From Paradesertivirga mongoliensis (GTDB lineage Bacteria; Bacteroidota; Bacteroidia; Sphingobacteriales; Sphingobacteriaceae), in NCBI RefSeq assembly GCF_024436395.1, contig NZ_JAFMZO010000002.1, positions 806,001 to 870,000 of the forward strand: 64,000 bases of DNA, read 5' to 3'. Every line of letters begins with the position of its first letter. Within the stretch, counting starts at the first letter, position 1. The notes beneath the pieces were generated by a model. The model was not told where the DNA came from and did not search any database. It saw nothing but the letters and a program-made list of their open reading frames with translations. Shown here in pieces: positions 1 to 64,000 of this stretch. A program made the position numbers and the translations under genes.

Positions 1-246
1 ATTATCTTTCGCTTCTGATAGTCCCATCACCGAAAACAGATCATTCCATTTCACTTCTACGTCTACCCGTGCCATTGCAGCAAGGCCGTACTGTGAATTT
101 AACAAATGCCCTGCAAGATATTTAACGTGATTCATCTCAACATTACCATTCAGGCGTTGATTTGTCTCTTCGTCTGAAAATCCATCCAGCACATTATTGT
201 ATAACCGATGGTGCAAATCAAATTGGGTGAGCAGCAATTTATTCAT
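1..246 (-). CDS. DinB-superfamily protein, 5' part only
   Basis: The gene enters from the left edge of the window on the minus strand, so only the first 82 codons from the ATG are visible. The visible part has the look of the DinB/YfiT four-helix family: an early helix, a segment GFSDEETNQRL, then a conserved-looking H-V-K-Y-L-A-G-H-L stretch whose histidines would be metal ligands in that family. These proteins are usually about 150-170 residues, so roughly half is missing. No function beyond the fold can be claimed; family members are often thiol transferases or stress proteins. It is transcribed away from cfa's 3' end with about 300 bases between them in which I see nothing. Confidence 0.5.
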   Translation of the reverse strand, partial: MNKLLLTQFDLHHRLYNNVLDGFSDEETNQRLNGNVEMNHVKYLAGHLLNSQYGLAAMARVDVEVKWNDLFSVMGLSEAKDN

Positions 247-543
247 AATATCTCATCTTTAGCTAAAGCCATCCTTGAAAAGGACTAAACATTTATGTAA
301 AGATGGATTTTACCGCTTTTATCTTTCGGGGGTGAAAGAGGCAATTAGCGGGGGCGATTGCGACAGCCGAGGAAAATTAGCTTTAACGCCAGAATCAGGA
401 GACGGGCTGCGAAATGCAAGACTCAGCTTTGGAAAAGACTTTTGATGAGTGGAGGGAACGGTGGCGATATCAGAAAGTTATTTACTTAATGTCCCTATTG
501 GTGCTTCCATGCCTTTCAAACGTGTTAAATAGTATCAAGCACC

Positions 544-1659
544 CTAACGAACAGCTTCATAACTACCTACATGTAAAGGTTTTGTTAAAACGATTTGCCA
601 AAGATGGTTTTTACGCGATCGGAACGATGCCGCGCTTGCGTTAAGATAATAGCGCCACATACGGTAAAAAGTTTCATCATAATCACCTTTGATACTGTCC
701 CAGCTATCGTCAAAGTTTTTGAGCCAGGCAAGTAATGTAGGGTCGTAATCCGGACCGAAGTTATGCCAGTCTTCCAAAACAAACAGTCCTTGCCAGGCTT
801 TAGAAAGCTGGCTTGCCGATGGTAGCATGCCATTAGGGAAAATGTATTTATCTATCCATGGGTCTGTGGTTTTAGCGTCGTAATTGCCGCCAATGGTGTG
901 GATCAGAAATATACCGTCTTTTGTAAGATTTTTCTCAGCCACTTCCATGTACTTCCTGAAATTACGGTGCCCTACGGCTTCCAGCATCGCTATTGATACT
1001 ACTCTGTCAAATTCTCCTTGTACATCACGATAATCTTGTATTCTAATTTCAACCGGTAAACCCTTATTAATTTCACGGGCTAGGATAGCCTGCTGCTCAG
1101 ATATAGTAATTCCTACCACAGAAACACCATATTTTTCAGCGGCATATTTAGCAAATCCTCCCCAACCACAACCGATTTCCAACAGGCTCATTCCTTTTTC
1201 TAATTTCAGCTTGCGGCAAATAAGATCTAGTTTGGCTTCCTGGGCCTCGTCAAGGTTGTTCGCTGCTCTCCAATAGCCGCATGAGTACATCATACGCTTA
1301 TCAAGCATCTTTTCAAAAAGCTCATTACCAATATCGTAATGCTTGTACGCGACCTCTTTAGCTCTGTTCTTTGTTTGCAGATTGTTCAACTTTGCCTTTA
1401 ATGTGTAGAATACAGTGGAGGCGTCTATTGGCATTTTTTTATCTATACGATGATACAGCACTCTGAAGAAAAACTCATCCAGGGCTTCACAGTCCCACCA
1501 TCCGGCCATATAAGCCTCGCCAAAACCAATCGAACCGCTACTTAAGATCCTATCGTACAACCTAGGGTTATGCACCTGCATATCCCATGGCTCATCGCCA
1601 TTTATAGTAATACCTACTTTAGCAAATGCTTCATAAATAATTTGTTTAATTGGAATCAT
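544..1659 (-). CDS. cfa: Cyclopropane-fatty-acyl-phospholipid synthase
   Basis: Methylates the double bond of unsaturated acyl chains in membrane phospholipids, using S-adenosylmethionine, to form a cyclopropane ring; acts at the cytoplasmic face of the inner membrane. The 371-residue length is close to that of E. coli Cfa (382). Visible motifs are HYDIGNELF at about 107-115 (substrate/bicarbonate region), the SAM loop LLEIGCGWGGFA at 159-170, and MLEAVGHRN near 225-233. The protein is complete. The acyltransferase and hydrolase upstream on the same strand suggest a lipid-modification neighbourhood, but a 104-base gap and a promoter-like sequence suggest separate transcription. Known for the family: protection against acid and membrane stress. 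The physiological role here is inferred. Confidence 0.95.
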   Translation of the reverse strand: MIPIKQIIYEAFAKVGITINGDEPWDMQVHNPRLYDRILSSGSIGFGEAYMAGWWDCEALDEFFFRVLYHRIDKKMPIDASTVFYTLKAKLNNLQTKNRAKEVAYKHYDIGNELFEKMLDKRMMYSCGYWRAANNLDEAQEAKLDLICRKLKLEKGMSLLEIGCGWGGFAKYAAEKYGVSVVGITISEQQAILAREINKGLPVEIRIQDYRDVQGEFDRVVSIAMLEAVGHRNFRKYMEVAEKNLTKDGIFLIHTIGGNYDAKTTDPWIDKYIFPNGMLPSASQLSKAWQGLFVLEDWHNFGPDYDPTLLAWLKNFDDSWDSIKGDYDETFYRMWRYYLNASAASFRSRKNHLWQIVLTKPLHVGSYEAVR

Positions 1660-1688
1660 CTAAAAGGTGTTTTTTTTAACTGTAAGGA

Positions 1689-1717
1689 TAAAAGTATAAA
1701 TTTTGGCCTATTTACAA
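1689..1717 (-). promoter_or_regulatory. Candidate promoter of cfa
   Basis: On the minus strand TTG (1715-1717), an 18-base spacer and TACTTTTA (1689-1696) approximate the Bacteroidota consensus TTG-N19-TAnnTTTG, with the last base A instead of G and the spacer one base short. It lies 29 bases before the cfa start codon. Confidence 0.45.
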
Positions 1718-1763
1718 GGGAGGGGTAACTTGATGTTCATATAAGTGGTGCTTTGAGGATCAA

Positions 1764-2417
1764 CTATTGTTTTTCTGTCAGAACTCTTCCCGGCGGGTTA
1801 TGCAGATTGCGTTGTTTAGCTTTACATGTTGTATAAAACTCGTTATAAGCGGATTCCATTTTAGCGAGATCCCGCTCACCGGTATACTGCTGAAGATATA
1901 CCCTGGCATGTGGTTTAAAGCTGTCGAGGTAATCCAGTAGGGTAACTCCGAAAATCACCTGGAAAGGAATGTTGGATGTTCTTTTCAGGATGACCGACAA
2001 ACCGTTCTCAAAATGTATTCGTTCAAGATGCTGAGAGTATACCTCGCCTTGCGGGTAAATTCCAAGCATATTCCCGGGGGCCTTCAAAAGTTCTGCCGCA
2101 TAATTCAGCGATTCAATAACTTCGCGCGATGCTTTTTTAACAGAGAAGCAACCAACATACCTTAAGGGAATAAAAGCTTTTAGCTGGTCCTCTACTACCA
2201 TTACCCGGAACTGCTTTCTCAGTATCAGTCGGTTAAGGCGGTGTAAAATAGCCCCGTCATTAAAGCTGTAATGATTCATCAGAACCAGACAGGCCTGTTC
2301 AGGATCAATAACAGGGTTGTCAAGAAAACTGATCTTGGCAAAGCGCCGCAGAACCGCCTTTTCTACAATATGAGTAAAAAACCATTTAAGTTGTTTTATT
2401 GGCCTATCCCGGATCAT
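1764..2417 (-). CDS. PlsC-like 1-acyl-glycerophosphate acyltransferase family protein
   Basis: Predicted to move an acyl chain onto a lipid acceptor at the membrane. The 217 residues contain the catalytic HX4D motif within NHYSFNDG (H49, D54) and a second-block motif YPQGE at 121-125, where the canonical family has EGT-S; this keeps the acidic residue but changes its neighbours. There is no clear transmembrane segment, unlike classical PlsC. Its ATG overlaps the stop of the upstream hydrolase in an ATGA, so the two are probably translationally coupled. Acceptor and donor cannot be told from sequence; ornithine-lipid, glycolipid or carotenoid acylation are alternatives to phosphatidic acid synthesis. 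Confidence 0.75.
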   Translation of the reverse strand: MIRDRPIKQLKWFFTHIVEKAVLRRFAKISFLDNPVIDPEQACLVLMNHYSFNDGAILHRLNRLILRKQFRVMVVEDQLKAFIPLRYVGCFSVKKASREVIESLNYAAELLKAPGNMLGIYPQGEVYSQHLERIHFENGLSVILKRTSNIPFQVIFGVTLLDYLDSFKPHARVYLQQYTGERDLAKMESAYNEFYTTCKAKQRNLHNPPGRVLTEKQ

Positions 2418-3241
2418 ATAGTATTGACCGCAAATTGCCGGTTAATAAGTTCACCTAACTCTTCATTCACCAATTCATGTCCGGTGTTAAGTATGTGTAA
2501 CGATGTATTTTCCAGCATCGCAGAAAACTCATGACCGATTGATGGCGGGAATAACCGGTCTGTTTTCCCAAAGTAAAACCAGGTGTTTATCCGGTTCATA
2601 TTAATAAGCGCTGCAAGTTTCGCTTTATTAAAACGTAGATTGGCATGATATGTAATTGCCTGATAACAGGTAAGTCGTGTCGTTTCGGTGCCGAACTCCC
2701 CTTGTAAGATCCGATGCAGCGAATCATCTATATAACGGAATTTTAAAAGGCTGTTCAATATCAGCCTGACCGTTTTGGGACTGTAAACAAGCTTGTAAAA
2801 TATCCTATTTATAATCAGATTACCGGAGCCGAATTGAAGGAGTTTGTTTGGCTTTATGCCGTCCGGGGCAATAAAAAAGGCATTGTGAACCTTAAATGGC
2901 ATGTATTCTATAATGGAAAGAGCCATTAACGCTCCCATGCTGTAAGATAACAAAGAAACCATTTCAAAGCCCATTTCTTGAATAAACTCGGCCATGTAAC
3001 CGCCAAATTCTGAAGAAGACATACCCTTGCGTATTACCGCAAGCGAGCTGTCCAGCAATTCTGTTTGCCCGTGAAAAAACAGGTCGAAGCTGTAAATGGT
3101 ATAGCGCTCGGCAAATGCATTCTCAAGCACTGAAAACTGGGTACCTTTCATCCCAAAGCCGTGAAAAGCCAGCATAGCCTCGGGGCCATTACCATATGTT
3201 AAATAGTGTAACCGGACTCTGTTATTCGTAAAAAAAGCCAA
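2414..3241 (-). CDS. Alpha/beta hydrolase
   Basis: A 275-residue alpha/beta-fold hydrolase. The oxyanion-hole loop HGFGMKG is at 27-33, the nucleophile elbow is S-Y-S-M-G with Ser101 (the first glycine of GxSxG is replaced by serine, as in many esterases), and a C-terminal NTGHEL supplies the likely catalytic histidine. No signal peptide, so cytoplasmic. It is the first gene of a coupled pair with the acyltransferase through a 4-base overlap, which favours a lipid or acyl-ester substrate, but that is inference. Upstream is a decayed gene scrap rather than an obvious operon partner. Confidence 0.8.
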   Translation of the reverse strand: MAFFTNNRVRLHYLTYGNGPEAMLAFHGFGMKGTQFSVLENAFAERYTIYSFDLFFHGQTELLDSSLAVIRKGMSSSEFGGYMAEFIQEMGFEMVSLLSYSMGALMALSIIEYMPFKVHNAFFIAPDGIKPNKLLQFGSGNLIINRIFYKLVYSPKTVRLILNSLLKFRYIDDSLHRILQGEFGTETTRLTCYQAITYHANLRFNKAKLAALINMNRINTWFYFGKTDRLFPPSIGHEFSAMLENTSLHILNTGHELVNEELGELINRQFAVNTI

Positions 3242-3342
3242 ATTGACCAGATTGAATAGGCGACAAAATTAAACTTATTCTTCAGGTTTCCAAAAGGAGG
3301 TAGATGCTGAATTAAGGTATCATCTTAAGAAAGAATGAGTGA

Positions 3343-3500
3343 TTACTTGGTTTTTGAGATCAGAAATACGCAAACTTTAACCTCAGACAATGATATAGTT
3401 CCGTCAATTCGATATCATCCCCAATATCCCTCTGGGTTGCCGTCGATTACTTTGCCTCTAGACCAAATAGTTGTACCGTTAACATTGATAGTATAGCCAT
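3343..3500 (-). pseudogene. MORN/YwqK-like antitoxin-family remnant with an in-frame stop
   Basis: Minus-strand translation gives a protein-like segment rich in the MORN/YwqK pattern: DGYTINVNGTTIWSRG, then GKVIDGNPEGYWG, an in-frame TGA at 3415-3417 where the family normally has tryptophan, then YRIDGTISLSE and a stop at 3343-3345. In that family the pattern is GxVxxGxPxGYWxWYxxDGT, so the TGA looks like a TGG-to-TGA nonsense change. Only about 52 codons remain and the upstream part is lost into the end of the neighbouring methyltransferase gene. I read this as a gene remnant, not a working gene. Confidence 0.5.
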
Positions 3501-4292
3501 CTATAATTTGCGACTTGGAACACCAAGCAGGTACAATCTCTTTGCCATTCCGGGAATTAAGCCTTTTTCCCATTTATAGTCTTTAGTATGTAATCCCTCT
3601 AATAAAACATCGATATCGTTTAAGGTGTATGTTCTGGCATTAGATACGGCGCCATCCCAGGCAAAGAAAAAAGGAATCACAGGCAGAAGATAGGTGAATA
3701 CTATTTGCTTTAGGGAAAAAGGTCTCACTAAAGGCGTTATGAAGAAAGCCATCAGAAAAATCATGGGCAGCGAGATCCACCATAAAAATGAAGGCAGACT
3801 ATTATCGCTTATTTCATAAATACAAATGGGTTGATTACTGTCTCTGGCGTTCTTTAAAATCGCTTTGGCGGTATCTGGTTTCATATGATGAAAGCTTCCG
3901 ACCATTGTCCGCACTCCTTTTAATTTGTCGTCAACATCTTTAGCGTTTACAGGTGAGGCTTGATAAGAAAGCCCCGGGATACTTGACTTGCTAATTTCTG
4001 CGGCAAGTTCTGCGTTAGGATAAAGATCAGTAAGAATTAATTCAAGTTTTTCAAAACCCGGCTTCTTTCTTAAAAGATTATACACTTCTATCATAGGCCC
4101 CCCGCTTCCTGAACAAAGGTCAATAATTCTGACCGTGTCTGTTGTTTGCAGCGCTTTTGCGGTTAAGGCTGTTAAACGATCCGAAGAATTCAATAGTTTA
4201 TGCATAACAACTATTAATCGGGTTAAACAGATCCTGATCCAATTTGGAAACCACGGCTGATCCTCGAATTCAAACAACTGTATCCTCTTCAT
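3501..4292 (-). CDS. Class I SAM-dependent methyltransferase with hydrophobic C-terminal region
   Basis: About 263 residues from the ATG at 4292; a longer reading would need a TTG four codons upstream and is less likely, because MKRIQLFEFED looks like a natural start. Motif I is IIDLCSGSGGP near residues 56-66, so SAM binding is well supported. After the Rossmann part, residues about 170-225 hold two strongly hydrophobic stretches (LPMIFLMAFFITPL and a later FTYLLPVIPFFFAW), suggesting membrane association. The substrate is unknown. It is on the same strand as the membrane-protein cluster upstream but more than 230 bases away. The family is common in Bacteroidota without an assigned reaction, to my knowledge. 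Confidence 0.7.
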   Translation of the reverse strand: MKRIQLFEFEDQPWFPNWIRICLTRLIVVMHKLLNSSDRLTALTAKALQTTDTVRIIDLCSGSGGPMIEVYNLLRKKPGFEKLELILTDLYPNAELAAEISKSSIPGLSYQASPVNAKDVDDKLKGVRTMVGSFHHMKPDTAKAILKNARDSNQPICIYEISDNSLPSFLWWISLPMIFLMAFFITPLVRPFSLKQIVFTYLLPVIPFFFAWDGAVSNARTYTLNDIDVLLEGLHTKDYKWEKGLIPGMAKRLYLLGVPSRKL

Positions 4293-4529
4293 AAATAAAA
4301 GCAATCGATCATGACAGATATAGTCTCTATTGCAATGGCGAAAGTAACATTTTAAAACCGAGCAAAAACGCCTTAAAACCCACTCGATGTCAACAATACA
4401 AGTCTTGATACCGAGGCAGCGAGAGGAAGTTCTAATAGAGTGGGGATAAGAGGATTTACGGCGACTCAGAATGAACGCCCTTTTTATTTATCGCTCAATA
4501 TAATTTTGCAAAACACCTCGCCAGCCGGG

Positions 4530-4646
4530 TCAATCAAAACTCAAAATAAAGTAAATAACCCATCCTGCAAAAAGAATGACCGCAAAAAGAGTTGCATAAA
4601 CGGTTGTCACGCCAATGGATCGGATTATTTTCACAAAGTCGCTCAT
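4530..4646 (-). CDS. Small single-pass membrane protein, 38 residues
   Basis: A short minus-strand gene starting ATG at 4646 and ending TGA at 4530. The peptide begins MSDFVKIIRS, continues with one hydrophobic helix (about residues 12-35, rich in V, A, F, I, L and ending GWVIYFILSFD) and has a positively charged start, so the N-terminus would stay in the cytoplasm. It begins 16 bases after the stop of the 181-residue membrane protein and is on the same strand, so the two are likely one transcript. There is no Shine-Dalgarno sequence, as is usual here. Short genes of this size are easily missed; the hydrophobic profile and position are the support. Function unknown. Confidence 0.5.
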   Translation of the reverse strand: MSDFVKIIRSIGVTTVYATLFAVILFAGWVIYFILSFD

Positions 4647-4662
4647 TCGAGTTTGTCAATCG

Positions 4663-5208
4663 TTACTCTTTGTTACTAAAAGCAGCTCCTGTAAAGGACG
4701 GTTTTGGCCGACTCACAGTTGTCTCCCGAGTTATTTGCCACTGGTATGATTCGATTAAATAACCTGACAGCAAGATAAGCAATCCCGTAATTACTATTGC
4801 GCCACGGCAGTTTATCAACCACAGCCACTCAGTTCTTACTGAATTCATGTCACTGAAATTATTTGCGGGATAGTTGTTGATAATATCGTTCAACGGAATG
4901 GATTTATTAATTGCCAGGAATAAATCGACTGCAATGCATATAAAGGAGAGTAAAACAGTTATAAAAGTTATTGACCTCAGATTCCGGTGATCTAGTACGA
5001 GAATAAGGAGAGCCACACCCATAGACGAAAGATAGAGAAATCGAAGTGGATTGCCAATAACGGCATCGATTGCCTTTCGCTGTTCAATAAAAGCCGGGAT
5101 TGAAATGGATTGCAGGGCTTTATTAATGCCGATTAAATAAAACATTCCCTGTGAAGCGATGAACAAATACAGAAGAAGATACACGGTTCTTAAGGTGAAA
5201 ACTTTCAT
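4663..5208 (-). CDS. Four-helix membrane protein, DUF1772-like
   Basis: A 181-residue integral membrane protein with about four hydrophobic segments (near residues 8-28, 55-75, 78-98 and 130-150). The layout N-x-x-I-P-L-N in the third loop, followed by a tryptophan-rich stretch and a C-R before the last helix, resembles the DUF1772/anthrone-oxygenase-like family (N-x-P-L/I-N then W and R), but the match is only by eye. It lies 69 bases downstream of the Crp-type regulator on the same strand and just upstream of the 38-residue membrane peptide, suggesting regulator plus regulated membrane proteins. No enzymatic role can be claimed. Confidence 0.55.
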   Translation of the reverse strand: MKVFTLRTVYLLLYLFIASQGMFYLIGINKALQSISIPAFIEQRKAIDAVIGNPLRFLYLSSMGVALLILVLDHRNLRSITFITVLLSFICIAVDLFLAINKSIPLNDIINNYPANNFSDMNSVRTEWLWLINCRGAIVITGLLILLSGYLIESYQWQITRETTVSRPKPSFTGAAFSNKE

Positions 5209-5277
5209 AAAGTTCTGGTATTATGCAGTGATTTTTATGAAACAAAGATTGAACGAAACCCAGTCAGATTTATTGAT

Positions 5278-5874
5278 CTATATCAATTTCGCATGAAACT
5301 GATGTGCCGTTTTGTTTCTTATTCTACTTACCGTTTCGGGCGACAAGCCCAGATAGGAGGCAATATATTTGAGCGCCACTCTTTGTAAAATTTGCGGATT
5401 ATCAGCAACGAGGCCCATATACCGCTGCTCGGCCGAATTCAATAAAAAAGATATTTCTCTATTTTCCTTTCTTATAGCAAAGTAGCCAAGGACTATTCTG
5501 ATAAAATTGCTCCAGCAATGATACTTTTCAACGAGGCTTTGGAGGGGTGAAAAGCCAAACGTAATCAGTGTAGTGTCTTCCATCGCCACTACGTTAAACT
5601 GAGCCGGTCTTTGGGTTTGAAAACTAGCAACTGAGCCCGTGAAGTTGTTCTCGAAACAAAAATCTTTGGTAACTTCTTCTCCATCTACCAAAAAATACAG
5701 TCGCGTAAAGCCTTCGGTAACAAAGCCCATGCGGTAACACACCTCCCCTTCCAGTAAGAAGTGTTCATTTTTTCTCAGCCTTTTTATTGAGAGGCACTTT
5801 TCCATCGCCTGCCACTCCTCGTCATTAAAAGAGATTATCGATTCGCAAAAAGATCGGAAATTTTCTTTCATCAA
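5278..5874 (-). CDS. Crp/Fnr-family transcriptional regulator
   Basis: A 198-residue regulator with an N-terminal cyclic-nucleotide-binding beta-barrel (LRKNEHFLLEGEVCYRMGFV is the typical start of the barrel) and a C-terminal helix-turn-helix, with IASYLGLSPETVSRIRNK as the recognition part near residues 167-184. It lacks the four-cysteine cluster of Fnr. This kind of Crp relative is very common in Bacteroidota, often beside a small membrane or oxidoreductase gene that it controls. Here the downstream 181-residue membrane protein is the likely target. The ligand is unknown; the phosphate-binding cassette of true Crp is not obvious. Confidence 0.85.
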   Translation of the reverse strand: MMKENFRSFCESIISFNDEEWQAMEKCLSIKRLRKNEHFLLEGEVCYRMGFVTEGFTRLYFLVDGEEVTKDFCFENNFTGSVASFQTQRPAQFNVVAMEDTTLITFGFSPLQSLVEKYHCWSNFIRIVLGYFAIRKENREISFLLNSAEQRYMGLVADNPQILQRVALKYIASYLGLSPETVSRIRNKTAHQFHAKLI

Positions 5875-6147
5875 TAATGTAATTTACTTATAAGTCAGCT
5901 TGATTGTTGTTGGTTAGACGGGGTGAGACTTGTATTTCCAATTTTTAAATATAACGATATTCTTGCCTGCGTTTTAGATGTACAGAAAGGATGCTTGTTA
6001 CAGACAGGGAGCATTACATGGAGCAGCAACCGGTGCTGCTGGTAGAGAATGCTTAAACGGTTTTCTGCAAATCGCTGGCAATTTTAAATTCTTTTCAGTA
6101 AATTAGTTCGGCACAACTATCCTGTACTGGTATGGCATTTCATACTC

Positions 6148-6191
6148 TATCCATACTTTATCTATGCTTCATCCATACAGTATCTATACGT
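6148..6191. repeat. Four 11-bp tandem units, upstream of the Crp-type gene
   Basis: Units tatccatactt, tatctatgctt, catccatacag and tatctatacgt follow one another without gaps; a partial fifth may precede them. Units 1 and 3, and 2 and 4, resemble each other more closely, so there is a weak 22-bp period. They lie in the 400-base gene-free stretch 5875-6274, next to the IS3 remnant. The rest of that stretch also holds a hairpin at 6022-6040 (AGCAGCA, loop ACCGG, TGCTGCT) and no convincing gene. Confidence 0.6.
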
Positions 6192-6207
6192 GTGTCTCGT
6201 CCTGAAA

Positions 6208-6465
6208 TGGCTATACAGGTTTATTAATTAATTGTAGATTGGCTATACACTGCAAAGTGTTAATTGTAAATGAGCTATACAAGTGTTTTTTCATTTCGAT
6301 TGTAGTTTTTGCTCTTCCATCTTTTTCTGAGTATTCCGGTTTTCAAATGAGCCTGTTCGGGCGTTAAAAAATCACAACTGCTGTGCGGTCTGAGGTGGTT
6401 GTATGCTTCTATACTTTCTTTGATTTTTTCACTGGTTTGTTCCATTCTTTTCTCTGTCCGTAGAG
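6208..6465 (-). mobile_element. IS3-family insertion sequence remnant (3' end)
   Basis: Minus-strand translation of 6275-6445 gives the C-terminal end of an IS3-type DDE transposase: ESIEAYNHLRPHSSCDFLTP followed by EQAH, the classic YNxxRPHSSxxxxTPxxxH ending. The catalytic core (DDE) is gone. Beyond its stop, three copies of TGGCTATACA or TGAGCTATAC begin at 6208, 6240 and 6271, about 31-32 bases apart; such spaced repeats are typical transposase-binding sites near an IS end. The other boundary coincides with a half copy of palindrome B (CTGTCCGTAGAG at 6454-6465), after which the ABC-F gene's end begins. This is a decayed element, not a mobile one. Confidence 0.7.
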
Positions 6466-6503
6466 TTAAGGTATATTGAAAACACTCCCGAGAAACACAC
6501 CTA

Positions 6504-8138
6504 CTAATTCTGTTCAATCTCTTTCAAACTGGCCATTTTCTTGTAGGCCAGGAAACCTTTAATATCTTCAAAGTGCTCGCGAACACGCTTATTACCAAAC
6601 TCGAATACTTTTTGTACCAGTCCGTCTAAGAAATCGCGGTCATGCGATACCAGGATCAAGGTACCATCAAAGTCTTTCAGGGCCTCTTTAATGATGTCTT
6701 TGGTCTTCATATCTAAATGATTCGTCGGCTCATCGAGGATCAACACGTTTACAGGTTCTAACAGCAATTTGATCATAGCTAAGCGGGTTTTCTCACCGCC
6801 GGAAAGTACTTTCACTTTTTTGGTAGTATCGTCTCCGCTAAACATAAAAGCACCTAAAAGGTCTTTGATTTTTATGGTTCCATCAGTTAAAGGAATCTGA
6901 TCAATCGTGTCAAACACCGTTAGACTTTCGTCAAGCAATGCGGCCTGGTTCTGAGCAAAATATCCGATTTTGGCATTGTGACCAACTTTTAAACTTCCCT
7001 CAAAATCAATCTCGCCCATAATGGCTTTTATCATGGTCGACTTACCTTCACCATTTTTTCCAACAAAGGCTACTTTTTCTCCCCGCTCAATCACCATCGA
7101 AGCCTTTTCGAATACCACATGATCGCCGTATTTTTTCGTGAGCTCCTCTACCATTACCGGATACTGACCCGAACGTGGCGATGGCGGAAACTTCAAACGC
7201 AATGCCGAGGTATCTACCTCATCGATCTCAAGGATATCGAGCTTTTCGAGCATTTTTACCCGCGACTGCACCTGCAGGGTTTTTGAGTAGGTACCTCTAA
7301 AGCGGTCTATAAATTCCTGATTATCGGCAATGAAGCGTTGTTGTTCCTCATAGGCTTTTAGCTGATGCACACGCCGGTCGGCACGCAACTGCAGATAGTG
7401 ACTATATTTAGCTTTATAATCGTAGATGCGGCCCATGGTCACCTCGATGGTACGATTGGTAATATTATCAACAAAGGCGCGGTCGTGCGAAATAACCATC
7501 ACAGCCTTTGCTGAATTGATTAGAAAATCTTCCAACCATTGAATACTTTCAATATCCATGTGGTTAGTGGGCTCATCCAGCAGAATCAGATCGGGTTTCT
7601 TTAATAAAATCTTGGCTAATTCTATGCGCATACGCCAACCGCCCGAAAACTCAGAAGTCTGACGACCGAAATCTGTACGTTGAAAACCCAAGCCTTTTAG
7701 AACTTTTTCTACTTCAGCATCGTAGTTAACTTCCTCTACCGAATAGATCTTCTCACTCAGCTCAGATACACGCTCAATCAGCTTCATATAATCGTCGCTT
7801 TCATAGTCAGTTCTGATGGTGAGTTGCTCATTCAACTCTTCCATTTCCTTATGTAGCTGGTTAGCCTCCTGGAAAGCCTTTGAGGCTTCCTCGAAAACGG
7901 TAACATTGTCGTGAGTAAGCAAGTGCTGCGGCAGATAAGCAATCACGGCATCTTTCGGCCCCGTAACAGTACCGGTAGTAGGTTTCGCAGCACCGGCAAT
8001 GATCTTTAAAATGGTAGACTTGCCCGCACCATTTTTACCCATCAGGGCTATTTTGTCGTTCTCGTTGATTGGAAAGGTTACGTCACTGAACAGGGTGGTT
8101 CCGCCAAAAGAAACGGAGATATTATTTACATTAATCAC
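6504..8138 (-). CDS. ABC-F family ATPase (translation factor type)
   Basis: A 544-residue soluble protein with two ABC ATPase domains and no membrane segments, the mark of ABC-F proteins that act on the ribosome's E site (EttA, Uup, YkpA and antibiotic-protection relatives). The first Walker A is GKNGAGKST at 34-42 and its signature and Walker B are SGGWRMRIELAK and LILLDEPTNHMD; the second set is GKNGEGKST, LSGGEKTRLA and LILDEPTNHLD. The linker between domains (about 220-300) is charged and helical, as in the family's P-site tRNA-interacting motif. Whether it is a housekeeping factor (YkpA/YbiT type) or confers resistance cannot be decided by eye. The IS3 scrap abuts its 3' end without damaging it. 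Confidence 0.93.
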   Translation of the reverse strand: MINVNNISVSFGGTTLFSDVTFPINENDKIALMGKNGAGKSTILKIIAGAAKPTTGTVTGPKDAVIAYLPQHLLTHDNVTVFEEASKAFQEANQLHKEMEELNEQLTIRTDYESDDYMKLIERVSELSEKIYSVEEVNYDAEVEKVLKGLGFQRTDFGRQTSEFSGGWRMRIELAKILLKKPDLILLDEPTNHMDIESIQWLEDFLINSAKAVMVISHDRAFVDNITNRTIEVTMGRIYDYKAKYSHYLQLRADRRVHQLKAYEEQQRFIADNQEFIDRFRGTYSKTLQVQSRVKMLEKLDILEIDEVDTSALRLKFPPSPRSGQYPVMVEELTKKYGDHVVFEKASMVIERGEKVAFVGKNGEGKSTMIKAIMGEIDFEGSLKVGHNAKIGYFAQNQAALLDESLTVFDTIDQIPLTDGTIKIKDLLGAFMFSGDDTTKKVKVLSGGEKTRLAMIKLLLEPVNVLILDEPTNHLDMKTKDIIKEALKDFDGTLILVSHDRDFLDGLVQKVFEFGNKRVREHFEDIKGFLAYKKMASLKEIEQN

Positions 8139-8651
8139 GAAATGAGGATATTAAAATGAGCGGCAAAGATAGCAGAAAAGGGTCACGCAGGTACCCTCTA
8201 ATACAGAATTTACAAATGTCTTAGAATTGGAGCCAACGCACCATCTCCCATTTTGAAGGAGACCCGGAAAAACTAATCTACTGTTCACAGCACAACCATA
8301 AACTCAAATGTGTGCAACTGAAACTGTTTAAAAGGCCAATTCCGAATTTTGCCGGATTTTGCGAAAGCTTGCCGCAGGTTGCGAACGGAGGGCGACTTTG
8401 TTCGGGGCGCGTTCGGAAAAAGAGGGGGCACGTTCGGAAATTTCCGAAGCCTTTCCGAACCAGTTCCCTTCTTGTCCCCTAACAGGTGTCTGTCTGTTGT
8501 CTTTAGTTTTCGACCAGATTTCTGTCCTGTAGAGTTAAGCGCAGCGTCTCTACGCACAGCTGCGTCGACTCTTGACATATCTCTGGAAATAATGTTTTAA
8601 CTCAATGCATAGCGGCTTTCTTGCGCTCACTTGAGGTGGTAATCGGGCAGT
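8139..8651. other. Gene-free stretch with palindromes between ABC-F and the RibD-like gene
   Basis: No convincing gene. It contains a GC-rich patch (8340-8470) with repeated ttcggaa words and, at 8529-8553, a degenerate copy of palindrome B (GTAGAG ... CTCTAC, 13-base loop). Reading frames crossing it are arginine- and serine-rich and look accidental. The first 30 bases upstream of 8138 presumably hold the ABC-F promoter, but I could not find a clean TAnnTTTG box. Confidence 0.5.
8412..8459. repeat. Cluster of four TTCGGAAA half-sites
   Basis: TTCGGAAA occurs at 8412-8419 and 8433-8440 and its reverse complement at 8441-8448 and 8452-8459. The middle two abut to make the perfect 16-base palindrome TTCGGAAATTTCCGAA. 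It could form a strong hairpin or bind a dimeric protein, or be a terminator-like or REP-like element between the two minus-strand genes. Confidence 0.7.
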
Positions 8652-9335
8652 TCATCGCACCACAGAATACCTGATCCACAAGAAGTCATCAAAAACCGGT
8701 TCAAATGACTTTAACTTGAATCGGGTAGCTTTACGGTCGCCATAACCTTCCTCAGCTTCAAAAACGGTAGGTGCTCCGATGGTTCCGTCGGCCACAGGGG
8801 CTAAAACCAGGCTGAATTCATCTATTAGCCCAGCCTTCAAAAAGGAACCGTTTACATGGCCTCCCCCATCTATACGAACGGTCTTGATATGAAATAGCTG
8901 ATACAACTTTTCAAGTACCAGATGCAGGTCCAGCTCTTCTTTACCGCCGAAAATATAGGATACGTTTCTATCTCTCAGGTGCTCAAGGTATGCGTCGGGC
9001 ACTTTCTCGGTCAGCACTTCGATAACATGTTCAGTCGAAACCATGTTCGTATCCCAAACACACTTGCCAGATGGGTCGATCACTGCAGCAAATACGCGGG
9101 CTGGCTGATCGGCTACGAAGTCTTCTCTCGGCCCGTCGTTTCTGCTATCTCCAAAATCCAGGACCTTTTTACCACTAAACTCCTGCATGGTTACCCGGCC
9201 AACCAGCCAGGCATCGGCATCTATTTTTGCAGCCGTTTCTTCAAAGTATTTATGGTGATCGTCGAACCCCCAAATATCCTGCTTGATGCGTCCATCTACA
9301 GAGCCCAGCATGTGACAAATAACGTATGGTTTCAT
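8652..9335 (-). CDS. RibD C-terminal-domain (dihydrofolate-reductase-like) protein
   Basis: A 227-residue protein consisting of the reductase domain of RibD without the deaminase domain. Features: the start MKPYVICHMLGSVDGRI with the typical S-x-D-G-R-I, the segment DADAWLVGRVTMQEF, and G-G-G-H-V-N-G-S-F-L in the second half that would bind NADPH. Such stand-alone domains are common dehydrofolate-reductase-like oxidoreductases; the true substrate is unknown and there are no riboflavin genes nearby. It is on the minus strand with about 100 bases to the next gene and no sign of an operon. Confidence 0.85.
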   Translation of the reverse strand: MKPYVICHMLGSVDGRIKQDIWGFDDHHKYFEETAAKIDADAWLVGRVTMQEFSGKKVLDFGDSRNDGPREDFVADQPARVFAAVIDPSGKCVWDTNMVSTEHVIEVLTEKVPDAYLEHLRDRNVSYIFGGKEELDLHLVLEKLYQLFHIKTVRIDGGGHVNGSFLKAGLIDEFSLVLAPVADGTIGAPTVFEAEEGYGDRKATRFKLKSFEPVFDDFLWIRYSVVR

Positions 9336-9439
9336 AGTATTCTTAACACCGTTTTTAAGGGCAGGTTTGATTGATGAGTTCTGAACTTGCCGAAAACAAA
9401 ATTCAAAAATGTTCGATATGACCGTTAAGAACTGAGCTT

Positions 9440-10024
9440 TTATTTCCTCTGGGTCTTTACTTTAAAATGAAAGGTGCCGGTCACTGTTTTCTTGTTAGTC
9501 TCGTTCAAAGCCTCATGCATGACCATGCTGTAGCGGCACTTCACCTGAAATAAAGCCATGTTATTACTTACCCCAACGTATTTAATCTCCACAACCTCGT
9601 TATAGGAATTATCGCTAAGTCCTGCCTCGCTAATCAACTTACTTTGAGCCCCTGCGGTAACAGGAAGTTTTTGAGAAAATTCAAAGGCGCTGGAATTTGC
9701 GCCGGTAACTACGATTGCGTGCTTTTTGATGTTCGAAGGCTTAACCATTTCGGAACTGTCGCGAGGGAACGAAAAATAAAAAGTTTCCTGCGTTGAGGCA
9801 GATGTTGCCGACACATAGTAAGTTACATCATCCAGGAAAATTGGGTCCAGGTTAAGATGGGTACAATCAATCTTTCTCTCCCAGTCAGGGGTTTTAAAAG
9901 CGAGATGAAGGGTGTTATCAATCCCCGTAGTTTCCTCAGAGCTATCATCGTCATCTCCCTTCTGGCAGGCGAAAACAGCTGAAACGGATAATGCGATCAG
10001 GAATAATTTGTAAAATTTTCTCAT
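9440..10024 (-). CDS. Putative lipoprotein of unknown function
   Basis: A 194-residue exported protein. The N-terminus MRKFYKLFLIALSVSAVFAC is a lipoprotein signal with the lipobox ending in Cys20, followed by an acidic and polar run (QKGDDDDSSEETTG) of the kind that serves as an export signal or flexible tether in Bacteroidota lipoproteins. The rest looks beta-rich, with a repeated F-K-V-K-T ending, and may be an immunoglobulin-like or lipocalin-like fold; no family recognised. It has its own well-formed promoter. Confidence 0.7.
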   Translation of the reverse strand: MRKFYKLFLIALSVSAVFACQKGDDDDSSEETTGIDNTLHLAFKTPDWERKIDCTHLNLDPIFLDDVTYYVSATSASTQETFYFSFPRDSSEMVKPSNIKKHAIVVTGANSSAFEFSQKLPVTAGAQSKLISEAGLSDNSYNEVVEIKYVGVSNNMALFQVKCRYSMVMHEALNETNKKTVTGTFHFKVKTQRK

Positions 10025-10037
10025 ATATTAATTTTGA

Positions 10038-10068
10038 CAAAAATAGATTTACCCCGATCCCTCTACAA
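10038..10068 (-). promoter_or_regulatory. Promoter of the 9440-10024 lipoprotein gene
   Basis: On the minus strand TTG (10066-10068), a 20-base spacer and TATTTTTG (10038-10045) match the Bacteroidota promoter consensus exactly. The -7 box ends 13 bases before the ATG, so the 5' leader would be short. Confidence 0.75.
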
Positions 10069-10270
10069 TACCCGAATTTGAGTATTTTTTATCTTAGGCC
10101 CTGGTAATTCATTGCTCCGGGGATTTTAAAGTTATGCCGCGGCACAGCCATTCAGGTACGGCGGAGTCTTTTAAAAAGCTTAGCTGGTGAAAGATCTGGT
10201 TGGAAATGAAATTCAGATGCGGAAAGTTAAAGATCTCTGGGCGAGATTAAGATAATAAATTCCTGTTTGC

Positions 10271-10308
10271 GGTACTCGACATGCCCGGGGTAGAACATGT
10301 CGAGTACC
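10271..10308. repeat. Strong hairpin with perfect 13-bp arms
   Basis: GGTACTCGACATG (10271-10283), a 12-base loop and CATGTCGAGTACC (10296-10308). It lies 18 bases after the stop of the VOC gene at 10326 (minus strand), so it may end that transcript or be another REP-like palindrome. There is no T-run of note. The remaining gene-free bases 10045-10270 hold nothing I can support. Confidence 0.75.
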
Positions 10309-10325
10309 AGCCTCCAGTATTTTCC

Positions 10326-10763
10326 TTATACTTTCCCCTTATATTTTGGGTCAAAGTCTACCATCCATTCAATCCCGTATTTGTCTCTGAACATTCCGAA
10401 ATATGAACCCCAGGGGCTGTCGGCCATCGGTACTTCGATACTACCGCCTTGTGTAAGTCCGCTAAACAATCTGTCGGCCTCTTCGCGACTTTCGGCACTA
10501 ATGGAAATTTTAGATCTGTTCTCATTTTCATTTACCCGTCCCATAAATTCCGGAACATCGTTGCCCATTAAAACGTTCTGGCCAATAGGCAAAGCAATGT
10601 GCATGATCTTATTTGCTTCGCTCTCTGCTACAGGAAATTCGCCGCCGGACATGTCCTTGAAGCGTACAATCATTGCGAATTCTCCGCCAAATACTGATTT
10701 GTAAAAGTTAAATGCTTCTTCGGCATTTCCGTTGAAGTTAATGTGTGGGTTGATAAGTGCCAT
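10326..10763 (-). CDS. VOC-superfamily (PhnB-like) protein
   Basis: A 145-residue protein of the PhnB / 3-demethylubiquinone-methyltransferase-like group of the vicinal oxygen chelate fold. The start MALINPHINFNGNAEEAFNF and the following YKSVFGGEF are diagnostic for the group, as are the W-G-S-Y-F-G and D-K-Y-G-I-E-W-M-V near the end. It is not a methyltransferase despite the database name often given. Substrate unknown; usually a cytoplasmic dimer. Single gene with its own promoter. Confidence 0.9.
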   Translation of the reverse strand: MALINPHINFNGNAEEAFNFYKSVFGGEFAMIVRFKDMSGGEFPVAESEANKIMHIALPIGQNVLMGNDVPEFMGRVNENENRSKISISAESREEADRLFSGLTQGGSIEVPMADSPWGSYFGMFRDKYGIEWMVDFDPKYKGKV

Positions 10764-10785
10764 AATTGATTGCTTTTTTGAAAAT

Positions 10786-10815
10786 CAAACTTACCGCTTA
10801 GTCACCAATAAACAA
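10786..10815 (-). promoter_or_regulatory. Promoter of the VOC gene
   Basis: On the minus strand TTG (10813-10815), a 19-base spacer and TAAGTTTG (10786-10793) match the Bacteroidota consensus exactly. The start codon follows 22 bases later. Confidence 0.75.
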
Positions 10816-11096
10816 GGTATAAAAGCGTCAAAAGAGAGGTGATTTGCGCCATATTGCTTGCACTTTCGAGAATCTTTTGAGTTTTCAATTCTTAGGGGAT
10901 AAGAAGCCCGGCCCAACAAAATTATTGATTGGCTCGAAGGACATGAACAAGGCCTGGACTTATACATAATTTCGCCTTTTGCGTGCTGGCCCAGGGTGTG
11001 AATCAGAATATCGTTATGAAAATAGCCTGATAAGTAGTAAATTGCATTGAGATGCCATTCCAGGCGAAGGAGTTATAGACCCAACAGATAGTTTTT
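10816..11096. other. Upstream region of the VCBS operon
   Basis: No gene can be supported. A plus-strand protein-like stretch of about 33 codons (10914-11001, containing PNKIIDWLEGHEQGLDLY) between two stops may be a scrap of a lost gene. No clear TAnnTTTG box was found before the start at 11097, so the operon's promoter is not identified. Confidence 0.35.
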
Positions 11097-14000
11097 ATGA
11101 GATTTTATTTACGTTTTCTGGCGCTATTTTTAGCTGCTGTATGTCTGTTTGCATGCAAAAATCGGGAAAGCTCTGCATTCACCGAACTATCCTCCAGTAG
11201 AACAGGCATCGACTTTAATAACGAGATTACGGAAAGTGATTCGGTAAATCTTATTGTTAACGAATACTCATACGCCGGAGCGGGAGTTGGTGTGGGCGAT
11301 TTCAATAATGACGATCTCCCTGACGTGTTTTTTGCCGCAAACCAGGAATCCTGTAAGCTATACATAAACAAAGGTGACTTCTCGTTTGATGACATCACTG
11401 AAAAGGCAGGTCTGAAAACCGACTTTTGGGCTATGGGAGTTAGTGTGGTCGACATTAACAACGATGGTTTCGACGATATTTATGTATGTGTTTCCGGAAG
11501 TAAAAGTCCCGCCCGCCGTCGCAATCGTCTTTATATAAATAATAAAGACCTGACTTTTTCAGAAAAAGCCAGTGAATATGGACTTGCGAGCGAAGATTTC
11601 AGCACACAGGCAACGTTCTTTGACTATGATAAAGACGGCGACCTGGATGTTTACTTGCTTAATCATCAGCTGTTTGGAAACAATAAAAACCTGGTAGTAG
11701 CCGGCGACTTTTCAGGTGCATCCCCCTCTGCAGACAGATTGTATAGGAATGAGGGTATTCCCGTAGGTAGAACCCACTCCGTTTTCAAGGACATATCTGT
11801 GGCAGCCGGAATCAAGGAAGATGGATATGGGCTTGGCGTGGTAGTAACCGATGTCAATAACGACAACTGGCCCGATCTTTACATCGCCAACGACTATGTT
11901 AGAAACGATTTCTTGTGGTTAAACAATCAGGACGGAACTTTTAGTAACGTCATAAGCTCTGCAACCAAGCATCATAGCTATTCGAGTATGGGAGTGGATG
12001 CTGCCGACATTAACAACGATGGCACTTCTGATATCACAACGTTAGATATGCTCCCTGAAGAGAATGAGACCAAAAAAATGATGTATGGCTTTCTTAATAA
12101 CGAACGCTATGAACTCGAGCGCCGAATGGGTAATGATCCGCAGTTTATGCGAAATATGTTACAGCTTAATAACGGAGTGCGGGAGGTGAACGGAAAGCGG
12201 GAGCCATTTTTCTCTGAAATTGGTCAGCTGGCGGGAGTGCATGAAACAAACTGGAGCTGGAGTGTTTTGATGGCCGATTTTGATAACGATGGATTTAAGG
12301 ATATGCACGTTACGAACGGTTACGGCCGGGACATGTTAAATAATGATTTTTTAGCATTTAAGGCAAGCAATTATATCGGCCAGTACAGCACTGATGAAAG
12401 TAAACACAACAAAGCTCTTACTGAAAAGCTTCGTGAGTTCGGCAATGTTGAGCTTAAAAACTACCTGTTCAAAAACAACGGCGACCTCACATTTAAAAAT
12501 TTGGCGCAAACTTCAGGACTCGAAACCGAATCGCTATCCAACGGCTGCGCTTACGCAGATTTTGATAGTGACGGCGACCTCGACATGATGGTGAACAACA
12601 TTAACGAAGAAGCCTTTGTGCTTGAAAACAATACGGTTAGCAAGGATAAGTCTGCGGGTAATTTTTTAGCCGTTAAATTGGTTGGTGGTCCACAGAACAT
12701 TAATGGATTCGGGGCAAAGGTGATGGTGTACTCTCCTGGAAAAATGCAGTGCATGGAGCAATATCCGGTGCGCGGCTACGCCTCAACGGTTGATAAGATG
12801 CTGCACTTCGGGCTTGGAGCTGCTACTTCAATTGATTCTATCAGGGTTATCTGGCCCAATGATAAAGAGCAGGTTCTTGCAAATCCAAAGTTGAATTCTG
12901 TTATTAAGCTAAAAGAGAAAGATGCTGTCAGGAACTTCGTTGTATCTCCAAAACCTTCTTACACTTTTGAAGATGTGACCAAGGCTATGGGAGTTGATTT
13001 CAAACATACGGAAAGGTTTTTCCACGACTTTCAATTTCAGCAATTGCTTACCCAGAAATATTCGCAGCTCGGGCCCTTTATTTCTACGGGCGATATCAAC
13101 AACGATGGTCTCGAAGACTTTTTTGTCGGGGGAGCATTTAAGCAGTCGGGGGCATTTTTTATTCAACAGAAAAATGGCTCGTTTATCAAAAAAGAACTCG
13201 TAAAAGGTGAAAAGAATGAAGAAGATTTAGGAAGCCTTCTGTTCGACGCAGATCAGGACGGAGACCTCGACCTTTTTGTAACCAACGGGAGTTACGAGTT
13301 TGGTCCAACTGCTGCCTACTATCAGCCTCGCTTATATCTTGATGACGGGAGGGCTAACTTCAGACTGGATAAAACTGCCATCGCAGCGAACGTATCAACG
13401 AGTGCCCAGGCCGTTGCCGGAGCCGATTATGATGGAGACGGGGATATAGATCTTCTCGTAGGCGGACGGGTACAACCGGGGCAGTTCCCTGCATCGCCGC
13501 AGAGCTTTCTTCTACGGAACGATAAAGGTAAATTCGTCGATGTGACGGGGGCAGTGTGTCCGGAGTTGAAAGAGGCAGGTATGATTACATCCGTTTTCTG
13601 GACGGACCTCGATAGTGACAACCGCCCGGACCTTATTATCGCCGGTGAGTGGAGTACCATACGTTTCTTTAAAAACTCCGGCGCCAGATTAAATGAAATC
13701 ACTTCTTCAACAGGGTTGCAGAATTTAAGCGGCCAATGGAGAAGTTTGACAGCAGCTGATTTGGATAAAGATGGCGATATAGATTTTGTGGCCGGAAATA
13801 TAGGCTCAAATAATAAATACAGGGCCACTCCCGAAACACCGATTAAACTCTTTGTGAAAGATTTCGACTATAATGGTATTGTAGATCCTATTCTCGCCTA
13901 CCATATCCCTAATAAGAAGGGCGAAAGAAAATTGTATCCGGCTATAAGCCGCGACCAGTTTGCATCACAGCTTCCGGCCATTAAGAAAAGATTCTTAATG

Positions 14001-14456
14001 TATGCCGACTATAGCGACAAGACCATAGACGAAATTTTCACCGATGAAGATAGACTGGGTCTGGCAACACTGGTTTGTGAAGAAACCCGTAGCGCCTGGA
14101 TTGAAAACAAAGGAAATGGCAAATTTACTGCGCACTTCCTTCCGGTTGAAGCACAATTAGCCCCGGTAAATGCTATCGCTTGCGCCGATATCAACGGCGA
14201 CGGAAATCCTGATATCATTATGGGTGGAAATGAGTATCAAAACGAAGTAATAACCGGAAGGTATGATGCATCCTATGGGTTGGTGCTGTTAGGAGATGGT
14301 AAAGGAGGTTTCACCGCATTGTCGCCGGCTAAATCAGGATTAATCTTAGATGGCGATGTGAAGGACCTAAAACTAATCACAACTGTTAAAAATAAAAAAG
14401 TCTTGCTCGCCGCTATAAATGATAGCCCTCTGAAGGTATTATCGATATCTAAATAA
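11097..14456 (+). CDS. Large VCBS/FG-GAP repeat lipoprotein with UnbV domain
   Basis: A 1119-residue exported lipoprotein. The signal MRFYLRFLALFLAAVCLFAC ends at lipobox Cys20. The body carries many calcium-binding-like FG-GAP/VCBS blades of the form D-x-N-x-D-x-x-x-D (for example DFNNDDLPDVF and DINNDGFDDIYV), expected to fold into two beta-propellers. Between them, about residues 520-610, is an ASPIC/UnbV domain (LAVKLVGG to IRVIWPNDKEQ). Such proteins are surface or periplasmic partners in Bacteroidota, often next to SusC/D-type or metalloenzyme genes. Here only 2 bases separate it from a vanadium haloperoxidase-type gene, and that pairing suggests the propeller protein helps place or assist the enzyme. 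The function itself is not established. Confidence 0.88.
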   Translation: MRFYLRFLALFLAAVCLFACKNRESSAFTELSSSRTGIDFNNEITESDSVNLIVNEYSYAGAGVGVGDFNNDDLPDVFFAANQESCKLYINKGDFSFDDITEKAGLKTDFWAMGVSVVDINNDGFDDIYVCVSGSKSPARRRNRLYINNKDLTFSEKASEYGLASEDFSTQATFFDYDKDGDLDVYLLNHQLFGNNKNLVVAGDFSGASPSADRLYRNEGIPVGRTHSVFKDISVAAGIKEDGYGLGVVVTDVNNDNWPDLYIANDYVRNDFLWLNNQDGTFSNVISSATKHHSYSSMGVDAADINNDGTSDITTLDMLPEENETKKMMYGFLNNERYELERRMGNDPQFMRNMLQLNNGVREVNGKREPFFSEIGQLAGVHETNWSWSVLMADFDNDGFKDMHVTNGYGRDMLNNDFLAFKASNYIGQYSTDESKHNKALTEKLREFGNVELKNYLFKNNGDLTFKNLAQTSGLETESLSNGCAYADFDSDGDLDMMVNNINEEAFVLENNTVSKDKSAGNFLAVKLVGGPQNINGFGAKVMVYSPGKMQCMEQYPVRGYASTVDKMLHFGLGAATSIDSIRVIWPNDKEQVLANPKLNSVIKLKEKDAVRNFVVSPKPSYTFEDVTKAMGVDFKHTERFFHDFQFQQLLTQKYSQLGPFISTGDINNDGLEDFFVGGAFKQSGAFFIQQKNGSFIKKELVKGEKNEEDLGSLLFDADQDGDLDLFVTNGSYEFGPTAAYYQPRLYLDDGRANFRLDKTAIAANVSTSAQAVAGADYDGDGDIDLLVGGRVQPGQFPASPQSFLLRNDKGKFVDVTGAVCPELKEAGMITSVFWTDLDSDNRPDLIIAGEWSTIRFFKNSGARLNEITSSTGLQNLSGQWRSLTAADLDKDGDIDFVAGNIGSNNKYRATPETPIKLFVKDFDYNGIVDPILAYHIPNKKGERKLYPAISRDQFASQLPAIKKRFLMYADYSDKTIDEIFTDEDRLGLATLVCEETRSAWIENKGNGKFTAHFLPVEAQLAPVNAIACADINGDGNPDIIMGGNEYQNEVITGRYDASYGLVLLGDGKGGFTALSPAKSGLILDGDVKDLKLITTVKNKKVLLAAINDSPLKVLSISK

Positions 14457-14458
14457 TT

Positions 14459-15781
14459 ATGAAATCTAAGTCCTTAGTTCTCCTGTCGCTCCTTTTTATA
14501 TGCTCTTGTCAGAAAAAAGAGTATAAAAAGGTTTTGCACGATCCCAGACTTTTCAGCGAGACTGTAAAAGAATTAAATCACGTGGTAATGGACAATAGTT
14601 TTTCGCCGGTGGTTGCATCCCGTAACTATGCTTATGCAGCCATCGCGGCCTACGAGGTGATTGCAGCAGGCCTGCCGGAGAAATATCAGACACTGCAAGG
14701 GCAGTTGAAGGATTTGGACTCATTACCCAACCTGAAGGAAAAACATAAAGTGGATATTGAATACGCCGCATTGCTTGCCTTTTGCAGCGTGGGACAGGCT
14801 GTTACGTTTCCCGAAGGAAGTATGAAGCTTTATGTAGATAGCGTAAAACAGCTGGCGGCGGACCATGAAATGCCTGAAGACGTGAAATCGCAATCAGAAG
14901 ATTTTGCTTCTCAGATTTCGAAAGCTATAATCAATTGGAGCAAGGGGGATAATTACCTGAAAACCCGTGCAGCGGAGAAATATATTGTAACCAATAATGA
15001 TGGGTACTGGGCACCAACCCCTCCGATGTATGGAGATGCCATGGAACCTCACTGGAATCAGATAAGACCTTTTGTTCTGGATAGTGCCGATCAGCTCAGG
15101 GCGCCAAAGCCCCTGGAATTCAACATGAAAGACACATCAAGTGCATACTATAAGGAAGTGATGATGTTGAAGAGGGCTAGCGAAAATCTCACTGAAGACC
15201 AAAAGCACATGGCACTCTTTTGGGACGACAATCCGTTAAAAATGAATGTTTACGGGCACGCCCAGTTTAGTTCCAAGAAATTTTCTCCACCCGCGCATTG
15301 GATGAGTATCACCGGTATTGCGGCCGAAAAAGCAAAATTTAATTATGCCGAGACCGTGTATGCGTTCGCTAAGGTATCTATCGCCTTATTTGATGCATTT
15401 ATCCAGTGCTGGGATTCAAAGTTTACATACTCCACAGCGCGACCGGAAACTGTGATTAACAAGTTTATCGACAAAAACTGGACTCCGTTATTACAAACGC
15501 CTCCGTTCCCTGAATATACTTGCGGTCATTCTACCATATCGTCGTCTGCCGGCGAAGTATTGACAGAAATCTATGGCGATAATTTCGCCTTTACAGACAC
15601 TACAGAGCGCGAATTCGGCATCAAAGACCGTTCGTTTAAGTCGTTCAGAGCTGCTGCTGAAGAGAATAATTGGGCCAGGTTTTACGGAGGCATACACTTT
15701 CATCAAAGCTGCCTGGTTAGTACAGACCTTGGCAGAAAAGTAGGACAAATGGTTGTTGCTAAACTTAAAATGAAGAGATAG
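14459..15781 (+). CDS. Vanadium-dependent haloperoxidase / PAP2-superfamily lipoprotein
   Basis: A 440-residue protein exported as a lipoprotein (MKSKSLVLLSLLFICSC, Cys17). The three blocks of the vanadate/phosphate pocket are present: K-x6-R-P (K about 321, in KFTYSTARP), CGHS near 354-357 in place of PSGH, and R-x5-H near 406-412 (ARFYGGIHF). This combination is that of vanadium haloperoxidases and related acid phosphatases; loss of the usual serine-glycine before the histidine leaves the preferred reaction open. It is the second gene of a two-gene operon with the VCBS/UnbV lipoprotein, starting two bases after it. Halide oxidation is inferred, not shown. Confidence 0.85.
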   Translation: MKSKSLVLLSLLFICSCQKKEYKKVLHDPRLFSETVKELNHVVMDNSFSPVVASRNYAYAAIAAYEVIAAGLPEKYQTLQGQLKDLDSLPNLKEKHKVDIEYAALLAFCSVGQAVTFPEGSMKLYVDSVKQLAADHEMPEDVKSQSEDFASQISKAIINWSKGDNYLKTRAAEKYIVTNNDGYWAPTPPMYGDAMEPHWNQIRPFVLDSADQLRAPKPLEFNMKDTSSAYYKEVMMLKRASENLTEDQKHMALFWDDNPLKMNVYGHAQFSSKKFSPPAHWMSITGIAAEKAKFNYAETVYAFAKVSIALFDAFIQCWDSKFTYSTARPETVINKFIDKNWTPLLQTPPFPEYTCGHSTISSSAGEVLTEIYGDNFAFTDTTEREFGIKDRSFKSFRAAAEENNWARFYGGIHFHQSCLVSTDLGRKVGQMVVAKLKMKR

Positions 15782-15842
15782 CTTATTCGATTGAGATCTG
15801 GCTGGTCGTAGCTCAAGCTACCACCAGCCCCATCAACCTCTC

Positions 15843-16118
15843 TCGCCTTGGTTCGTGCCCCCACGAACCAATTCAAGCTCACCGTAAATCCTTTAAAAAG
15901 GAAAATGAATTATTTAACCGTCATAGTACTTCGTCGAAGAATACTAATAACCTGAAGGCTCAATTTCATACTGGTTGGCAGTCCAGAAATAAATTTCACC
16001 CCGCTCAATGTAAGATTTCCGCTTTCATTCGAAGACGTTATATCCATGAACTGAAATAATACAGTAATTAGGGATGGTTGGATATGCTGGTTCGTGGGGA
16101 TACGAACCAAGGCGAGGG
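15843..16118. repeat. Element A, copy 1 (MITE-like, about 275 bp)
   Basis: Starts CTCGCCTTGGTTCGTG and ends with the inverted sequence CACGAACC-like, GGCGAG, so it has terminal inverted repeats of about 28 bp. Each terminal repeat is itself a palindrome (GGTTCGTG ... CACGAACC). The same interior, including AACCGTCATAGTACTTCGTC, recurs at 19341-19571 and 21482-21748. No transposase is encoded; a 74-codon minus-strand frame inside looks accidental. No target-site duplication was clear. Confidence 0.8.
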
Positions 16119-16145
16119 TGTGAGTCAGACACACTTTCTATAAAT

Positions 16146-16174
16146 GTTCGTAGAGCCCTGAGAACTCTACGAAC
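16146..16174. repeat. Palindrome B, copy after element A
   Basis: GTTCGTAGAG (16146-16155), loop of 9, CTCTACGAAC (16165-16174): perfect 10-bp arms. It sits 10 bases after the stop of the HPF-like gene on the minus strand and could also act as its terminator. Other copies are at 18751, 21749, 23702 and 24079. Confidence 0.75.
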
Positions 16175-16183
16175 AATAGGAAA

Positions 16184-16498
16184 CTAATGAGATTTCAGTT
16201 TTCCAAGCACGGTTTCAAGGGCGGCTTTTAATTTATCGGTTGCACCTTTAACGGCTTGTTCTATGGTATCAGCGTGATTGGTGACGGCAAGTGGTTGTAA
16301 GCCTTCAAGTCGCGCCTCAATCATACAGCGTTGATCGTTCTTGCCTTCTTTTGCCCCGTTCTCATCAGCCAAATGTACTTCAAGCCGGGTGATGTGAGTA
16401 CTGTAACGACTCAATGCCTCAGTAATTGAGGTGTTGAAGTATACATTTTGTCTTTCGCTGCCATTTATATTGTGGTCTGTGTGAAACTGAATTATCAT
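16184..16498 (-). CDS. HPF/RaiA-family ribosome-associated protein
   Basis: A 104-residue protein with the sigma-54-modulation/S30AE fold: it starts MIIQFHTDHNINGSE, has the typical R-L-E-V-H-L-A-D-E-N-G strand and ends in the amphipathic helix TIEQAVKGATDKLKAALETV. Family members bind the decoding centre of the small subunit and silence ribosomes in stationary phase. It is the short form without the dimerising C-terminal domain. Known Bacteroidota relatives are small stress proteins; which one this is cannot be told by eye. Confidence 0.8.
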   Translation of the reverse strand: MIIQFHTDHNINGSERQNVYFNTSITEALSRYSTHITRLEVHLADENGAKEGKNDQRCMIEARLEGLQPLAVTNHADTIEQAVKGATDKLKAALETVLGKLKSH

Positions 16499-16939
16499 AT
16501 TTATCTATTAAAATTTCTGTAATCTAAGATTTATTAAATAACTGAAAGTAAGAACCAGGTAATAAAGCATATGTTTGAAGCTGTCACTAACAAATATTAT
16601 GCTCTTAATTATAAAAGCAAAGATTATTCAATCGGCTTATTGATAATAACACCTAGAACATTCCTGGTCTGCAAGAAGCTTTCGATAACCGGGAAGGGAT
16701 GATAATACCCTAAACAGAGACGACAATAACATAACGCCGTCATTGCGAGGCTGAAGCTCCGGGTGTCACCACGCGGAATCGAAGGGTGTGCGTGGGCGCC
16801 GTGTATTTTAAAATACGAAGTTCAAGCGCTAATAGAAAAGCAACAGCAATAACACCGTACCGTCAAAAATTAATTCTCTCCGATACCTTATGATGATTTT
16901 GAAGACCTTTGTACAAATATCGAGAAGCCGCCATACATT
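16499..16939. other. Intergenic region with a partial element D
   Basis: Bases 16719-16790 match the first half of element D (gacaataacataa, then cgtcattgcgaggct), seen in full at 19117-19268 and 24405-24555. The remainder presumably carries the promoters of the HPF gene and the MFS gene. No further gene seen. Confidence 0.6.
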
Positions 16940-18136
16940 TTGAGTTCAAGCACAGATACATCCTACTTAAATACAGATAAAAAACTAGTTGCGGGATTAA
17001 GCCCTGACCGCATTCGCTGGGCGGTGTCGCTCTTTTATTTCGGTCAAGGCATCAGCTTTGCTTCCTGGGCAAGTCGCATTCCGGATATTAAGCAGCACTT
17101 AAATCTTTCTGATGCCCTGTTGGGCAGCATTCTGCTTGCACTTCCGTTAGGACAGTTGTGCACCATGCCCATATCTGGCAGATTGGTTACCCGTTTTGGC
17201 AGCGGCAGGGTACTTACCATAGCAGCGCCATTATACGCTTTGGCACTCAGCAACCTAGCTTTATCAACCCAGGCATGGCATTTAAGTGTATTCTTGTTCC
17301 TGTTTGGAGTGATCGGCAACATGTGCAATATCGCTGTTAACACACAAGGTGTAGAGGCCGAAAAGCTATTTACCAAGCCTATCATGACCTCCTTTCATGG
17401 CGCCTGGAGCATCGCGGGATTTGCAGGAGCATTAATCGGGTTGTTAATGATAAATCTGAATATTCAGCCTTACCTGCATTTCTGGATAATCACCATCCTT
17501 ATCTGGTTTAACGTGGCGTTTAACTACAAATATCTGGCACCGGGAAATAACACGTCGAACACGAAAGTTAAATCGGGCTTCTTTATAAAACCGGAAGGAA
17601 CATTGCTGCAGCTGGGGATCATCGGTTTCTGCTGCATGGCAACAGAAGGGGCGATGTTCGATTGGAGCGGAGTGTATTTTGCAGACATTGTGCAGGCACC
17701 TGCTTCTTTAATCGCGTTAGGTTATGCATCGTTTATGATTATGATGGCTTTGGGGAGATTTGTTGGCGACACCATTATCTTGAAATTAGGACGAAAACGC
17801 ACCGTTCAATATAGCGGCATAATCATGTTTACAGGAATGTTTATCTCCGTATGTTTTCCCTATATCGTCCCTGCAACCATAGGGTTCATGCTGGTAGGTA
17901 TCGGAGTTTCGAGTATCGTGCCTACCGTTTACAGTGTTGCTGGCAAAAACAATAAAGTATCGCCAGGCATGGCGCTTACTATAGTTTCCAGTGTTAGTTA
18001 CTTCGGCTTTCTTATGGGGCCACCCTTAATCGGTTATATCTCCGAACTGTCGGACCTCCGTTATTCTTATGCAATTATCGGCTGCTTCGGACTATTGGTG
18101 AGTTTTCTCGCCACTAAGATCACTGCACTGGATTAA
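16940..18136 (+). CDS. MFS transporter (YbjJ-like)
   Basis: A 398-residue integral membrane protein with about 12 hydrophobic helices. The loop after helix 2 has the MFS signature, here G-R-L-V-T-R-F-G-S-G-R-V, and the opening segment SFASWASRIPDIKQHLNLSD is typical of YbjJ-type transporters. The only start consistent with the first helix is a TTG at 16940; no in-frame ATG occurs before about residue 75. Substrate unknown. It is a single gene, followed by the repeat-rich region. Confidence 0.85.
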   Translation: MSSSTDTSYLNTDKKLVAGLSPDRIRWAVSLFYFGQGISFASWASRIPDIKQHLNLSDALLGSILLALPLGQLCTMPISGRLVTRFGSGRVLTIAAPLYALALSNLALSTQAWHLSVFLFLFGVIGNMCNIAVNTQGVEAEKLFTKPIMTSFHGAWSIAGFAGALIGLLMINLNIQPYLHFWIITILIWFNVAFNYKYLAPGNNTSNTKVKSGFFIKPEGTLLQLGIIGFCCMATEGAMFDWSGVYFADIVQAPASLIALGYASFMIMMALGRFVGDTIILKLGRKRTVQYSGIIMFTGMFISVCFPYIVPATIGFMLVGIGVSSIVPTVYSVAGKNNKVSPGMALTIVSSVSYFGFLMGPPLIGYISELSDLRYSYAIIGCFGLLVSFLATKITALD

Positions 18137-18240
18137 ATCGAATCCTCTCCCCATTATTTGCCGCCTGGTTGCTTAGCCGGTTAGGGCGAAACAGTTGCGG
18201 GTCTCGCTTAATCATCGTTTCATAGGAGGAGGATTTAGGC

Positions 18241-18429
18241 TTACATCATCATAACGACCGCTTACACAGCCATAATGTCCGGTTACATTATCATAATGCG
18301 CATTTACACAGCCATAATGTCCAATTACGTTACCATAATGCTCGCTTACACGGCCATAATGTCTGGTTACAGTAACATAATGCGCATTTACACAGCCATA
18401 ATGTCCGATTACAACATCATAATGCCCAT
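18241..18429. repeat. Nine-unit 21-bp tandem repeat
   Basis: Nine consecutive 21-base units, consensus ttacannnncataatgnnnn. Units 2, 4, 6 and 8 share ttacacrgccataatgtc and alternate with more variable units (3 and 7 end gcgcat), so there is a 42-bp higher-order period. Because 21 is a multiple of three, all frames are periodic; one gives a heptad of the form Y-x-x-I-M-x-x. There are no unrelated spacers between the units, so it is not a CRISPR. Confidence 0.92.
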
Positions 18430-18720
18430 TACATTGACCCTTCCTGACCCTTCCTAAAAAAACCTGACAGATTTCGGGTTAAAAACTAGATTATGTTTAC
18501 AGGATCCTTTATCAATCCTGAATCAATTTTACTATTAATTTTTGTTTTACGGTGATGGCTTGACAAGATTTTTTTTATTCCTGTTTTGACTTGTCACCTG
18601 CTCTCCTCTTTCCTGAATTATAAGACAGATTCTTTCCCATTTACTGTTTTTTCCTGACAGTGATTATCTTATTCCTGAAATAGCTTGACAGAGCAGTTTC
18701 AGCCCGGAGAAAGGCTCCAC
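18430..18720. other. T-rich stretch with irregular TTCCTGA / TGACAG words
   Basis: No gene. The words ttcctga and tgacag recur irregularly (around 18465, 18580, 18610, 18650 and 18670) in T-rich sequence, giving the impression of a worn tandem array next to the 21-bp array. I see no promoter or gene in it. Confidence 0.4.
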
Positions 18721-19341
18721 GCCTTGGTTCGTGGGGACACGAACCAAGGCGTGGAGCCCTGCGGAACTCTACGGACAGTTAGTGATTGTAATAACACGAT
18801 CCTCTTTTCCGCTCATAGCCGCGGATTGGCCTAGTAACTTTATTCAAGTGGTTTATTGTTTTTAAGCGGCTTTCATGAGCTCCTCTGGTCGGTTTCCTTG
18901 ATGAAAAGTCACCAAAAATCAAGAACAAAAATATACTCAGCGGTATTTATTCAGGTTGTTTAATGTTTTCTAAGGCTTTCATGAGGGCTACGCCGTTTTG
19001 TTCATCCCACCGCTCGCGCTTCGGTTACTTGCTTCAATTTGTTGCTGTAAGTTTTCATGGGTCCTGTGGTTGCCTGCGAGACGTTAATACTGGAAGGGCC
19101 ACTACTTTACCTCAGTTGATAAAAGAACGACAATAACCTAATTCCGTCATTGCGAGGCTTTAGCAGTGGACCGTGCCCAGGAAGCCGTGGCAATCTCCTA
19201 CCGACAGAGACGTCCTTTTCGTTTCTATCGGCAGGAGATTTCTCCTATCGTCGAAATGACGAAGGGTGTGATGGTTTCGTTTTCATAGGTTCTGCGCGCT
19301 CTCCTTCTCCCCTATAACCCACATCGCCTCGGTAGCCTTCC
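18721..19341. repeat. Composite repeat 1: A-palindrome, B, R, D, end of gene g
   Basis: In order: a solo palindrome of element A (GCCTTGGTTCGTG, 4-base loop, CACGAACCAAGGC, 18721-18750); palindrome B (18751-18779, one arm mismatched); element R (about 18780-19110, recognised by ctcatagccgcggattggcc and cccaccgctcgcgcttcgg); element D (19117-19268, ends cgtcatt ... aatgacg); a short linker; and the last bases of a copy of gene g (19312-19341) cut off where element A copy 2 starts. R here has two related inserts of roughly 50 bp (about 18843-18892 and 18950-18996), both with gctttcatgag, absent from the copy at 21778. Confidence 0.75.
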
Positions 19342-19571
19342 TCGCCTTGGTTCGTGTCCACACGAACCAATTCAAGCTCCCCCGTAAATCCTTTAAAAAG
19401 GAAAATGAATTATCTAACCGTCATAGTACTTCGTCGAAGAATACTAATAACCTGAAAGGCTCAATGTAAGATTTCCGCCTTCATTCGAAGATGTTATATC
19501 CATGAACCGAAATAATAAGGTAATTAGGGGACGGCTATGGTGGTTCGTGGGGACACGAACCAAGGCGTGGG
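19341..19571. repeat. Element A, copy 2 (internally deleted)
   Basis: About 230 bp with the same inverted ends as copies 1 and 3. Compared with them it lacks about 45 bases between two gctcaat words, as expected from deletion between short direct repeats. It joins directly to the truncated copy of gene g on its left. Confidence 0.8.
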
Positions 19572-19699
19572 AGGAATTGGTGACTTCTCAAACCTAAACG
19601 CATAGTTAGCGTCATTGCTATCTGTCGTTCGACATACACTGCGGAACTGTCGAACAGTGGCAGGAAGAGAGGTACTGCTAAGTGCAATACCTCTCTGGC

Positions 19700-20470
19700 T
19701 TATTTTAAACTGCTTCTGGCATAAAAACTCATGGCTTTGTTTAAAAAAGCAGCGAATTCGGGTTGAGATTTACCTTCAATTGTAGTAAACCGTTCATCCT
19801 GTAAGTACAAATTCCCAAGGCCCTCATAAGCATCGGCTTGCTTATCTTCTAAGAATTGAGTTCCCCAAAACTTACGGATACTGTTGTAGTGCCTGGCAAT
19901 TTGTTCCTGAACCTCGTCACTTTCCGGGCTTTGTTCTCTGAGAGAAAATAGAGTTAGCCAAATTTCTCCGCTTTCTGCCTTTAACTCTTCGAAGCCATCT
20001 TTGCCTAAACTTCGTAAACTGTTTTCAGAGTGCTCAATTTGTTCTTGCCCATACTTTTCTATGGCTTCTTTTCTGTAAGTCTTTGCCTGTTCTTTTGGCA
20101 AGCCTTTGTATAATTCTTCGTGACTTAACATAGTGTTTCCTTTTAAATTTAAAATCGTTTTATCGATGGTCGCAAGTAAGGTAGTAATTCTGCTTCTACG
20201 AGCCGCAAGGGCTTCTTTATGACTTTCAAGCGCCTTGATCAAATTGAAAGAAGGATTATCAAGAATGTTTTTAATTTCCTGCAAAGGGAAATCCAATTCT
20301 TTGTAAAAGAGAATTTGCTGCAATCTTAATAATTCCTTCTCGCCGTATAACCGGTACCCAGCAGAAGTTCGGGTTTCCGGCTTAAGAAGTCCATTTTGGT
20401 CGTAAAGGTGGAGTGTGCGCACACTTACACCCGCCAGTTTTGCAAGTCGCTTTACCGAATAGCCTTTCAT
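19700..20470 (-). CDS. MerR-family regulator with TipAS ligand domain
   Basis: From the ATG at 20470 the protein has 256 residues and starts MKGYSVKRLAKLAGVS, the normal start of a MerR helix-turn-helix; an upstream ATG nine codons earlier is ruled out by the promoter overlapping it. HTH residues about 3-70, a coiled-coil dimerisation helix about 75-110, then a TipAS-type drug-binding domain with the RKEAIEKYG and KFWGTQFLED landmarks. Family members (TipA, Mta, SkgA) sense thiopeptides, drugs or redox stress and switch on by twisting DNA between over-spaced promoter elements. No obvious drug-efflux gene adjoins, so it may regulate only itself or distant genes. Confidence 0.9.
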   Translation of the reverse strand: MKGYSVKRLAKLAGVSVRTLHLYDQNGLLKPETRTSAGYRLYGEKELLRLQQILFYKELDFPLQEIKNILDNPSFNLIKALESHKEALAARRSRITTLLATIDKTILNLKGNTMLSHEELYKGLPKEQAKTYRKEAIEKYGQEQIEHSENSLRSLGKDGFEELKAESGEIWLTLFSLREQSPESDEVQEQIARHYNSIRKFWGTQFLEDKQADAYEGLGNLYLQDERFTTIEGKSQPEFAAFLNKAMSFYARSSLK

Positions 20471-20490
20471 GCCTACATCTTTTATAAATG

Positions 20491-20523
20491 CAAACATAGG
20501 CTATGACGTAAGGTAAGAGTCAA
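20491..20523 (-). promoter_or_regulatory. Over-spaced promoter and operator of the MerR gene
   Basis: On the minus strand TTG (20521-20523), a 22-base spacer and TATGTTTG (20491-20498). The spacer is longer than the usual 19-21, as expected for MerR-type activation, and it contains the imperfect dyad TGAC-N11-GTCA (20504-20522). The -7 box lies 20 bases before the ATG at 20470. Confidence 0.6.
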
Positions 20524-20746
20524 GTACTTTTTTAAAATAATTTTTAAACAGGCTTTTACAAGGCTCGGGGTTGGGATCTCTTTCGATTAAGAGACAAGAT
20601 TGCCGAGTGCTCAATCCAATATAAACACGTCAGTGCCGACTCGATCGGCAATCGTAAAGCCCTATACCCGAATGAAGCCTTAGGATTCCTGCCTGCGCAG
20701 GAATGACGACCGACATGATGGTTTCGTTTTCATGGGCTCTCTCCTC

Positions 20747-20968
20747 TTACTCCCCAATAACACACGTCGCCTCGGTAACCTTCTCCAGCTCTTCTAAAAA
20801 GTATAGCATATCTACGGGGCTGATGCTCTCGCGGTGGCTGTAACCGCTTAAGGCCTGATGGAGTACTTCTCTTAACAGGCTGCGGCATTCTGTAAGGCTC
20901 CAGGTTTGGAAGAGGTTTTGATGACCTACGAAATATGGCAACAGCGTGGGTATAGATGGCTTTAACAA
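20747..20968 (-). CDS. Small repeat-associated protein g, copy 1
   Basis: About 73 codons. From FQTWSL onward it is nearly identical to the copy at 24573-24851: the shared block includes ECRSLLREVLHQALSGYSH and MLYFLEELEKV. It looks helical and amphipathic with no signal or membrane segment. The N-terminal 18 residues differ from copy 2, so the true start or the integrity of this copy is uncertain. Downstream on its strand is the 3' end of element D (about 20683-20722). I recognise no family. Conservation of the block between two copies suggests either coding constraint or recent duplication. Confidence 0.5.
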   Translation of the reverse strand: MLKPSIPTLLPYFVGHQNLFQTWSLTECRSLLREVLHQALSGYSHRESISPVDMLYFLEELEKVTEATCVIGE

Positions 20969-21086
20969 AACAGTTTATGTTTGTGAAGACAGGACCAATG
21001 CCTGGAGTTAATCTGTCTCAATTGTCATTGTCGGACCATTTGATTTCTGTATATTGCAAATACAAAACTCTTATTAACCATATGTT

Positions 21087-21440
21087 ATGAAAATTAACCG
21101 CATCTTCTTCTCAACTGTTATTGTGGCTTGCATCGGAACTCTAGGTCAAGCTAAAGCACAATCAAACTTTAATCCTGAATACAAACTAGACCGCGTTGTT
21201 TATAACATTTCAGATGACAAAATCAGAGAAGTGCTTGAAAACGAAAAGGAGAAGACAGCATTTAAAAAAGCCCAATCATTGAACAAGCAAACCTTTAAAA
21301 AAGAAATAGAACGGATTGAAAGTTTGGTAAAACTTAAGGTAAATCCAAACTTCGATAAGAATCAAATCAAGTTTCAGGTCGATACTACATCAGTAAAGAA
21401 CCGGTTTTCAGTCGTGACCTTAATTGCAAAGAACGACTGA
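21087..21440 (+). CDS. Small secreted protein of unknown function
   Basis: A 117-residue protein with a clear Sec signal (MKINRIFFSTVIVACIGTLG, then cleavage after AKA-Q near residue 25). The mature part is lysine- and glutamate-rich and probably helical (residues 45-80), ending in a beta-like segment. No cysteine in the mature part and no family recognised. It stands alone between repeat elements and is more A+T-rich than the housekeeping genes, so it may be a recent acquisition. Confidence 0.55.
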   Translation: MKINRIFFSTVIVACIGTLGQAKAQSNFNPEYKLDRVVYNISDDKIREVLENEKEKTAFKKAQSLNKQTFKKEIERIESLVKLKVNPNFDKNQIKFQVDTTSVKNRFSVVTLIAKND

Positions 21441-21481
21441 AAGCTTGTTAGTTCATTGAGACACGAATAAAGGCGGATAAC

Positions 21482-22092
21482 CCTCGCCTTGGTTCGTGTC
21501 CCCACGAACCAATTCAAGCTCCCCCGTAAGCCTTTAAAAAGGAAATGAATTATCTAACCGTCATAGTACTTCGTCGAAGAATACTAATAACCTGAAGGCT
21601 CAATCTCATCCTGGTTGCATCCAGAAATAAATTTCACCCCGCTCAATGTAAGATTTCCGCTTTCATTCGAAGATTTTATATCCATGAACCGAAATTATAA
21701 AGTAATTAGGGATGGCTATGGTGGTTCGTGGGGACACGAACCAAGGCGGGGAGCCCTGCGGAACTCTACGGACAGTTAGTGATTGTAATAACACGATCCT
21801 CTTTTCCGCTCATAGCCGCGGATTGGCCTAGTAACTTTTCCTTGATGAAAAGTCACCAAAAATCAAGAACAAAAATATACTCAGCCGTATTTTTGTTCAT
21901 CCCACCGCTCGTGCTTCGGTTACTTGCTTTAAATTGTTGCTGTATGTTTTCATGGGTCATGCGGTTGCCTGCGAAGCGTTAATGCTAGATGTCAACGGGT
22001 TAACTTCAGTTTGATAAAAGAACGACCGCAACATAATTCCGTCATTGTGAGGCTTGGTAGGCCAGTGCGCAGGAAGCCGTGACAATCTCCTT
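21482..22092. repeat. Composite repeat 2: element A copy 3, B, R, truncated D
   Basis: Same order as composite 1: full element A (21482-21748), palindrome B (21749-21777), element R (about 21778-22000, without the two inserts of copy 1), and the first 80 bases of element D (22011-22092), which stops at caatctcc where a nested palindrome begins. A plus-strand frame of 84 codons across it is an artefact of the repeat. Confidence 0.78.
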
Positions 22093-22093
22093 T

Positions 22094-22206
22094 GCTAGCG
22101 CGAGCTTGTAGCTCGTGCTTTTGGCTTGATTTACCTAAACAAGGTACGAGCTACAAGCTCGCACCAGCACCGATCCGATAAACCGTTACTGGATGCTCGC
22201 GCTAGC
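22094..22206. repeat. Nested palindrome with two mutually exclusive stems
   Basis: Inner arms GCGAGCTTGTAGCTCGT (22100-22116) and ACGAGCTACAAGCTCGC (22146-22162) are perfect over 17 bases. Outer arms GCTAGCGCGAGC (22094-22105) and GCTCGCGCTAGC (22195-22206) are perfect over 12. The left arms overlap by six bases, so only one stem can form at a time. The sequence interrupts element D. REP-type elements are the likeliest explanation. Confidence 0.85.
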
Positions 22207-22255
22207 GGGGGGATTTACGACGACGGCTCCCTTATATTAATTCGACACTACTGTA

Positions 22256-22606
22256 CTACTTCCTGGGTCTGAATGCCGGAATTTGGTTTTTATCCATTAG
22301 CTCACAAGCCCAGTCATTTAGTTGTGTTATGAATGGAACTAAAAGGCTGCCCGATGCTGATAAGGAATACTCAACACGAGGAGGCACTTCCTGATAAACC
22401 TTCCGGCAGATTAGTTCATCGCGTTCCAATTCACGTAAGGCTTGAGTCAGCATTTTTGGAGACACGTTTACCAGATACCTTCGCATCTCTCCGTACCTGA
22501 TGGTGCCGCGACTTAAAAGCCATAGTATCCTGCCCTTATACTTCCCCCCGATCCGTTGAAACGCATAATCTACGGGACATTGAGCTGAAAGGGATTCTTT
22601 TTCCAT
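22256..22606 (-). CDS. HxlR-family transcriptional regulator
   Basis: A 116-residue winged-helix regulator. It has the family's early cysteine (Cys10 in SAQCPVDYAF), the IGGKYKGRILWLLSRG start of the helix-turn-helix and the diagnostic ISxKMLTQALRELERDEL (here VSPKMLTQALRELERDEL). HxlR proteins often sense electrophiles through the conserved cysteine and control a neighbouring oxidoreductase. It is transcribed away from a quinone-oxidoreductase-type gene, with the shared region holding an operator-like dyad, which fits that arrangement. Confidence 0.92.
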   Translation of the reverse strand: MEKESLSAQCPVDYAFQRIGGKYKGRILWLLSRGTIRYGEMRRYLVNVSPKMLTQALRELERDELICRKVYQEVPPRVEYSLSASGSLLVPFITQLNDWACELMDKNQIPAFRPRK

Positions 22607-22643
22607 ATTTTTTCTATCTGATAATCAACAATAGTATAGTTTT

Positions 22644-22702
22644 AGTATGTAGGTTTCCAAAAGGTGCATACTTGACTGATGTATACTGCAAGTATAAGTT
22701 TG
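22644..22702 (+). promoter_or_regulatory. Promoter of the oxidoreductase gene with an operator-like dyad
   Basis: TTG (22672-22674), a 20-base spacer and TAAGTTTG (22695-22702) fit the Bacteroidota promoter consensus. Just upstream the inverted words AGTATG (22644-22649) and CATACT (22667-22672) end at the -33 element, a position suited to an HxlR dimer that also controls its own divergent gene. Confidence 0.65.
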
Positions 22703-22722
22703 TTGAAAAAATAAAGCAAATC

Positions 22723-23679
22723 ATGAAAGCAATAATTCTAAATCAAACCGGAGGTGTCGAAAACCTCATAGTCAGCGAAGTGCCTGCACCAGAATTAAAG
22801 CCACAGGATGTTCTTGTGCGTGTGAAGGCAATCAGCATAAATCCCGTTGATGCTTATTTACGGGCCAACGAATCGGCCCATCCCCATTTTCTTCAAACCG
22901 GGCCTGACGAAAAGCCCATCATTCTTGGATGGGATATTTCCGGGGAGGTGAAAAGTGTGGGCAGCTCAGTAACTAATTTCAAGGAGGGAGACGAAGTTTT
23001 CGGAATGGTAAATTTTCCCGGTCACGGCAAAGCCTACGCAGAATACACATCCGCACCGGCTTCTCAACTAGCCAAAAAGCCTGTATCCGTGTCATTCGAA
23101 GAAGCGGCCGGAGCCACATTAGCGGCGCTCACGGCATATCAGTCGCTGGTAATTTATGCCCAAATTAAGGCAGGCGACAAAGTGCTTATTCACGCGGCCG
23201 CAGGCGGTGTAGGCCATTTCGCGGTACAGCTGGCGAAAGCCTTTGGAGCATATGTAATCGGCACTGCCTCATCCGCAAACAGAGATTTTGTGTTGTCTTT
23301 AGGCGCAGACGAGTTCATCGACTATCAAAATGAGAAATTCGAAGAAATCGTAACCGATGCCGATATTATTATCGACTCGCAATATGGAAATCATGTGGAG
23401 CGGTCTGTGCAGAGCCTTAAAAAGGGCGGACGCTTGATAAGCTTGCTAACACCTGTTTATGAAGAACTACAAACTGCACTTACAGAAAAGCATGCATTTT
23501 ATCATCAGCTTCTGGTTCAGTCGAATGGCGAGGATATGCAAGCATTAGCAGCCCTGATGGAGAGCGGAAAGCTAAAAACCCATGTTTCTAAAATAGTTGA
23601 GTTTGGGCAGATGGACGAAGCGCATCGTCAAATTGAAACCCGGACAACCCGTGGTAAAGTTATTGTAAAGGGGATTTAA
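22723..23679 (+). CDS. NADPH:quinone-oxidoreductase-type MDR protein
   Basis: About 318 residues from the ATG at 22723; a longer reading from 22672 would run through the promoter's -7 box and is rejected. It is a medium-chain dehydrogenase/reductase without catalytic zinc: GroES-like part with PVDAYLRANES and GWDISGEVKSVG, then the NADPH-binding Rossmann motif HAAAGGVGHFAVQLAKA. Typical reaction: NADPH-dependent reduction of quinones or enones, in the cytosol. Regulation by the divergent HxlR protein is likely, so it probably belongs to an electrophile- or quinone-stress response. Confidence 0.9.
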   Translation: MKAIILNQTGGVENLIVSEVPAPELKPQDVLVRVKAISINPVDAYLRANESAHPHFLQTGPDEKPIILGWDISGEVKSVGSSVTNFKEGDEVFGMVNFPGHGKAYAEYTSAPASQLAKKPVSVSFEEAAGATLAALTAYQSLVIYAQIKAGDKVLIHAAAGGVGHFAVQLAKAFGAYVIGTASSANRDFVLSLGADEFIDYQNEKFEEIVTDADIIIDSQYGNHVERSVQSLKKGGRLISLLTPVYEELQTALTEKHAFYHQLLVQSNGEDMQALAALMESGKLKTHVSKIVEFGQMDEAHRQIETRTTRGKVIVKGI

Positions 23680-23701
23680 CCGGTAATTGGAGTTAATATT
23701 G

Positions 23702-23738
23702 CTGTCCGTAGAGATCTTGCGCTTCGCTCTACGGACAG
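23702..23738. repeat. Palindrome B, perfect copy upstream of the RAYT remnant
   Basis: CTGTCCGTAGAG (23702-23713), a 13-base loop and CTCTACGGACAG (23727-23738): perfect 12-bp arms, the best-preserved copy of palindrome B. It lies 42 bases before the RAYT remnant; another copy follows that remnant at 24079-24105. It starts 22 bases after the oxidoreductase stop and may end that transcript. Confidence 0.85.
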
Positions 23739-23780
23739 TGTAGATTGTATAGAAGGCACAAGTACTTTGCGCTCTAGGCT

Positions 23781-24044
23781 GTGGCTGCATACTTGCGCCA
23801 AACTGAGGGGATCTTCAAGAAAGCAGGCGAGAAAAATAACCGGAACAATGAATACCAATTTTGGCAACAAGATAATCATCCGGTACAATGTGATACGAAT
23901 GATACATTGGATTCAAGGGTGAATTACCTTCATGAAAACCCGGTAAGAGCTGGTTTAGTAAGAAATGTGCAGGATTACGTCTATTCTTCTGCTATTGACT
24001 ACTATACTGAGGAGAAAGGATTGCTTGAGATGGATTTCGTGTAA
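23781..24044 (+). pseudogene. REP-associated tyrosine transposase (RAYT) C-terminal remnant
   Basis: The 87-codon frame, opening at a GTG, matches the end of IS200-like RAYT proteins: FKKAGEKNN, then EYQFWQQDNHPV, then YLHENPVRAGLVRNVQDY and VYSSAIDYY with the usual short acidic tail. RAYTs of this group are normally about 150-200 residues; the N-terminal part with the HUH metal site and the catalytic tyrosine is missing, so this is dead. Flanking palindromes of type B on both sides are what is known for RAYT genes, whose enzymes bind and cut REP sequences. An intact copy elsewhere could still mobilise the palindromes in this window. Confidence 0.85.
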
Positions 24045-24078
24045 GCGAGTCAGAGACTCTTTTTTATTTGTGAATCCG

Positions 24079-24560
24079 TAGAGCCCTGCGGAACTCTACG
24101 GACAGTGAGGATTGGTGATTTGTAATACACGATCTTCTTTCCGCTCATAGCCGCGGATTGGCCTAGTCCTTTTTTCTTGATAAAAAAGTACCAAAATACT
24201 TAGCGCAGCGATCTCATTTATGCCTTTTTACAACAATAGACTACACATAAATAAATCAAGAACACAACGAATGCTCAGCCGCCGTTCTGTTCTTCCCACC
24301 GCTCGTGCTTCGGATACTTGCTTTAAATTGTTGGTGTATGTTTTCATGGGTCCTGCGGTTGCCTGCGAAGCGTTCATATTAGATGCCTAACTGTTTTTTA
24401 ACTTAGTTTAATAAAAGAACGACAATAACATAATTCCCGTCATTGTGAGGCTAGGTTAGATTTGTGTGCTGGAGCCGTGACAATCTCCTCTCGACAGAGA
24501 CGTTCTGTTCGTTTTCATAGGTTGGAGATTTCTCCTATCGTCGAAATGACGTGTGGTATG
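24079..24560. repeat. Composite repeat 3: palindrome B, R, D
   Basis: Palindrome B (TCCGTAGAG ... CTCTACGGA, 24079-24105), element R (about 24106-24400, with an insert of its own around 24198-24254), and complete element D (24405-24555, with cgtcattgtgaggct at one end and cgtcgaaatgacg at the other). Gene g copy 2 follows directly. No element A is attached to this copy. Confidence 0.78.
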
Positions 24561-24572
24561 ATGGTTTCGTTT

Positions 24573-24851
24573 TCATGGGTTCTGTTCTCTGCCTCTCTCC
24601 CTCTCCCCAATAACCCACATCGCCTCGGTAACCTTCTCCAGCTCTTCTAAAAAATAAAGCATATCTGCGGGGTTGATGCTCTCGCGGTGGCTGTAGCCGG
24701 ATAAGGCCTGATGGAGGACTTCTCTTAACAGGCTGCGGCATTCTGTAAGGCTCCAGGTTTGGAAGAAGTTTTCGATGAAGGGGAAGGGATTGGGGATTTC
24801 CTCGGAGGTGAGGTGGCAGGGTTGGGAATGTTGGTTTAAAGATGCGTCCAT
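24573..24851 (-). CDS. Small repeat-associated protein g, copy 2
   Basis: Up to 92 codons; the block from FQTWSL to VTEAMWVIGE is shared with the copy at 20747-20968 and the last part with the stub at 19312-19341. The copies' stops differ: copy 1 ends just after VIGE, while here the frame runs 12 codons longer. N-terminal residues (MDASLNQHSQPCH and a proline-rich EIPNPFPF) are unique to this copy. It is probably a small cytosolic helical protein. In every copy element D lies immediately downstream of it. No family recognised; coding status is moderately supported. Confidence 0.5.
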   Translation of the reverse strand: MDASLNQHSQPCHLTSEEIPNPFPFIENFFQTWSLTECRSLLREVLHQALSGYSHRESINPADMLYFLEELEKVTEAMWVIGERERGREQNP

Positions 24852-24893
24852 GCGTTTAGATGTTTAATAGCACTAAACTACATACAATTAAAT

Positions 24894-24911
24894 ACACATA
24901 CAAGTATGTGT
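24894..24911. promoter_or_regulatory. Operator-like palindrome before the HTH gene
   Basis: ACACATAC (24894-24901), AA, GTATGTGT (24904-24911): perfect 8-bp arms, 33 bases before the GTG start of the HTH gene and 42 bases before gene g's ATG. A related catac word precedes it at 24880. Size and place suit autoregulation by the XRE-type protein. Confidence 0.55.
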
Positions 24912-24944
24912 GATAAAAATATTTAGTTATACTTATTTAGCTAT

Positions 24945-25187
24945 GTGGAAGCCAATAACAATATAGAAGCGATAGAGCAATATATCATTGATGCTGTAAG
25001 ACAGAGAAGAACTGCTTTGAAAATCTCACAGGAGAAATTGGCCAATGAGCTAAACGTTTCTAAAGGATTTATTGCAAACGTAGAAAACTCAAACTACCGC
25101 GCTAAATATAATTTTAAGCATCTTAATGAATTAGCAAAGATTCTTAAGTGTTCGCCGAGGGATTTCTTACCCGAACAAGCACTGTAG
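24945..25187 (+). CDS. XRE-family helix-turn-helix protein
   Basis: An 80-residue protein, one HTH domain: IIDAVRQRRTALKISQEKLA, followed by NELNVSKGFIANVENSNYRAK (recognition helix around residues 38-48) and a final AKILKCSPRDFLPE. It starts at a GTG, since an overlapping ATG two bases upstream meets a stop after seven codons. It could control itself through the upstream palindrome. It is convergent with the large ATPase, with 22 bases between their stops, so it is a neighbour rather than an operon partner; such small regulators commonly accompany acquired defence genes. Confidence 0.85.
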   Translation: MEANNNIEAIEQYIIDAVRQRRTALKISQEKLANELNVSKGFIANVENSNYRAKYNFKHLNELAKILKCSPRDFLPEQAL

Positions 25188-25209
25188 TATAACACTACTT
25201 TGATTGATT

Positions 25210-27798
25210 TTAATTATAGGTCGTCTGAAATGCTTTCAATCTCGCTTTAAAGCCATCTTTCCAGTTAGAGTAGTCAGTTATATCTTGTTCCATTACACTT
25301 TTTCCCGGTAATAGTGGAATTGTAGACGTTCCTCCATCATGTTCCGTTATTGAATATTTTCCAAATAATTGCAACAATAAGTCAACATCGTTTTGCTCGG
25401 TTACTATATAACTCGATAAATTCCCCTTCTTTAGATGAATGTTTTTTGAAAATCGTTCATATGTTTTATTGGAAAGAATCTCTTCAACTGAACGCTCCAA
25501 CAGCATTCTAAATCTTTTTCGTGCTGAATCTAATTTTGTTTCTCTTCCGTGCGAGTCTGTTATTTGCAATGAGTCGTGCTCTCTTAAAATTCTGCGTATA
25601 GAATCTATTCTTTCCTGCACATTTTTGGCTAAAAAAGGAATTTCATCTGTTACTATCCCACTAATGCCATTATACTTATCAATACCAATAACATGACAGT
25701 CATCTAAATTAACTGATTTTTGGGTGTCGATTAATAATCGCAAAAAAGATAAGTCGTGGGTCAGAACAACAATTTGTCTATCCTGGGATAACTCTACAAT
25801 TTTGGTCGCTATTAAATCTCTATAATCCATATCTAAAGAAGTCACAGGATCATCAAAAATTATAGAATTTTTTCGACCATCTATTGTACATTCAGCAAAA
25901 AAGTTTGACAAGGCAACAACTTTTTGTTCTCCCTCACTCAAGATAGAGTTAATAGAATCTTTTATGCCGTTTAAACTACATTTTTGGTATGTGCTTCCGT
26001 GAGACGTCCTTGTTTTTGATAACAATACTCTAGTCGCTAATTCCCTATTAAAATAACTTAAGTGATTTATAAATTCCTGGTGTTGTAGATTGACCGCTTG
26101 ATCTTCCATTAAATCGCCGATTTTCTTTGAAACAATACTAGTATTTAATTGCGATTGGCAGCTGTTAACCCAAATTTTGTATTTGTATTCGTCAAAATAT
26201 CGTAGAATGATAGTTTTGTTATTAAATAGAAATTCTTTAACTGTTAATTCGTTATGTTCCGTTATGTAGGCATTTCGATTTTGAAGTAAGCCCCTATTTT
26301 GTTGAATTTGTGCATCTATGTTCAATATTAAACTATTGATTGTTGAAGATAAAATTTTACGATTGATAGGTATTTCTGAGCCATTCTGCAAATAATTCAC
26401 TAAGGAAGTCTTCAATTCAGATATTGATTTAGTAAATTCTTTGTATTTATCTGGAAAGTCTTGGATATATTGGGTTATTTCTTTGAAGTTTTCGTATGGT
26501 GGAACATTCAATGAATCATATAAATTTTTCTTTTGTTGAATTTCTCTCTGAACCGCACTCAATTGAGTTGATACATCATTCAAAATAAACTGATTAAACC
26601 CTTTCAATCGTTCTTGAGCGATATCGTCCAAATCCTGTTGACACAACACACACTTTTCTAAGGAGCCTAGTGAAGGAAAATTTTGCCCGTCAGACATTTC
26701 ACTGGTATGCGCGAAATTTTTAGCAGCTTCCCAAAGTGTTCTCCAAGGATTAGTACCGAAACCTTCAATAGTATTTAAGTTCTTTAAATCATTTGCTGCA
26801 ATGCTGTATGCATGCTTAATACTTTCATATCTAACTCGTAAACCTTTAATTTCCTCAATAATTGGGTCACTAAAACTTCCTTCTATCCTTTGAAATTGTT
26901 GAACATAATTTTCAATCCGAGATTTAAGTCCTGATAGATTTTGTATATTTTGTTGTGGGTTTTGAGTATTAATCAACGTTAATAGCTCCTGTTTCCTGTC
27001 GATATTGGTTTGGTCAAATTGAATATAATTGTCAATATCAGATTTGGAATAAGTTTCAATACTAGAATACCATTGAGCAGTAGTTGTTAAATTTAAAGAT
27101 TGATTTATGGCCGGCTTGCTCGTATTATAAACTGCTATTTCAGAAGTAAGAGCTTGAGAAATTAGATTCAACACTGAAATAAGTGTTTCCAATACATCTA
27201 TTCCTATAGGCTTATATTCAGTAGGATTCTCACTATTTATATATATCCCGGCACAATCAGTATCGAATACAAATATAGAACTGAGCGATGGATGAGTAGG
27301 TGAGTTCTCTGTCCATTGAAAATTTATGGTTGAACCATTTTCCTCAATTACAAAATCAACTTTTTGCTGGTTAGTTGAGGGAGTGAAAACGTTTTTCTTC
27401 AAGTTAATACTTGGATTTCTACTCCAACATAGTTTTTTTAATATCTTAGAAAAACTCGATTTGCCTGAGCCATTATTGCCATACACAACAGTTAAACCCT
27501 CACTGGAAAAATTTAAATGCCCTTGATTATATAAAGCACAAATGTTTACGGGATTACTAATGCTTATTATTTTAGGATAAACAGCTCCTGCAGTTGAAAG
27601 AGTTGGGATATGGGTGCTGTTTAAAGGAATTGGATTCAGTGTTATACCATTCTGGCCATTTTCTTTTTTTAGTAGTTGCACTAATTCATCAATATCATTT
27701 TGAGTTATTGAGGAACTGGATATTATTCGTCTTAATGCATCTTTAATATAGTTAGGTCTGTTTTGTGACCAATTTAATATTTCTTGGTAAATGGACAT
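25210..27798 (-). CDS. SMC-like AAA_13-type ATPase with zinc-hook CxxC
   Basis: About 862 residues from the ATG at 27798 (MSIYQEILNWSQNRP is the natural start; a longer reading adds an unlikely 25 residues). ABC-type ATPase halves lie at the ends: Walker A GNNGSGKSS near 105, signature LSEGEQK near 616, Walker B SIIFDDPVTSLD near 640 and H-loop VLTHD near 672. The middle is long coiled coil with CVLCQQ near residue 382, the position of a Rad50- or RloC-type zinc hook. The C-terminal 140 residues (with RKRFRMLLE and EHDGGT) could be an effector. Relatives include phage-defence ATPases and RloC; the anticodon-nuclease residues were not identified. Base composition is far lower than that of its neighbours (sampled lines 25-30% G+C), a sign of transfer. 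Confidence 0.8.
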   Translation of the reverse strand: MSIYQEILNWSQNRPNYIKDALRRIISSSSITQNDIDELVQLLKKENGQNGITLNPIPLNSTHIPTLSTAGAVYPKIISISNPVNICALYNQGHLNFSSEGLTVVYGNNGSGKSSFSKILKKLCWSRNPSINLKKNVFTPSTNQQKVDFVIEENGSTINFQWTENSPTHPSLSSIFVFDTDCAGIYINSENPTEYKPIGIDVLETLISVLNLISQALTSEIAVYNTSKPAINQSLNLTTTAQWYSSIETYSKSDIDNYIQFDQTNIDRKQELLTLINTQNPQQNIQNLSGLKSRIENYVQQFQRIEGSFSDPIIEEIKGLRVRYESIKHAYSIAANDLKNLNTIEGFGTNPWRTLWEAAKNFAHTSEMSDGQNFPSLGSLEKCVLCQQDLDDIAQERLKGFNQFILNDVSTQLSAVQREIQQKKNLYDSLNVPPYENFKEITQYIQDFPDKYKEFTKSISELKTSLVNYLQNGSEIPINRKILSSTINSLILNIDAQIQQNRGLLQNRNAYITEHNELTVKEFLFNNKTIILRYFDEYKYKIWVNSCQSQLNTSIVSKKIGDLMEDQAVNLQHQEFINHLSYFNRELATRVLLSKTRTSHGSTYQKCSLNGIKDSINSILSEGEQKVVALSNFFAECTIDGRKNSIIFDDPVTSLDMDYRDLIATKIVELSQDRQIVVLTHDLSFLRLLIDTQKSVNLDDCHVIGIDKYNGISGIVTDEIPFLAKNVQERIDSIRRILREHDSLQITDSHGRETKLDSARKRFRMLLERSVEEILSNKTYERFSKNIHLKKGNLSSYIVTEQNDVDLLLQLFGKYSITEHDGGTSTIPLLPGKSVMEQDITDYSNWKDGFKARLKAFQTTYN

Positions 27799-27873
27799 GG
27801 AATATAATTGTAATAGTTTCGGTTTTATAGGCGCTTGCAACTCATCGTTAACTCGACATATACAGGTTAACAT

Positions 27874-28208
27874 TAAAGATGAACTATGATAAAATTAGTA
27901 AAAAGCACGAAAATTCCAATCACTGAATTACCTTGGAACTATCGATCTTAATCGTTTCGGTTTACAAGGATGAATTAGGTATATGAACTCTCTCCTGACA
28001 GTTCCCATAAAGCACCTACCTCTCAACCTAAACCCGACAGCACGGATACCGGCCTGTGGCTAATGCCTGCGCAGTATGAGTAATGGCGGGGCTTCAGCCT
28101 CCGAAGAGAGACAGACCTTCCGTTTTCCATAAAATAAGTTGAAAGTTATGAGTTGAAGGTTGAAAGTATCCCCGCGCTCATCCCGTACCATATTACTTAC
28201 CAACCTTA
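27874..28208. other. Gene-free stretch between the ATPase and lysS
   Basis: This stretch marks the change from AT-rich acquired DNA to normal composition. It contains a worn trace resembling repeats of the window (tgcctgcgcag near 28064, tggcggggcttcagcctcc near 28085) but nothing I can name. The lysS promoter follows at 28209-28238. No gene seen. Confidence 0.4.
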
Positions 28209-28238
28209 TTGATACTTGCGCTGCAAATTGTACTTTTG
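28209..28238 (+). promoter_or_regulatory. Promoter of lysS
   Basis: TTG (28209-28211), a 19-base spacer and TACTTTTG (28231-28238), a perfect match to the Bacteroidota consensus. The leader to the ATG at 28311 is about 67 bases. Confidence 0.8.
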
Positions 28239-28310
28239 CAGAAAGTGCATGATGTGCAAAATTAGCACAGATTTCACATGTTTAATTTGCATTAATAAAA
28301 CACCACCCCC

Positions 28311-30032
28311 ATGAGTATCGGCCTTTCCGAACAAGAAATATTACGCCGTGAGGCATTGCTGGAGCTTCGTAAACTGGGCATTGAGCCCTACCCTGCCGAG
28401 GCGTACGAAGTAAATGTTACCGCTAAGGATATACACGATAATTACGAGCGGGATAAGACATCGTATAAGAACATCAGCTTTGCGGGCAGAATAATGACGC
28501 GCCGGATTATGGGCAGCGCCAGTTTTGCCGAGTTGCAGGACAGTACTGGTCGTATGCAGGTGTACTTGAAGCGCGATGATATTTGCCCGGGCGAGGACAA
28601 GACCTTATACAACACGGTGTTTAAGAAGCTGATGGATATTGGCGATTATGTGGGTGTGAAGGGCTATGTGTTTACTACGCAGACGGGCGAAATTTCTATC
28701 CACGTGAGCGAGATGACGCTGCTGGCTAAATCGCTGAAGCCGCTGCCGGTTGTGAAGCGTGATGATGAGGGCAATATTTATGATGGCTTTACGGATCCGG
28801 AGATGCGCTACCGTCAGCGGTATGTGGATTTGACGGTTAACCCGGATTTAAAACAGATTTTTATGAACCGCAGCAAGGTGATTAACACCATGCGGTCTTA
28901 CTTTGATAACCAGGGCTGGATGGAGGTGGAAACACCGATTCTTCAGCCTATGCATGGCGGGGCGGCGGCGCGTCCGTTTGCTACGCACCACAATACGCTG
29001 GACATGCCTTTGTTTTTGCGCATCGCCAATGAACTTTACCTGAAACGCTTAATTGTTGCGGGTTTTGACGGGGTGTATGAGTTTGGCAAGATGTTCCGCA
29101 ACGAGGGTATGGACCGCACGCATAACCCGGAGTACACCGCAATGGAAATCTACGTGGCTTACAAGGATTATGTGTGGATGATGGCCATGGTGGAGGAGTG
29201 TTTGGAGAAGGTGGCTGTGGCGATTCATGGTTCTTCTAAGGTACCGGTCGGCGAGCATGTGCTGGAATTTGCCGGTCCGTACGAGAAGCTGACGATGTTT
29301 GAGTCGATACAGAAATATACCGACATTGATGTTTCGGCCATGAATGAGGATGAGCTGCGTGAGGTTTGCAAGAACCTGAACATTGAAACGGACCCGAGCA
29401 TGGGCAAGGGTAAATTAATTGATGAGATTTTTGGCGAGAAGGTGGAAGCAAACCTGATTCAGCCGACATATATTACTGATTACCCGGTAGAGATGACTCC
29501 GCTGGCGAAAAAGCACCGAAGCAAAGAGGGACTAGTAGAACGTTTCGAGCTGTTTGTGATGGGTAAAGAGATTGGTAACGCCTATTCTGAGCTGAATGAT
29601 CCGATTGATCAGCGGGCGCGTTTGGAGGATCAATTGGTGTTGGCGGGCAGAGGTGATGATGAAGCGATGGCGATGGATGAGGATTTCCTTCGTGCGCTGG
29701 AATATGGTATGCCTCCTACGGCTGGTTTGGGGATTGGTATCGACAGGTTGGTGATGCTGATGACGAATCAGAGTACGATTCAGGAGGTGTTGTTCTTTCC
29801 GCAGATGAGGCCTGAGAAGAAAGCGAAGGTTGCTTCGGTGGAGGATTTTACGGAGATTGGGGTTCCGGCGGAGTGGGTTCCGGTGTTGATGAAGATGGGA
29901 TTTAATAGTGTTGAGGAGTTGAAGGCGGGGAATCCGAATAAGGTGTTTAATGATTTGGGGGGGATGAGGAAGAAATTGAAATTAGAGATTGGGATACCGA
30001 GTAAGGAGGATGTGGATAAGTGGTTTAAATAA
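28311..30032 (+). CDS. lysS: Lysyl-tRNA synthetase, class II
   Basis: Charges tRNA-Lys with lysine. The 573 residues comprise an OB-fold anticodon-binding domain (about 60-160, with GRIMTRRIMGSASFAELQD) and a class II catalytic domain: motif 1 around 195-215, motif 2 with the FRNEGMDRTHNPEYTAMEIY stretch, and motif 3 GLGIGIDRLVMLM near 480. The last 70 residues after the catalytic domain (EDFTEIGVPAEW to the end) form a helical extension, absent from E. coli LysS (505), that is known in Bacteroidota. The matching tRNA-Lys gene is at 52353. A decayed copy of the extension's DNA lies at 30554-30655. Stable stem-loop follows the stop. Confidence 0.97.
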   Translation: MSIGLSEQEILRREALLELRKLGIEPYPAEAYEVNVTAKDIHDNYERDKTSYKNISFAGRIMTRRIMGSASFAELQDSTGRMQVYLKRDDICPGEDKTLYNTVFKKLMDIGDYVGVKGYVFTTQTGEISIHVSEMTLLAKSLKPLPVVKRDDEGNIYDGFTDPEMRYRQRYVDLTVNPDLKQIFMNRSKVINTMRSYFDNQGWMEVETPILQPMHGGAAARPFATHHNTLDMPLFLRIANELYLKRLIVAGFDGVYEFGKMFRNEGMDRTHNPEYTAMEIYVAYKDYVWMMAMVEECLEKVAVAIHGSSKVPVGEHVLEFAGPYEKLTMFESIQKYTDIDVSAMNEDELREVCKNLNIETDPSMGKGKLIDEIFGEKVEANLIQPTYITDYPVEMTPLAKKHRSKEGLVERFELFVMGKEIGNAYSELNDPIDQRARLEDQLVLAGRGDDEAMAMDEDFLRALEYGMPPTAGLGIGIDRLVMLMTNQSTIQEVLFFPQMRPEKKAKVASVEDFTEIGVPAEWVPVLMKMGFNSVEELKAGNPNKVFNDLGGMRKKLKLEIGIPSKEDVDKWFK

Positions 30033-30052
30033 CTATCCGATATGATTACCAG

Positions 30053-30079
30053 ATGCCTGCGAGAACCGCGGGCATTTTT
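30053..30079 (+). terminator. Rho-independent terminator of lysS
   Basis: ATGCCTGCG, loop AGAAC, CGCGGGCAT (one mismatch in nine pairs), followed by TTTTT. It lies 20 bases after the lysS stop. Confidence 0.85.
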
Positions 30080-30114
30080 GTTATAGGTTGGGTCTGTGCG
30101 AGGAGGTGCTTTCG

Positions 30115-30520
30115 ACCCGCTCATTGCCGCGGGAATGGCTAGTCCTTTTGGCTTGAGCCCAAAAGGACCAAAAACCCAAGGCAACAACGAAGCTTCAGCC
30201 GCACAGGGCAAAACTCCCGGCCCGCCGTTCTTGCCAGCCCAACGCGCGGGCATTCTCTTAGGTTGATGGGGCTGGATTAAACGACGCTTTACTGACTAGA
30301 TGCAAAAACTGACCGAAAACCTGATGCGCTTTACTTTTACGGTAGAAGGACAACTACCCTAACAAAGGACAGACAACCCAAACATCTTTCCCGACGGCAA
30401 CCGAAGCGCGAGCGATGGGATGAACAGAAATGCGGCTGAGCTTATTTCTGTTCTTGATTTTTTGGTACTTTTTTATCAAGAAAAAAGGACTAAGCCTGCC
30501 CGGCTATGAGGGCAAAAGGT
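30115..30520. repeat. Two diverged, oppositely oriented copies of element R
   Basis: At about 30117-30200 there is a worn direct copy (gctcattgccgcgggaatgg, then ctagtccttttggcttgag and accaaaaacccaag). At about 30395-30520 there is a better-preserved copy in the opposite direction (caaccgaagcgcgagcgatg, atgaacagaaa, tcttgattttttggtac, ctatgagggc). The two face each other around the sequence 30200-30395, in which I see no gene. Proteins read from them, in either direction, are repeat artefacts. Confidence 0.65.
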
Positions 30521-30553
30521 ACAACTACAAGGATCGCAATTAGATATGATGCA

Positions 30554-30655
30554 TGTTGATGAAGATGGGATTTAATTCGGTGGAGGAGTTGAAGGCTGGG
30601 TATCCGAATAAGTCCCAAAGGGCCTCCTTTGGAGGTGTTTAATGATTTGGGGAAT
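30554..30655 (+). pseudogene. Duplicated scrap of the lysS 3' end
   Basis: Bases 30555-30612 repeat lysS 29884-29942 almost exactly (the codons for LMKMGFNSVEELKAGNPNK), then a 22-base insert tcccaaagggcctcctttgg plus ag forms a short hairpin (CCAAAGG, CCTTTGG), then the repeat resumes with gtgtttaatgatttgggg (lysS 29943-29960). It has no start codon and is next to an inverted element R, so it probably arose in a repeat-driven rearrangement. Confidence 0.85.
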
Positions 30656-30894
30656 TGAGATTTAACTTAAATTATACGTAAAAACCTCCATTTCGCTCAA
30701 GTACTTCTACCTGATTTAATTAAAAACCACAAAATCTTTATCCCCCTGAAAAACAATGCCAAAACTCTTTTGGTTATTCGTTTGACTAATTCTCTCAACA
30801 TTGTCTTTAAAACTTTCCTTAACAAAAGCTTAAAGCCTTGTAAATAATTATTTCACAACCCTTATTTATTTTTATATCGAGAAAACGTGTACGT
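30656..30894. other. AT-rich stretch with a possible gene scrap
   Basis: On the minus strand 30716-30828 is open for 37 codons and reads like protein (KESFKDNVERISQTNNQ, then SFGIVFQGDKDFVVFN and a stop), but it has no start codon and a stop lies directly upstream. It may be the end of a decayed gene. I could not identify it. Confidence 0.3.
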
Positions 30895-31110
30895 ATGAAA
30901 TTGTCTACAATCGAGATTACTGAGAACGAGTACTTAATTAAGTTAAGTAAAGAAAATTTTGACCTTGCATTTATCAATCAATTGCTAAAAAGAATTCAAT
31001 CGGAAGTGCTGTTTTCCTCTTTTAAGCATGTTGATCAGGATGACGACCTGAAGAGCCGCAATGGTGGAGCTGAGAGAGGATCTTATTACAGTCATTTAGA
31101 CGAAAAATAA
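30895..31110 (+). CDS. Small protein of unknown function, 71 residues
   Basis: A 71-residue protein starting MKLSTIEITENEYLIKL, with a predicted helix FINQLLKRIQSEVLF and a polar, charged tail ending YYSHLDEK. The first half resembles the short antitoxin-like or addiction-type proteins of Bacteroidota, but no toxin gene is adjacent, and the match is not strong enough to name it. It is AT-rich like the sequence before it. The stem-loop just after its stop serves mainly the gene on the opposite strand. Confidence 0.55.
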   Translation: MKLSTIEITENEYLIKLSKENFDLAFINQLLKRIQSEVLFSSFKHVDQDDDLKSRNGGAERGSYYSHLDEK

Positions 31111-31132
31111 AAGCCCGGAAAAGGTTCCGGGC
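31100..31132 (-). terminator. Terminator for the TPR membrane-protein gene
   Basis: On the minus strand GCCCGGAA, loop CCTT, TTCCGGGC (31113-31132; perfect 8-bp stem) is followed by TTTTATTTTTCG. The T-run lies on the minus strand, so it ends transcripts from 31226-31789; in the other direction it is a hairpin only. Confidence 0.75.
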
Positions 31133-31225
31133 AAGAAAGTGATTATGCTCTTAACAAATCAGCAGAGATGCCTTATGAACATCCGCTGAATGTTTCGAAG
31201 GGCTCCACAGATGGAGCTGTGAATC

Positions 31226-31789
31226 CTATCTTCCTCTGAAGCCGCCTCCTCCGCCACCTCTTTGTATTACCGTTTTATCTAACTGACCCATTTGGCCTTG
31301 CATCATTTTAATCTGCTCGGCCAGGAGCTTGTTTTTATCTGCCTTTTTTGCTTCCTGTAAATACATGGTTGCCTCGCGCTTATTGCGCTTTGACATAGCA
31401 ATACCCGCCAGACTAAGTTTTGCAAGGGCAATATTATGATCCATCGTCATGCCCATAGCAAGAGCCTTTTTGAAATACTTCTCTGACTGAAGCGGCGCTT
31501 TGCGCGACTCAATTAAGCCTATCAGCAAGTGGTAATAACCATGCTGTGCCTGAATAAGCTCTCTTTCATAATTCTTGATTTTTCTCAGCCACTCTTCTGC
31601 CTTATCCATATTCTCTTTTCGAAGGAAATATTGGGCGATCAGCATTTTTTCGTTAAAGAAGAAAGTAACCGCTACAATAAGCGCAAGCAATACTAAAAGT
31701 ATCCCCCAGCCCCAATAGCCGAAGAAGAAGAGCGCAACTGCAGATCCGAAGAATGCAAAAGCTATTATTAACCGTATGAAATTTGGCAT
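31226..31789 (-). CDS. Membrane-anchored TPR-like protein with a glycine-arginine tail
   Basis: A 187-residue protein: two hydrophobic helices at the start (about 4-42), then helical repeats of the tetratricopeptide type (residues 45-160; for example AEEWLRKIKNYERELIQA and SEKYFKKALAMGMTMDHN), and a last segment QRGGGGGGFRGR. The membrane part anchors the repeats in the cytoplasm. It is transcribed divergently from ung with 70 bases between. Function unknown; the RGG-like end is unusual for such a protein. Confidence 0.7.
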   Translation of the reverse strand: MPNFIRLIIAFAFFGSAVALFFFGYWGWGILLVLLALIVAVTFFFNEKMLIAQYFLRKENMDKAEEWLRKIKNYERELIQAQHGYYHLLIGLIESRKAPLQSEKYFKKALAMGMTMDHNIALAKLSLAGIAMSKRNKREATMYLQEAKKADKNKLLAEQIKMMQGQMGQLDKTVIQRGGGGGGFRGR

Positions 31790-31859
31790 TATTTAAATCT
31801 TAAATTTGAGCAGCAAATATCCGCTTATTTAACCGCTTAACAAACAAAAACCGAAAAAT

Positions 31860-32531
31860 ATGGCAGTTCAATTAGAAGAATCGTGGAACAGGGTTTTGGG
31901 TGATGAGTTCGAAAAAGAGTACATGAAGAAATTAAAGGCTTTTCTGCTGAAGGAAAAGCAGGAAGGAAAGACTATTTACCCTCCCGGGAACTGCATTTTC
32001 AATGCCTTTACACATACTACTTTCGACAAAGTTAAAGCGGTTATTATCGGCCAGGACCCTTACCACGGACCCAATCAGGCGCACGGGCTGGCATTTTCGG
32101 TTCAGAAAGGAGTAGCCATTCCTCCTTCATTGCGAAACATTTATAAAGAACTGCAAACTGATATCCCCGGTTTTAAAATACCTGCGCACGGCGAGCTCAC
32201 CAAATGGGCTGATGAGGGTGTATTATTGCTCAACGCCACTTTAACCGTGCGCGCCGGCGAAGCGGGTTCTCATCAGAAAAAGGGCTGGGAAGAATTTACG
32301 GACCAGGCAATTAAAGTTGTAGCGGAAAAAAAAGAAGGAATTGTGTTTTTACTTTGGGGGAGGTACGCGCAATCAAAAGCAGCTTTTATTGATGATAATA
32401 AGCATTATATTCTCAAAGCGCCCCACCCTTCGCCCCTGGCACAGGGCTTTATTGGGTGTAAACATTTTTCGAAGACAAATGACATCCTCGAGAAGGCTGG
32501 AAAAAAGAGAATTGACTGGCAGCTAGAGTAA
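31860..32531 (+). CDS. ung: Uracil-DNA glycosylase, family 1
   Basis: Removes uracil from DNA, the first step of base-excision repair. The 223 residues contain the catalytic water-activating motif GQDPYHGPNQAHGLAFS near 62-78, the uracil-specificity NATLT, and the C-terminal HPSPLA that inserts into the minor groove. Length and motifs match family 1. The next gene, an MFS transporter, follows after 45 bases and may be co-transcribed. Confidence 0.97.
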   Translation: MAVQLEESWNRVLGDEFEKEYMKKLKAFLLKEKQEGKTIYPPGNCIFNAFTHTTFDKVKAVIIGQDPYHGPNQAHGLAFSVQKGVAIPPSLRNIYKELQTDIPGFKIPAHGELTKWADEGVLLLNATLTVRAGEAGSHQKKGWEEFTDQAIKVVAEKKEGIVFLLWGRYAQSKAAFIDDNKHYILKAPHPSPLAQGFIGCKHFSKTNDILEKAGKKRIDWQLE

Positions 32532-32576
32532 CCATTAAAACATCCGTACCAATACACAAACTGTATTTGTATCTTC

Positions 32577-33782
32577 ATGAAAACGCTTTTTCAACTCTAC
32601 TTAAGTTCGTACCGCGGTTTGACGAAGCCGGCCTGGATGCTCGCATTAATCATGCTCATCAACCGGAGCGGAGCTATGGTGATTCCGTTTCTGAGTGTGT
32701 ATATGACGCAATCGCTTAAGTTCAGCCTTAAAGAAACCGGGATTGTACTTAGCTGCTTTGGAATAGGCGCCGTTTGCGGTTCGTGGCTGGGAGGTTGGCT
32801 GAGCGATAAAACCGGACATTTTAAGATCCAACTGCTTACCCTGGTAGCCTCTATACCTGTTTTCTGTTTATTGCCTGAACTTAAAACTCCTTTATTACTA
32901 GCCGTAGGTGTGTTCTTTTTAAGCCTGATTACCGAAACCTTTCGTCCGGCGAATTCTGTCGCCATTGCCTCGTATACTAAACATGAGCACGTCACAAAGG
33001 CCTTTTCACTAAACCGGATGGCAATGAACCTCGGCTTTTCAATCGGCCCTGCATTGGGTGGCTTCCTTGCTATTTTCTCATTTAGCTGGCTTTTTTATGG
33101 CAATGCTCTCACTGCAGCACTGGCAGCAATCGCCTTCTACTGGTTTTTCCATAAGCTTCCCGAGATAGAGGCAGTAAAGAAGAAAAACGCTGAAAGTTTT
33201 GATGAAAAGGGTAACATATCACCCTGGAAAGACGGCTACTTTATTATTTTCAGCGTTTTATCGGCCTTTTATGCGATATGCTTCTTCCAGCTTTTAAGTA
33301 CTATCCCGGTTTTTTACCGGCAAATACATCACATGAGCGAATGGGAGATCGGATTAATCCTCGCCTACAGCGGACTCGTAGTTTTTTCGCTCGAAATGCC
33401 GCTAGTGCATGTGGCGGGAAGAAGGCTCAGTGGATCGGCTGTTATCATTCTCGGCACCCTCCTTTGCGGACTTTCATTCCTGATGCTCCTGCTGCCAGGC
33501 AAATACCTGGTCCTGTATACCTCAATGTTTGTGCTCTGCGTTTCTGAAATCCTTGCAATGCCCTTTATGGCTACAGTAGCTATCAAGCGCTCTTCATTCG
33601 CTAAGCGAGGTGCTTATATGGGTATGAGCTCTCTGGCCTTTTCCGTTTCGCACATTTTCGCGCCCTATTTTGGCACAACCGTTGCCGAAGCTTATGGCTT
33701 TCATACTCTTTGGATCTGCACCGGTATTTTAAGCGTTCTAACCGCCATTGGCTTTTGGGCTGTTATGAAGAGGTTGGATTAA
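32577..33782 (+). CDS. MFS transporter (drug-efflux-like)
   Basis: A 401-residue 12-helix transporter. The loop after helix 2 has G-G-W-L-S-D-K-T-G-H-F-K, the MFS signature, and helix 5 has RMAMNLGFSIGPALGG, the motif C type seen in proton-driven drug exporters (the MdtH/YajR group). Substrate unknown. It starts 45 bases after ung and runs into the convergent aldo/keto reductase 11 bases later. Confidence 0.88.
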   Translation: MKTLFQLYLSSYRGLTKPAWMLALIMLINRSGAMVIPFLSVYMTQSLKFSLKETGIVLSCFGIGAVCGSWLGGWLSDKTGHFKIQLLTLVASIPVFCLLPELKTPLLLAVGVFFLSLITETFRPANSVAIASYTKHEHVTKAFSLNRMAMNLGFSIGPALGGFLAIFSFSWLFYGNALTAALAAIAFYWFFHKLPEIEAVKKKNAESFDEKGNISPWKDGYFIIFSVLSAFYAICFFQLLSTIPVFYRQIHHMSEWEIGLILAYSGLVVFSLEMPLVHVAGRRLSGSAVIILGTLLCGLSFLMLLLPGKYLVLYTSMFVLCVSEILAMPFMATVAIKRSSFAKRGAYMGMSSLAFSVSHIFAPYFGTTVAEAYGFHTLWICTGILSVLTAIGFWAVMKRLD

Positions 33783-33793
33783 TCGGCTACTTC

Positions 33794-34663
33794 TTACCCC
33801 GAGATCTCAGCCGATCTCAGTTTCTCCAGTTCCTCCATATCTTCCGGAGACAGAGCAATTGCTCCTGCGGCAAAGTTTTCCTCCAGGTGCTCGACTTTAG
33901 ATGTGCCTGGAATTAACAGAATATTAGGGGCATGATGAAGCAACCAGCTTAAAGCAATCTGATGTGGGGTTGCATAGTATCTCTCACCGATCTCAGTTAA
34001 AGTATCCAGCGCCTTTACATTTCCTCCGCCCAGAGGATACCATGGGATGAAAGCTATATCGTTTTCCCGGCAATACTCCAGTTCTGGCTCGTACTTACGG
34101 TTTTCAACGCTATACATATTCTGAACCGATACTACTTTTACAAACTCCTCTGCTTTGGTGATCTGCTCGACGGTAACTTCCGAAAGGCCAATGTGCTTAA
34201 TTAAGCCTTCCTCCTGCGCCTGCTGCAGAAACTCCAGAGACCGTTCGAACGGAACTTCCGGGTCAACACGATGCAATTGGTAAAGATCGATCCGGCTAAG
34301 TCTCAATCGTTCAAGACTACCTTCTAAAGCTTCTTTCAAATGTTTCGGATCGGAATTGATAGGCCATTCATTAGGGCCGGTTCTTAACAAGCCGCCCTTG
34401 GTACCTATTACTAACCCTTCCGGATACGGATGAAGAACCTCGGCTATCAGCTCTTCAGAAACATTGGGGCCATAACTGTCGGCAGTATCAATAAAATCGA
34501 TTCCTAGTTCAACCACACGTTCCAAAACACGTATAGCCTCGGCCCTGTCTTGCGGCGGTCCCCAAATGCCCGGACCAGTGATCCGCATTGCCCCGAATCC
34601 CATTCTATTGATGGTAAGATCCCCCCCGAGGGGGAATGTTGTTTGATATTTTACTTCAGTCAT
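33794..34663 (-). CDS. Aldo/keto reductase
   Basis: A 289-residue NADPH-dependent reductase of the aldo/keto family (TIM barrel). The catalytic tetrad is present: Asp and Tyr in DTADSYGPN, Lys in IGTKGG, and His in LYQLHRVDP. The end has the NADPH phosphate-binding L-I-P-G-T-S-K-V-E-H-L. It belongs to the group typified by E. coli YdbC and plant auxin-induced reductases (starting LGGDLTINRMGFGAM). Cytosolic; reduces small aldehydes or ketones. Convergent with the upstream MFS gene; single transcript. Confidence 0.93.
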   Translation of the reverse strand: MTEVKYQTTFPLGGDLTINRMGFGAMRITGPGIWGPPQDRAEAIRVLERVVELGIDFIDTADSYGPNVSEELIAEVLHPYPEGLVIGTKGGLLRTGPNEWPINSDPKHLKEALEGSLERLRLSRIDLYQLHRVDPEVPFERSLEFLQQAQEEGLIKHIGLSEVTVEQITKAEEFVKVVSVQNMYSVENRKYEPELEYCRENDIAFIPWYPLGGGNVKALDTLTEIGERYYATPHQIALSWLLHHAPNILLIPGTSKVEHLEENFAAGAIALSPEDMEELEKLRSAEISG

Positions 34664-34763
34664 CTCGATCGCTTTTTAGGTTTAACAGTCTGCTTCCAAT
34701 CTCGTTTTTATATAATTACTTTGCTGCGTTAAACTTTTGTCAATTTCTGTATGTTAAGCAGCA

Positions 34764-35585
34764 ATGCCAGAGGAAACTTTTAGAGAGCGGGTTTACACCA
34801 TCATCTTTCATTCGGATACCCCCGGAGGCAGACGGTTTGATGTCATCCTGTTGTGGCTTATTCTTCTGAGCATGCTTTCCGTTTTCCTGGAAAGTGTTGC
34901 GTCGGTGAGGAAAGAATATTATCCAATTATTACCGCTGCAGAATGGCTCTTTACCATCGTTTTCACTATCGAATACATTCTACGGCTGTATAGTTATCCG
35001 CGCAGATTTAAGTACTTCTTCAGCTTTTACGGCATAATAGACCTTTTAGCGATTATACCGGGCTACCTTGGGCTTCTAATTCCTAACTTACAGTATCTTC
35101 TGGTGATCAGAGCTCTCCGCCTGCTTCGGGTTTTCAGGATCTTAAAACTTACACGCTACCTGAACGAAGGCGATGTGTTAAAGCAGGCTTTGAAAGCCAG
35201 CATGTACAAGATTGTGGTATTTCTGGCTACGGTCGTTACACTGGTAACTATAGTTGGCACGATGATGTATGTGATTGAAGGTGAAAAAAATGGCTTTACC
35301 AGCATTCCTACTTCAATTTATTGGGCCGTAGTGACCATCACTACTGTAGGATATGGCGATATTTCGCCCGAAACATCCCTGGGACAGTTCCTGGCCGGAG
35401 TATTAATGATCATAGGTTATGGCATCATTGCAGTTCCTACCGGGATAGTATCTGCCGAGATGACAAAGGCCTCACAGGTAGCTTTAAAGCCTTGCCCGAA
35501 ATGTAATAACCTGGTATCTCCCGCCCAGGCGCGCTTTTGTTCCAATTGCGGAGAACCGATTTCCTCCTCTCAGCCGTCCGCTTAA
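34764..35585 (+). CDS. Voltage-gated potassium channel with a C-terminal zinc ribbon
   Basis: A 273-residue six-helix ion channel subunit. S4 carries regularly spaced arginines (RALRLLRVFRILKLTRYL, about 112-129), and the pore has the filter TTVGYGD near 192-198, so it is potassium selective. After S6 the protein ends in CPKCNNLVSPAQARFCSNCG (about 244-263), a four-cysteine zinc ribbon, which is unusual for bacterial Kv-type channels and may bind metal, RNA/DNA or a partner. It acts as a tetramer in the inner membrane. Its TAA shares the tetranucleotide TTAA with the stop of the opposite Lrp gene. Confidence 0.9.
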   Translation: MPEETFRERVYTIIFHSDTPGGRRFDVILLWLILLSMLSVFLESVASVRKEYYPIITAAEWLFTIVFTIEYILRLYSYPRRFKYFFSFYGIIDLLAIIPGYLGLLIPNLQYLLVIRALRLLRVFRILKLTRYLNEGDVLKQALKASMYKIVVFLATVVTLVTIVGTMMYVIEGEKNGFTSIPTSIYWAVVTITTVGYGDISPETSLGQFLAGVLMIIGYGIIAVPTGIVSAEMTKASQVALKPCPKCNNLVSPAQARFCSNCGEPISSSQPSA

Positions 35586-36052
35586 TAGTCGCGGGGAAGC
35601 ACCGGCTCATGTTTGCTGGTGGAGAGGATCATCATGGTTTGGAAAGTTTTGATTACGCTTATCTTACTAATTTTCTCCATAATCAATCTTTCATACGCCT
35701 TGATGTCTTTTACATAGATCTTAAGGATAAAATCACATCCGCTGGTTACATGATGACATTCTGTAACCTCTTTAATTTGTTTCACCTCTTCTACAAAGGT
35801 TTCAATGGCATTATCACGATGAAAGTCCAGCTGAATTTGTATAAACGTTTTTATGCCAAGCCCCAAAAGCTCTTCATCGACAATGGCATGATAGCTTTTT
35901 ATCAGGCCGGCATTCTCCAGCTTGCGCACACGCTCCAGGGTTGGGGCGGGCGACAGTCCTATTTCATGTGAAAGCTGTAAATTAGTTACCCTTCCGTTTT
36001 CCTGGAGTAACTTCAGAATTTGCAGATCTATTTTATCAGGTTCGAATGCCAT
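35582..36052 (-). CDS. Lrp/AsnC-family transcriptional regulator
   Basis: A 156-residue regulator with an N-terminal winged helix (DLQILKLLQENGRVTNLQLSHEIG, recognition helix in LSPAPTLERVRKLEN) and the C-terminal RAM domain that binds amino acids (GCDFILKIYVKDIKAYE). It is an Lrp/AsnC-type feast-or-famine regulator. It lies between a potassium channel and an Nramp transporter on other strands, so the target is not obvious. A DtxR-like box lies about 48 bases upstream of its start codon, within the shared divergent region, so metal control of this gene is possible. Confidence 0.9.
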   Translation of the reverse strand: MAFEPDKIDLQILKLLQENGRVTNLQLSHEIGLSPAPTLERVRKLENAGLIKSYHAIVDEELLGLGIKTFIQIQLDFHRDNAIETFVEEVKQIKEVTECHHVTSGCDFILKIYVKDIKAYERLIMEKISKISVIKTFQTMMILSTSKHEPVLPRDY

Positions 36053-36085
36053 AAGAGTTTATTGCTCCAAATTAAAACAATTTCT

Positions 36086-36118
36086 TTGTAAAATTATTTT
36101 TAGACTAACCTAATTTAA
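36086..36118 (+). promoter_or_regulatory. Candidate promoter of mntH with a DtxR-like box
   Basis: Box 36100-36113 reads TTAGACTAACCTAA (minus strand TTAGGTTAGTCTAA), close to the known DtxR/IdeR half-operator TTAGGTTAGSCTAA. It lies between a TTG at 36086-36088 and a weak -7 box TAATTTAA at 36111-36118 (22-base spacer). A nearly identical box is upstream of the TonB receptor gene, 40328-40341. Confidence 0.6.
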
Positions 36119-36147
36119 TTATTAGATTTACAAAACATAGTAAGGTG

Positions 36148-38022
36148 ATGGCAGAAAGCAAATATAACGAGTCCTTAGAAGAAGTTCACTCTACCGTTGG
36201 AACCGCAGGAAAAAGGGGATGGAGGAAGCTTTTAGCCTTTGTGGGGCCGGCTTATCTGGTAAGTGTTGGGTACATGGATCCGGGTAACTGGGCAACCGAT
36301 ATTGCCGGCGGAAGCCAGTTTGGCTATAGACTACTCTGGATTCTGTTAATGTCAAACCTCATCGCTTTGTTGCTCCAGTCGCTAAGCGCACGACTGGGTA
36401 TTGTGAAGGGTCTTGACCTGGCACAAGCATCACGAAATGCCTATCCCTCCTGGGTTAACTACCCCTTATACGTCTTAGCACAAATTGCAATCATTGCGTG
36501 CGACCTGGCAGAAATCATCGGAATGGCTATCGGGCTTAACTTACTTTTTGACCTGCCCCTGATCTGGGGTATTTCGATCACTGTTCTGGATACCTTCCTG
36601 CTTCTCTTTCTTATGAATAAGGGAATGCGGATGATGGAGGTGTTTATCGTTTCGATGGTATTTATAGTGGGGGTTTCTTTTTTGGCAGAAATGTTAATTG
36701 TTCAACCGGCATTTAATGAGGTGGTTAGGGGACTGAAACCCTCTGCCTTAAGTGGTAACGCGCTGTATATTGCAATCGGAATCATTGGAGCTACCGTTAT
36801 GCCCCATAATCTGTATCTCCACTCATCTCTGGTTCAAACCCGCAAGATCGAAAAAAACCGAAAGGGAATACTGGAGGCTCTGAAATTTAACCTGATAGAC
36901 ACTACGATAGCTCTTAACCTGGCTTTCCTTGTCAATGCATCTATTCTTATTCTGGCCGCAACCGCTTTTTATAAAAACGGCTTTTTTGAGGTAGCGGAGA
37001 TCCAGGATGCATATAAATTATTAGAAGACATTTTTGGCTCTCTGGCTCCTACCCTGTTCGCCATCGCGTTAATTGCTTCCGGCCAAAGCTCGACCATTAC
37101 GGGTACCCTTGCTGGACAAATCGTAATGGAAGGACACCTAAATTTGCGAATTGCACCCTGGTTGCGTCGTTTAATTACACGCTTACTGGCCATTACTCCT
37201 GCATTCTTTACCATCCTTTATTTTGGTGAAGATGCGCTTGGGGAATTGCTGGTATTGAGCCAGGTTGTGTTAAGTCTGCAGTTGGGTTTTGCTATTATAC
37301 CCCTTATTCATTTTACTTCTGACAAGAAACTGATGAGCGAATTTGCCATAAAACCATGGGTAAAAATACTCGCCTGGATCAGCGCCTTAATCATTGTGGG
37401 ACTGAATGTAAAACTGGTTTATGAAGAAGTATACAGCTGGCTATCGAGCACCTCAAACGCCTGGTGGATTTATGTTTTTGTTTTTCCGGTTATCCTCGCT
37501 GTAGGAATACTACTTCTTTATGTTCTGATATCGCCCTTTGTTAAACACTCCGAACATAAGCACTCTAATCTTCCGCACGGCGAAGCCTTGTCGATCGGAG
37601 AAGTAGGAGACGTAGCTTACGGTAATATTGGCATCCCTGTAGATTTTTCAGACAATGACAGAAACACGATCAGACATGCCCTAATCCAGGGTGGCAAAGA
37701 TGCTCAATACTACCTGATCCATATTGTAGAGACGGCAGGAGCCCGCTATCACGGCGACAAAGTGCTGGATTATGAAACCCAAAGCGACACCGATAATCTG
37801 GAGAAATACAAGGTAAATCTTATAGAGCTCGGCTATCACGCAAACATCTTAATCGGCTACGGAAGCGCTCCGGGAGCTATTGCCTCGATAACCAAAAAAC
37901 ACAATCTTGATCTCCTGGTAATGGGAGCTCATGGCCATAAAGGGATAAGCGACTGGATCTTTGGAACAACGCTGGACTCGGTACGGCATAAGGTGAAAAT
38001 CCCGGTGTTGATAATCCGCTAA
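36148..38022 (+). CDS. mntH: Nramp-family metal transporter fused to a universal stress domain
   Basis: Proton-driven import of Mn(II) or Fe(II). A 624-residue protein from the ATG at 36148 (a GTG one codon earlier is also possible). Eleven or so helices; helix 1 has the metal-site DPGN in YMDPGNWATD and helix 6 the M-P-H-N in GATVMPHNLYLHS, both of the Nramp type. After the membrane part, residues about 480-625 form a universal stress (UspA) domain with the nucleotide-binding G-x2-G-x9-G-S-type loop (VMGAHGHKGISDWIFG). The fusion is known in Bacteroidota. The DtxR-like box in its promoter, shared with the TonB receptor, supports metal-controlled expression. The symbol is given by family, not by proof of substrate. 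Confidence 0.9.
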   Translation: MAESKYNESLEEVHSTVGTAGKRGWRKLLAFVGPAYLVSVGYMDPGNWATDIAGGSQFGYRLLWILLMSNLIALLLQSLSARLGIVKGLDLAQASRNAYPSWVNYPLYVLAQIAIIACDLAEIIGMAIGLNLLFDLPLIWGISITVLDTFLLLFLMNKGMRMMEVFIVSMVFIVGVSFLAEMLIVQPAFNEVVRGLKPSALSGNALYIAIGIIGATVMPHNLYLHSSLVQTRKIEKNRKGILEALKFNLIDTTIALNLAFLVNASILILAATAFYKNGFFEVAEIQDAYKLLEDIFGSLAPTLFAIALIASGQSSTITGTLAGQIVMEGHLNLRIAPWLRRLITRLLAITPAFFTILYFGEDALGELLVLSQVVLSLQLGFAIIPLIHFTSDKKLMSEFAIKPWVKILAWISALIIVGLNVKLVYEEVYSWLSSTSNAWWIYVFVFPVILAVGILLLYVLISPFVKHSEHKHSNLPHGEALSIGEVGDVAYGNIGIPVDFSDNDRNTIRHALIQGGKDAQYYLIHIVETAGARYHGDKVLDYETQSDTDNLEKYKVNLIELGYHANILIGYGSAPGAIASITKKHNLDLLVMGAHGHKGISDWIFGTTLDSVRHKVKIPVLIIR

Positions 38023-38028
38023 CCGCCG

Positions 38029-40290
38029 TTACTTCTTAATAGTATACCTAAGCCCGAAAAAGCCTCTTATACCCTGATTTGGAGCATATATGTAAGTCGG
38101 ATCGAAGGTCAGAGCATAAGGATTGGAAGAGGTCTGCCTCACCTGACCGGATGAATCATATTCGACCTGACGATCAAACGGATCATTCGCTCTCGCGATT
38201 AAGAAAGGGTTCCTTTTATTCGGAGTCCAGTTAAGGAGGTTTTTTACACCTCCGTATAATTCTAATCCCTTAAGTCCCGAAAAGGTAAACTGTATGTTTT
38301 GAATACTCCAAACCGGAGACCTTCTTTCTCGGGGATCCAGGTCGCCCAGATAAGGCAGATCCATCGGGCCATAAACATTTCCGGTATAGTCTACCGCCAG
38401 ATCCAGCTTTTTTAAAGGGAAGGAAACCGACCACGTCCCCATCCAGGATTCGGTCAATAACTGTTTATCTTTTATCCCGGTCTCTTTGCTGTATACATCC
38501 ATAAGAGTAGCGCCAAGCATAAATTTCAATCCGTTGGAATATGCCAGATCTATATTGGCGCTTAGTCCTTTCGAAATGGCAAAACCTCTCAGGTTATCGT
38601 ATATTATTGCGTCAGGGTCAGTTTCATAGTCGGCAATAATGCGGTTATTAAAGCGCGTTAGCCAGGCGGTGGCATCGAACGTAAGTGACGTATTATTAGC
38701 GGTATATCTTTTCGTTAAAAAATTTAAGTTCACATTATAACTTTTCTCAGGTTTTAATTCCTCGGCTACTATCACATCTCTAGCGCCGGTGAGCGCTGCA
38801 TGATCTTCTGTAAACAGATTGACTACCCTGAACCCGGTACCAGCATTAAGACGAAGCACGGAATTTTCTGCCGGCTTCCATTTATAGGCAAATCGTGGCG
38901 TCAGTATATTTCCATGGTTCGAATTATAATCATATCGCATGCCTAGTAAAACGTTATGTTTTTCATGGAGAGTGATCTCATCCTGAAGGAAAATCCCGGG
39001 CAACCATATATTATCGGGCTGCTTAGCAGTTGCAATGGTATTGTCGTTGTAATAAGTGTACCTGTTGGCTATCCCTGCTAATAAATCGTGCTGTTTTATT
39101 TTCTTATCCCAGGTTAACTGGGTAAAAGCTATATGCTGAGTTGCATTAAAGAGTGTGGTGCCATACACAGAGTTTTGCTTATGGTGGTTGTATGAAAATG
39201 AAAACATCATTTTTTCTTTTACCGGAAGCTGGTAAGATCCTAAAAACTCCAGCCGGTTGGTATATATACTTTCACCGTACTTGATATCTCCTCCCCTAAA
39301 GTTCTTCGTCCAGTCCATTTCCCCGCCCCAGCGATCTTCATAGAAATAACGTGCTGCCAAAGAGAACAAACGGTCCTCCTTTCGGCTGAACTGCCACTTT
39401 TGAAACAGGGATGCACGATGCTGTAACGTCACGTCAGTAAAATTATCGCCGTTCTTGTCGACAGGATTCTGATAGTTAAAATAGTTAAAGCCTGTAAGGA
39501 TCGAGGCCTTACCCGCTTTAAGCTTAAAGCCAATATCGGTATTCACCTCTCCCCAGTTGGTAGAAAACACGTCGGCGGTAAAAACGGGGGCACTGCCTGG
39601 CGATTTAGTGATGATATTAATCAGGCCACCTACCGCTTCAGATCCATATAAAGATGATGCAGGGCCTTTAACAATCTCCACCCGGTCAATTAATGAATTC
39701 GGAATTCCTGATAAACCATAAACCGTCGACAAACTGCTTACAATGGGCATCCCGTCGATCAGCACCATGGTGTAAGGGCCCTCAAGACCATTAATATGAA
39801 TATCGCCGGTATTACAGACGTTGCAGTTGAGCTGTGGCCTTACACCATTCACATTCTGTAAAGCGTCGAATATAGAGGGCGTAGGGTTCTTATGAAAAAA
39901 TGTATGATTGTAGATTTCGACGGGAACCGCGCTTTCGAGCCTGCTCACTTCCTTGAGCGTACCCGTGATCACTACTTCCTTTAATCGGGACACTTCCTGT
40001 TTTAGCTCAAAATCGGCCGTTTTTACAGAATCTGTTTCGAATACTTCTATTGATTTAAATAGTGGACTGTAAGAAACAGCTGTAACCCGAAAAATATATT
40101 TCCCGGGCTTGATCTGATCGAACCTGTAAATGCCGACGCTGTCGGTAGAGGCAGATACATTCAGCTCGGCGATTTTGACGGTTGCGAAAGGAACCGGTAT
40201 GCCCTGATCTGATACCACACCTGTAATTATTTGTGAAAACAAGGAACCTGACCATAACATTAAGCTCCATAATCCAATAAAGTTCTTCAT
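38029..40290 (-). CDS. TonB-dependent outer-membrane receptor, metal-regulated
   Basis: A 753-residue receptor: signal peptide (1-19), a carboxypeptidase-regulatory-like domain (about 20-95), the plug (about 105-230, with LEGPYTMVLIDGMPIVS and the SSLYGSEAVGGLINI stretch), then a beta-barrel ending in the aromatic strand GLRYTIKK. Structure is like Cir/BtuB/CirA-type receptors. Substrate is unknown, but the location between an Nramp transporter and a DtxR-type regulator, together with the shared box in its promoter, suggests a manganese, iron or siderophore-type substrate. It ends 6 bases from the end of the mntH gene, convergent. Confidence 0.9.
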   Translation of the reverse strand: MKNFIGLWSLMLWSGSLFSQIITGVVSDQGIPVPFATVKIAELNVSASTDSVGIYRFDQIKPGKYIFRVTAVSYSPLFKSIEVFETDSVKTADFELKQEVSRLKEVVITGTLKEVSRLESAVPVEIYNHTFFHKNPTPSIFDALQNVNGVRPQLNCNVCNTGDIHINGLEGPYTMVLIDGMPIVSSLSTVYGLSGIPNSLIDRVEIVKGPASSLYGSEAVGGLINIITKSPGSAPVFTADVFSTNWGEVNTDIGFKLKAGKASILTGFNYFNYQNPVDKNGDNFTDVTLQHRASLFQKWQFSRKEDRLFSLAARYFYEDRWGGEMDWTKNFRGGDIKYGESIYTNRLEFLGSYQLPVKEKMMFSFSYNHHKQNSVYGTTLFNATQHIAFTQLTWDKKIKQHDLLAGIANRYTYYNDNTIATAKQPDNIWLPGIFLQDEITLHEKHNVLLGMRYDYNSNHGNILTPRFAYKWKPAENSVLRLNAGTGFRVVNLFTEDHAALTGARDVIVAEELKPEKSYNVNLNFLTKRYTANNTSLTFDATAWLTRFNNRIIADYETDPDAIIYDNLRGFAISKGLSANIDLAYSNGLKFMLGATLMDVYSKETGIKDKQLLTESWMGTWSVSFPLKKLDLAVDYTGNVYGPMDLPYLGDLDPRERRSPVWSIQNIQFTFSGLKGLELYGGVKNLLNWTPNKRNPFLIARANDPFDRQVEYDSSGQVRQTSSNPYALTFDPTYIYAPNQGIRGFFGLRYTIKK

Positions 40291-40314
40291 GTCTTACAAT
40301 CTAAATAAGAATAG

Positions 40315-40344
40315 CAAAACTAATTATTTAGATTAACCTAACAA
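40315..40344 (-). promoter_or_regulatory. Promoter of the TonB receptor with a DtxR-like box in the spacer
   Basis: On the minus strand TTG (40342-40344), a 19-base spacer and TAGTTTTG (40315-40322), a perfect Bacteroidota promoter. The box TTAGGTTAATCTAA (plus coordinates 40328-40341) fills most of the spacer; bound regulator would cover the polymerase's contact area. It differs at one base from the mntH box. Confidence 0.8.
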
Positions 40345-40378
40345 TTTTAATTTTGTTTTTTTATTTACTTTTATCCGA

Positions 40379-41035
40379 ATGTTATCCTTTACAGAAGAGA
40401 ATTATTTGAAAGCACTGCTTCATTTGACAATGGAGTTTGAAGATAAAGTGGAGGCTGGAACAAATGAGCTTGCTTTTTATCTTGGAGTAAAGCCCGCCAC
40501 CGCCACGGACATGCTTAAAAAACTCAAAGAGAAAAAGCTTATCCAATACGAGAAATATGGGAAAATTTCACTTTCGGAAACCGGGAGGAAGAAAGCGATA
40601 GAAATATTAAGGAAACACCGGTTATGGGAAACCTTTCTTTACGAGAAACTGGAGTTCACCTGGGATGAGGTGCACGAGGTAGCCGAACAACTGGAGCACA
40701 TTCATTCTCCAAAACTGGTGGATAAGCTTGATAAATTTTTAGGGTATCCCGAAGTTGATCCACATGGAGATAGCATACCAAATGCTAAAGGAGAATTAAA
40801 ACAATCTTTCAAGAAAACGCTTTCAGAAGTAGAAACAGGTACGAGTTGCAAAATGGTGGCAGTAAAAGACAATACCGCTGCATTTTTACAATATGTTAGT
40901 AAGTTAAACCTGCGAATTGACACCACTATACAAGTATTGTCGCGGCAGGATTATGATGGCTCTATGGAGTTACTAATTAGCGGCAGCAAAATTATGGTGT
41001 CGCAAAAATTTGCAGAGAATATTCTGATTGTCTGA
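40379..41035 (+). CDS. DtxR/MntR-family metal-dependent regulator
   Basis: A 218-residue regulator: N-terminal winged helix (TEENYLKALLHL and KPATATDMLKKLKEKKLI as recognition helix), dimerisation domain with the metal-binding EHIHSPKLVDKLDKFLG and D-P-H-G, and a C-terminal FeoA/SH3-like domain (about 150-218). Of the MntR/IdeR kind; ligands for two metal sites (Glu, His, Asp) are visible but whether Mn or Fe is preferred is not clear. It is transcribed divergently from the TonB receptor, with a DtxR-like box between. A TACTTTTA box ends five bases before the ATG, suggesting a leaderless mRNA. Confidence 0.93.
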   Translation: MLSFTEENYLKALLHLTMEFEDKVEAGTNELAFYLGVKPATATDMLKKLKEKKLIQYEKYGKISLSETGRKKAIEILRKHRLWETFLYEKLEFTWDEVHEVAEQLEHIHSPKLVDKLDKFLGYPEVDPHGDSIPNAKGELKQSFKKTLSEVETGTSCKMVAVKDNTAAFLQYVSKLNLRIDTTIQVLSRQDYDGSMELLISGSKIMVSQKFAENILIV

Positions 41036-41052
41036 TTCTTTGCCTTACAAAA

Positions 41053-41502
41053 ATGAAGAACGATTTAAACATTAAAAATAAAAAAGCCTATTTCGAGTAT
41101 CATATACTAGAAAATTTCACAGCCGGGCTGCAACTACTTGGAACCGAAATTAAGTCGATACGGGAAGGCAAAGTGAATATCAATGATGCTTTCTGCACCT
41201 TTTTAAACGACAGGCTTTACGTGAGGAATATGCACATCGCAGAATATTCGCACGGTTCATTTTATAATCATGAACAAAAACGCGACAGGGCATTGCTGCT
41301 CAATAAGAAGGAGCTCCGCAAACTGAGAGAAAAGGGAGAAGAAAAAGGCTTCACCATTATCCCTTTGCGCCTTTTCATCAGCGACCGCGGCTTTGCAAAA
41401 CTTGAAATTGGACTGGCCCAGGGTAAGAAGTTATTCGATAAAAGAGACACTATTAAAGACCGTGAAAGTAAAATTGAATTAAGCCGGATATTGAAAAGCT
41501 AA
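41053..41502 (+). CDS. smpB: SsrA-binding protein SmpB
   Basis: Binds tmRNA and brings it to stalled ribosomes. The 149 residues follow the family pattern: NKKAYFEYHILENFTAGLQL at the start, then GTEIKSIREGKVNINDAF, the NRKLLL-like LLLNKKELRKL and the basic C-terminal tail (RDTIKDRESKIELSR). It begins 17 bases after the DtxR-type gene and may share its transcript. No tmRNA gene was seen in the window. Confidence 0.97.
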   Translation: MKNDLNIKNKKAYFEYHILENFTAGLQLLGTEIKSIREGKVNINDAFCTFLNDRLYVRNMHIAEYSHGSFYNHEQKRDRALLLNKKELRKLREKGEEKGFTIIPLRLFISDRGFAKLEIGLAQGKKLFDKRDTIKDRESKIELSRILKS

Positions 41503-41563
41503 GTTTTTAATTTTGAGTTTCGCTTTTGAGTTTTGACTTTTCACTTTTGACTTTATAGCTCCC

Positions 41564-42223
41564 TCACCACGCCTTGTCCCCCACCAGCGGCACAAAGCGA
41601 AACGTGTCGAGCTCAATTTTCTCGTAATCATGTTCATTTACGCGCAGTACGGTGATCATTTTTTGAGACTTTTCATCCCCTACCGGGATAACGCAAATAC
41701 CACCAATTTTTAGTTGCTTCAGTAAATCTTCAGGTACAAAGGGAGCGCCTGCGGTAACTAATATTTTGTCGTAAGGCGCATGCTGAGGAATTCCGCGAGA
41801 GCCGTCTCCTAAAAAAAATTCGGCTTTATAATTCATTTTATTAAGAAACAGTTTCGCTCTTTCATAAAGTTTCTCCTGCCGCTCGATGGTATAAACTTGT
41901 GCCTTTAGCTCAAGAAGCACGCAGGTTTGGTAACCAGAGCCCGTTCCGATTTCAAGAACCTTTTCCCCTGGTGAGATATGAAGCAATTGGGTTTGATAAG
42001 CTACTGTATATGGCTGCGAAATGGTTTGCCCTTCTCCTATCGGGAAAGCTATGTCCCTATAGGCCTGGTTCCAGAAAGTTTCGTCGAAGAAATAATGGCG
42101 CGGCACTTTTTCTATGGCTTTTAACACATCTTCAGATTCGATTTTCCTCTCATCTCTCAGAAATGAAACCAGCTTTTTGCGAGCTCCCCTCTCCCGGTAA
42201 TTATCTATAAATTTATACGCCAT
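41564..42223 (-). CDS. pcm: Protein-L-isoaspartate O-methyltransferase
   Basis: Repairs isoaspartyl residues in ageing proteins by methylating them with SAM. The 219 residues have the signature GQTISQPYTVAYQTQLL and the SAM loop VLEIGTGSGYQTCVL around 75-90, and FLGDGSRGIPQHAPYDKILV. Complete. A perfect -7 type box TATTTTTG ends seven bases before the ATG on the minus strand (42231-42238). Single gene. Confidence 0.95.
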   Translation of the reverse strand: MAYKFIDNYRERGARKKLVSFLRDERKIESEDVLKAIEKVPRHYFFDETFWNQAYRDIAFPIGEGQTISQPYTVAYQTQLLHISPGEKVLEIGTGSGYQTCVLLELKAQVYTIERQEKLYERAKLFLNKMNYKAEFFLGDGSRGIPQHAPYDKILVTAGAPFVPEDLLKQLKIGGICVIPVGDEKSQKMITVLRVNEHDYEKIELDTFRFVPLVGDKAW

Positions 42224-42338
42224 TCTTTTGCAAAAATACGCTTTGAAAACAAATCAGAGGGCAAACCAAAATATAAATTTGAACTTTATTGATAGACTAT
42301 TAAATTAAATCGATAATAAAATTTGCTACTTTTACGGT

Positions 42339-43094
42339 ATGATTGATTCAGGTTTAAAAGGGATATTTATAGCTATAGCTTTCTTCTTTTCGATTACTGC
42401 AGCAGCTCAAATAACCAGGATTGACACCGTCACTGCTACCGATGTCAACTTAAAACCCTCTCAATTTAGGACTCAAAGGCTATATATGTATACCATCGGC
42501 CTTAAGGTATACAGTCTTGAAGAGTTTCCGAAAATCCTGAACCAGACGAATCCTAACGATCTTCAGAACACGGTTCTAAACGGTTTATTTGTAAAGTTGA
42601 ATGACAATCAGATCAGCTACCGCCTGTCGGCGAACTACTACCGTAAAAACATTTCGTTCAAAAATGAATGCGAAGACTGCGAAGAAGCAAACGGAAGGTT
42701 AAAAGATTTTTCTACCCGGATAGGATTTGAGAAGAACTTTATTTACGGAGCAGTACAACCCTATCTTGCTTTCGATATTGGTTATAGAAGAAACTCGTTT
42801 AAAGGTGATGTTAAAAACGCATCTTCTCTCGACTATACCAACCCTTACGAGGTTTCTACGCTCAAAAACGGATTCTCTATGTCACCCAACTTTGGTTTAA
42901 AAGTTAGCCCAATAAGCCATATTACGATAGCAGTGGAAACAGGAATTACTCTGCTGTATAGTTACGAGAAGCAGGAAAGGGTTTATAATGACGCGGGCCG
43001 AACCAGAACCTTCAGCCAGTTTAACAAATGGGAGTTTTTACTTCGCCCGGTCAGCATGTTATCGCTGCAGTATAATTTTGGTTTTACCTATTAA
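42339..43094 (+). CDS. Putative outer-membrane beta-barrel protein
   Basis: A 251-residue exported protein. The signal peptide covers about residues 1-22 (IAIAFFFSITAAAQ); the rest has alternating polar and aromatic strands, ends in the aromatic strand SLQYNFGFTY and resembles a small eight- to ten-stranded barrel (OmpA-like shape), but I recognise no named family. A pair of cysteines (CEDCEE near residue 115) is unusual. A TACTTTTA box ends four bases before the ATG. The stop overlaps that of priA in a TTAA. Confidence 0.65.
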   Translation: MIDSGLKGIFIAIAFFFSITAAAQITRIDTVTATDVNLKPSQFRTQRLYMYTIGLKVYSLEEFPKILNQTNPNDLQNTVLNGLFVKLNDNQISYRLSANYYRKNISFKNECEDCEEANGRLKDFSTRIGFEKNFIYGAVQPYLAFDIGYRRNSFKGDVKNASSLDYTNPYEVSTLKNGFSMSPNFGLKVSPISHITIAVETGITLLYSYEKQERVYNDAGRTRTFSQFNKWEFLLRPVSMLSLQYNFGFTY

Positions 43095-45571
43095 TACGGA
43101 TCCACGTCTACCTGGACAAAAGCCCCTTTATTTAACTTGTTCGTTTCCATGGCAGATAAAACGTCGGCAAGGAAGTTCTTTACTTTCGCGATAGAGATAC
43201 CGTTGCGCTCCACTTTAATATAAATAGTCTTGATGTAATAGTTTCTGATTCTGCTAACCATGGGCTCTTCCGGACCGAGTACCCGCTTTCCCAACGTCGA
43301 TTTAAGATCTATAGAAAGACGATAGGCAATATCCGACAACAACATAGGATCTTTGTGTTTTATGTCCAGACGGATCAAGCGGTAAAGAGGCGGATATAGA
43401 AATGTCTTCCGCTCGGCAACCTCACGATTAAACAGGCCCTCAAAATCATTTTTTATCACCTGTTCAATTACACGATGCGAAGGGTTGTAAGTTTGAATGA
43501 TCACCTTTCCGATCTTATCCCGCCTCCCTGCCCGGCCTGCAACCTGCGACAGCATCTGAAAGCTTCGCTCGTATGCTCTAAAATCAGGGTAATTGAGCAT
43601 ACTATCGGCACTTATGATACCTATTACGGTTACATTACCAAAGTCGAGCCCCTTTGCTACCATCTGCGTGCCAACCAGCACATCGATTTTTGCATCTTCA
43701 AAGTCGGCTATTAATTTTTGAAAGCTGTTTTTAGAACGCGTGGTGTCCAGATCCATACGGGCTATTCGGGCCTCGGGAATAATAAACTGTAAATCTTCCT
43801 CAATCTTCTCGGTGCCAAAGCCCTTCTGTTCAATATGCGTTGAGCCACATGCCGGACATCTGGCGATCGTCTCCTGTTTATATCCGCAATAATGGCAATG
43901 CAATTTCCCCGAGCTTTTATGATAGGTTAAACTCACATCACAATTAATGCATTTGGGCAGGTATCCGCAGGTGCGGCAAAGCAAAATGGGCGTGTAACCT
44001 CTCCTGTTCTGAAATAAAATAACCTGCTCCTTATTCTCAAGGGCGAGCTTTATTTCCGCCAGCAAGACACTTGTAAAATTAGACTGGATTGTTTTTTTGT
44101 TCGTTTCGTCGGTAATGCTCACTACTTCAATCTGTGGTAGTTTAGACGCACCAAACCGTTCAACCAGTTCTGCCAATCCGTATTTATCCGTTTGCACGTT
44201 ATAATAGCTCTCTAGCGAAGGAGTTGCAGAACCAAGCAAGACTTTCGCCTTATGCACCCGGGCAAGATAAATTGCTGTATCCCGGGCATGGTAGCGAGGC
44301 GCGGGATCGAATTGTTTATATGAAGCTTCGTGTTCTTCGTCTACAATAATTAATCCCAAATTTGAGAAGGGCAGGAAAACCGACGACCGCGCGCCAAGCA
44401 CAATATCATACTCGTTCTTCAGCACCTTGTTCCACACTTCGGCGCGCTCATTATCGCTGAAACGCGAGTGATAAATTCCGATTTTTGATCCGAAATAGCG
44501 CCGGAGCCGCTCAATCATCTGAGCTGTTAAAGCAATCTCAGGCAATAGATACAGAACCTGCCTTCCTTTAAGTACAGCCTCCTCTATTAGTTTAATGTAT
44601 AGTTGTGTTTTTCCCGACGATGTTATGCCATGAAGCAACACCACATCCCTACTGGCAAACTGCTTCTCAATTTCCGTAAAGGCCTTTTTCTGTGGGTCAC
44701 TCAGTTCGTAAGTGTTATCAGCTTCCTGTTCGCCGGTCGTTAAACGGCTCACCACTTTATCTTCCTGAACAAATATCTCCTTATCCAGGAGCGTTTTCAA
44801 AGCAGAGGCGCCACATCCCGATTCCTCCAGCAATACACTTTTCAAAACCTCCCGACCGTCTTTACTTAATTTAATATACGCAAGTAATGCGTCAAGCTGT
44901 TTTGGAGCCCTTTCAAGCACCTGAAAAAGAGCTTTGCGATTTTCTGCCTCCAGGTAAAGTGGATTCAACAATATATAGGCCTTCTTACGGGGTTTATATC
45001 TGTCGGATATTTCTTCTGATATATGTATAACTCCCTTTTCGAACAAGCCTTTCAGGAGAGGGAATACTGTTTTTTGCCCCAGCAAATTAGCGATATCACT
45101 AATCTTTAACTCCGGCTGCAATTCCAGCGCTTCAATGATCAAAAACTCCTTGTCGTTCAACAACGATTTATCATATCCAGCCTCTTGTAGCAGGATTATC
45201 CGGGTTTCACTGGCAAGTTTCAATGCAGCCGGCAGAGCAGCCTGCATTACTTCCCCAATATAGCACATGTAATACTCAGCGATCCACTGCCATACCTGCA
45301 ATTGCCTGGCATTTACAATTGCCTCATCATCAAGCACCTCAATAATATATTTAGCTTCATAAAGCAAAGGTGGCTCCTCTGTGATTTTTAAGATTATCGC
45401 AGTATAAATACGGCTTTTACCGAATTGAACAATCACACGTTTCCCTATCGCAAGGCTTTCATTCAGGGTGTGAGGGACTCTGTATGTATATGTTTTAGGG
45501 ATAGACAGAGGAAGAATTACTTCGACAAAAAAGGTTTGCCTGCCGCCTGCGCCCTCATTAAATTCAAGCAT
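43091..45571 (-). CDS. priA: Primosomal replication protein N' (helicase)
   Basis: Reloads the replicative helicase at collapsed forks. The 826 residues comprise a 3' end-binding and winged-helix N-terminal half, the helicase core with Walker A GITSSGKTQLY near 315 and DEEHEASYK near 420, and two zinc sites from eight cysteines (CRTCG, CINCD, CHYCG and CPACG). Complete. It starts directly after the DUF423 gene's stop (no base between), so the two are one operon. The 3' end is convergent with a small outer-membrane gene and shares TTAA as stop. Confidence 0.97.
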   Translation of the reverse strand: MLEFNEGAGGRQTFFVEVILPLSIPKTYTYRVPHTLNESLAIGKRVIVQFGKSRIYTAIILKITEEPPLLYEAKYIIEVLDDEAIVNARQLQVWQWIAEYYMCYIGEVMQAALPAALKLASETRIILLQEAGYDKSLLNDKEFLIIEALELQPELKISDIANLLGQKTVFPLLKGLFEKGVIHISEEISDRYKPRKKAYILLNPLYLEAENRKALFQVLERAPKQLDALLAYIKLSKDGREVLKSVLLEESGCGASALKTLLDKEIFVQEDKVVSRLTTGEQEADNTYELSDPQKKAFTEIEKQFASRDVVLLHGITSSGKTQLYIKLIEEAVLKGRQVLYLLPEIALTAQMIERLRRYFGSKIGIYHSRFSDNERAEVWNKVLKNEYDIVLGARSSVFLPFSNLGLIIVDEEHEASYKQFDPAPRYHARDTAIYLARVHKAKVLLGSATPSLESYYNVQTDKYGLAELVERFGASKLPQIEVVSITDETNKKTIQSNFTSVLLAEIKLALENKEQVILFQNRRGYTPILLCRTCGYLPKCINCDVSLTYHKSSGKLHCHYCGYKQETIARCPACGSTHIEQKGFGTEKIEEDLQFIIPEARIARMDLDTTRSKNSFQKLIADFEDAKIDVLVGTQMVAKGLDFGNVTVIGIISADSMLNYPDFRAYERSFQMLSQVAGRAGRRDKIGKVIIQTYNPSHRVIEQVIKNDFEGLFNREVAERKTFLYPPLYRLIRLDIKHKDPMLLSDIAYRLSIDLKSTLGKRVLGPEEPMVSRIRNYYIKTIYIKVERNGISIAKVKNFLADVLSAMETNKLNKGAFVQVDVDPY

Positions 45572-45955
45572 TTATTTATTCTTTAGAGCAGCAAAAAGCA
45601 GAAACAACCAGCCTAAAATCAACAAGAGCCCACCAAGCGGGGTAACCGGGCCCAGAAATGAAAAGTTTATTTTACTGAGTTCTGTGGTAGACAAAAGATA
45701 AATAGACCCGGAAAAGATGAGCATACCCAAGGTAAACGACCAATAGGCAAAACGAATGGAACGGCTTCTGTATTTCGAAAAATTAGACAAGAAAAGCAAG
45801 GCCAGAGTATGATAAAACTGATAACTAACCGCTGTCTTCCAGGACTCAAGGCTGGAAGGCGAAAGGCTTTCTTTCAAAGCGTGCGCTCCAAAAGCACCTA
45901 AAATTACCGCACTTAATCCAAAAATTGAAGCTGTAATTATGATTTGCCTATTCAT
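45572..45955 (-). CDS. DUF423 membrane protein
   Basis: A 127-residue membrane protein with four helices. The first helix contains LSAVILGAFGAHALKESL, which is the DUF423 (YgdD) signature; the ending LILGWLFLLFAALKNK is also typical. Function unknown. Located upstream of priA with no gap and on the same strand. Confidence 0.92.
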   Translation of the reverse strand: MNRQIIITASIFGLSAVILGAFGAHALKESLSPSSLESWKTAVSYQFYHTLALLFLSNFSKYRSRSIRFAYWSFTLGMLIFSGSIYLLSTTELSKINFSFLGPVTPLGGLLLILGWLFLLFAALKNK

Positions 45956-46031
45956 AACATAACATGATTTGCTAATTTAATAATAGTGTTAAGATTTCTT
46001 ACTGTTAAAAGAGTTAATTTTGTATTGACTG

Positions 46032-47609
46032 ATGAGGAATATAATCATACTGTGTACAATTTTGATATTCGCTATTGCAGCCCTTGCAGCGAAATACTTT
46101 TCAGTTCTGGCCGGAAGAGGAGACAACATCACAAAGGTGCTAAATTATATTCCCGCTGACGCAGCCCTGGTACTTCAATTCAACAATGACCAATCATTTT
46201 ATGAAATTTTTAAAGACTATAAACCTTTCAATGCCATTATCGGCAAACACAGGGCAGCCGAAATCAGCCGTCTGAAGGATTTACTTAATACACCCACCCT
46301 ATCCGAAAATACTTCCGACACCAAAGTCTTTCTTTCTTTCCATCACGGAAAAGACTCCCTGGAATTTCTTTATAGTATGAATCTTGGGAAAGAACTTTCC
46401 ACAGAAAACATACAAGAAGTGGTGTCGGACATACCGAATCTTACTATAAAAGCGCTTTATAACGACGTTTATGCGCTTCAGTTCAGCTCCTTCAAAAAGC
46501 CGCTTTATCTCCTTTTAAGGCAGGGAATAGCCATTGCCAGCTTTTCAGAAGATCTGGTGAAAAAATGCATTGACCCTCAGGCGGCCCACTTGAGCAACGA
46601 GGCTGTAGAAGAAATTCACAAAATCAGCACTAAGAATTTTAATTCCCCCGTAAACCTATTTATCAATCATCCGGTTGTGTCCCCCTTCCTAAAGCATTTC
46701 GCTCTTGGGAAAGCACAAGGCAACTCTGCGCTTCTCGCTAACTTGAAAGGCTCGTCGGCATTAAGTATGAACTTCAAAAGCGACGCAGTAATGTTTAATG
46801 GCATAAGCTCAGTAGACTCTTTAGAACTAAACTACCTCAACCTTTTTCTCCATCAAAAATCTGCTCCGAACACCATAAAGAAGATCCTCCCTGAAAATAC
46901 GTCCACCTTCTTAGCCTTCGGCTTATCAGATGTTAAACGGTTTCATAACGACCTAAAAGCCTATTTCAAAAAGCGAAACGAATTACAAAAGCTGGAAGAA
47001 CAAATTACAAGTATAAAAACCACAACAGGCGTCGACCTTAACAGAGATCTTAAGCCCCTGCTTGATAAAGAGTTTGTATCGGTTGAGAATTCGTACGGCG
47101 AAGCATTTGCAATAATTAAAGTTACTAATGGCAGAGATGTAAACTTTAAACTACAATTAATAAGCCGACAAGTAAATGAGTTTGTAAGCCAGGTAAATCA
47201 CAGCCACATCTTTTATTACTACTTTGGCGAGCCACTAAAGAAATTTCCAAGACCTTATTTCGGAGTTGCCGACAATTACCTCATCATCGCGAACATGCCG
47301 GGCATTATCACAAACTTTTTGTCGGTTTATGAAAGCGAGCGCTTTTTGCATCAAACGGAAGATTTTAAACGTCATGACCAATTGGTGGCAAACCAGAGCA
47401 ATATTTTTTATTTTCTGAACGTAAAGAGATCCTCCAGATTGGTTAGAACTCATCTAAAACCTGGCTATGCCGAATTGCTAGATAAGGAGGATTCAGAACT
47501 GAAGCAGTTCAACGGGCTTTCTTACCAATGGACCTCTGACGGGGGACATTTTTTTACTAATTTTTATCTAAGCTACAACCCTACCGACAGTATTGCGTTA
47601 AACAATTAA
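46032..47609 (+). CDS. Hypothetical protein with N-terminal membrane anchor
   Basis: A 525-residue protein. One hydrophobic helix at residues 4-23 (IIILCTILIFAIAALAA) is followed by a large soluble domain with patterns reminiscent of DUF3352 (YIPADAALVLQFNN near the start), but this is a weak visual match only. It is followed 19 bases later by a DUF5723-type outer-membrane protein in the same direction, so the two are likely an operon. A TAATTTTG box lies nine bases before the ATG. Location would be periplasmic, anchored in the inner membrane. Confidence 0.6.
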   Translation: MRNIIILCTILIFAIAALAAKYFSVLAGRGDNITKVLNYIPADAALVLQFNNDQSFYEIFKDYKPFNAIIGKHRAAEISRLKDLLNTPTLSENTSDTKVFLSFHHGKDSLEFLYSMNLGKELSTENIQEVVSDIPNLTIKALYNDVYALQFSSFKKPLYLLLRQGIAIASFSEDLVKKCIDPQAAHLSNEAVEEIHKISTKNFNSPVNLFINHPVVSPFLKHFALGKAQGNSALLANLKGSSALSMNFKSDAVMFNGISSVDSLELNYLNLFLHQKSAPNTIKKILPENTSTFLAFGLSDVKRFHNDLKAYFKKRNELQKLEEQITSIKTTTGVDLNRDLKPLLDKEFVSVENSYGEAFAIIKVTNGRDVNFKLQLISRQVNEFVSQVNHSHIFYYYFGEPLKKFPRPYFGVADNYLIIANMPGIITNFLSVYESERFLHQTEDFKRHDQLVANQSNIFYFLNVKRSSRLVRTHLKPGYAELLDKEDSELKQFNGLSYQWTSDGGHFFTNFYLSYNPTDSIALNN

Positions 47610-47628
47610 ATTGCCGTTCACCTGTCTG

Positions 47629-49053
47629 ATGAAGAACTACTTTCTATCGCTTTGCTTTTTGTTTTTAGTCACCACTACTGGCTTTTCACAGTTTAGCTTG
47701 TACAACACCCGTACCTTGTACGACTCATTTGAAAATCCAGCCCAAAAGGCCTTTTACGCCGATACCAGTCGCACCTACGCCTTCAATTTTTTCATCCCCA
47801 ATTTTTCGGTGAATGCCACCATCCTGGGTCCGGCTCAAACAACTTTTAAAAGTCTTCTCTTTGGCGGAAAGTTTAACACCAGTGATCTCGAGCTCGGGAG
47901 CAACGCTGAAATGAACAAGATCTACTTCAATGAAAATGCTTACCTGGCCATGTTTAAGATTTTTAAGGGAGCGAAGTTCAATCAGGAAATTGGCTTCGCC
48001 TGGCAAATACGCTCGTATGGGAACGTGGCGGTAAGCAACGAAACACTGGCGCTTTTTAACAATTACAATCTTCTTTCACAATCTGCCGACAACCGGTTCA
48101 ATAATTCGGGGACGGCGACCTCCTATCATCAGTTTGCTTTTACTTTTCGTGAAGATTATAACAAAAGGCTTGGACTAGGAATAAAACTCAGCTATTTAAG
48201 TGGGATTGCACATAGTAAACTACAAATGGAAGAATCTTCACTGGCGTTCAATGAAACCGACAAAACTTACGCAATGGCGCTAAGGGGAACTCTCCGATCA
48301 AACTTCCTATTGGATGACCCCGACAAAACCTTGATCGTTCCGGGTTTCAAAAATCCGGGGGCGGCACTAAGCCTGAGTGCCAATTACAAACTCAAACGCG
48401 GCTTTACCTTGCTGGCAAATGTTAAAGACCTGGGATTTATCTATTGGAGCAAAACTCCCTATAAATTTACGATCGACAAGACCGTACAATTTACGCAAGG
48501 CGAAAAGCAATCGTCGATAAATAGCAAATTGAAAAAAGATTTTTTTAAGAATCCCGATTCGTCGAAATTTAAAACGCCTATCAATAGCCGCGTTGAATTG
48601 CTCGTCAACAAGGACTTAGGCTCATATCAGCCAAACTTGCTTATCTCAAAAAACCTGTTCGAAAAAGGAGGCGATATCGCTTTAATTAATACCTATCGGC
48701 ACAGAGCACTGAACCTAAGCTTGTCTACAGCATATAACCTCCACAACTACTTTCAGGTTGGCGGACAGTTTATGTTAAAGTCGCCCAATGCCGAATTCTT
48801 TATCGGAAGTGATCAGATTTTCGAAAACTATTATACGGCTAAAGGAGTACTTACTTCGGATGAAAAGATCGGAAAGGGAAAAACAGCAGCTTCGGTCTAT
48901 TTCGGATTTGCTATTAAGTATGGTGACCCAAAACAAAGGAGGCAAAACACAAACTTCATTCCGGTGGATGACAGGGATTTTAAAGAAGGATTCTTTAAAC
49001 GACTATATAAAAGGATCTTTAAAAGAAAGCGATTTGAAGGTCAGAGAGAATAG
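47629..49053 (+). CDS. DUF5723-type outer-membrane protein
   Basis: A 474-residue protein from the ATG at 47629 (an upstream TTG would add six residues and break the signal peptide). Signal: MKNYFLSLCFLFLVTTTGFS. The mature start QFSLYNTRTLYDSFENPAQK is the DUF5723 hallmark; strands of a beta-barrel follow. The C-terminus is unusual in ending with a basic tail (RLYKRIFKRKRFEGQRE), which would lie at the periplasmic side. Second gene of a likely operon with the preceding membrane-anchored protein; convergent with tsaB, with no base between the two stops. Confidence 0.8.
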   Translation: MKNYFLSLCFLFLVTTTGFSQFSLYNTRTLYDSFENPAQKAFYADTSRTYAFNFFIPNFSVNATILGPAQTTFKSLLFGGKFNTSDLELGSNAEMNKIYFNENAYLAMFKIFKGAKFNQEIGFAWQIRSYGNVAVSNETLALFNNYNLLSQSADNRFNNSGTATSYHQFAFTFREDYNKRLGLGIKLSYLSGIAHSKLQMEESSLAFNETDKTYAMALRGTLRSNFLLDDPDKTLIVPGFKNPGAALSLSANYKLKRGFTLLANVKDLGFIYWSKTPYKFTIDKTVQFTQGEKQSSINSKLKKDFFKNPDSSKFKTPINSRVELLVNKDLGSYQPNLLISKNLFEKGGDIALINTYRHRALNLSLSTAYNLHNYFQVGGQFMLKSPNAEFFIGSDQIFENYYTAKGVLTSDEKIGKGKTAASVYFGFAIKYGDPKQRRQNTNFIPVDDRDFKEGFFKRLYKRIFKRKRFEGQRE

Positions 49054-49743
49054 CTATTTGAGGGGTTTGGGTTGAGTAACTAAAAAATCCTTCAGGTAAA
49101 AAGGTTCAAAATAAGCCACATCCTCAAACTTCCCTTCGCTAAATTTTTCGTACGCCAGGCTGGTAAAATCTTTTGCGGAGTTAAGAAAATCTGCCGAGAA
49201 ACGTGCATTAGGGCTTCCGGCTAAAACATCGCTGCATTTCATCGCTCCATCACCAAAAAATATAATTTCCTGATTTTCCAGCAGACCGGAAAAAGATTCA
49301 GCATCGATAATCCGTGCAGCAACCGGCAAAATCTCTTCCAATTGCTGGTTATATATAGCGGTGTATACTTCCATTCTGCGGGCATCAATCATAGGGCAAA
49401 AAAATGCAGCATCACTCACATTCAAGCCTTTAAAGCCATTTGCCATTGCCTGGAGGGTATTTATCGCTATCAGCGGAATATCCAGCGCATAACACAAACC
49501 CTTGGCTGTAGAAACACCTATACGCAAGCCTGTGTACGAGCCAGGACCCATGCTCACGGCAACAGCAGTCAAATCTTCCATCTTCTTTCCGGCCACATTC
49601 ATTACCTCAGAAATTAAAAGGGTGAGATTGCCCGCATGGGCGTTTCGCTCGTTTAACTCTCTTAGTGCTATCGTATGGCCATTAAAAGCAAGGGCCACCG
49701 AGCAGGAAGATGTGGAAGTTTCTAGTTGAAGAATAAGTGCCAT
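49054..49743 (-). CDS. tsaB: tRNA threonylcarbamoyladenosine biosynthesis protein TsaB
   Basis: Partner of TsaD and TsaE in making t6A37 of tRNAs. From the ATG at 49743 the protein has 229 residues and starts MALILQLETSTSSCSVAL; a seven-codon longer reading is unlikely. The ASKHA-type fold shows the AVSMGPGSYTGLRIGVSTAK motif. Catalytic residues are absent, as is normal for TsaB. It is the last gene of a minus-strand run rpmH-rnpA-yidD-tsaB, 39 bases after yidD. Confidence 0.95.
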   Translation of the reverse strand: MALILQLETSTSSCSVALAFNGHTIALRELNERNAHAGNLTLLISEVMNVAGKKMEDLTAVAVSMGPGSYTGLRIGVSTAKGLCYALDIPLIAINTLQAMANGFKGLNVSDAAFFCPMIDARRMEVYTAIYNQQLEEILPVAARIIDAESFSGLLENQEIIFFGDGAMKCSDVLAGSPNARFSADFLNSAKDFTSLAYEKFSEGKFEDVAYFEPFYLKDFLVTQPKPLK

Positions 49744-49782
49744 TTTCAGAAGCCAAAGATGCAAATAAAACGGTAAAAGCCA

Positions 49783-50022
49783 TCAAGGAACAGGATCATG
49801 CCCGTGCCCTCCCCATGGATGACACCGGCCAATTCGCTTTATAGTGAGCCATAAGCCTTTAAAAGGGCCATGCCTTTTTATCGCCTCCATTCCGTATTGA
49901 GAACATGTAGGTGTAAACCTGCAGGAGGCTCCCAACAGCGGAGAAAGCAAATACTGATATAGCTTGATTAAAAACAGGAATATCGCAGAAAGAAGATCCT
50001 TAAACAGCTTAATTGGATTCAT
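49783..50022 (-). CDS. yidD: Membrane protein insertion efficiency factor YidD
   Basis: A 79-residue protein with [20 protein letters not shown], then [15 protein letters not shown] and a final [15 protein letters not shown], all family hallmarks with three conserved cysteines. It helps membrane-protein insertion together with YidC, attached peripherally to the inner membrane. It overlaps the end of rnpA by 14 bases, so they are co-translated. Confidence 0.95.
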
Positions 50023-50401
50023 TGGAGTACGAATCTGTTAGTTTTTTTAACGCCTGCTTTAACTTCTTCTCTATAAAGGGATATTCGGCTATATCTTTTC
50101 CGATATAATGAATACTAAAGATCAGATTCAATTGCTTTTCACCCAGAAAAGAATATAAATATTCGGCTTTATTCAATCGGTAAGCTTCTCTTATTCTGCG
50201 CTTTATCAAATTCCTATCCACAGCATGCCTGAAGTTTCGTTTGGAAACAGCAATTACAACCTGGGCGGGAAATTTAACAGTTAAGGTTTCGGGAGCCGAA
50301 ACAATGCGAAAGGGGTAAACTAAAAAAGAAGAACCATTACTGAAGAGCTTAGCTAAAAGCTTCTTACTACATAACCGTTCTTCTTTTTTGAATGTGTTCA
50401 T
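50009..50401 (-). CDS. rnpA: Ribonuclease P protein component
   Basis: Protein subunit of RNase P, needed for 5' processing of tRNAs. The 130 residues have the RNR signature in modified form: [20 protein letters not shown] (the typical VSKRxxxxAVxRNxxKRxxRE). Between rpmH and yidD, the usual order. The typical dnaA at the other end is not seen here. Confidence 0.95.
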
Positions 50402-50473
50402 TTTGATTGCTATAACCTATGTGCAGATTTGATCTGCAGATTCCGCCGTAACGGACAGGACTGCAATCAAAAA

Positions 50474-50632
50474 TTATGATTTATGACGACGCTCGTCAGA
50501 AACGCTCAATCTTTTTCTGCCTTTTGCTCTACGAGACGCTAATACTCTTCTACCGTTAGCAGTACTCATACGCTCTCTGAATCCGTGCTTATTTCTTCTT
50601 TTTCTTTGAGAAGGCTGGAATGTTCTTTTCAT
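50474..50632 (-). CDS. rpmH: Large ribosomal subunit protein bL34
   Basis: A 52-residue basic protein read from ATG 50632 to TAA 50474: [20 protein letters not shown], then [20 protein letters not shown] and a short tail [12 protein letters not shown]. This is the full-length bL34 with the tail typical of Bacteroidota. It is short enough to be missed by length filters. It has a perfect promoter, and rnpA follows after 72 bases. Confidence 0.98.
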
Positions 50633-50676
50633 GACTTATATAAAACTATAAATTGTAGCTCTTAAAAACAAGAGTG

Positions 50677-50706
50677 CAAATGTAGGAGGATTTTTCCTGA
50701 AATCAA
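50677..50706 (-). promoter_or_regulatory. Promoter of rpmH
   Basis: On the minus strand TTG (50704-50706), a 19-base spacer and TACATTTG (50677-50684) match the consensus exactly. The leader to the rpmH ATG is about 38 bases. The spacer contains AGGAAAAATCCT, an imperfect dyad. Confidence 0.82.
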
Positions 50707-50985
50707 ATTTAAATTTAAGATTTGTGAAAAGATACTGTGTTCGTGTTTTCACCGTAGCACCATATTCATTCATACACGTGCGAGCCTGCCCGATACCCAG
50801 TCCATCAAGGGCTTTTTGATGCACACGGATAATCCCGGGTTTGAACTCATTTATCTGATCGTTATATTCTGAAGCCTTCTCAAATCAAATGAATCATTTG
50901 ACATCTTTAAAAATATCCGCAACAATTATTATCTCATCTATGTTGCAATTTGGACACTCATACAGAGTGTTATTAAAATCTATCT
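50707..50985. other. Region upstream of the manganese catalase with a gene scrap
   Basis: Just before the catalase start the inverted words ACACTC (50954-50959) and GAGTGT (50965-50970) flank a 5-base loop, a possible operator. On the minus strand 50883-50740 is open and protein-like (EFKPGIIRVHQKALDGLG, then QARTCMNEYGA), and a second segment ending YECPNCNIDEIIIVADIF precedes it in another frame at about 50970-50900; together they may be the decayed remains of one gene. None of this is named. Confidence 0.35.
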
Positions 50986-51942
50986 ATGTTTTATCATATT
51001 CAAAGTCTAATTAATCCCATTGTGGAAGATGAACCAGATCCGTCGGCGGCAAATGCACTGCAGGAAGGGCTTGGTGGCCAATTCGGTGAAATGCGCACCA
51101 TGATGCAATTTCTTTTTCAGAGTTTTAATTTTAGAGGTGATGGCATTCCATACCTTGACTTAATTCAGGGAATAGGTGTAGAAGAAATCAGCCACGTCGA
51201 GTTGATTACCAAGACCATCTCCCGTTTACTCGATGGTTCTCCCAGATATCAGGGTAAGAAATTTGACACACCGGGAAAAGGTGGTGAAGCCCCTTTGGAA
51301 GTCGGCAAAGAAGCTCAAAACCCTCACCACTTTATCGTGGGTGCCCAGGGAGCATTACCAGTAGACGCGGCGGGAAATCCCTGGAGTGGTTCTTACGTGC
51401 ACAATCACGGAAATCTTGTGCTTGATCTAATGGACAACTTAGTACTTGAAGCAACGGGCAGAACTCAAAAATGCAGAATCTACCAGATGTCAAGTAATAA
51501 GACACTCAGAGCAACCGTATCGTTTTTGATTGCCAGAGACGAGGCGCACCAAATGGCATTCGCCAAAGCACTTGAAACACTGGGTATCGATTGGGCGAAA
51601 GCACTCCCGATTCCGAAGTTCGATGCGACCAAATATCCTGAAGTAAAAAAATTAATGGATGCGGGAATACATAGGGAAGCATATCACTTTCGGTTAGATA
51701 GCTCATTGATGGAAAATATATTTAGCGGAAGCGCTCCGACAAATGATGGAACCGAACTTGTTACCTTGAAGGAACCAAAGACATCATACCCTATTCCAAT
51801 GGCCCCCGAGAGGCCAGAAGAATTTGCGCCAGGATTAGATCCCGAGATGCAGAAACTGGCTGATGCTTTAAGCGAGTTCAAGCAAAAGACGGTAAAGGAG
51901 ATGACAAAAAAAGCAGGGCCCGACTCAAGCAAACTTAAATAA
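50986..51942 (+). CDS. Manganese catalase
   Basis: A non-haem catalase using a di-manganese centre. The 318 residues start MFYHIQSLINPIVEDEPDP and contain the four-helix ligands EEISHVE and RDEAHQMAF (E, H), as well as GSPRYQGKKF. The C-terminal 50 residues are lysine-rich and variable, as usual. Removes hydrogen peroxide in the cytosol. It stands alone with a strong hairpin after its stop; the metal block at 36-41 kb is not adjacent but would supply manganese. Confidence 0.95.
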   Translation: MFYHIQSLINPIVEDEPDPSAANALQEGLGGQFGEMRTMMQFLFQSFNFRGDGIPYLDLIQGIGVEEISHVELITKTISRLLDGSPRYQGKKFDTPGKGGEAPLEVGKEAQNPHHFIVGAQGALPVDAAGNPWSGSYVHNHGNLVLDLMDNLVLEATGRTQKCRIYQMSSNKTLRATVSFLIARDEAHQMAFAKALETLGIDWAKALPIPKFDATKYPEVKKLMDAGIHREAYHFRLDSSLMENIFSGSAPTNDGTELVTLKEPKTSYPIPMAPERPEEFAPGLDPEMQKLADALSEFKQKTVKEMTKKAGPDSSKLK

Positions 51943-51946
51943 GTTA

Positions 51947-51976
51947 AACAGCTCCTGAGTGCAATCAGGAGCTGTT
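51947..51976 (+). terminator. Stem-loop after the manganese catalase gene
   Basis: AACAGCTCCTGA, loop GTGCAA, TCAGGAGCTGTT: perfect 12-bp arms, starting four bases after the stop. Only a weak T-run follows, as is common in Bacteroidota. Confidence 0.8.
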
Positions 51977-52099
51977 ATCCTATATTCCCTGCATTCAAGA
52001 GGCAAAGTATCAGTAAGCCTCTATTAATTAATGGCCCGGGTATAGTAGCTTGATTTTTCTGGCAATGAAGCGGTGCGGTACAGCGTAGCCGGAAACCGA

Positions 52100-52267
52100 C
52101 GTTCCACTTATTCAAACTACAATCTCCTTCCAGCGCTACGCGGATAGCTGCATTTATTCCATCAAGGAACGAATACCACTTTTCCTAACTGAGCGTAGAT
52201 CTGGGTATACATGAACCGCTCCTTCAACCAGTGCTTTATCCCGGGGCCGGTATGCCCTGGCCGGAAG
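52100..52267 (-). pseudogene. IS21-family transposase (IstA) remnant
   Basis: Minus-strand translation gives LPARAYRPRDKALVEGAV, the conserved end of the IS21 IstA core, then after a one-base frameshift QIYAQLGKVVF, then another shift and stop before NAAIRVALE. The frame is broken at least twice and only about 55 codons are left. It lies against the terminator of tRNA-Lys, a classic insertion place for mobile DNA. The rest of the interval 51977-52284 shows no gene. Confidence 0.75.
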
Positions 52268-52284
52268 TAAAAGGAATTTAAACG

Positions 52285-52312
52285 AAAAAAGCCTCTTTTT
52301 TCAAAGAGGCTT
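52285..52312 (-). terminator. Terminator of tRNA-Lys
   Basis: On the minus strand AAGCCTCTTT, loop GAAA, AAAGAGGCTT followed by TTTTCG, 41 bases after the tRNA's end. Good 10-bp stem with T-run in the tRNA's direction. Confidence 0.8.
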
Positions 52313-52352
52313 GTACCAAATTACGAATTGAAGGTTGTTTTTTCCTTCCTTG

Positions 52353-52425
52353 TGATCCCGCTGGGATTCGAACCCAGGACCACTACATTAAAAGTGTAAT
52401 GCTCTACCAGCTGAGCTACGGAATC
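52353..52425 (-). tRNA. tRNA-Lys (anticodon TTT)
   Basis: 73 bases on the minus strand, from GATTCCGTAGC to CGGGATC plus discriminator A; no encoded CCA. Acceptor stem 7 bp with one G-U pair; anticodon loop CTTTTAA; T-loop GGTTCGAATCC. Charged by the lysS product of this window. It has a perfect promoter upstream. Confidence 0.97.
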
Positions 52426-52464
52426 ATTTAAATCGAACGTTTAATCGTTTCCTTTAAAGTGGTG

Positions 52465-52495
52465 CAAATATACAGTTATAACATATTGCTTCCAA
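52465..52495 (-). promoter_or_regulatory. Promoter of tRNA-Lys
   Basis: On the minus strand TTG (52493-52495), a 20-base spacer and TATATTTG (52465-52472), matching the consensus. It lies 39 bases before the tRNA 5' end, leaving a leader to be cut by RNase P. Confidence 0.8.
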
Positions 52496-52586
52496 GTCAA
52501 AAAAAGATATTTCGTAAATATTCTGCTAAGCTCTTAATTGTCAGTAATTAAATAATTTTCCGGAATATTAAGTGCAGGCTTTGGGC

Positions 52587-53150
52587 TTAAAAAAGCTTAA
52601 GTGTTTTTGGTTTTGATAATGCAAAGTCTTTAAAAACCTGCCATTTTTTTCCGTCATGCTTTAAGAGACTGTAATGGTCTACCGGAAATGAACGCTTAAA
52701 TTTCCGGTTTTTAAGTTCGTCCCATATCTCCGGAAAGATCTCAGGAGGGATATCCCGGTAGGCTATAGTAACATGAGGATGAAAACTGGTGTTCCCTTTC
52801 ACTTCTTTTGGATCGATCTTATTCTTATTAAAAACCGCCGCGACGTCTTTCTGCAACGCACTGAGCAGCGGGTTCTTCACCACAGTAATAAACAAGGTCT
52901 GGATATTGAAACAATCAAAATTGAGTAACTCCTGCGTAAAGGGACGATGATTAAATCCAACAGGCCTCAATAGCTTAATTAACGTACTTTCATTACTCTG
53001 TTCAATATTGAGAGGCCTGTACAAAGTAATATGAACCGGCGGCTTTAAAGCAGCATATATGTTATACCGTTCCGAAAGCTCCTTCCGGATATCGTCAATC
53101 TGCTCTGATAATTCAGCAGGCGGTAAAATCGCAGTGAGATATAAAGCCAT
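52587..53150 (-). CDS. 2'-5' RNA ligase / phosphodiesterase family protein
   Basis: About 187 residues from the ATG at 53150 (a TTG two codons earlier is possible). The two HxT motifs of the 2H phosphoesterase family are visible: PVHITLYRPL and PHVTIAYRD. The family (LigT/ThpR) opens or closes 2'-5' or cyclic phosphodiester bonds of RNA ends. It is divergent from dinB with 56 bases between. A TATATTTG box ends three bases before the ATG. No operon partner. Confidence 0.85.
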   Translation of the reverse strand: MALYLTAILPPAELSEQIDDIRKELSERYNIYAALKPPVHITLYRPLNIEQSNESTLIKLLRPVGFNHRPFTQELLNFDCFNIQTLFITVVKNPLLSALQKDVAAVFNKNKIDPKEVKGNTSFHPHVTIAYRDIPPEIFPEIWDELKNRKFKRSFPVDHYSLLKHDGKKWQVFKDFALSKPKTLKLF

Positions 53151-53206
53151 AAACAAATATAGATTTTATGCTAATATTTTTAGTATAATTTCTTATTTTT
53201 GATCTG

Positions 53207-54391
53207 ATGGATGAAAAACGGCACATTGTTCATATTGACCTAGATTCCTTTTTCGTTTCGGTAGAGCGTTTGCACGATAAATCCCTGGAAGGGAAGCCGG
53301 TACTGATTGGCGGAAGCTCACAGCGGGGAGTAGTTGCCTCTTGCAGCTACGAGGCAAGGAAATACGGAGTCCATTCGGCAATGCCAATGAAAAAAGCTTT
53401 GCAACTTTGTCCTCATGCTACGGTGATAGGTGGTAATTATTCATCCTACAGTAAGGCATCTGCACATGTTACGCAAATCATAAAAGACAGTGTTCCTCTC
53501 TTTGAAAAAACTTCTATCGACGAATTCTATATCGATCTTACCGGCATGGATAAGTTTTACGGCTGTTATCAAATCGCGTCCGAACTCCGGCAGGCGGTTA
53601 TAAAAGAAACAGGTTTACCTATATCATTTGGCCTATCCTCCAATAAAACGGTGTCGAAAATTGCAACCGGACAAGCAAAGCCCAGCGGCCAGCTTTTTGT
53701 TGAACATGGAATGGAAAAGCAGTTTCTCGCTCCTTTGTCGGTTTCTAAGATTCCCATGGTTGGAGAAAAGTCCTGCGAAGTTTTATACAGCATCGGGATC
53801 CATAAAATTGGCGATCTGCAGGTGCAGGATGTTAAAAATCTCGAGCGACACTTTGGAAAAATGGGACTGGTAATGTGGAATAAGGCAAATGGCATCGATA
53901 ATTCACCTGTAAGTCCCTATCATGAGCGTAAGTCAATTTCAAGCGAGAATACTTTTCAAAAGGATGTGCTGGATGTGGCCGGAATAGAGCAATTAATGAT
54001 TTCAATGCTCGAGCAGCTCACCTTTAAATTACGCAACGAAAATAAAGTATCTTCTTGTCTGGCTGTTAAAATTCGCTACTCTGATTTTGAAACAGCTACC
54101 CAGCAAATATCAATTCCTCCTACCCATTCTGATATTTTGATCATACCAGAACTTAAGAAGTTATTTGAAAAAGCATACCAAAAGGGCAGAGCTGTACGGC
54201 TTATCGGCGTACGTTTAAGCAATCTCTCCGAAGGCTCCTATCAGCCGGGCTTGTTCGATAATCATGAAAGAAACGAGAATCTTTACAAGGCACTCGACAA
54301 GCTGAACAGCCGCTTTGGCACTAAAACGGTTTCACGTGCAGCAACCTTCGGCATTTCCTCCCGGGAATTCAATCCTTTTATAAGAGACTAA
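53207..54391 (+). CDS. dinB: DNA polymerase IV
   Basis: A Y-family translesion polymerase. The 394 residues show the first catalytic motif HIDLDSFFVSVE, the second TSIDEFYIDLTG, the helix-hairpin-helix region and the little finger domain; near the end QPGLFD is a sliding-clamp-binding motif. Length usual. A TATTTTTG box ends five bases before the ATG. No LexA box recognised nearby. Confidence 0.96.
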   Translation: MDEKRHIVHIDLDSFFVSVERLHDKSLEGKPVLIGGSSQRGVVASCSYEARKYGVHSAMPMKKALQLCPHATVIGGNYSSYSKASAHVTQIIKDSVPLFEKTSIDEFYIDLTGMDKFYGCYQIASELRQAVIKETGLPISFGLSSNKTVSKIATGQAKPSGQLFVEHGMEKQFLAPLSVSKIPMVGEKSCEVLYSIGIHKIGDLQVQDVKNLERHFGKMGLVMWNKANGIDNSPVSPYHERKSISSENTFQKDVLDVAGIEQLMISMLEQLTFKLRNENKVSSCLAVKIRYSDFETATQQISIPPTHSDILIIPELKKLFEKAYQKGRAVRLIGVRLSNLSEGSYQPGLFDNHERNENLYKALDKLNSRFGTKTVSRAATFGISSREFNPFIRD

Positions 54392-54464
54392 TTTGCTTAC
54401 CCGGGAACTTATCATACACGCGACCTTATGCACTTGTTCTCTTAATTTAAGGCTATCGCTTCAG

Positions 54465-54494
54465 TTGTTATTCCCGTTTTCAGTTGTAGATTTG
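54465..54494 (+). promoter_or_regulatory. Promoter of the gmhB-like gene, predicted leaderless
   Basis: TTG (54465-54467), a 19-base spacer and TAGATTTG (54487-54494) fit the consensus exactly, and the -7 box ends just four bases before the ATG at 54499. The transcription start would fall on or next to the start codon. Confidence 0.72.
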
Positions 54495-54498
54495 TGGT

Positions 54499-54990
54499 AT
54501 GCGATTGAACAAAGCAGTTTTTTTAGACCGAGACGGAGTTTTAAATAAAGAGTTGGGCGATTACGTGTGCAAGCTTGAAGATTTTCATATTCTGGAGCAC
54601 AATTTTATGGCTCTGAAAGAACTACAAGACAAGGGATACCTGCTTATCGTCATCACCAACCAGGGTGGTTTGGCAAAGGGCTGGTACAGCGAAAGTACTC
54701 TTGCTAAAATGCATGAAAAGTTAAGAGAGACGTATCAGCAGCATGGAGTAACTTTCACGGAAATGTATTATTGCCGGCATAATCCGCTATATAACGGTAA
54801 TTGCCTTTGTCGCAAACCAGGATCAATAATGCTTGAAAAGGCTATTGCGCGTTTTAATGTCGACAAAACGAAGTCTTACTTCATCGGCGACCGTGAACGT
54901 GATGTGATTGCTGGCCAAGCAGCAGGTGTAACTGGGATTTTAATCGATTCAGATCAGCCGATATCTGAGGTTTTTCATCTAATTGTATAA
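54499..54990 (+). CDS. gmhB: D-glycero-D-manno-heptose-1,7-bisphosphate 7-phosphatase-type HAD phosphatase
   Basis: A 163-residue HAD-IIIA phosphatase: motif I FLDRDGVLN near 8-16, motif II ITNQGG, the four zinc-binding residues around CRHNPLYNGNCLCRKPG, and motif III/IV SYFIGDRERDVIAGQAAG. This is the GmhB subgroup, which removes the C7 phosphate for ADP-heptose synthesis of lipopolysaccharide; histidinol-phosphate phosphatase is a possible alternative. No other heptose genes are nearby. Confidence 0.85.
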   Translation: MRLNKAVFLDRDGVLNKELGDYVCKLEDFHILEHNFMALKELQDKGYLLIVITNQGGLAKGWYSESTLAKMHEKLRETYQQHGVTFTEMYYCRHNPLYNGNCLCRKPGSIMLEKAIARFNVDKTKSYFIGDRERDVIAGQAAGVTGILIDSDQPISEVFHLIV

Positions 54991-55100
54991 CCGCTTTGAG
55001 GATGGGTTGTAAGTCATCCGATGACTGTACTCGATTTCCGCTTTACTGAACTTGTGCCAATGTCATCAGATGGCTATCTAGTCAGAAACCACCCCTTGAT

Positions 55101-55123
55101 CCCCTCCTTGAAAAAAGGAGGGG
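55101..55123. repeat. GC-rich hairpin
   Basis: CCCCTCCTT (55101-55109), loop GAAAA, AAGGAGGGG (55115-55123). It stands in the gap between gmhB and the clpB end (convergent genes) and could act as a terminator in either direction; it resembles a dispersed REP-like element. The rest of 54991-55247 holds nothing I can name. Confidence 0.65.
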
Positions 55124-55247
55124 AGGATGGTGTATTAGCTGGATGCACTGCCCAACAGCCTATATTATATATGCGGTTCCCAAGCGTTTGCCCCGTGCCC
55201 TTTTTCAACTGCAGTTGTCCATCAACTGGCGGATTTAGGATCTAGCC

Positions 55248-57866
55248 TCAAGCCTTCACCTCTTCCAGCTTATCCTTATTCAAAAACACAAACTTGTGTT
55301 CAAATACATCCAGTAGAATCCGGCTTTCCTTATCCACTTTTCCTGAAAGGATCTCCTTTGATAGCTCATTCAGAATCCGCTTTTGAATCACTCGCTTCAA
55401 CGGCCTTGCTCCAAATTGTGGGTCGTAACCCAACTGTGCAAGCCAATCCAGAGCATCTTCCGAAGCATCCATTTCGATTCCCATTTCCGCAAGAGTTTGC
55501 TTTACCTGATTGAACTGAAGTCGCGCAATATCTCTGATTTCGTCGCGGTTAAGCGGAGTAAACATAATCAGTTCATCAATCCTGTTCAAAAACTCCGGAC
55601 GGATGGTTTGCTTCAACAGCTCAAATAGTTCATTCTTGGTTTTGGCAACTACTTCTTCGTGGTTAAATTCATCCAGTTCTTTAAAATTATCCTGTATCAG
55701 GTGCGAACCGATGTTCGAGGTCATAATGATGATAGTGTTCTTGAAGTTCACTACACGGCCCTTATTGTCGGTTAACCGTCCGTCATCAAGTACCTGAAGC
55801 AAGATATTAAACACATCCGGATGTGCTTTCTCAATCTCGTCTAACAGAATAACGCTATATGGCTTCCTTCTAACAGCTTCAGTCAGCTGTCCGCCTTCGT
55901 CATAGCCTACATATCCCGGAGGCGCGCCAATCAATCGTGACACCGCATGACGTTCCTGGTATTCGCTCATATCAATCCGAACCATGTTGTGTTCATCATT
56001 GAATAAAAACTCAGCCAGGGCTTTTGCCAGCTCTGTTTTACCCACGCCAGTAGTTCCAAGGAAGATGAATGAGCCAATCGGTTTCCGTTTATCCTGTAAG
56101 CCTGCACGCGAGCGGCGAATCGCATCAGAAATTGCTTCAATCGCTTCCTCCTGACCAGCAACTCTTCTATGAAGTTCCTCTTCAAGATGAAGAAGCTTTT
56201 CCCGCTCACTCTGGATCATTTTAGTGACCGGAATTCCAGTCCACCGCGATACCACACCTGCGATATCATCAGAGGTAACCTCTTCCTTCAGCATTCGTCC
56301 TTCCAATTGTTTCTCGGACAGTTCTTTTTTCAGTGCCTCAACCTTATCCTGAGATTCCTTTATCTTACCATAGCGTATCTCGGCTACCCGACCGTAATCG
56401 CCGGCACGTTCGGCCTGTTCAGCCTCCAGCTTATAGTTTTCAATCTGCTCAACTTCCGTATTAATCGAGTCAACCAGATCTTTCTCACCTTGCCAGCTCG
56501 CCCTTAAGGAGTCGCGCTCGGCCGAAAGATTAGCTATCTCTTCACTCAGTTCGGCAACTTTCTTCTCGTCGTTTTCACGTTTGATGGCCTCACGTTCAAT
56601 CTCCAGCTGCATGATCTTGCGGTCTAGTTCATCTACCGCCTCAGGTACCGAATCCATTTCAAGTCGAAGCTTAGATGCAGCTTCATCCATTAAGTCAATT
56701 GCCTTATCCGGCAAGAATCTGTCGGCAATATAGCGTTGCGACAGCTCTACAGCGGCAATGATGGCCTCGTCTTTAATCCTAACTTTATGATGAGTTTCAT
56801 AACGTTCTTTCAGTCCGCGAAGAATGGAGATAGCGTCCTGCGTATCCGGTTCGTCTACCATCACTTTTTGGAAACGACGTTCGAGAGCTTTGTCTTTCTC
56901 AAGATATTTTTGATATTCATTTAACGTAGTTGCACCAATCGAGCGTAGCTCACCACGCGCAAGGGCGGGTTTTAAGATATTCGCCGCATCCATTGCACCC
57001 TCTCCGCCCCCACCGGCGCCAACGAGGGTATGAATCTCGTCGATGAACAGAATTATCTCGCCATCGCTTTGCGTAACTTCTTTAATAACCGCTTTTAACC
57101 GTTCCTCAAATTCACCCTTGTACTTCGCGCCAGCAATCAGTGCACCCATATCCAGCGAGAACACAGTTTTGCTTTTCAAATTCTCGGGCACATCTCCTTT
57201 TATAATCCTGAAGGCAATTCCCTCTGCTATGGCTGTCTTACCCACGCCCGGCTCTCCAATTAAAATCGGGTTGTTCTTTGTTCGTCGCGATAGGATCTGG
57301 ATAACCCTTCGTATCTCCTCATCGCGGCCAATAACGGGATCAAGCTTACCAGATTCGGCAAATTCGTTCAGGTTTCGGGCATATTTATTAAGGGCATTGT
57401 AAGTAGCCTCTGCGTTTTGATCCGTCACCCGGTTGTCGCCACGCAGCTCGGTGATAGCTTTTTTGAGATCTTTTTCGGTAACTCCCGCATCTTTTAACAT
57501 GCCGCTCGTTTTGTTGTTGGCATTTAAAATACCCAAAAGGATATGCTCGACAGACACGAACTCATCTTTGAATTCTTTTAAATAGCTTTGAGCTTTAATC
57601 AAAGCCGTATTGGCAGAAGACGAAAGATAAATATTGCTGCCGCTTACTTTCGGGTAGCTTTGAATTTCTGCATCCAGAACCGTATTTAAGCGATTCAGGT
57701 TCACGTTAAGTTTTTTCAGCAGGTAGTTGATTACATTTTCATCAACCATAAGCAGCGCCTTTAAAAGGTGCGCATTCTCAATAGCCTGCTGCTGATTGCC
57801 GCCTGCTATTTCGGAAGCCTTCTGTACAGCCTCCTGTGCCTTGATTGTAAAATTATTGAAGTTCAT
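55248..57866 (-). CDS. clpB: ATP-dependent disaggregase ClpB
   Basis: From the ATG at 57866 the protein has 872 residues and starts [17 protein letters not shown]; an 8-codon longer reading is unlikely. Clp N-terminal repeats, then ATPase 1 with [13 protein letters not shown] near 200, the coiled-coil middle domain (about 405-520), and ATPase 2 with [16 protein letters not shown] near 600. No ClpP-binding loop; the coiled coil marks ClpB. Works with DnaK to rescue aggregates after heat shock. No CIRCE element was seen. It stands alone. Confidence 0.97.
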
Positions 57867-58140
57867 AATGCTGATGTACAGACAAAACAATTGCCATACA
57901 CCTTTGCTTTCAGGAATATGGAAATTTTGTCGTGTGGAAATTATTTTGAATGACTAAAAGTCTGCCGAACAGCAAATTAAGCGGAAATTTTGACTTCTTT
58001 TGAAAAGGTTGGCTACTGCTGCTTCGGTTTCGGAAGTCCCGTTTTCCTTCCAAGTCCGCCCCGGCTTCGGGACCAGCACTTCGGGCTTTCCATTCAACCG
58101 GGTTTACCCACTCAGGTTGTTACAACTATGAAAGTTGGGC

Positions 58141-58485
58141 TTAATTGACCTTCTCCTTCGCCAGGATTTTGATTAAAGTGTATTTAGTGTCTGATGCATC
58201 CGCAGGAGGATTCGTGATTTTTTCCATATCCACACTCAAAGTGTAGATATAACCTGGTTCATAATCGAAGCCCTGGATACTGTTGTCAAAATAGAAATAC
58301 TCCCACTGGTCACTATTCAGCTTTTCGCCTGTTTGTACCAGCAAGCAAGTGCCTGGTCCAACTCCGGTGCAGGTTACGGTATGATAGTTTACCCTCATTA
58401 TAATCTCCCCGGCTTCTTTTTTGCATCCGAAGCAGGTTACCAGTAGTAAGATTATAAGGGTTATACGATTTTTTCTTCCGGCCAT
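58141..58485 (-). CDS. DUF4377 lipoprotein
   Basis: A 114-residue lipoprotein: signal ITLIILLLVTCFGC with lipobox Cys21. The mature part follows the DUF4377 pattern: TVTCTGVGPGTCLLVQTGE, then YFYFDNSIQGFDYEPGYIYT and NPPADASDTKYTLIKIL. Function unknown; DUF4377 modules often occur beside heat-shock HslJ-like proteins. It starts 2 bases after the stop of the next lipoprotein gene upstream, so the two are an operon. Confidence 0.85.
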   Translation of the reverse strand: MAGRKNRITLIILLLVTCFGCKKEAGEIIMRVNYHTVTCTGVGPGTCLLVQTGEKLNSDQWEYFYFDNSIQGFDYEPGYIYTLSVDMEKITNPPADASDTKYTLIKILAKEKVN

Positions 58486-58487
58486 CG

Positions 58488-58916
58488 CTAATCAAATACG
58501 ATTGTTTCAGGCCCCGACAATTTTTCGATATGGCAGGCGCATTTTCCACCCGATACAACGAATTGAGCCGTTTTCTTTTGGTTGGTACCTGGGTTAACCG
58601 CGCTCACATCAATGGTATCGCCCTGGCTTAGTAGATTTTTAGTGTCGCCGTCTGTCACTACAGCATAATTTCCTTTAAAGTGTACCGTATCAACAGCTCC
58701 TGATTGTGGTGTTTTTCCCGTCCTTCTTATTAGTGAAGTGAAATTCTTAACGCTAATTGGGCTCCCTGCAGAATTTTTAAAAATTACCACAATTGATCTG
58801 AATTCCTGCGTGCAGATCATGGCGGGACAGGGTTCAGTACCGGGGTCTTCTTTTAACAGTTGGTCGGTACATGAGCTAAGGAATAAGATGATGCACAATA
58901 AAACAGGATATTTCAT
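58488..58916 (-). CDS. Small lipoprotein of unknown function
   Basis: A 142-residue lipoprotein with the signal MKYPVLLCIILFLSSC (Cys16). The mature part is beta-like with four further cysteines (CPAMIC near 30-35 and CACH near 127-130) that could form two disulfides. No family recognised. First gene of a two-gene unit with the DUF4377 lipoprotein. Confidence 0.7.
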   Translation of the reverse strand: MKYPVLLCIILFLSSCTDQLLKEDPGTEPCPAMICTQEFRSIVVIFKNSAGSPISVKNFTSLIRRTGKTPQSGAVDTVHFKGNYAVVTDGDTKNLLSQGDTIDVSAVNPGTNQKKTAQFVVSGGKCACHIEKLSGPETIVFD

Positions 58917-58967
58917 AATACAGGGTTTAAGGTATTACGTAAATATGACGAGTAGCGCTACAAGCCT

Positions 58968-59363
58968 TTATAGAACTTTTTCAAGGGCCTGGGTTTGATG
59001 CTCCACCAGTTTTTTTAAGGGGCCGCTCGCCATCATCTTCATCATCATATTCAATTCCGCAGAAATAGTTAAAATAGCTTCGGTGGTATTGTTTCCAAGA
59101 TCAGCAACAATCCAACGCATATCCATATTGAACGGAACCTGTTCTGCAGGAACAATAATGATGGTTTGATTTTCAATACGGTTAGAAATCTTCAGGGCAA
59201 GCTTGGCCATGTTTTGTACAGAAAAACGGGCTTCATCTGTAGTTGACGACCAGTTCGAGATATTATCCGGCATCAATTGCTGATGATTATTAAAATCGGC
59301 AAGAAAATTATAAACTTCGCTTACCGGTCTGTTTAGTTCTACTTTACTTTCAAATATCGACAT
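58968..59363 (-). CDS. SRPBCC (START-like) family protein
   Basis: About 131 residues from the ATG at 59363 (MSIFESKVELNRPVSEVYNF), with the helix-grip fold pattern FLADFNNHQQLMPDNI and the long C-terminal helix PLKKLVEHQTQALEKV. A small hydrophobic-ligand cavity is expected; ligand unknown. A longer reading of 26 residues into pyrE is rejected. It begins 10 bases after the pyrE stop and is probably co-transcribed with it. Confidence 0.85.
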   Translation of the reverse strand: MSIFESKVELNRPVSEVYNFLADFNNHQQLMPDNISNWSSTTDEARFSVQNMAKLALKISNRIENQTIIIVPAEQVPFNMDMRWIVADLGNNTTEAILTISAELNMMMKMMASGPLKKLVEHQTQALEKVL

Positions 59364-59373
59364 AGGAGAGATT

Positions 59374-60030
59374 TTACTGTGCTTGCAAGCGCGTTCCCCA
59401 TTCTGCAGGGTTATCGCGCCACTTACGTAACAGTTCAAGGTCTTCTTTGTTGATAAAACGATGCTCGGAAGCGTAGTTTATTAATGCATCGTAATTAGAC
59501 AGCGTAGCAAAACGGCATTTTGCATTCTTGAAATTCTGGGTAGCTTCATCGAGCCCATAACTAAAGATTCCCACAAGACCCGCGACATCGCATCCTGCCT
59601 GGCGCAAGGCTTCAACCGCCTGGAGGCTGCTTTTTCCGGTCGATATCAGATCTTCAACCAAAACAACCCGCTGTCCGTCAAACACTTCGCCTTCGATCAA
59701 ACTTCCGGTACCGTGTTCTTTGGCCTTAGCACGAACATAGGCGAAGGGCAAACCCAACTCTTGGGCAACAAGGGCACCCTGAGGAATTCCAGCAGTAGCT
59801 ACACCGGCAACTAAACCAACCGAGCCGAACTCTTCCTGAACAAGTGCTGTCAGATTTTGTCTGATATATGTTCTGATAGTGGGATGAGATAAGGTTATCC
59901 GGTTATCGCAGTAAATTGGCGATTTTAGGCCGGATGCCCATGTAAATGGCTTTTTGGGTTGTAGTTTAATTGCTTTTATTTGTAACAAAAATTCGGCTAC
60001 TTTCTGTTCAATCTCACTCTTGTTGATCAT
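59374..60030 (-). CDS. pyrE: Orotate phosphoribosyltransferase
   Basis: Makes orotidine-5'-phosphate from orotate and PRPP in pyrimidine synthesis. From the ATG at 60030 it has 218 residues; the 30 extra codons of a longer reading carry no conserved sequence and would span the promoter. Visible: the PRPP-binding loop VVLVEDLISTGKS around 123-135 and the flexible loop with YVRAKAKEHG. A TACATTTG box ends four bases before the ATG. Divergent from the Nudix gene. Confidence 0.97.
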   Translation of the reverse strand: MINKSEIEQKVAEFLLQIKAIKLQPKKPFTWASGLKSPIYCDNRITLSHPTIRTYIRQNLTALVQEEFGSVGLVAGVATAGIPQGALVAQELGLPFAYVRAKAKEHGTGSLIEGEVFDGQRVVLVEDLISTGKSSLQAVEALRQAGCDVAGLVGIFSYGLDEATQNFKNAKCRFATLSNYDALINYASEHRFINKEDLELLRKWRDNPAEWGTRLQAQ

Positions 60031-60034
60031 GGTA

Positions 60035-60042
60035 CAAATGTA
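60035..60042 (-). promoter_or_regulatory. -7 box of pyrE, predicted leaderless
   Basis: TACATTTG on the minus strand, four bases before the ATG at 60030. No good TTG is found 19-21 bases upstream, so only the -7 part is supported. Confidence 0.5.
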
Positions 60043-60148
60043 TAAAAATAAAAATTGGGCAGTTAAAGTTAATTGAACAATCCATAACAATCTGCCTGAA
60101 AAAATGTGAATCTTTGCCACGGGATTATACCTTAATTCCCTCTCAACA

Positions 60149-60751
60149 ATGAAGATGTATAGAATTTATATAAACGATACCGTTCTGATTATAGCCGATG
60201 TTTTGCCGGGCGGCTTAGGGAATTACCAACAGGTTGATGAAAACGACTTTAACTTCGGACAATTCTACAAAGTGGCCAAAGGAGGCCCTGCTTCTATAAA
60301 CGTGTTATTAACAAAAGATCCTAAACAGACTTTCAAAAAGATGCGCAGATCTTTCCTGGTGATTAAAGCAGCTGGTGGAGTGGTGAGAAATGATGAGAAC
60401 CAATTCCTTTTTATCTTCAGAAAAGGCAAATGGGATCTCCCGAAAGGAAAGTTGGATGAAGGTGAGAAAACTAAGAAAGCAGCCGTGAGAGAAGTAGAGG
60501 AAGAATGCGGAATCACCGTTTCAAAACTTGGCGATATGCTCTGCAAAACCTGGCATGTGTACGAAGAAAAAGGACAGGTAGTGTTTAAGAAAACGACATG
60601 GTTTAATATGATGGCCACACGCCAGGCACTTATTCCCCAGTTGGAGGAGGGCATCACAGAAGCCAGGTGGCTAGCTTCGGGCGATTTTGACTATATAAAG
60701 GAAAACACTTATCCCCTTATTCGCGATGTGATTAGTTTGTTAGAGGTATAA
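60149..60751 (+). CDS. Nudix hydrolase
   Basis: A 200-residue protein (ATG at 60149; an ATG two codons on is an alternative). The Nudix box is complete: G-x5-E-x7-R-E-V-E-E-E-C-G at about 108-130. The N-terminal 65 residues (MKMYRIYINDTVLIIADVLP and on) are an extra domain of unknown role. Substrates could be nucleoside diphosphate sugars, diadenosine polyphosphates or damaged nucleotides. Transcribed divergently from pyrE; convergent with coaD. Confidence 0.92.
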   Translation: MKMYRIYINDTVLIIADVLPGGLGNYQQVDENDFNFGQFYKVAKGGPASINVLLTKDPKQTFKKMRRSFLVIKAAGGVVRNDENQFLFIFRKGKWDLPKGKLDEGEKTKKAAVREVEEECGITVSKLGDMLCKTWHVYEEKGQVVFKKTTWFNMMATRQALIPQLEEGITEARWLASGDFDYIKENTYPLIRDVISLLEV

Positions 60752-60762
60752 GCGAAACCTGG

Positions 60763-61224
60763 TTACAAGTATTCTAATGCTTCTTTGGGCACAAACTGAC
60801 TTACATCGCCCTTATGCTTCAGAATATCTCTTACAATGGTCGAGCTTATGGACGAGTAGCCTGGATTACTGAGAATGAAAATGCTTTCAATGCTTGGTTC
60901 CAGGGCGTGATTCATCTGTGCGATGGCTTTTTCATATTCGAAATCGGACACCGTGCGAATGCCTCTTAACATATATTGAGCGCCGATTTCTCTACAGAAA
61001 TCCACCGTAAGCCCCTCGTAAGATGCCACTTCTATTTTGGGCTCGGACTTAAAAACCGCCTCGAGGATCTGAATTCGCACATCGGTTTTAAGCTTCGACC
61101 TCTTTGAGCTGTTGTTCCCAACCCCTATCACAACTTTGTCGAATAGCGAAACAGAACGGTTCAGGATATCTACGTGAGCAATAGTCACGGGATCAAATGA
61201 TCCGGGAAACAGTGCGATTTTCAT
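60763..61224 (-). CDS. coaD: Phosphopantetheine adenylyltransferase
   Basis: Fourth step of CoA synthesis: pantetheine phosphate plus ATP to dephospho-CoA. The 153 residues start KIALFPGSFDPVTIAHVDIL, with the nucleotidyl-transferase HxGH-like motif T-I-A-H (loss of the usual G), and YEGLTVDFCREIGAQYMLRG and the SSTIVRD near the end are diagnostic. Downstream of rsmD on the same strand, 54 bases away. Confidence 0.96.
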   Translation of the reverse strand: MKIALFPGSFDPVTIAHVDILNRSVSLFDKVVIGVGNNSSKRSKLKTDVRIQILEAVFKSEPKIEVASYEGLTVDFCREIGAQYMLRGIRTVSDFEYEKAIAQMNHALEPSIESIFILSNPGYSSISSTIVRDILKHKGDVSQFVPKEALEYL

Positions 61225-61278
61225 GACTTAAAGGTAAAGGTAAAAGCTTAAATGCAAAAGACATTAATCTGAAGCTGG

Positions 61279-61833
61279 CTATACTGAAGTGATATTATTG
61301 CTGTATCTGAAAAAACTAAACGATGAATGTCCATATTTTCTTTGCTCGGAAAAATTTGGATGATTGTCGAGCTTTTTATGGCTGGGGTGCTCGATGATCA
61401 ACACACCTTCTGGCTTTAATAAATTTCGATCGAAAACAATTTCAGCAATAAGAGGGATTTGGGGAAGGTCGTAAGGCGGATCGGCAAATATTAAGTCGAA
61501 AGTTTCTGTTTCTTCTTTTAAAAACTTAAACACATCGGCTTTAAAGGGCACAATATTATCAACCTGATGTTTTTTCGAAATATCTTTTAAATATTTAATA
61601 CAGCCCATGTTAATGTCGACAGAAACAACCTCTGCTGCCGACCGCGATGCGAACTCCATCGAGATATTTCCGGTGCCGCTAAACAAATCCAATACTTTTA
61701 ATCCTTCAAAATCGAGCTGATTGTTCAGAATATTAAAAAGTGCCTCCTTTGCCATATCGGTAGTCGGCCTAACCGGCAGATTTGTTGGAGGAAAAAAGCG
61801 CAAACCTTTAAGTTTACCCCCGATTATTCGCAT
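61279..61833 (-). CDS. rsmD: 16S rRNA (guanine-966-N2)-methyltransferase
   Basis: A 184-residue Rossmann methyltransferase with motif I LDLFSGTGNISMEFASR and the catalytic motif FADPPYDLPQ, the DPPY type for N2-guanine. The start RIIGGKLKGLRFFPPTNLPV also fits. It overlaps the upstream DUF3822 gene by 10 bases, so the two are translated together; coaD follows. This triple order is typical of Bacteroidota. Confidence 0.95.
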   Translation of the reverse strand: MRIIGGKLKGLRFFPPTNLPVRPTTDMAKEALFNILNNQLDFEGLKVLDLFSGTGNISMEFASRSAAEVVSVDINMGCIKYLKDISKKHQVDNIVPFKADVFKFLKEETETFDLIFADPPYDLPQIPLIAEIVFDRNLLKPEGVLIIEHPSHKKLDNHPNFSEQRKYGHSSFSFFRYSNNITSV

Positions 61834-62663
61834 AATAACAGGCTTATTAAAGAAAAATGCTGGTGTTTAGGTAAACGCTCAAAATTGGAGGAGAAAAGCG
61901 TGATCTGCGAACTGTCAGCAAATCTGATATCCTTAAAATACTTTTCAACCCGGCGGTAATTCGCATCTCCCGCATCAATGTTTCCCGATAGGAAAACTGC
62001 GGTGTTTTGCGGTTCAATTTTGAATTGATGCAGAATATTTAGGATGTAATAATTGAAATCATCTGCATTTTCAACATTGAAGAGGTTGTAAAAAACTAGT
62101 TTATCATCGTTGCTTAAAGAAACTTCAACCGATTTTTCATTAAATTGAATAAATACTTTCTGGGCGTCGGTGTCATTGGCTTTCAAGCCGCCCTCAACAA
62201 AAGGCTCAACCTGACTAAAAAAGCGGATTCCGGGAAAAAAATTTGTCAGCGCAGCTATTGTTTCAGAGGGAAGCGCAGAAACGCAGTTAATACCCTCCAA
62301 GTTTATTGTCGAAATGAACGTTTTTGTCTCCTCGCTGGCCTGAATCAGATTTTCGTAATTCGGCAAATCATCCCGGGTATAATAGGATGTTGGTATCAGT
62401 GTAAAGTTGAAAGTCTGTACAGAAGCTTTTACCGCCGCAAAGCTTGACCCGAGGTACTCGTTCTCTGAGAGTAAATTGCTTAGCATCCCGTTGAGACCAT
62501 CGCTTAATGGCGAGTCGTAAAGAACCTGAAGACGACTTTCCTTTTCGTTAATGATAGCATAAGAAAATCGCCCCGGAGCTATTTTTATCAGAAGCTGCAT
62601 ATCACGGGTTTGAGCCGGATTAAACTTCTCGTCTTTTATGTGCAGAATGCCGAATTCGTTCAT
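61824..62663 (-). CDS. DUF3822 family protein
   Basis: A 279-residue protein recognisable as DUF3822 by position and pattern (NTAVFLSGNIDAGDANYRR and the VQTFNFTLIPTSYYTRDD region), with the actin-like/ASKHA-type fold expected for the family. Role unknown, conserved in Bacteroidota upstream of rsmD. Its promoter puts the -7 box five bases before the ATG. Divergent from the RecD-like helicase with only 48 bases between. Confidence 0.85.
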   Translation of the reverse strand: MNEFGILHIKDEKFNPAQTRDMQLLIKIAPGRFSYAIINEKESRLQVLYDSPLSDGLNGMLSNLLSENEYLGSSFAAVKASVQTFNFTLIPTSYYTRDDLPNYENLIQASEETKTFISTINLEGINCVSALPSETIAALTNFFPGIRFFSQVEPFVEGGLKANDTDAQKVFIQFNEKSVEVSLSNDDKLVFYNLFNVENADDFNYYILNILHQFKIEPQNTAVFLSGNIDAGDANYRRVEKYFKDIRFADSSQITLFSSNFERLPKHQHFSLISLLLCE

Positions 62664-62668
62664 TACAA

Positions 62669-62700
62669 CAAAACTAATTTTTTTGAATGGAATTGCGCAA
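62669..62700 (-). promoter_or_regulatory. Promoter of DUF3822-rsmD, predicted leaderless
   Basis: On the minus strand TTG (62698-62700), a 21-base spacer and TAGTTTTG (62669-62676), consensus match. The -7 box ends five bases before the ATG at 62663. Confidence 0.7.
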
Positions 62701-62711
62701 TTTTACCGCAG

Positions 62712-64000
62712 ATGATTCTTAGCAGTTTACTTCAGCAGCATTTTCCTGTAAATCCTACCCAGCAGCAGGAATATGCATTTCGCGAGCTGGATAAGTTTGT
62801 TGAGAGTGAACAGGGAGACGAATGTTTTGTGTTGAAAGGCTATGCCGGTACTGGAAAAACAACGATTGTCGCCTCCCTGGTAAAAGTGTTGCCCCGTTTA
62901 AATTTGAGAACTGTATTGCTTGCTCCTACCGGCAGGGCGGCAAAAGTGATAAGCAACTATTCTGGCAAGAAGGCATTTACTATCCATAAAAAGATCTATC
63001 GAAAGAAATCGGCGATGAGCCTTGATATGAGTTTTATCATCGGCGAAAACCTGGCAGAGAATACCATCTTTATTGTCGACGAAGCCTCAATGATATCGAA
63101 CGAATCTGCTGACTTTAACGGAAGGAGTTTGCTGCAAGATTTGCTGAGATATGTGGATGGTGGCAAGAACTGCAAGTTGATGCTGGTTGGCGACACCGCC
63201 CAGCTTCCCCCGGTTGGTTCGGACTATAGTCCTGCTTTAGACGCAAAGCTTCTTAGAGAAGCGTTCGCTAGAACCATTTATACATTCGAATTGACGGATG
63301 TGGTTCGGCAAGAAAAGCAGTCGGGTATTCTATTCAATGCTACCCACATCAGAGAGTTGATTCGCGTTGGGAGGCAGGAGTTCCCGCAATTAAAAGTAAA
63401 AGGCTTCAGCGACGTTTTTAATATGACGGGCGAAAGGCTTCCAGAGGGCTTAGAATACGCCTACAATAAATATGGCATAGAAAACACGCTGATCGTTTGC
63501 CGTTCTAACAAGAGCGCCAATAATTACAACTTGCAGATCAGAAACAGGATTTTGTATCGCGAAGAAGAATTAAGCGGCGGCGATTATCTAATGGTTGTCC
63601 GGAATAACTATTTCTGGCTCTCGGCCGATGAACAAAGCAATGCATTTATAGCCAACGGAGATATTGCAAAGATCAGAAAACTTAAAAATATTTCTGAGAT
63701 GTATGGGTTTCGATTTGCCGACGTAGTGCTCGAGTTTCTTGACTACCCGGACGACGAGCCTCTAAGCTGCAAAGTGATGCTGGAAACCCTTTATTGTGAA
63801 ACGCCAAGTCTGTCGGGCGCAGACAATAAACGTTTATTTGAAGCCGTAATGGAAGATTACCGGCATATTGCCAATAAAAGGATGCAGATGGAAGAGCTAA
63901 AAAAAAACCCTTACTACAATGCCCTGCAGATCAAATTTGCCTACGCTGTTACATGTCATAAAGCCCAGGGCGGCCAATGGGATGCGGTGTTTGTGGACCA
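62712..64000 (+). CDS. RecD-like ATP-dependent DNA helicase, truncated by the window end
   Basis: Reads from ATG 62712 (MILSSLLQQHFPVNPTQQQE) to the right edge, 429 codons. Superfamily 1B helicase: Walker A GYAGTGKTTIV near 47-57, Walker B with IFIVDEASMIS near 118-127, a later motif IV region with LIVCRSNKSANNYNLQI, and, just before the edge, the VTCHKAQGGQWDAVFVD motif of the UvrD_C_2 domain. Typical proteins are about 470 residues, so only the last part is lacking. Function likely in recombination or repair. Not part of a RecBCD set as far as seen. Confidence 0.9.
   Translation, partial: MILSSLLQQHFPVNPTQQQEYAFRELDKFVESEQGDECFVLKGYAGTGKTTIVASLVKVLPRLNLRTVLLAPTGRAAKVISNYSGKKAFTIHKKIYRKKSAMSLDMSFIIGENLAENTIFIVDEASMISNESADFNGRSLLQDLLRYVDGGKNCKLMLVGDTAQLPPVGSDYSPALDAKLLREAFARTIYTFELTDVVRQEKQSGILFNATHIRELIRVGRQEFPQLKVKGFSDVFNMTGERLPEGLEYAYNKYGIENTLIVCRSNKSANNYNLQIRNRILYREEELSGGDYLMVVRNNYFWLSADEQSNAFIANGDIAKIRKLKNISEMYGFRFADVVLEFLDYPDDEPLSCKVMLETLYCETPSLSGADNKRLFEAVMEDYRHIANKRMQMEELKKNPYYNALQIKFAYAVTCHKAQGGQWDAVFVD

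Follow-up and report, generated by a model that had tools for sequence, protein, structure and literature searches.

How did five unlike parts, one of them a small gene, come to lie in the same order at three sites of the window, the whole stretch of 64,000 nucleotides analyzed here? A preliminary description had named the parts A, B, R, D and g and had taken them for one modular unit with defined ends. In our analysis the locus is probably a decayed REPtron set in a BIME-like mosaic of independent palindromic families, with one block locally duplicated and with the rest of B plus R (B-R) as a structured DNA repeat.

Recurrence and composition of the block

B-R-D, with or without g, indeed lies in constant order at three sites (composites 1 to 3), A precedes two of them, and every copy named before was found at the place first reported or a few bases off (Table 1). 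When composite 3 was run as the query against the whole genome, it returned composite 1 (window positions 18991-19340, 80%, E 2.8e-86), composite 2 (21860-22091, 84%, E 1.7e-62) and the D/g copy (20702-20924, 86%, E 3.8e-75), all of them far beyond chance. As had been described, the parts have structure and palindromes, undergo turnover and for the most part do not code; g is a genuine small gene, with a dN of 0.009 and a dS of 0.199 over 46 codons between the copy in composite 3 and that of the sister species. Some assignments had to be amended. Of the A and B reported at 15843-16174, A is there, but the supposed B (16117-16174) amounts to a REP-like hairpin (16146-16174) and lacks the rest of B. 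The R at 30115-30520, described as worn and inverted, is really two B-R copies in opposite orientation, the second of which (30395-30515) scores 145 bits and is among the best preserved in the genome. The gene before this doublet (28311-30032) we take to be lysS-like. Furthermore, the full A copy at 19341-19570 had been missed, and composite 1 starts with the REP1 palindrome alone, not with a full A.

Table 1. Positions of the repeat elements, the transposase remnant and gene g in the window
Feature	Position	Strand	Remark
A element, full	15842-16117	+	about 276 bp; ends are inverted REP1 hairpins GCCTTGGTTCGTG..CACGAACC
REP2-like hairpin	16146-16174	+	GTTCGTAGAG-CCCTGAGAA-CTCTACGAAC; by sequence
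REP1 palindrome, solitary	18720-18751	+	start of composite 1
REP2 right half	18755-18778	+	left arm lost; breakpoint as in composite 2
B-R copy 1	18807-19096	+	core 18807-19030, two loop expansions, then R tail
D copy 1	19116-19294	+	CGTC-type palindrome CGTCATTGCGAGG..AATGACG at 19145-19261
g stub	19299-19340	-	
A element, second full copy	19341-19570	+	internal deletion
End of D and g copy	20683-20968	-	different N-terminus (ORF 20747-20968)
A element, third full copy	21483-21751	+	91% to first
REP2 right half	21752-21775	+	junction as in composite 1
B-R copy 2	21804-21991	+	core 21804-21925 (119 bits), then R tail
D copy 2	22011-22091	+	truncated
REP doublet	22091-22172		GCGAGCTTGTAGCTCG / CGAGCTACAAGCTCGC; end of D
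REP2-type hairpin	23702-23738		upstream of RAYT remnant
RAYT C-terminal remnant	23781-24044	+	WQ and Y..NP motifs
REP2 hairpin, intact	24075-24102	+	TCCGTAGAG-CCCTGCGGAA-CTCTACGGA; beginning of B in composite 3
B-R copy 3	24139-24385	+	core 24139-24319, one expansion, then R tail
D copy 3, full	24408-24590	+	CGTC-type palindrome variant at 24438-24551
Gene g, 92 aa	24573-24851	-	purifying selection against sister-species copy
B-R copy 4	30115-30259	+	left half of inverted doublet, after the presumed lysS-like gene
B-R copy 5	30395-30515	-	right half of inverted doublet

The A element carries a palindrome at each end, and this palindrome is also found alone at many sites of the genome; the solitary one in composite 1 forms a 14-bp stem as single-stranded DNA (-18.5 kcal/mol, z -8.2). 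Like the inverted REP doublets known as BIMEs or REPINs, both A and the insertion at 22091-22172 represent inverted REP pairs, and the whole block resembles these in being a mosaic of dissimilar palindromes. However, A is longer (about 230-276 bp), and REP1 lacks the GTAG/GTGG foot; REP2 (see below) likewise has no GT[AG]G immediately at its foot. The palindrome of D (CGTCATTGCGAGG..TCGAAATGACG in copy 1) recalls the CGTC-tagged palindromic repeats reported in Bacteroidetes (PMC3733652) in how it begins and in its final AATGACG, but D exceeds them in length, is irregular in its middle and seems to be present in few copies, a genome search giving only a handful of D-like matches at E <= 1e-3. 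One D lies at C2:705-707k, and no g is found there.

A RAYT remnant and its hairpins

Composite 3 lies directly downstream of the C-terminal remnant of a gene for a REP-associated tyrosine transposase (RAYT). The remnant matches the NCBIfam model REP_Tyr_transpos (NF047646) with an E value of 2e-12 over positions 90-146 of 146, and its score stays under the whole-protein cut-off because it is only a fragment. It is 57% identical to an intact RAYT of 183 aa encoded in the same genome (C1:925370-925921), and the intact RAYTs at C1:913k and C1:925k score above the cut-off. A HuH motif and a complete gene are absent from the window, which holds the C-terminal half only; in the C1 copies the motif reads MSNHVH or MSNHIH.

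REP2 hairpins lie on both sides of the remnant, the downstream one being the start of B, and further copies were found at C2:686.5k and C4:420.6k; the search for the stem pattern covered about 276 kb of sequence. The hairpins at the two intact RAYTs have a different stem (GTTCGACATG/CATGTCGAAC) but the same loop, CCCTGCGGAA, and this common loop identifies REP2 as the REP type of the RAYT. Moreover, the doublet at the end of D is of the same type as the hairpins that flank a RAYT gene of the sister genome (L184). The closest known system is the REPtron/RAYT (TnpA_REP) of subclass 2.6, which is RAYT group 5 of the Bacteroidetes (PMC6006769) and whose genes are reported to have "atypical secondary structures" without GT[AG]G beside them (PMC6006769). 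The remnant shares with it the WQ and Y-H-NP motifs, the hairpins on both sides and hairpin copies elsewhere; the differences are that the gene in the window is reduced to its C-terminal part, that the locus adds B-R, D and g, and that B-R is not the RAYT-flanking hairpin at most loci tested.

The B-R repeat

The B-R core is an element of ~120 nt with several helices, and 95% of its pair cells are paired. Its covariation score is 0.467, compared with 0.112 after shuffling and <=0.07 after sliding, and the covariation includes a helix outside the model (UA 31, AU 26, CG 9). B-R occurs in 28 of 61 Sphingobacteriaceae genomes, in 0 to 51 copies per genome, and the number varies strongly within genera (e.g., 38 versus 0 in one genus); copies are more similar within genomes than between them. 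Six further loci of this genome have B-R without A, D or g, namely, C1:934k (twice), C3:60k, C3:1010k, C4:141.8k and the doublet at window positions 30115-30515. Most copies are single, but inverted pairs of 0.4 to 0.56 kb were found at this doublet, at C4:141799-142344 (G000) and at C13:3114-3569 (G001), and pairs occur in either order, +/- and -/+. In the one empty-site comparison attempted, the genes flanking the copy at C3:1009975 had no match in the sister genome, and no orthologous site was found. A sequence shared downstream by the B-R copies of another genome (G124) looked gene-like at first but is a further repeat without coding function.

B-R behaves like a DNA repeat of the REP/BIME type and is apparently a widespread, strongly structured, family-wide repeat new to the literature. 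The composites by themselves are ordinary REP/BIME turnover, and the covariance model, which recovers a strongly covarying family-wide repeat missing from Rfam, is worth more than they are. We tentatively propose, as a possibility that falls somewhat short of probable, that B-R represents a new class of multi-helix self-amplifying DNA repeat of Sphingobacteriaceae and some other Bacteroidota, in which the P1 hairpin is conserved, the P2 loop would pair with a downstream strand (as a pseudoknot or switch), a P3 hairpin follows and a mobilizer other than the known RAYTs would read the single-stranded fold. If B-R is mobile as single strands, it would be REP-like but architecturally far richer than the REPs known so far. 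Of 22 RAYT-type genes only one, at a G002 locus, has B-R within 1.5 kb, compared with none of 20 IS200-type genes, and the remnant in the window is a further adjacency beyond that one. On these counts B-R was rejected as the REP of a RAYT, and the RAYT as its mover is left without support. B-R and Y1 transposases occur together in 17 genomes, B-R alone in 11, Y1 alone in 7 and neither in 26, counts that are confounded by kinship; one genome (G047) has 20 B-R copies and no Y1 match. Since the copy number is so patchy even within one genus, a hunt for the enzyme by comparative genomics is feasible.

Could B-R instead be a structured RNA that is transcribed, acts as a regulator or in trans, and is repeated by happenstance? 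Strong covariation in four helices, one of them a pseudoknot or competing pairing, are what such an RNA would have, and B-R is intergenic, multi-hairpin and covarying like the candidate structured RNAs of Bacteroidetes (e.g., Pedo-repair, PMC2864571; Rfam). However, a search of Rfam 15 gave no family at its gathering score; microRNA families (E 0.0015 and above) were discarded as chance matches to perfect hairpins. Furthermore, in co-directional gaps B-R had the orientation of the genes in 23 cases and the opposite one in 27, i.e., no bias, and G·T made up 1.65% of its pair cells, barely above A·C with 1.24%, whereas tRNA stems at the same loci had 5.6% G-U (5/90). Together with the wide range of copy numbers across the family, these results make the RNA unlikely. 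Somewhat less likely still is that the copies are MITEs belonging to a double-strand DNA transposon, of the DD(E/D) kind or another, the inverted B-R halves being their terminal inverted repeats. The inverted pairs would fit, but most copies are single, the pairs are of both orders, no target duplication was seen, and compensatory changes preserve the internal hairpins, something not required of terminal inverted repeats. We favor B-R as a structured DNA repeat, which, like the short REPs, would most likely have spread through a single-stranded, hairpin-recognizing step.

Origin of the composites

Composites 1 and 2 have the same A/half-REP2 breakpoint, whereas REP2 is intact in composite 3, and the identical junction marks composites 1 and 2 as block duplicates. 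Gene g was found only at this locus and at its syntenic counterpart in the sister species (a G001 contig). For both reasons the constant order of the parts is most readily explained by local duplication of a block next to the RAYT remnant. The mosaic would comprise the REP1 doublets (A), the REP2 of the RAYT (start of B), the multi-hairpin element formed by the rest of B and R, the CGTC-type palindromes (D) and the small gene g. The short REPs probably spread via single-strand DNA processing by relatives of the RAYT. Local recombination would have copied the block REP2-B-R-D-g, which lies downstream of the RAYT, and in one of these events a REP1 element may have joined into the middle of REP2. 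Because different genes now lie between the copies, the repeats are likely to provide the homology through which further deletions, duplications and exchanges of genes take place.

That A-B-R-D-g instead forms a single module, mobile or functional, in which a small gene is followed by a long structured non-coding RNA with palindromic ends and whose incomplete copies have decayed, appears quite improbable to us. The constant order in three copies and the purifying selection on g speak for it, and D, g and B-R adjoin in the sister genome, too (C68:57.5-57.9k). CGTC motifs are 16 to 21 times denser beside B-R than in whole loci, a background that is mostly coding; as this enrichment extends to other genera, there may be a loose association of B-R with CGTC-type repeats and, possibly, a partial real unit. 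However, the common half-REP junction indicates duplication, no unit was found beyond this syntenic locus, and three of the four g copies of the sister genome contain stops. Above all, A, B-R and D each occur elsewhere in the genome without the rest; such genome-wide independence, which had been named beforehand as speaking against one module, was largely what we found, and a single transposable unit was rejected on it. An integron-like cassette array was rejected because the palindromes are mutually unrelated and the intervening genes do not all point the same way.

In the locally duplicated block, g lies on the minus strand, so that its transcription runs towards D. Judging from sequence similarity, g is homologous to a domain found in HEPN proteins: across some 75 aa it shares 37 to 41% identity with proteins from other genera, most of them 370 to 550 aa long, and the one such relative that was scanned, of 491 aa, contains PF05168.

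Composite repeats and their independent parts

All of the repeats named in the preliminary description were present in the window sequence and alignments. Indeed, a whole-genome search (4.55 Mb in 8 contigs, the window lying on contig 2) with composite 3 retrieved composites 1 and 2 and a D/g copy with E values of 2.8e-86 to 1.7e-62, which excludes chance as the source of the matches. The proposal that A (an element with REP1 palindromes at its ends), B, R, D (a CGTC-type palindrome) and the small minus-strand gene g form a single unit was mostly unsupported, since the A palindrome, B-R (a structured element comprising the rest of B and R) and D were each found apart elsewhere in the genome. 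The REP1 palindrome GCCTTGGTTCGTG..CACGAACC was solitary or paired at many sites, mostly at C2:655-707k; A at full length occurred in the searched genome only in the window, which holds a further full copy. B-R (from ~24134) occurred with none of A, D and g beside it at sites on three contigs and as a doublet in the window. The "inverted R" reported near 30.1-30.5 kb is this doublet: the copies are there and inverted, but they are a pair of B-R copies rather than R alone. D-like sequence was found at C2:705-707k, in one case directly adjoining an A fragment, and g-like DNA was found only at the window locus and on the syntenic contig C68 of the sister genome (same genus).

In composites 1 and 2, REP2, the hairpin that opens B in composite 3, lacks its left arm, its loop being fused directly to the end of A. 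Since this breakpoint is identical in both, the simplest reading is that one duplicates the other, composite 3 being the more ancestral arrangement. The sister genome has the order D-g-B-R at the end of C68, and the locus is hypervariable, with unlike gene content in the two species. Independent parts, the shared breakpoint and the sister-genome order together indicate that the constant order stems from local block duplication within a hypervariable locus and not from transposition of a fixed unit. Ordinary decay of a REPtron (REP-associated tyrosine transposase [RAYT] plus REPs) and block duplication account for the composites.

An array of 21-bp units of the TTACACAGCCATAATGTCCGG type, two variants alternating, lies a short way upstream of composite 1, and the sister genome has a comparable array next to one of its g copies. 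An 887-aa AAA_13/SMC-type ATPase, possibly a defense gene, is located beside a Cro/CI-type regulator, between the composites and a gene that we take to be lysS-like. Beyond the B-R doublet, part of the 3' end of the latter recurs (90%); doublet and duplication look as if they were of joint origin. A 50-kb stretch of contig 2, unusually dense in REP1 palindromes and D-like repeats, is possibly a second hypervariable island.

Coordinates of features (window positions unless a contig [C], genome [G] or examined locus [L] is named)
Feature	Position	Location
A, further full copy	19341-19570	window
21-bp-unit arrays	18241-18428; C68:55839-56047	window; G001 (sister genome)
RAYT remnant ORF	23781-24044	window
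Hairpins beside RAYT remnant	23702-23738; 24075-24102	window
Cro/CI-type regulator	24945-25187	window
AAA_13/SMC-type ATPase	25210-27873	window
Presumed lysS-like gene	28311-30032	window
lysS-like 3' end and its partial repeat	29884-29942; 30554-30612	window
B-R doublet	30115-30515	window
B-R without A, D or g	C1:934310; C1:934765; C3:60293; C3:1009975; C4:141799	G000 (source genome)
REP1- and D-dense stretch (L060-L062)	C2:655000-707000	G000
B-R loop expansions	18848-18892; 18950-18998; 24197-24238; L089 7652-7876	window; L089
B-R upstream of hrpB-like gene	L065 6511-7344; L088 2754-3569; L154 7490-9674	
RAYT genes with 23-nt palindromes	L183; L184; L166; L182; L177	Sphingobacteriaceae
B-R mosaics	L205-L228	G124

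RAYT remnant, REP2 and gene g

Just upstream of composite 3, an ORF encodes the C-terminal end of a RAYT (NCBIfam REP_Tyr_transpos, E 2e-12; 57% identity to an intact 183-aa RAYT of the same genome), with hairpins on both sides. The hairpin on the composite side, CCGTAGAG-CCCTGCGGAA-CTCTACGG, is the start of B as originally delimited. Both intact RAYTs of the genome carry GTTCGACATG-CCCTGCGGAA-CATGTCGAAC hairpins, which differ in stem but not in loop, and the shared loop identifies REP2 as the REP of the RAYT. REP2 matches the published description of structures beside subclass 2.6 RAYT genes of Bacteroidetes, reported as atypical and without GT[AG]G (PMC6006769), whereas B-R does not: 1 of 22 RAYT-type and 0 of 20 IS200-type genes had a copy within 1.5 kb. 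D fits the CGTC-tagged repeats known from Bacteroidetes (PMC3733652). Several RAYT genes of Sphingobacteriaceae have flanking 23-nt palindromes, with a stem that varies from gene to gene (GGTNCGAGCTTGTAGCTCGNACC, AGCACTCGTTGCAAACGAGCGCT, GGTCGGGATTTGTAATCCCGTCC), candidate REP families of subclass 2.6.

The composite 3 copy of g differs from its closest sister-genome counterpart by 6 bases in 46 codons; with a dN of 0.009 against a dS of 0.199, g looks like a genuine gene at this position. Three of the four g copies on C68 contain stop codons. Most relatives within the family are larger proteins; a scan of the 491-aa one showed a HEPN domain. Among named relatives, g is encoded only in a Sphingobacteriaceae metagenome-assembled genome, with the same match positions as C68. 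The only connection found between g and the repeats was position.

Structure of B-R

Compensatory changes occurred throughout the B-R copies. Helix P1 reads CGCCC/GGGCG or CCGC/GCGG around a constant loop, TCATAGCC; P2 reads TTTTTT/AAAAAA, TTTTC/GAAAA, TTTCC/GGAAA or TTTTGG/CCAAAA with the loop CTTGAN; and P3 reads GAACAGAAAT/ATTTCTGTTC or GGCAACAACG/CGTTCTTGCC. Across 97 copies, 95.0% of pair cells were standard, 26 of 30 pairs had two-sided changes, and the covariation score was 0.467 (0.112 in shuffles and 0.038 to 0.070 in slid controls), figures that lean towards these helices because the alignment was fitted to them. A fourth helix, in which the P2 loop pairs with a strand further downstream, was 91.4% paired though outside the model; its last pair was UA 31 times, AU 26 times and CG 9 times. 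Since no spacer separates it from P2, this helix may form either a pseudoknot or a hairpin that competes with P2. Folded as single-stranded DNA, copy 2 gave exactly P1, P2 and P3 (z = -3.5), and other copies gave z values of -0.7 to -3.2. Insertable expansion segments (TTTATTGTTTTTAAGNGGCTTTCATGAG.., CTTAGCGNAGCGATCTCATTTAT..) occupy equivalent places in the loops across copies.

Distribution and nature of B-R

Four copies served to build a covariance model, which detected B-R in 28 of the 61 family genomes sampled, in 88 of 121 genomes in the order sample (all genomes listed being of the same family) and in 33 of 198 in the phylum sample, with weaker scores outside the family. That 165 genomes of the phylum sample were negative speaks for the specificity of the model. 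Copy number reached 51 per genome and differed greatly within genera.

We considered whether B-R is an RNA gene or a DNA repeat. In co-directional gaps, 23 copies ran along the genes and 27 against them, and region types were as in the background. G.T pairs (1.65% of cells) were hardly more frequent than A.C mismatches (1.24%); tRNA stems of the same loci, a small sample, had 5.6% G-U. Likeness was 0.65 within and 0.56 between genomes (reached in 0 of 300 label shuffles), a difference to which kinship and composition contribute. The lack of strand bias, the few G.T pairs and the within-genome likeness make a DNA repeat more likely than an RNA gene. Rfam held no matching family, and no description of B-R was found in the literature, which was covered incompletely; B-R is worth follow-up for its own sake.

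CGTC-type motifs beside B-R, on its strand, numbered 0.35 to 0.45 per kb versus 0.02 across whole loci, in part because both are intergenic. One helicase gene (hrpB-like, start FNPY), apparently the same in the source genome, the sister genome and G047, of a different genus, has B-R copies upstream of it, which looks like a conserved site for an otherwise patchy element. In genome G124, B-R copies form mosaics with two more repeats, TGTCATGCTGAGCCTGTCGAAGCA upstream and a noncoding repeat of ~150 nt (GGCTGCTGTTTATTGCAGCAACT..) downstream.
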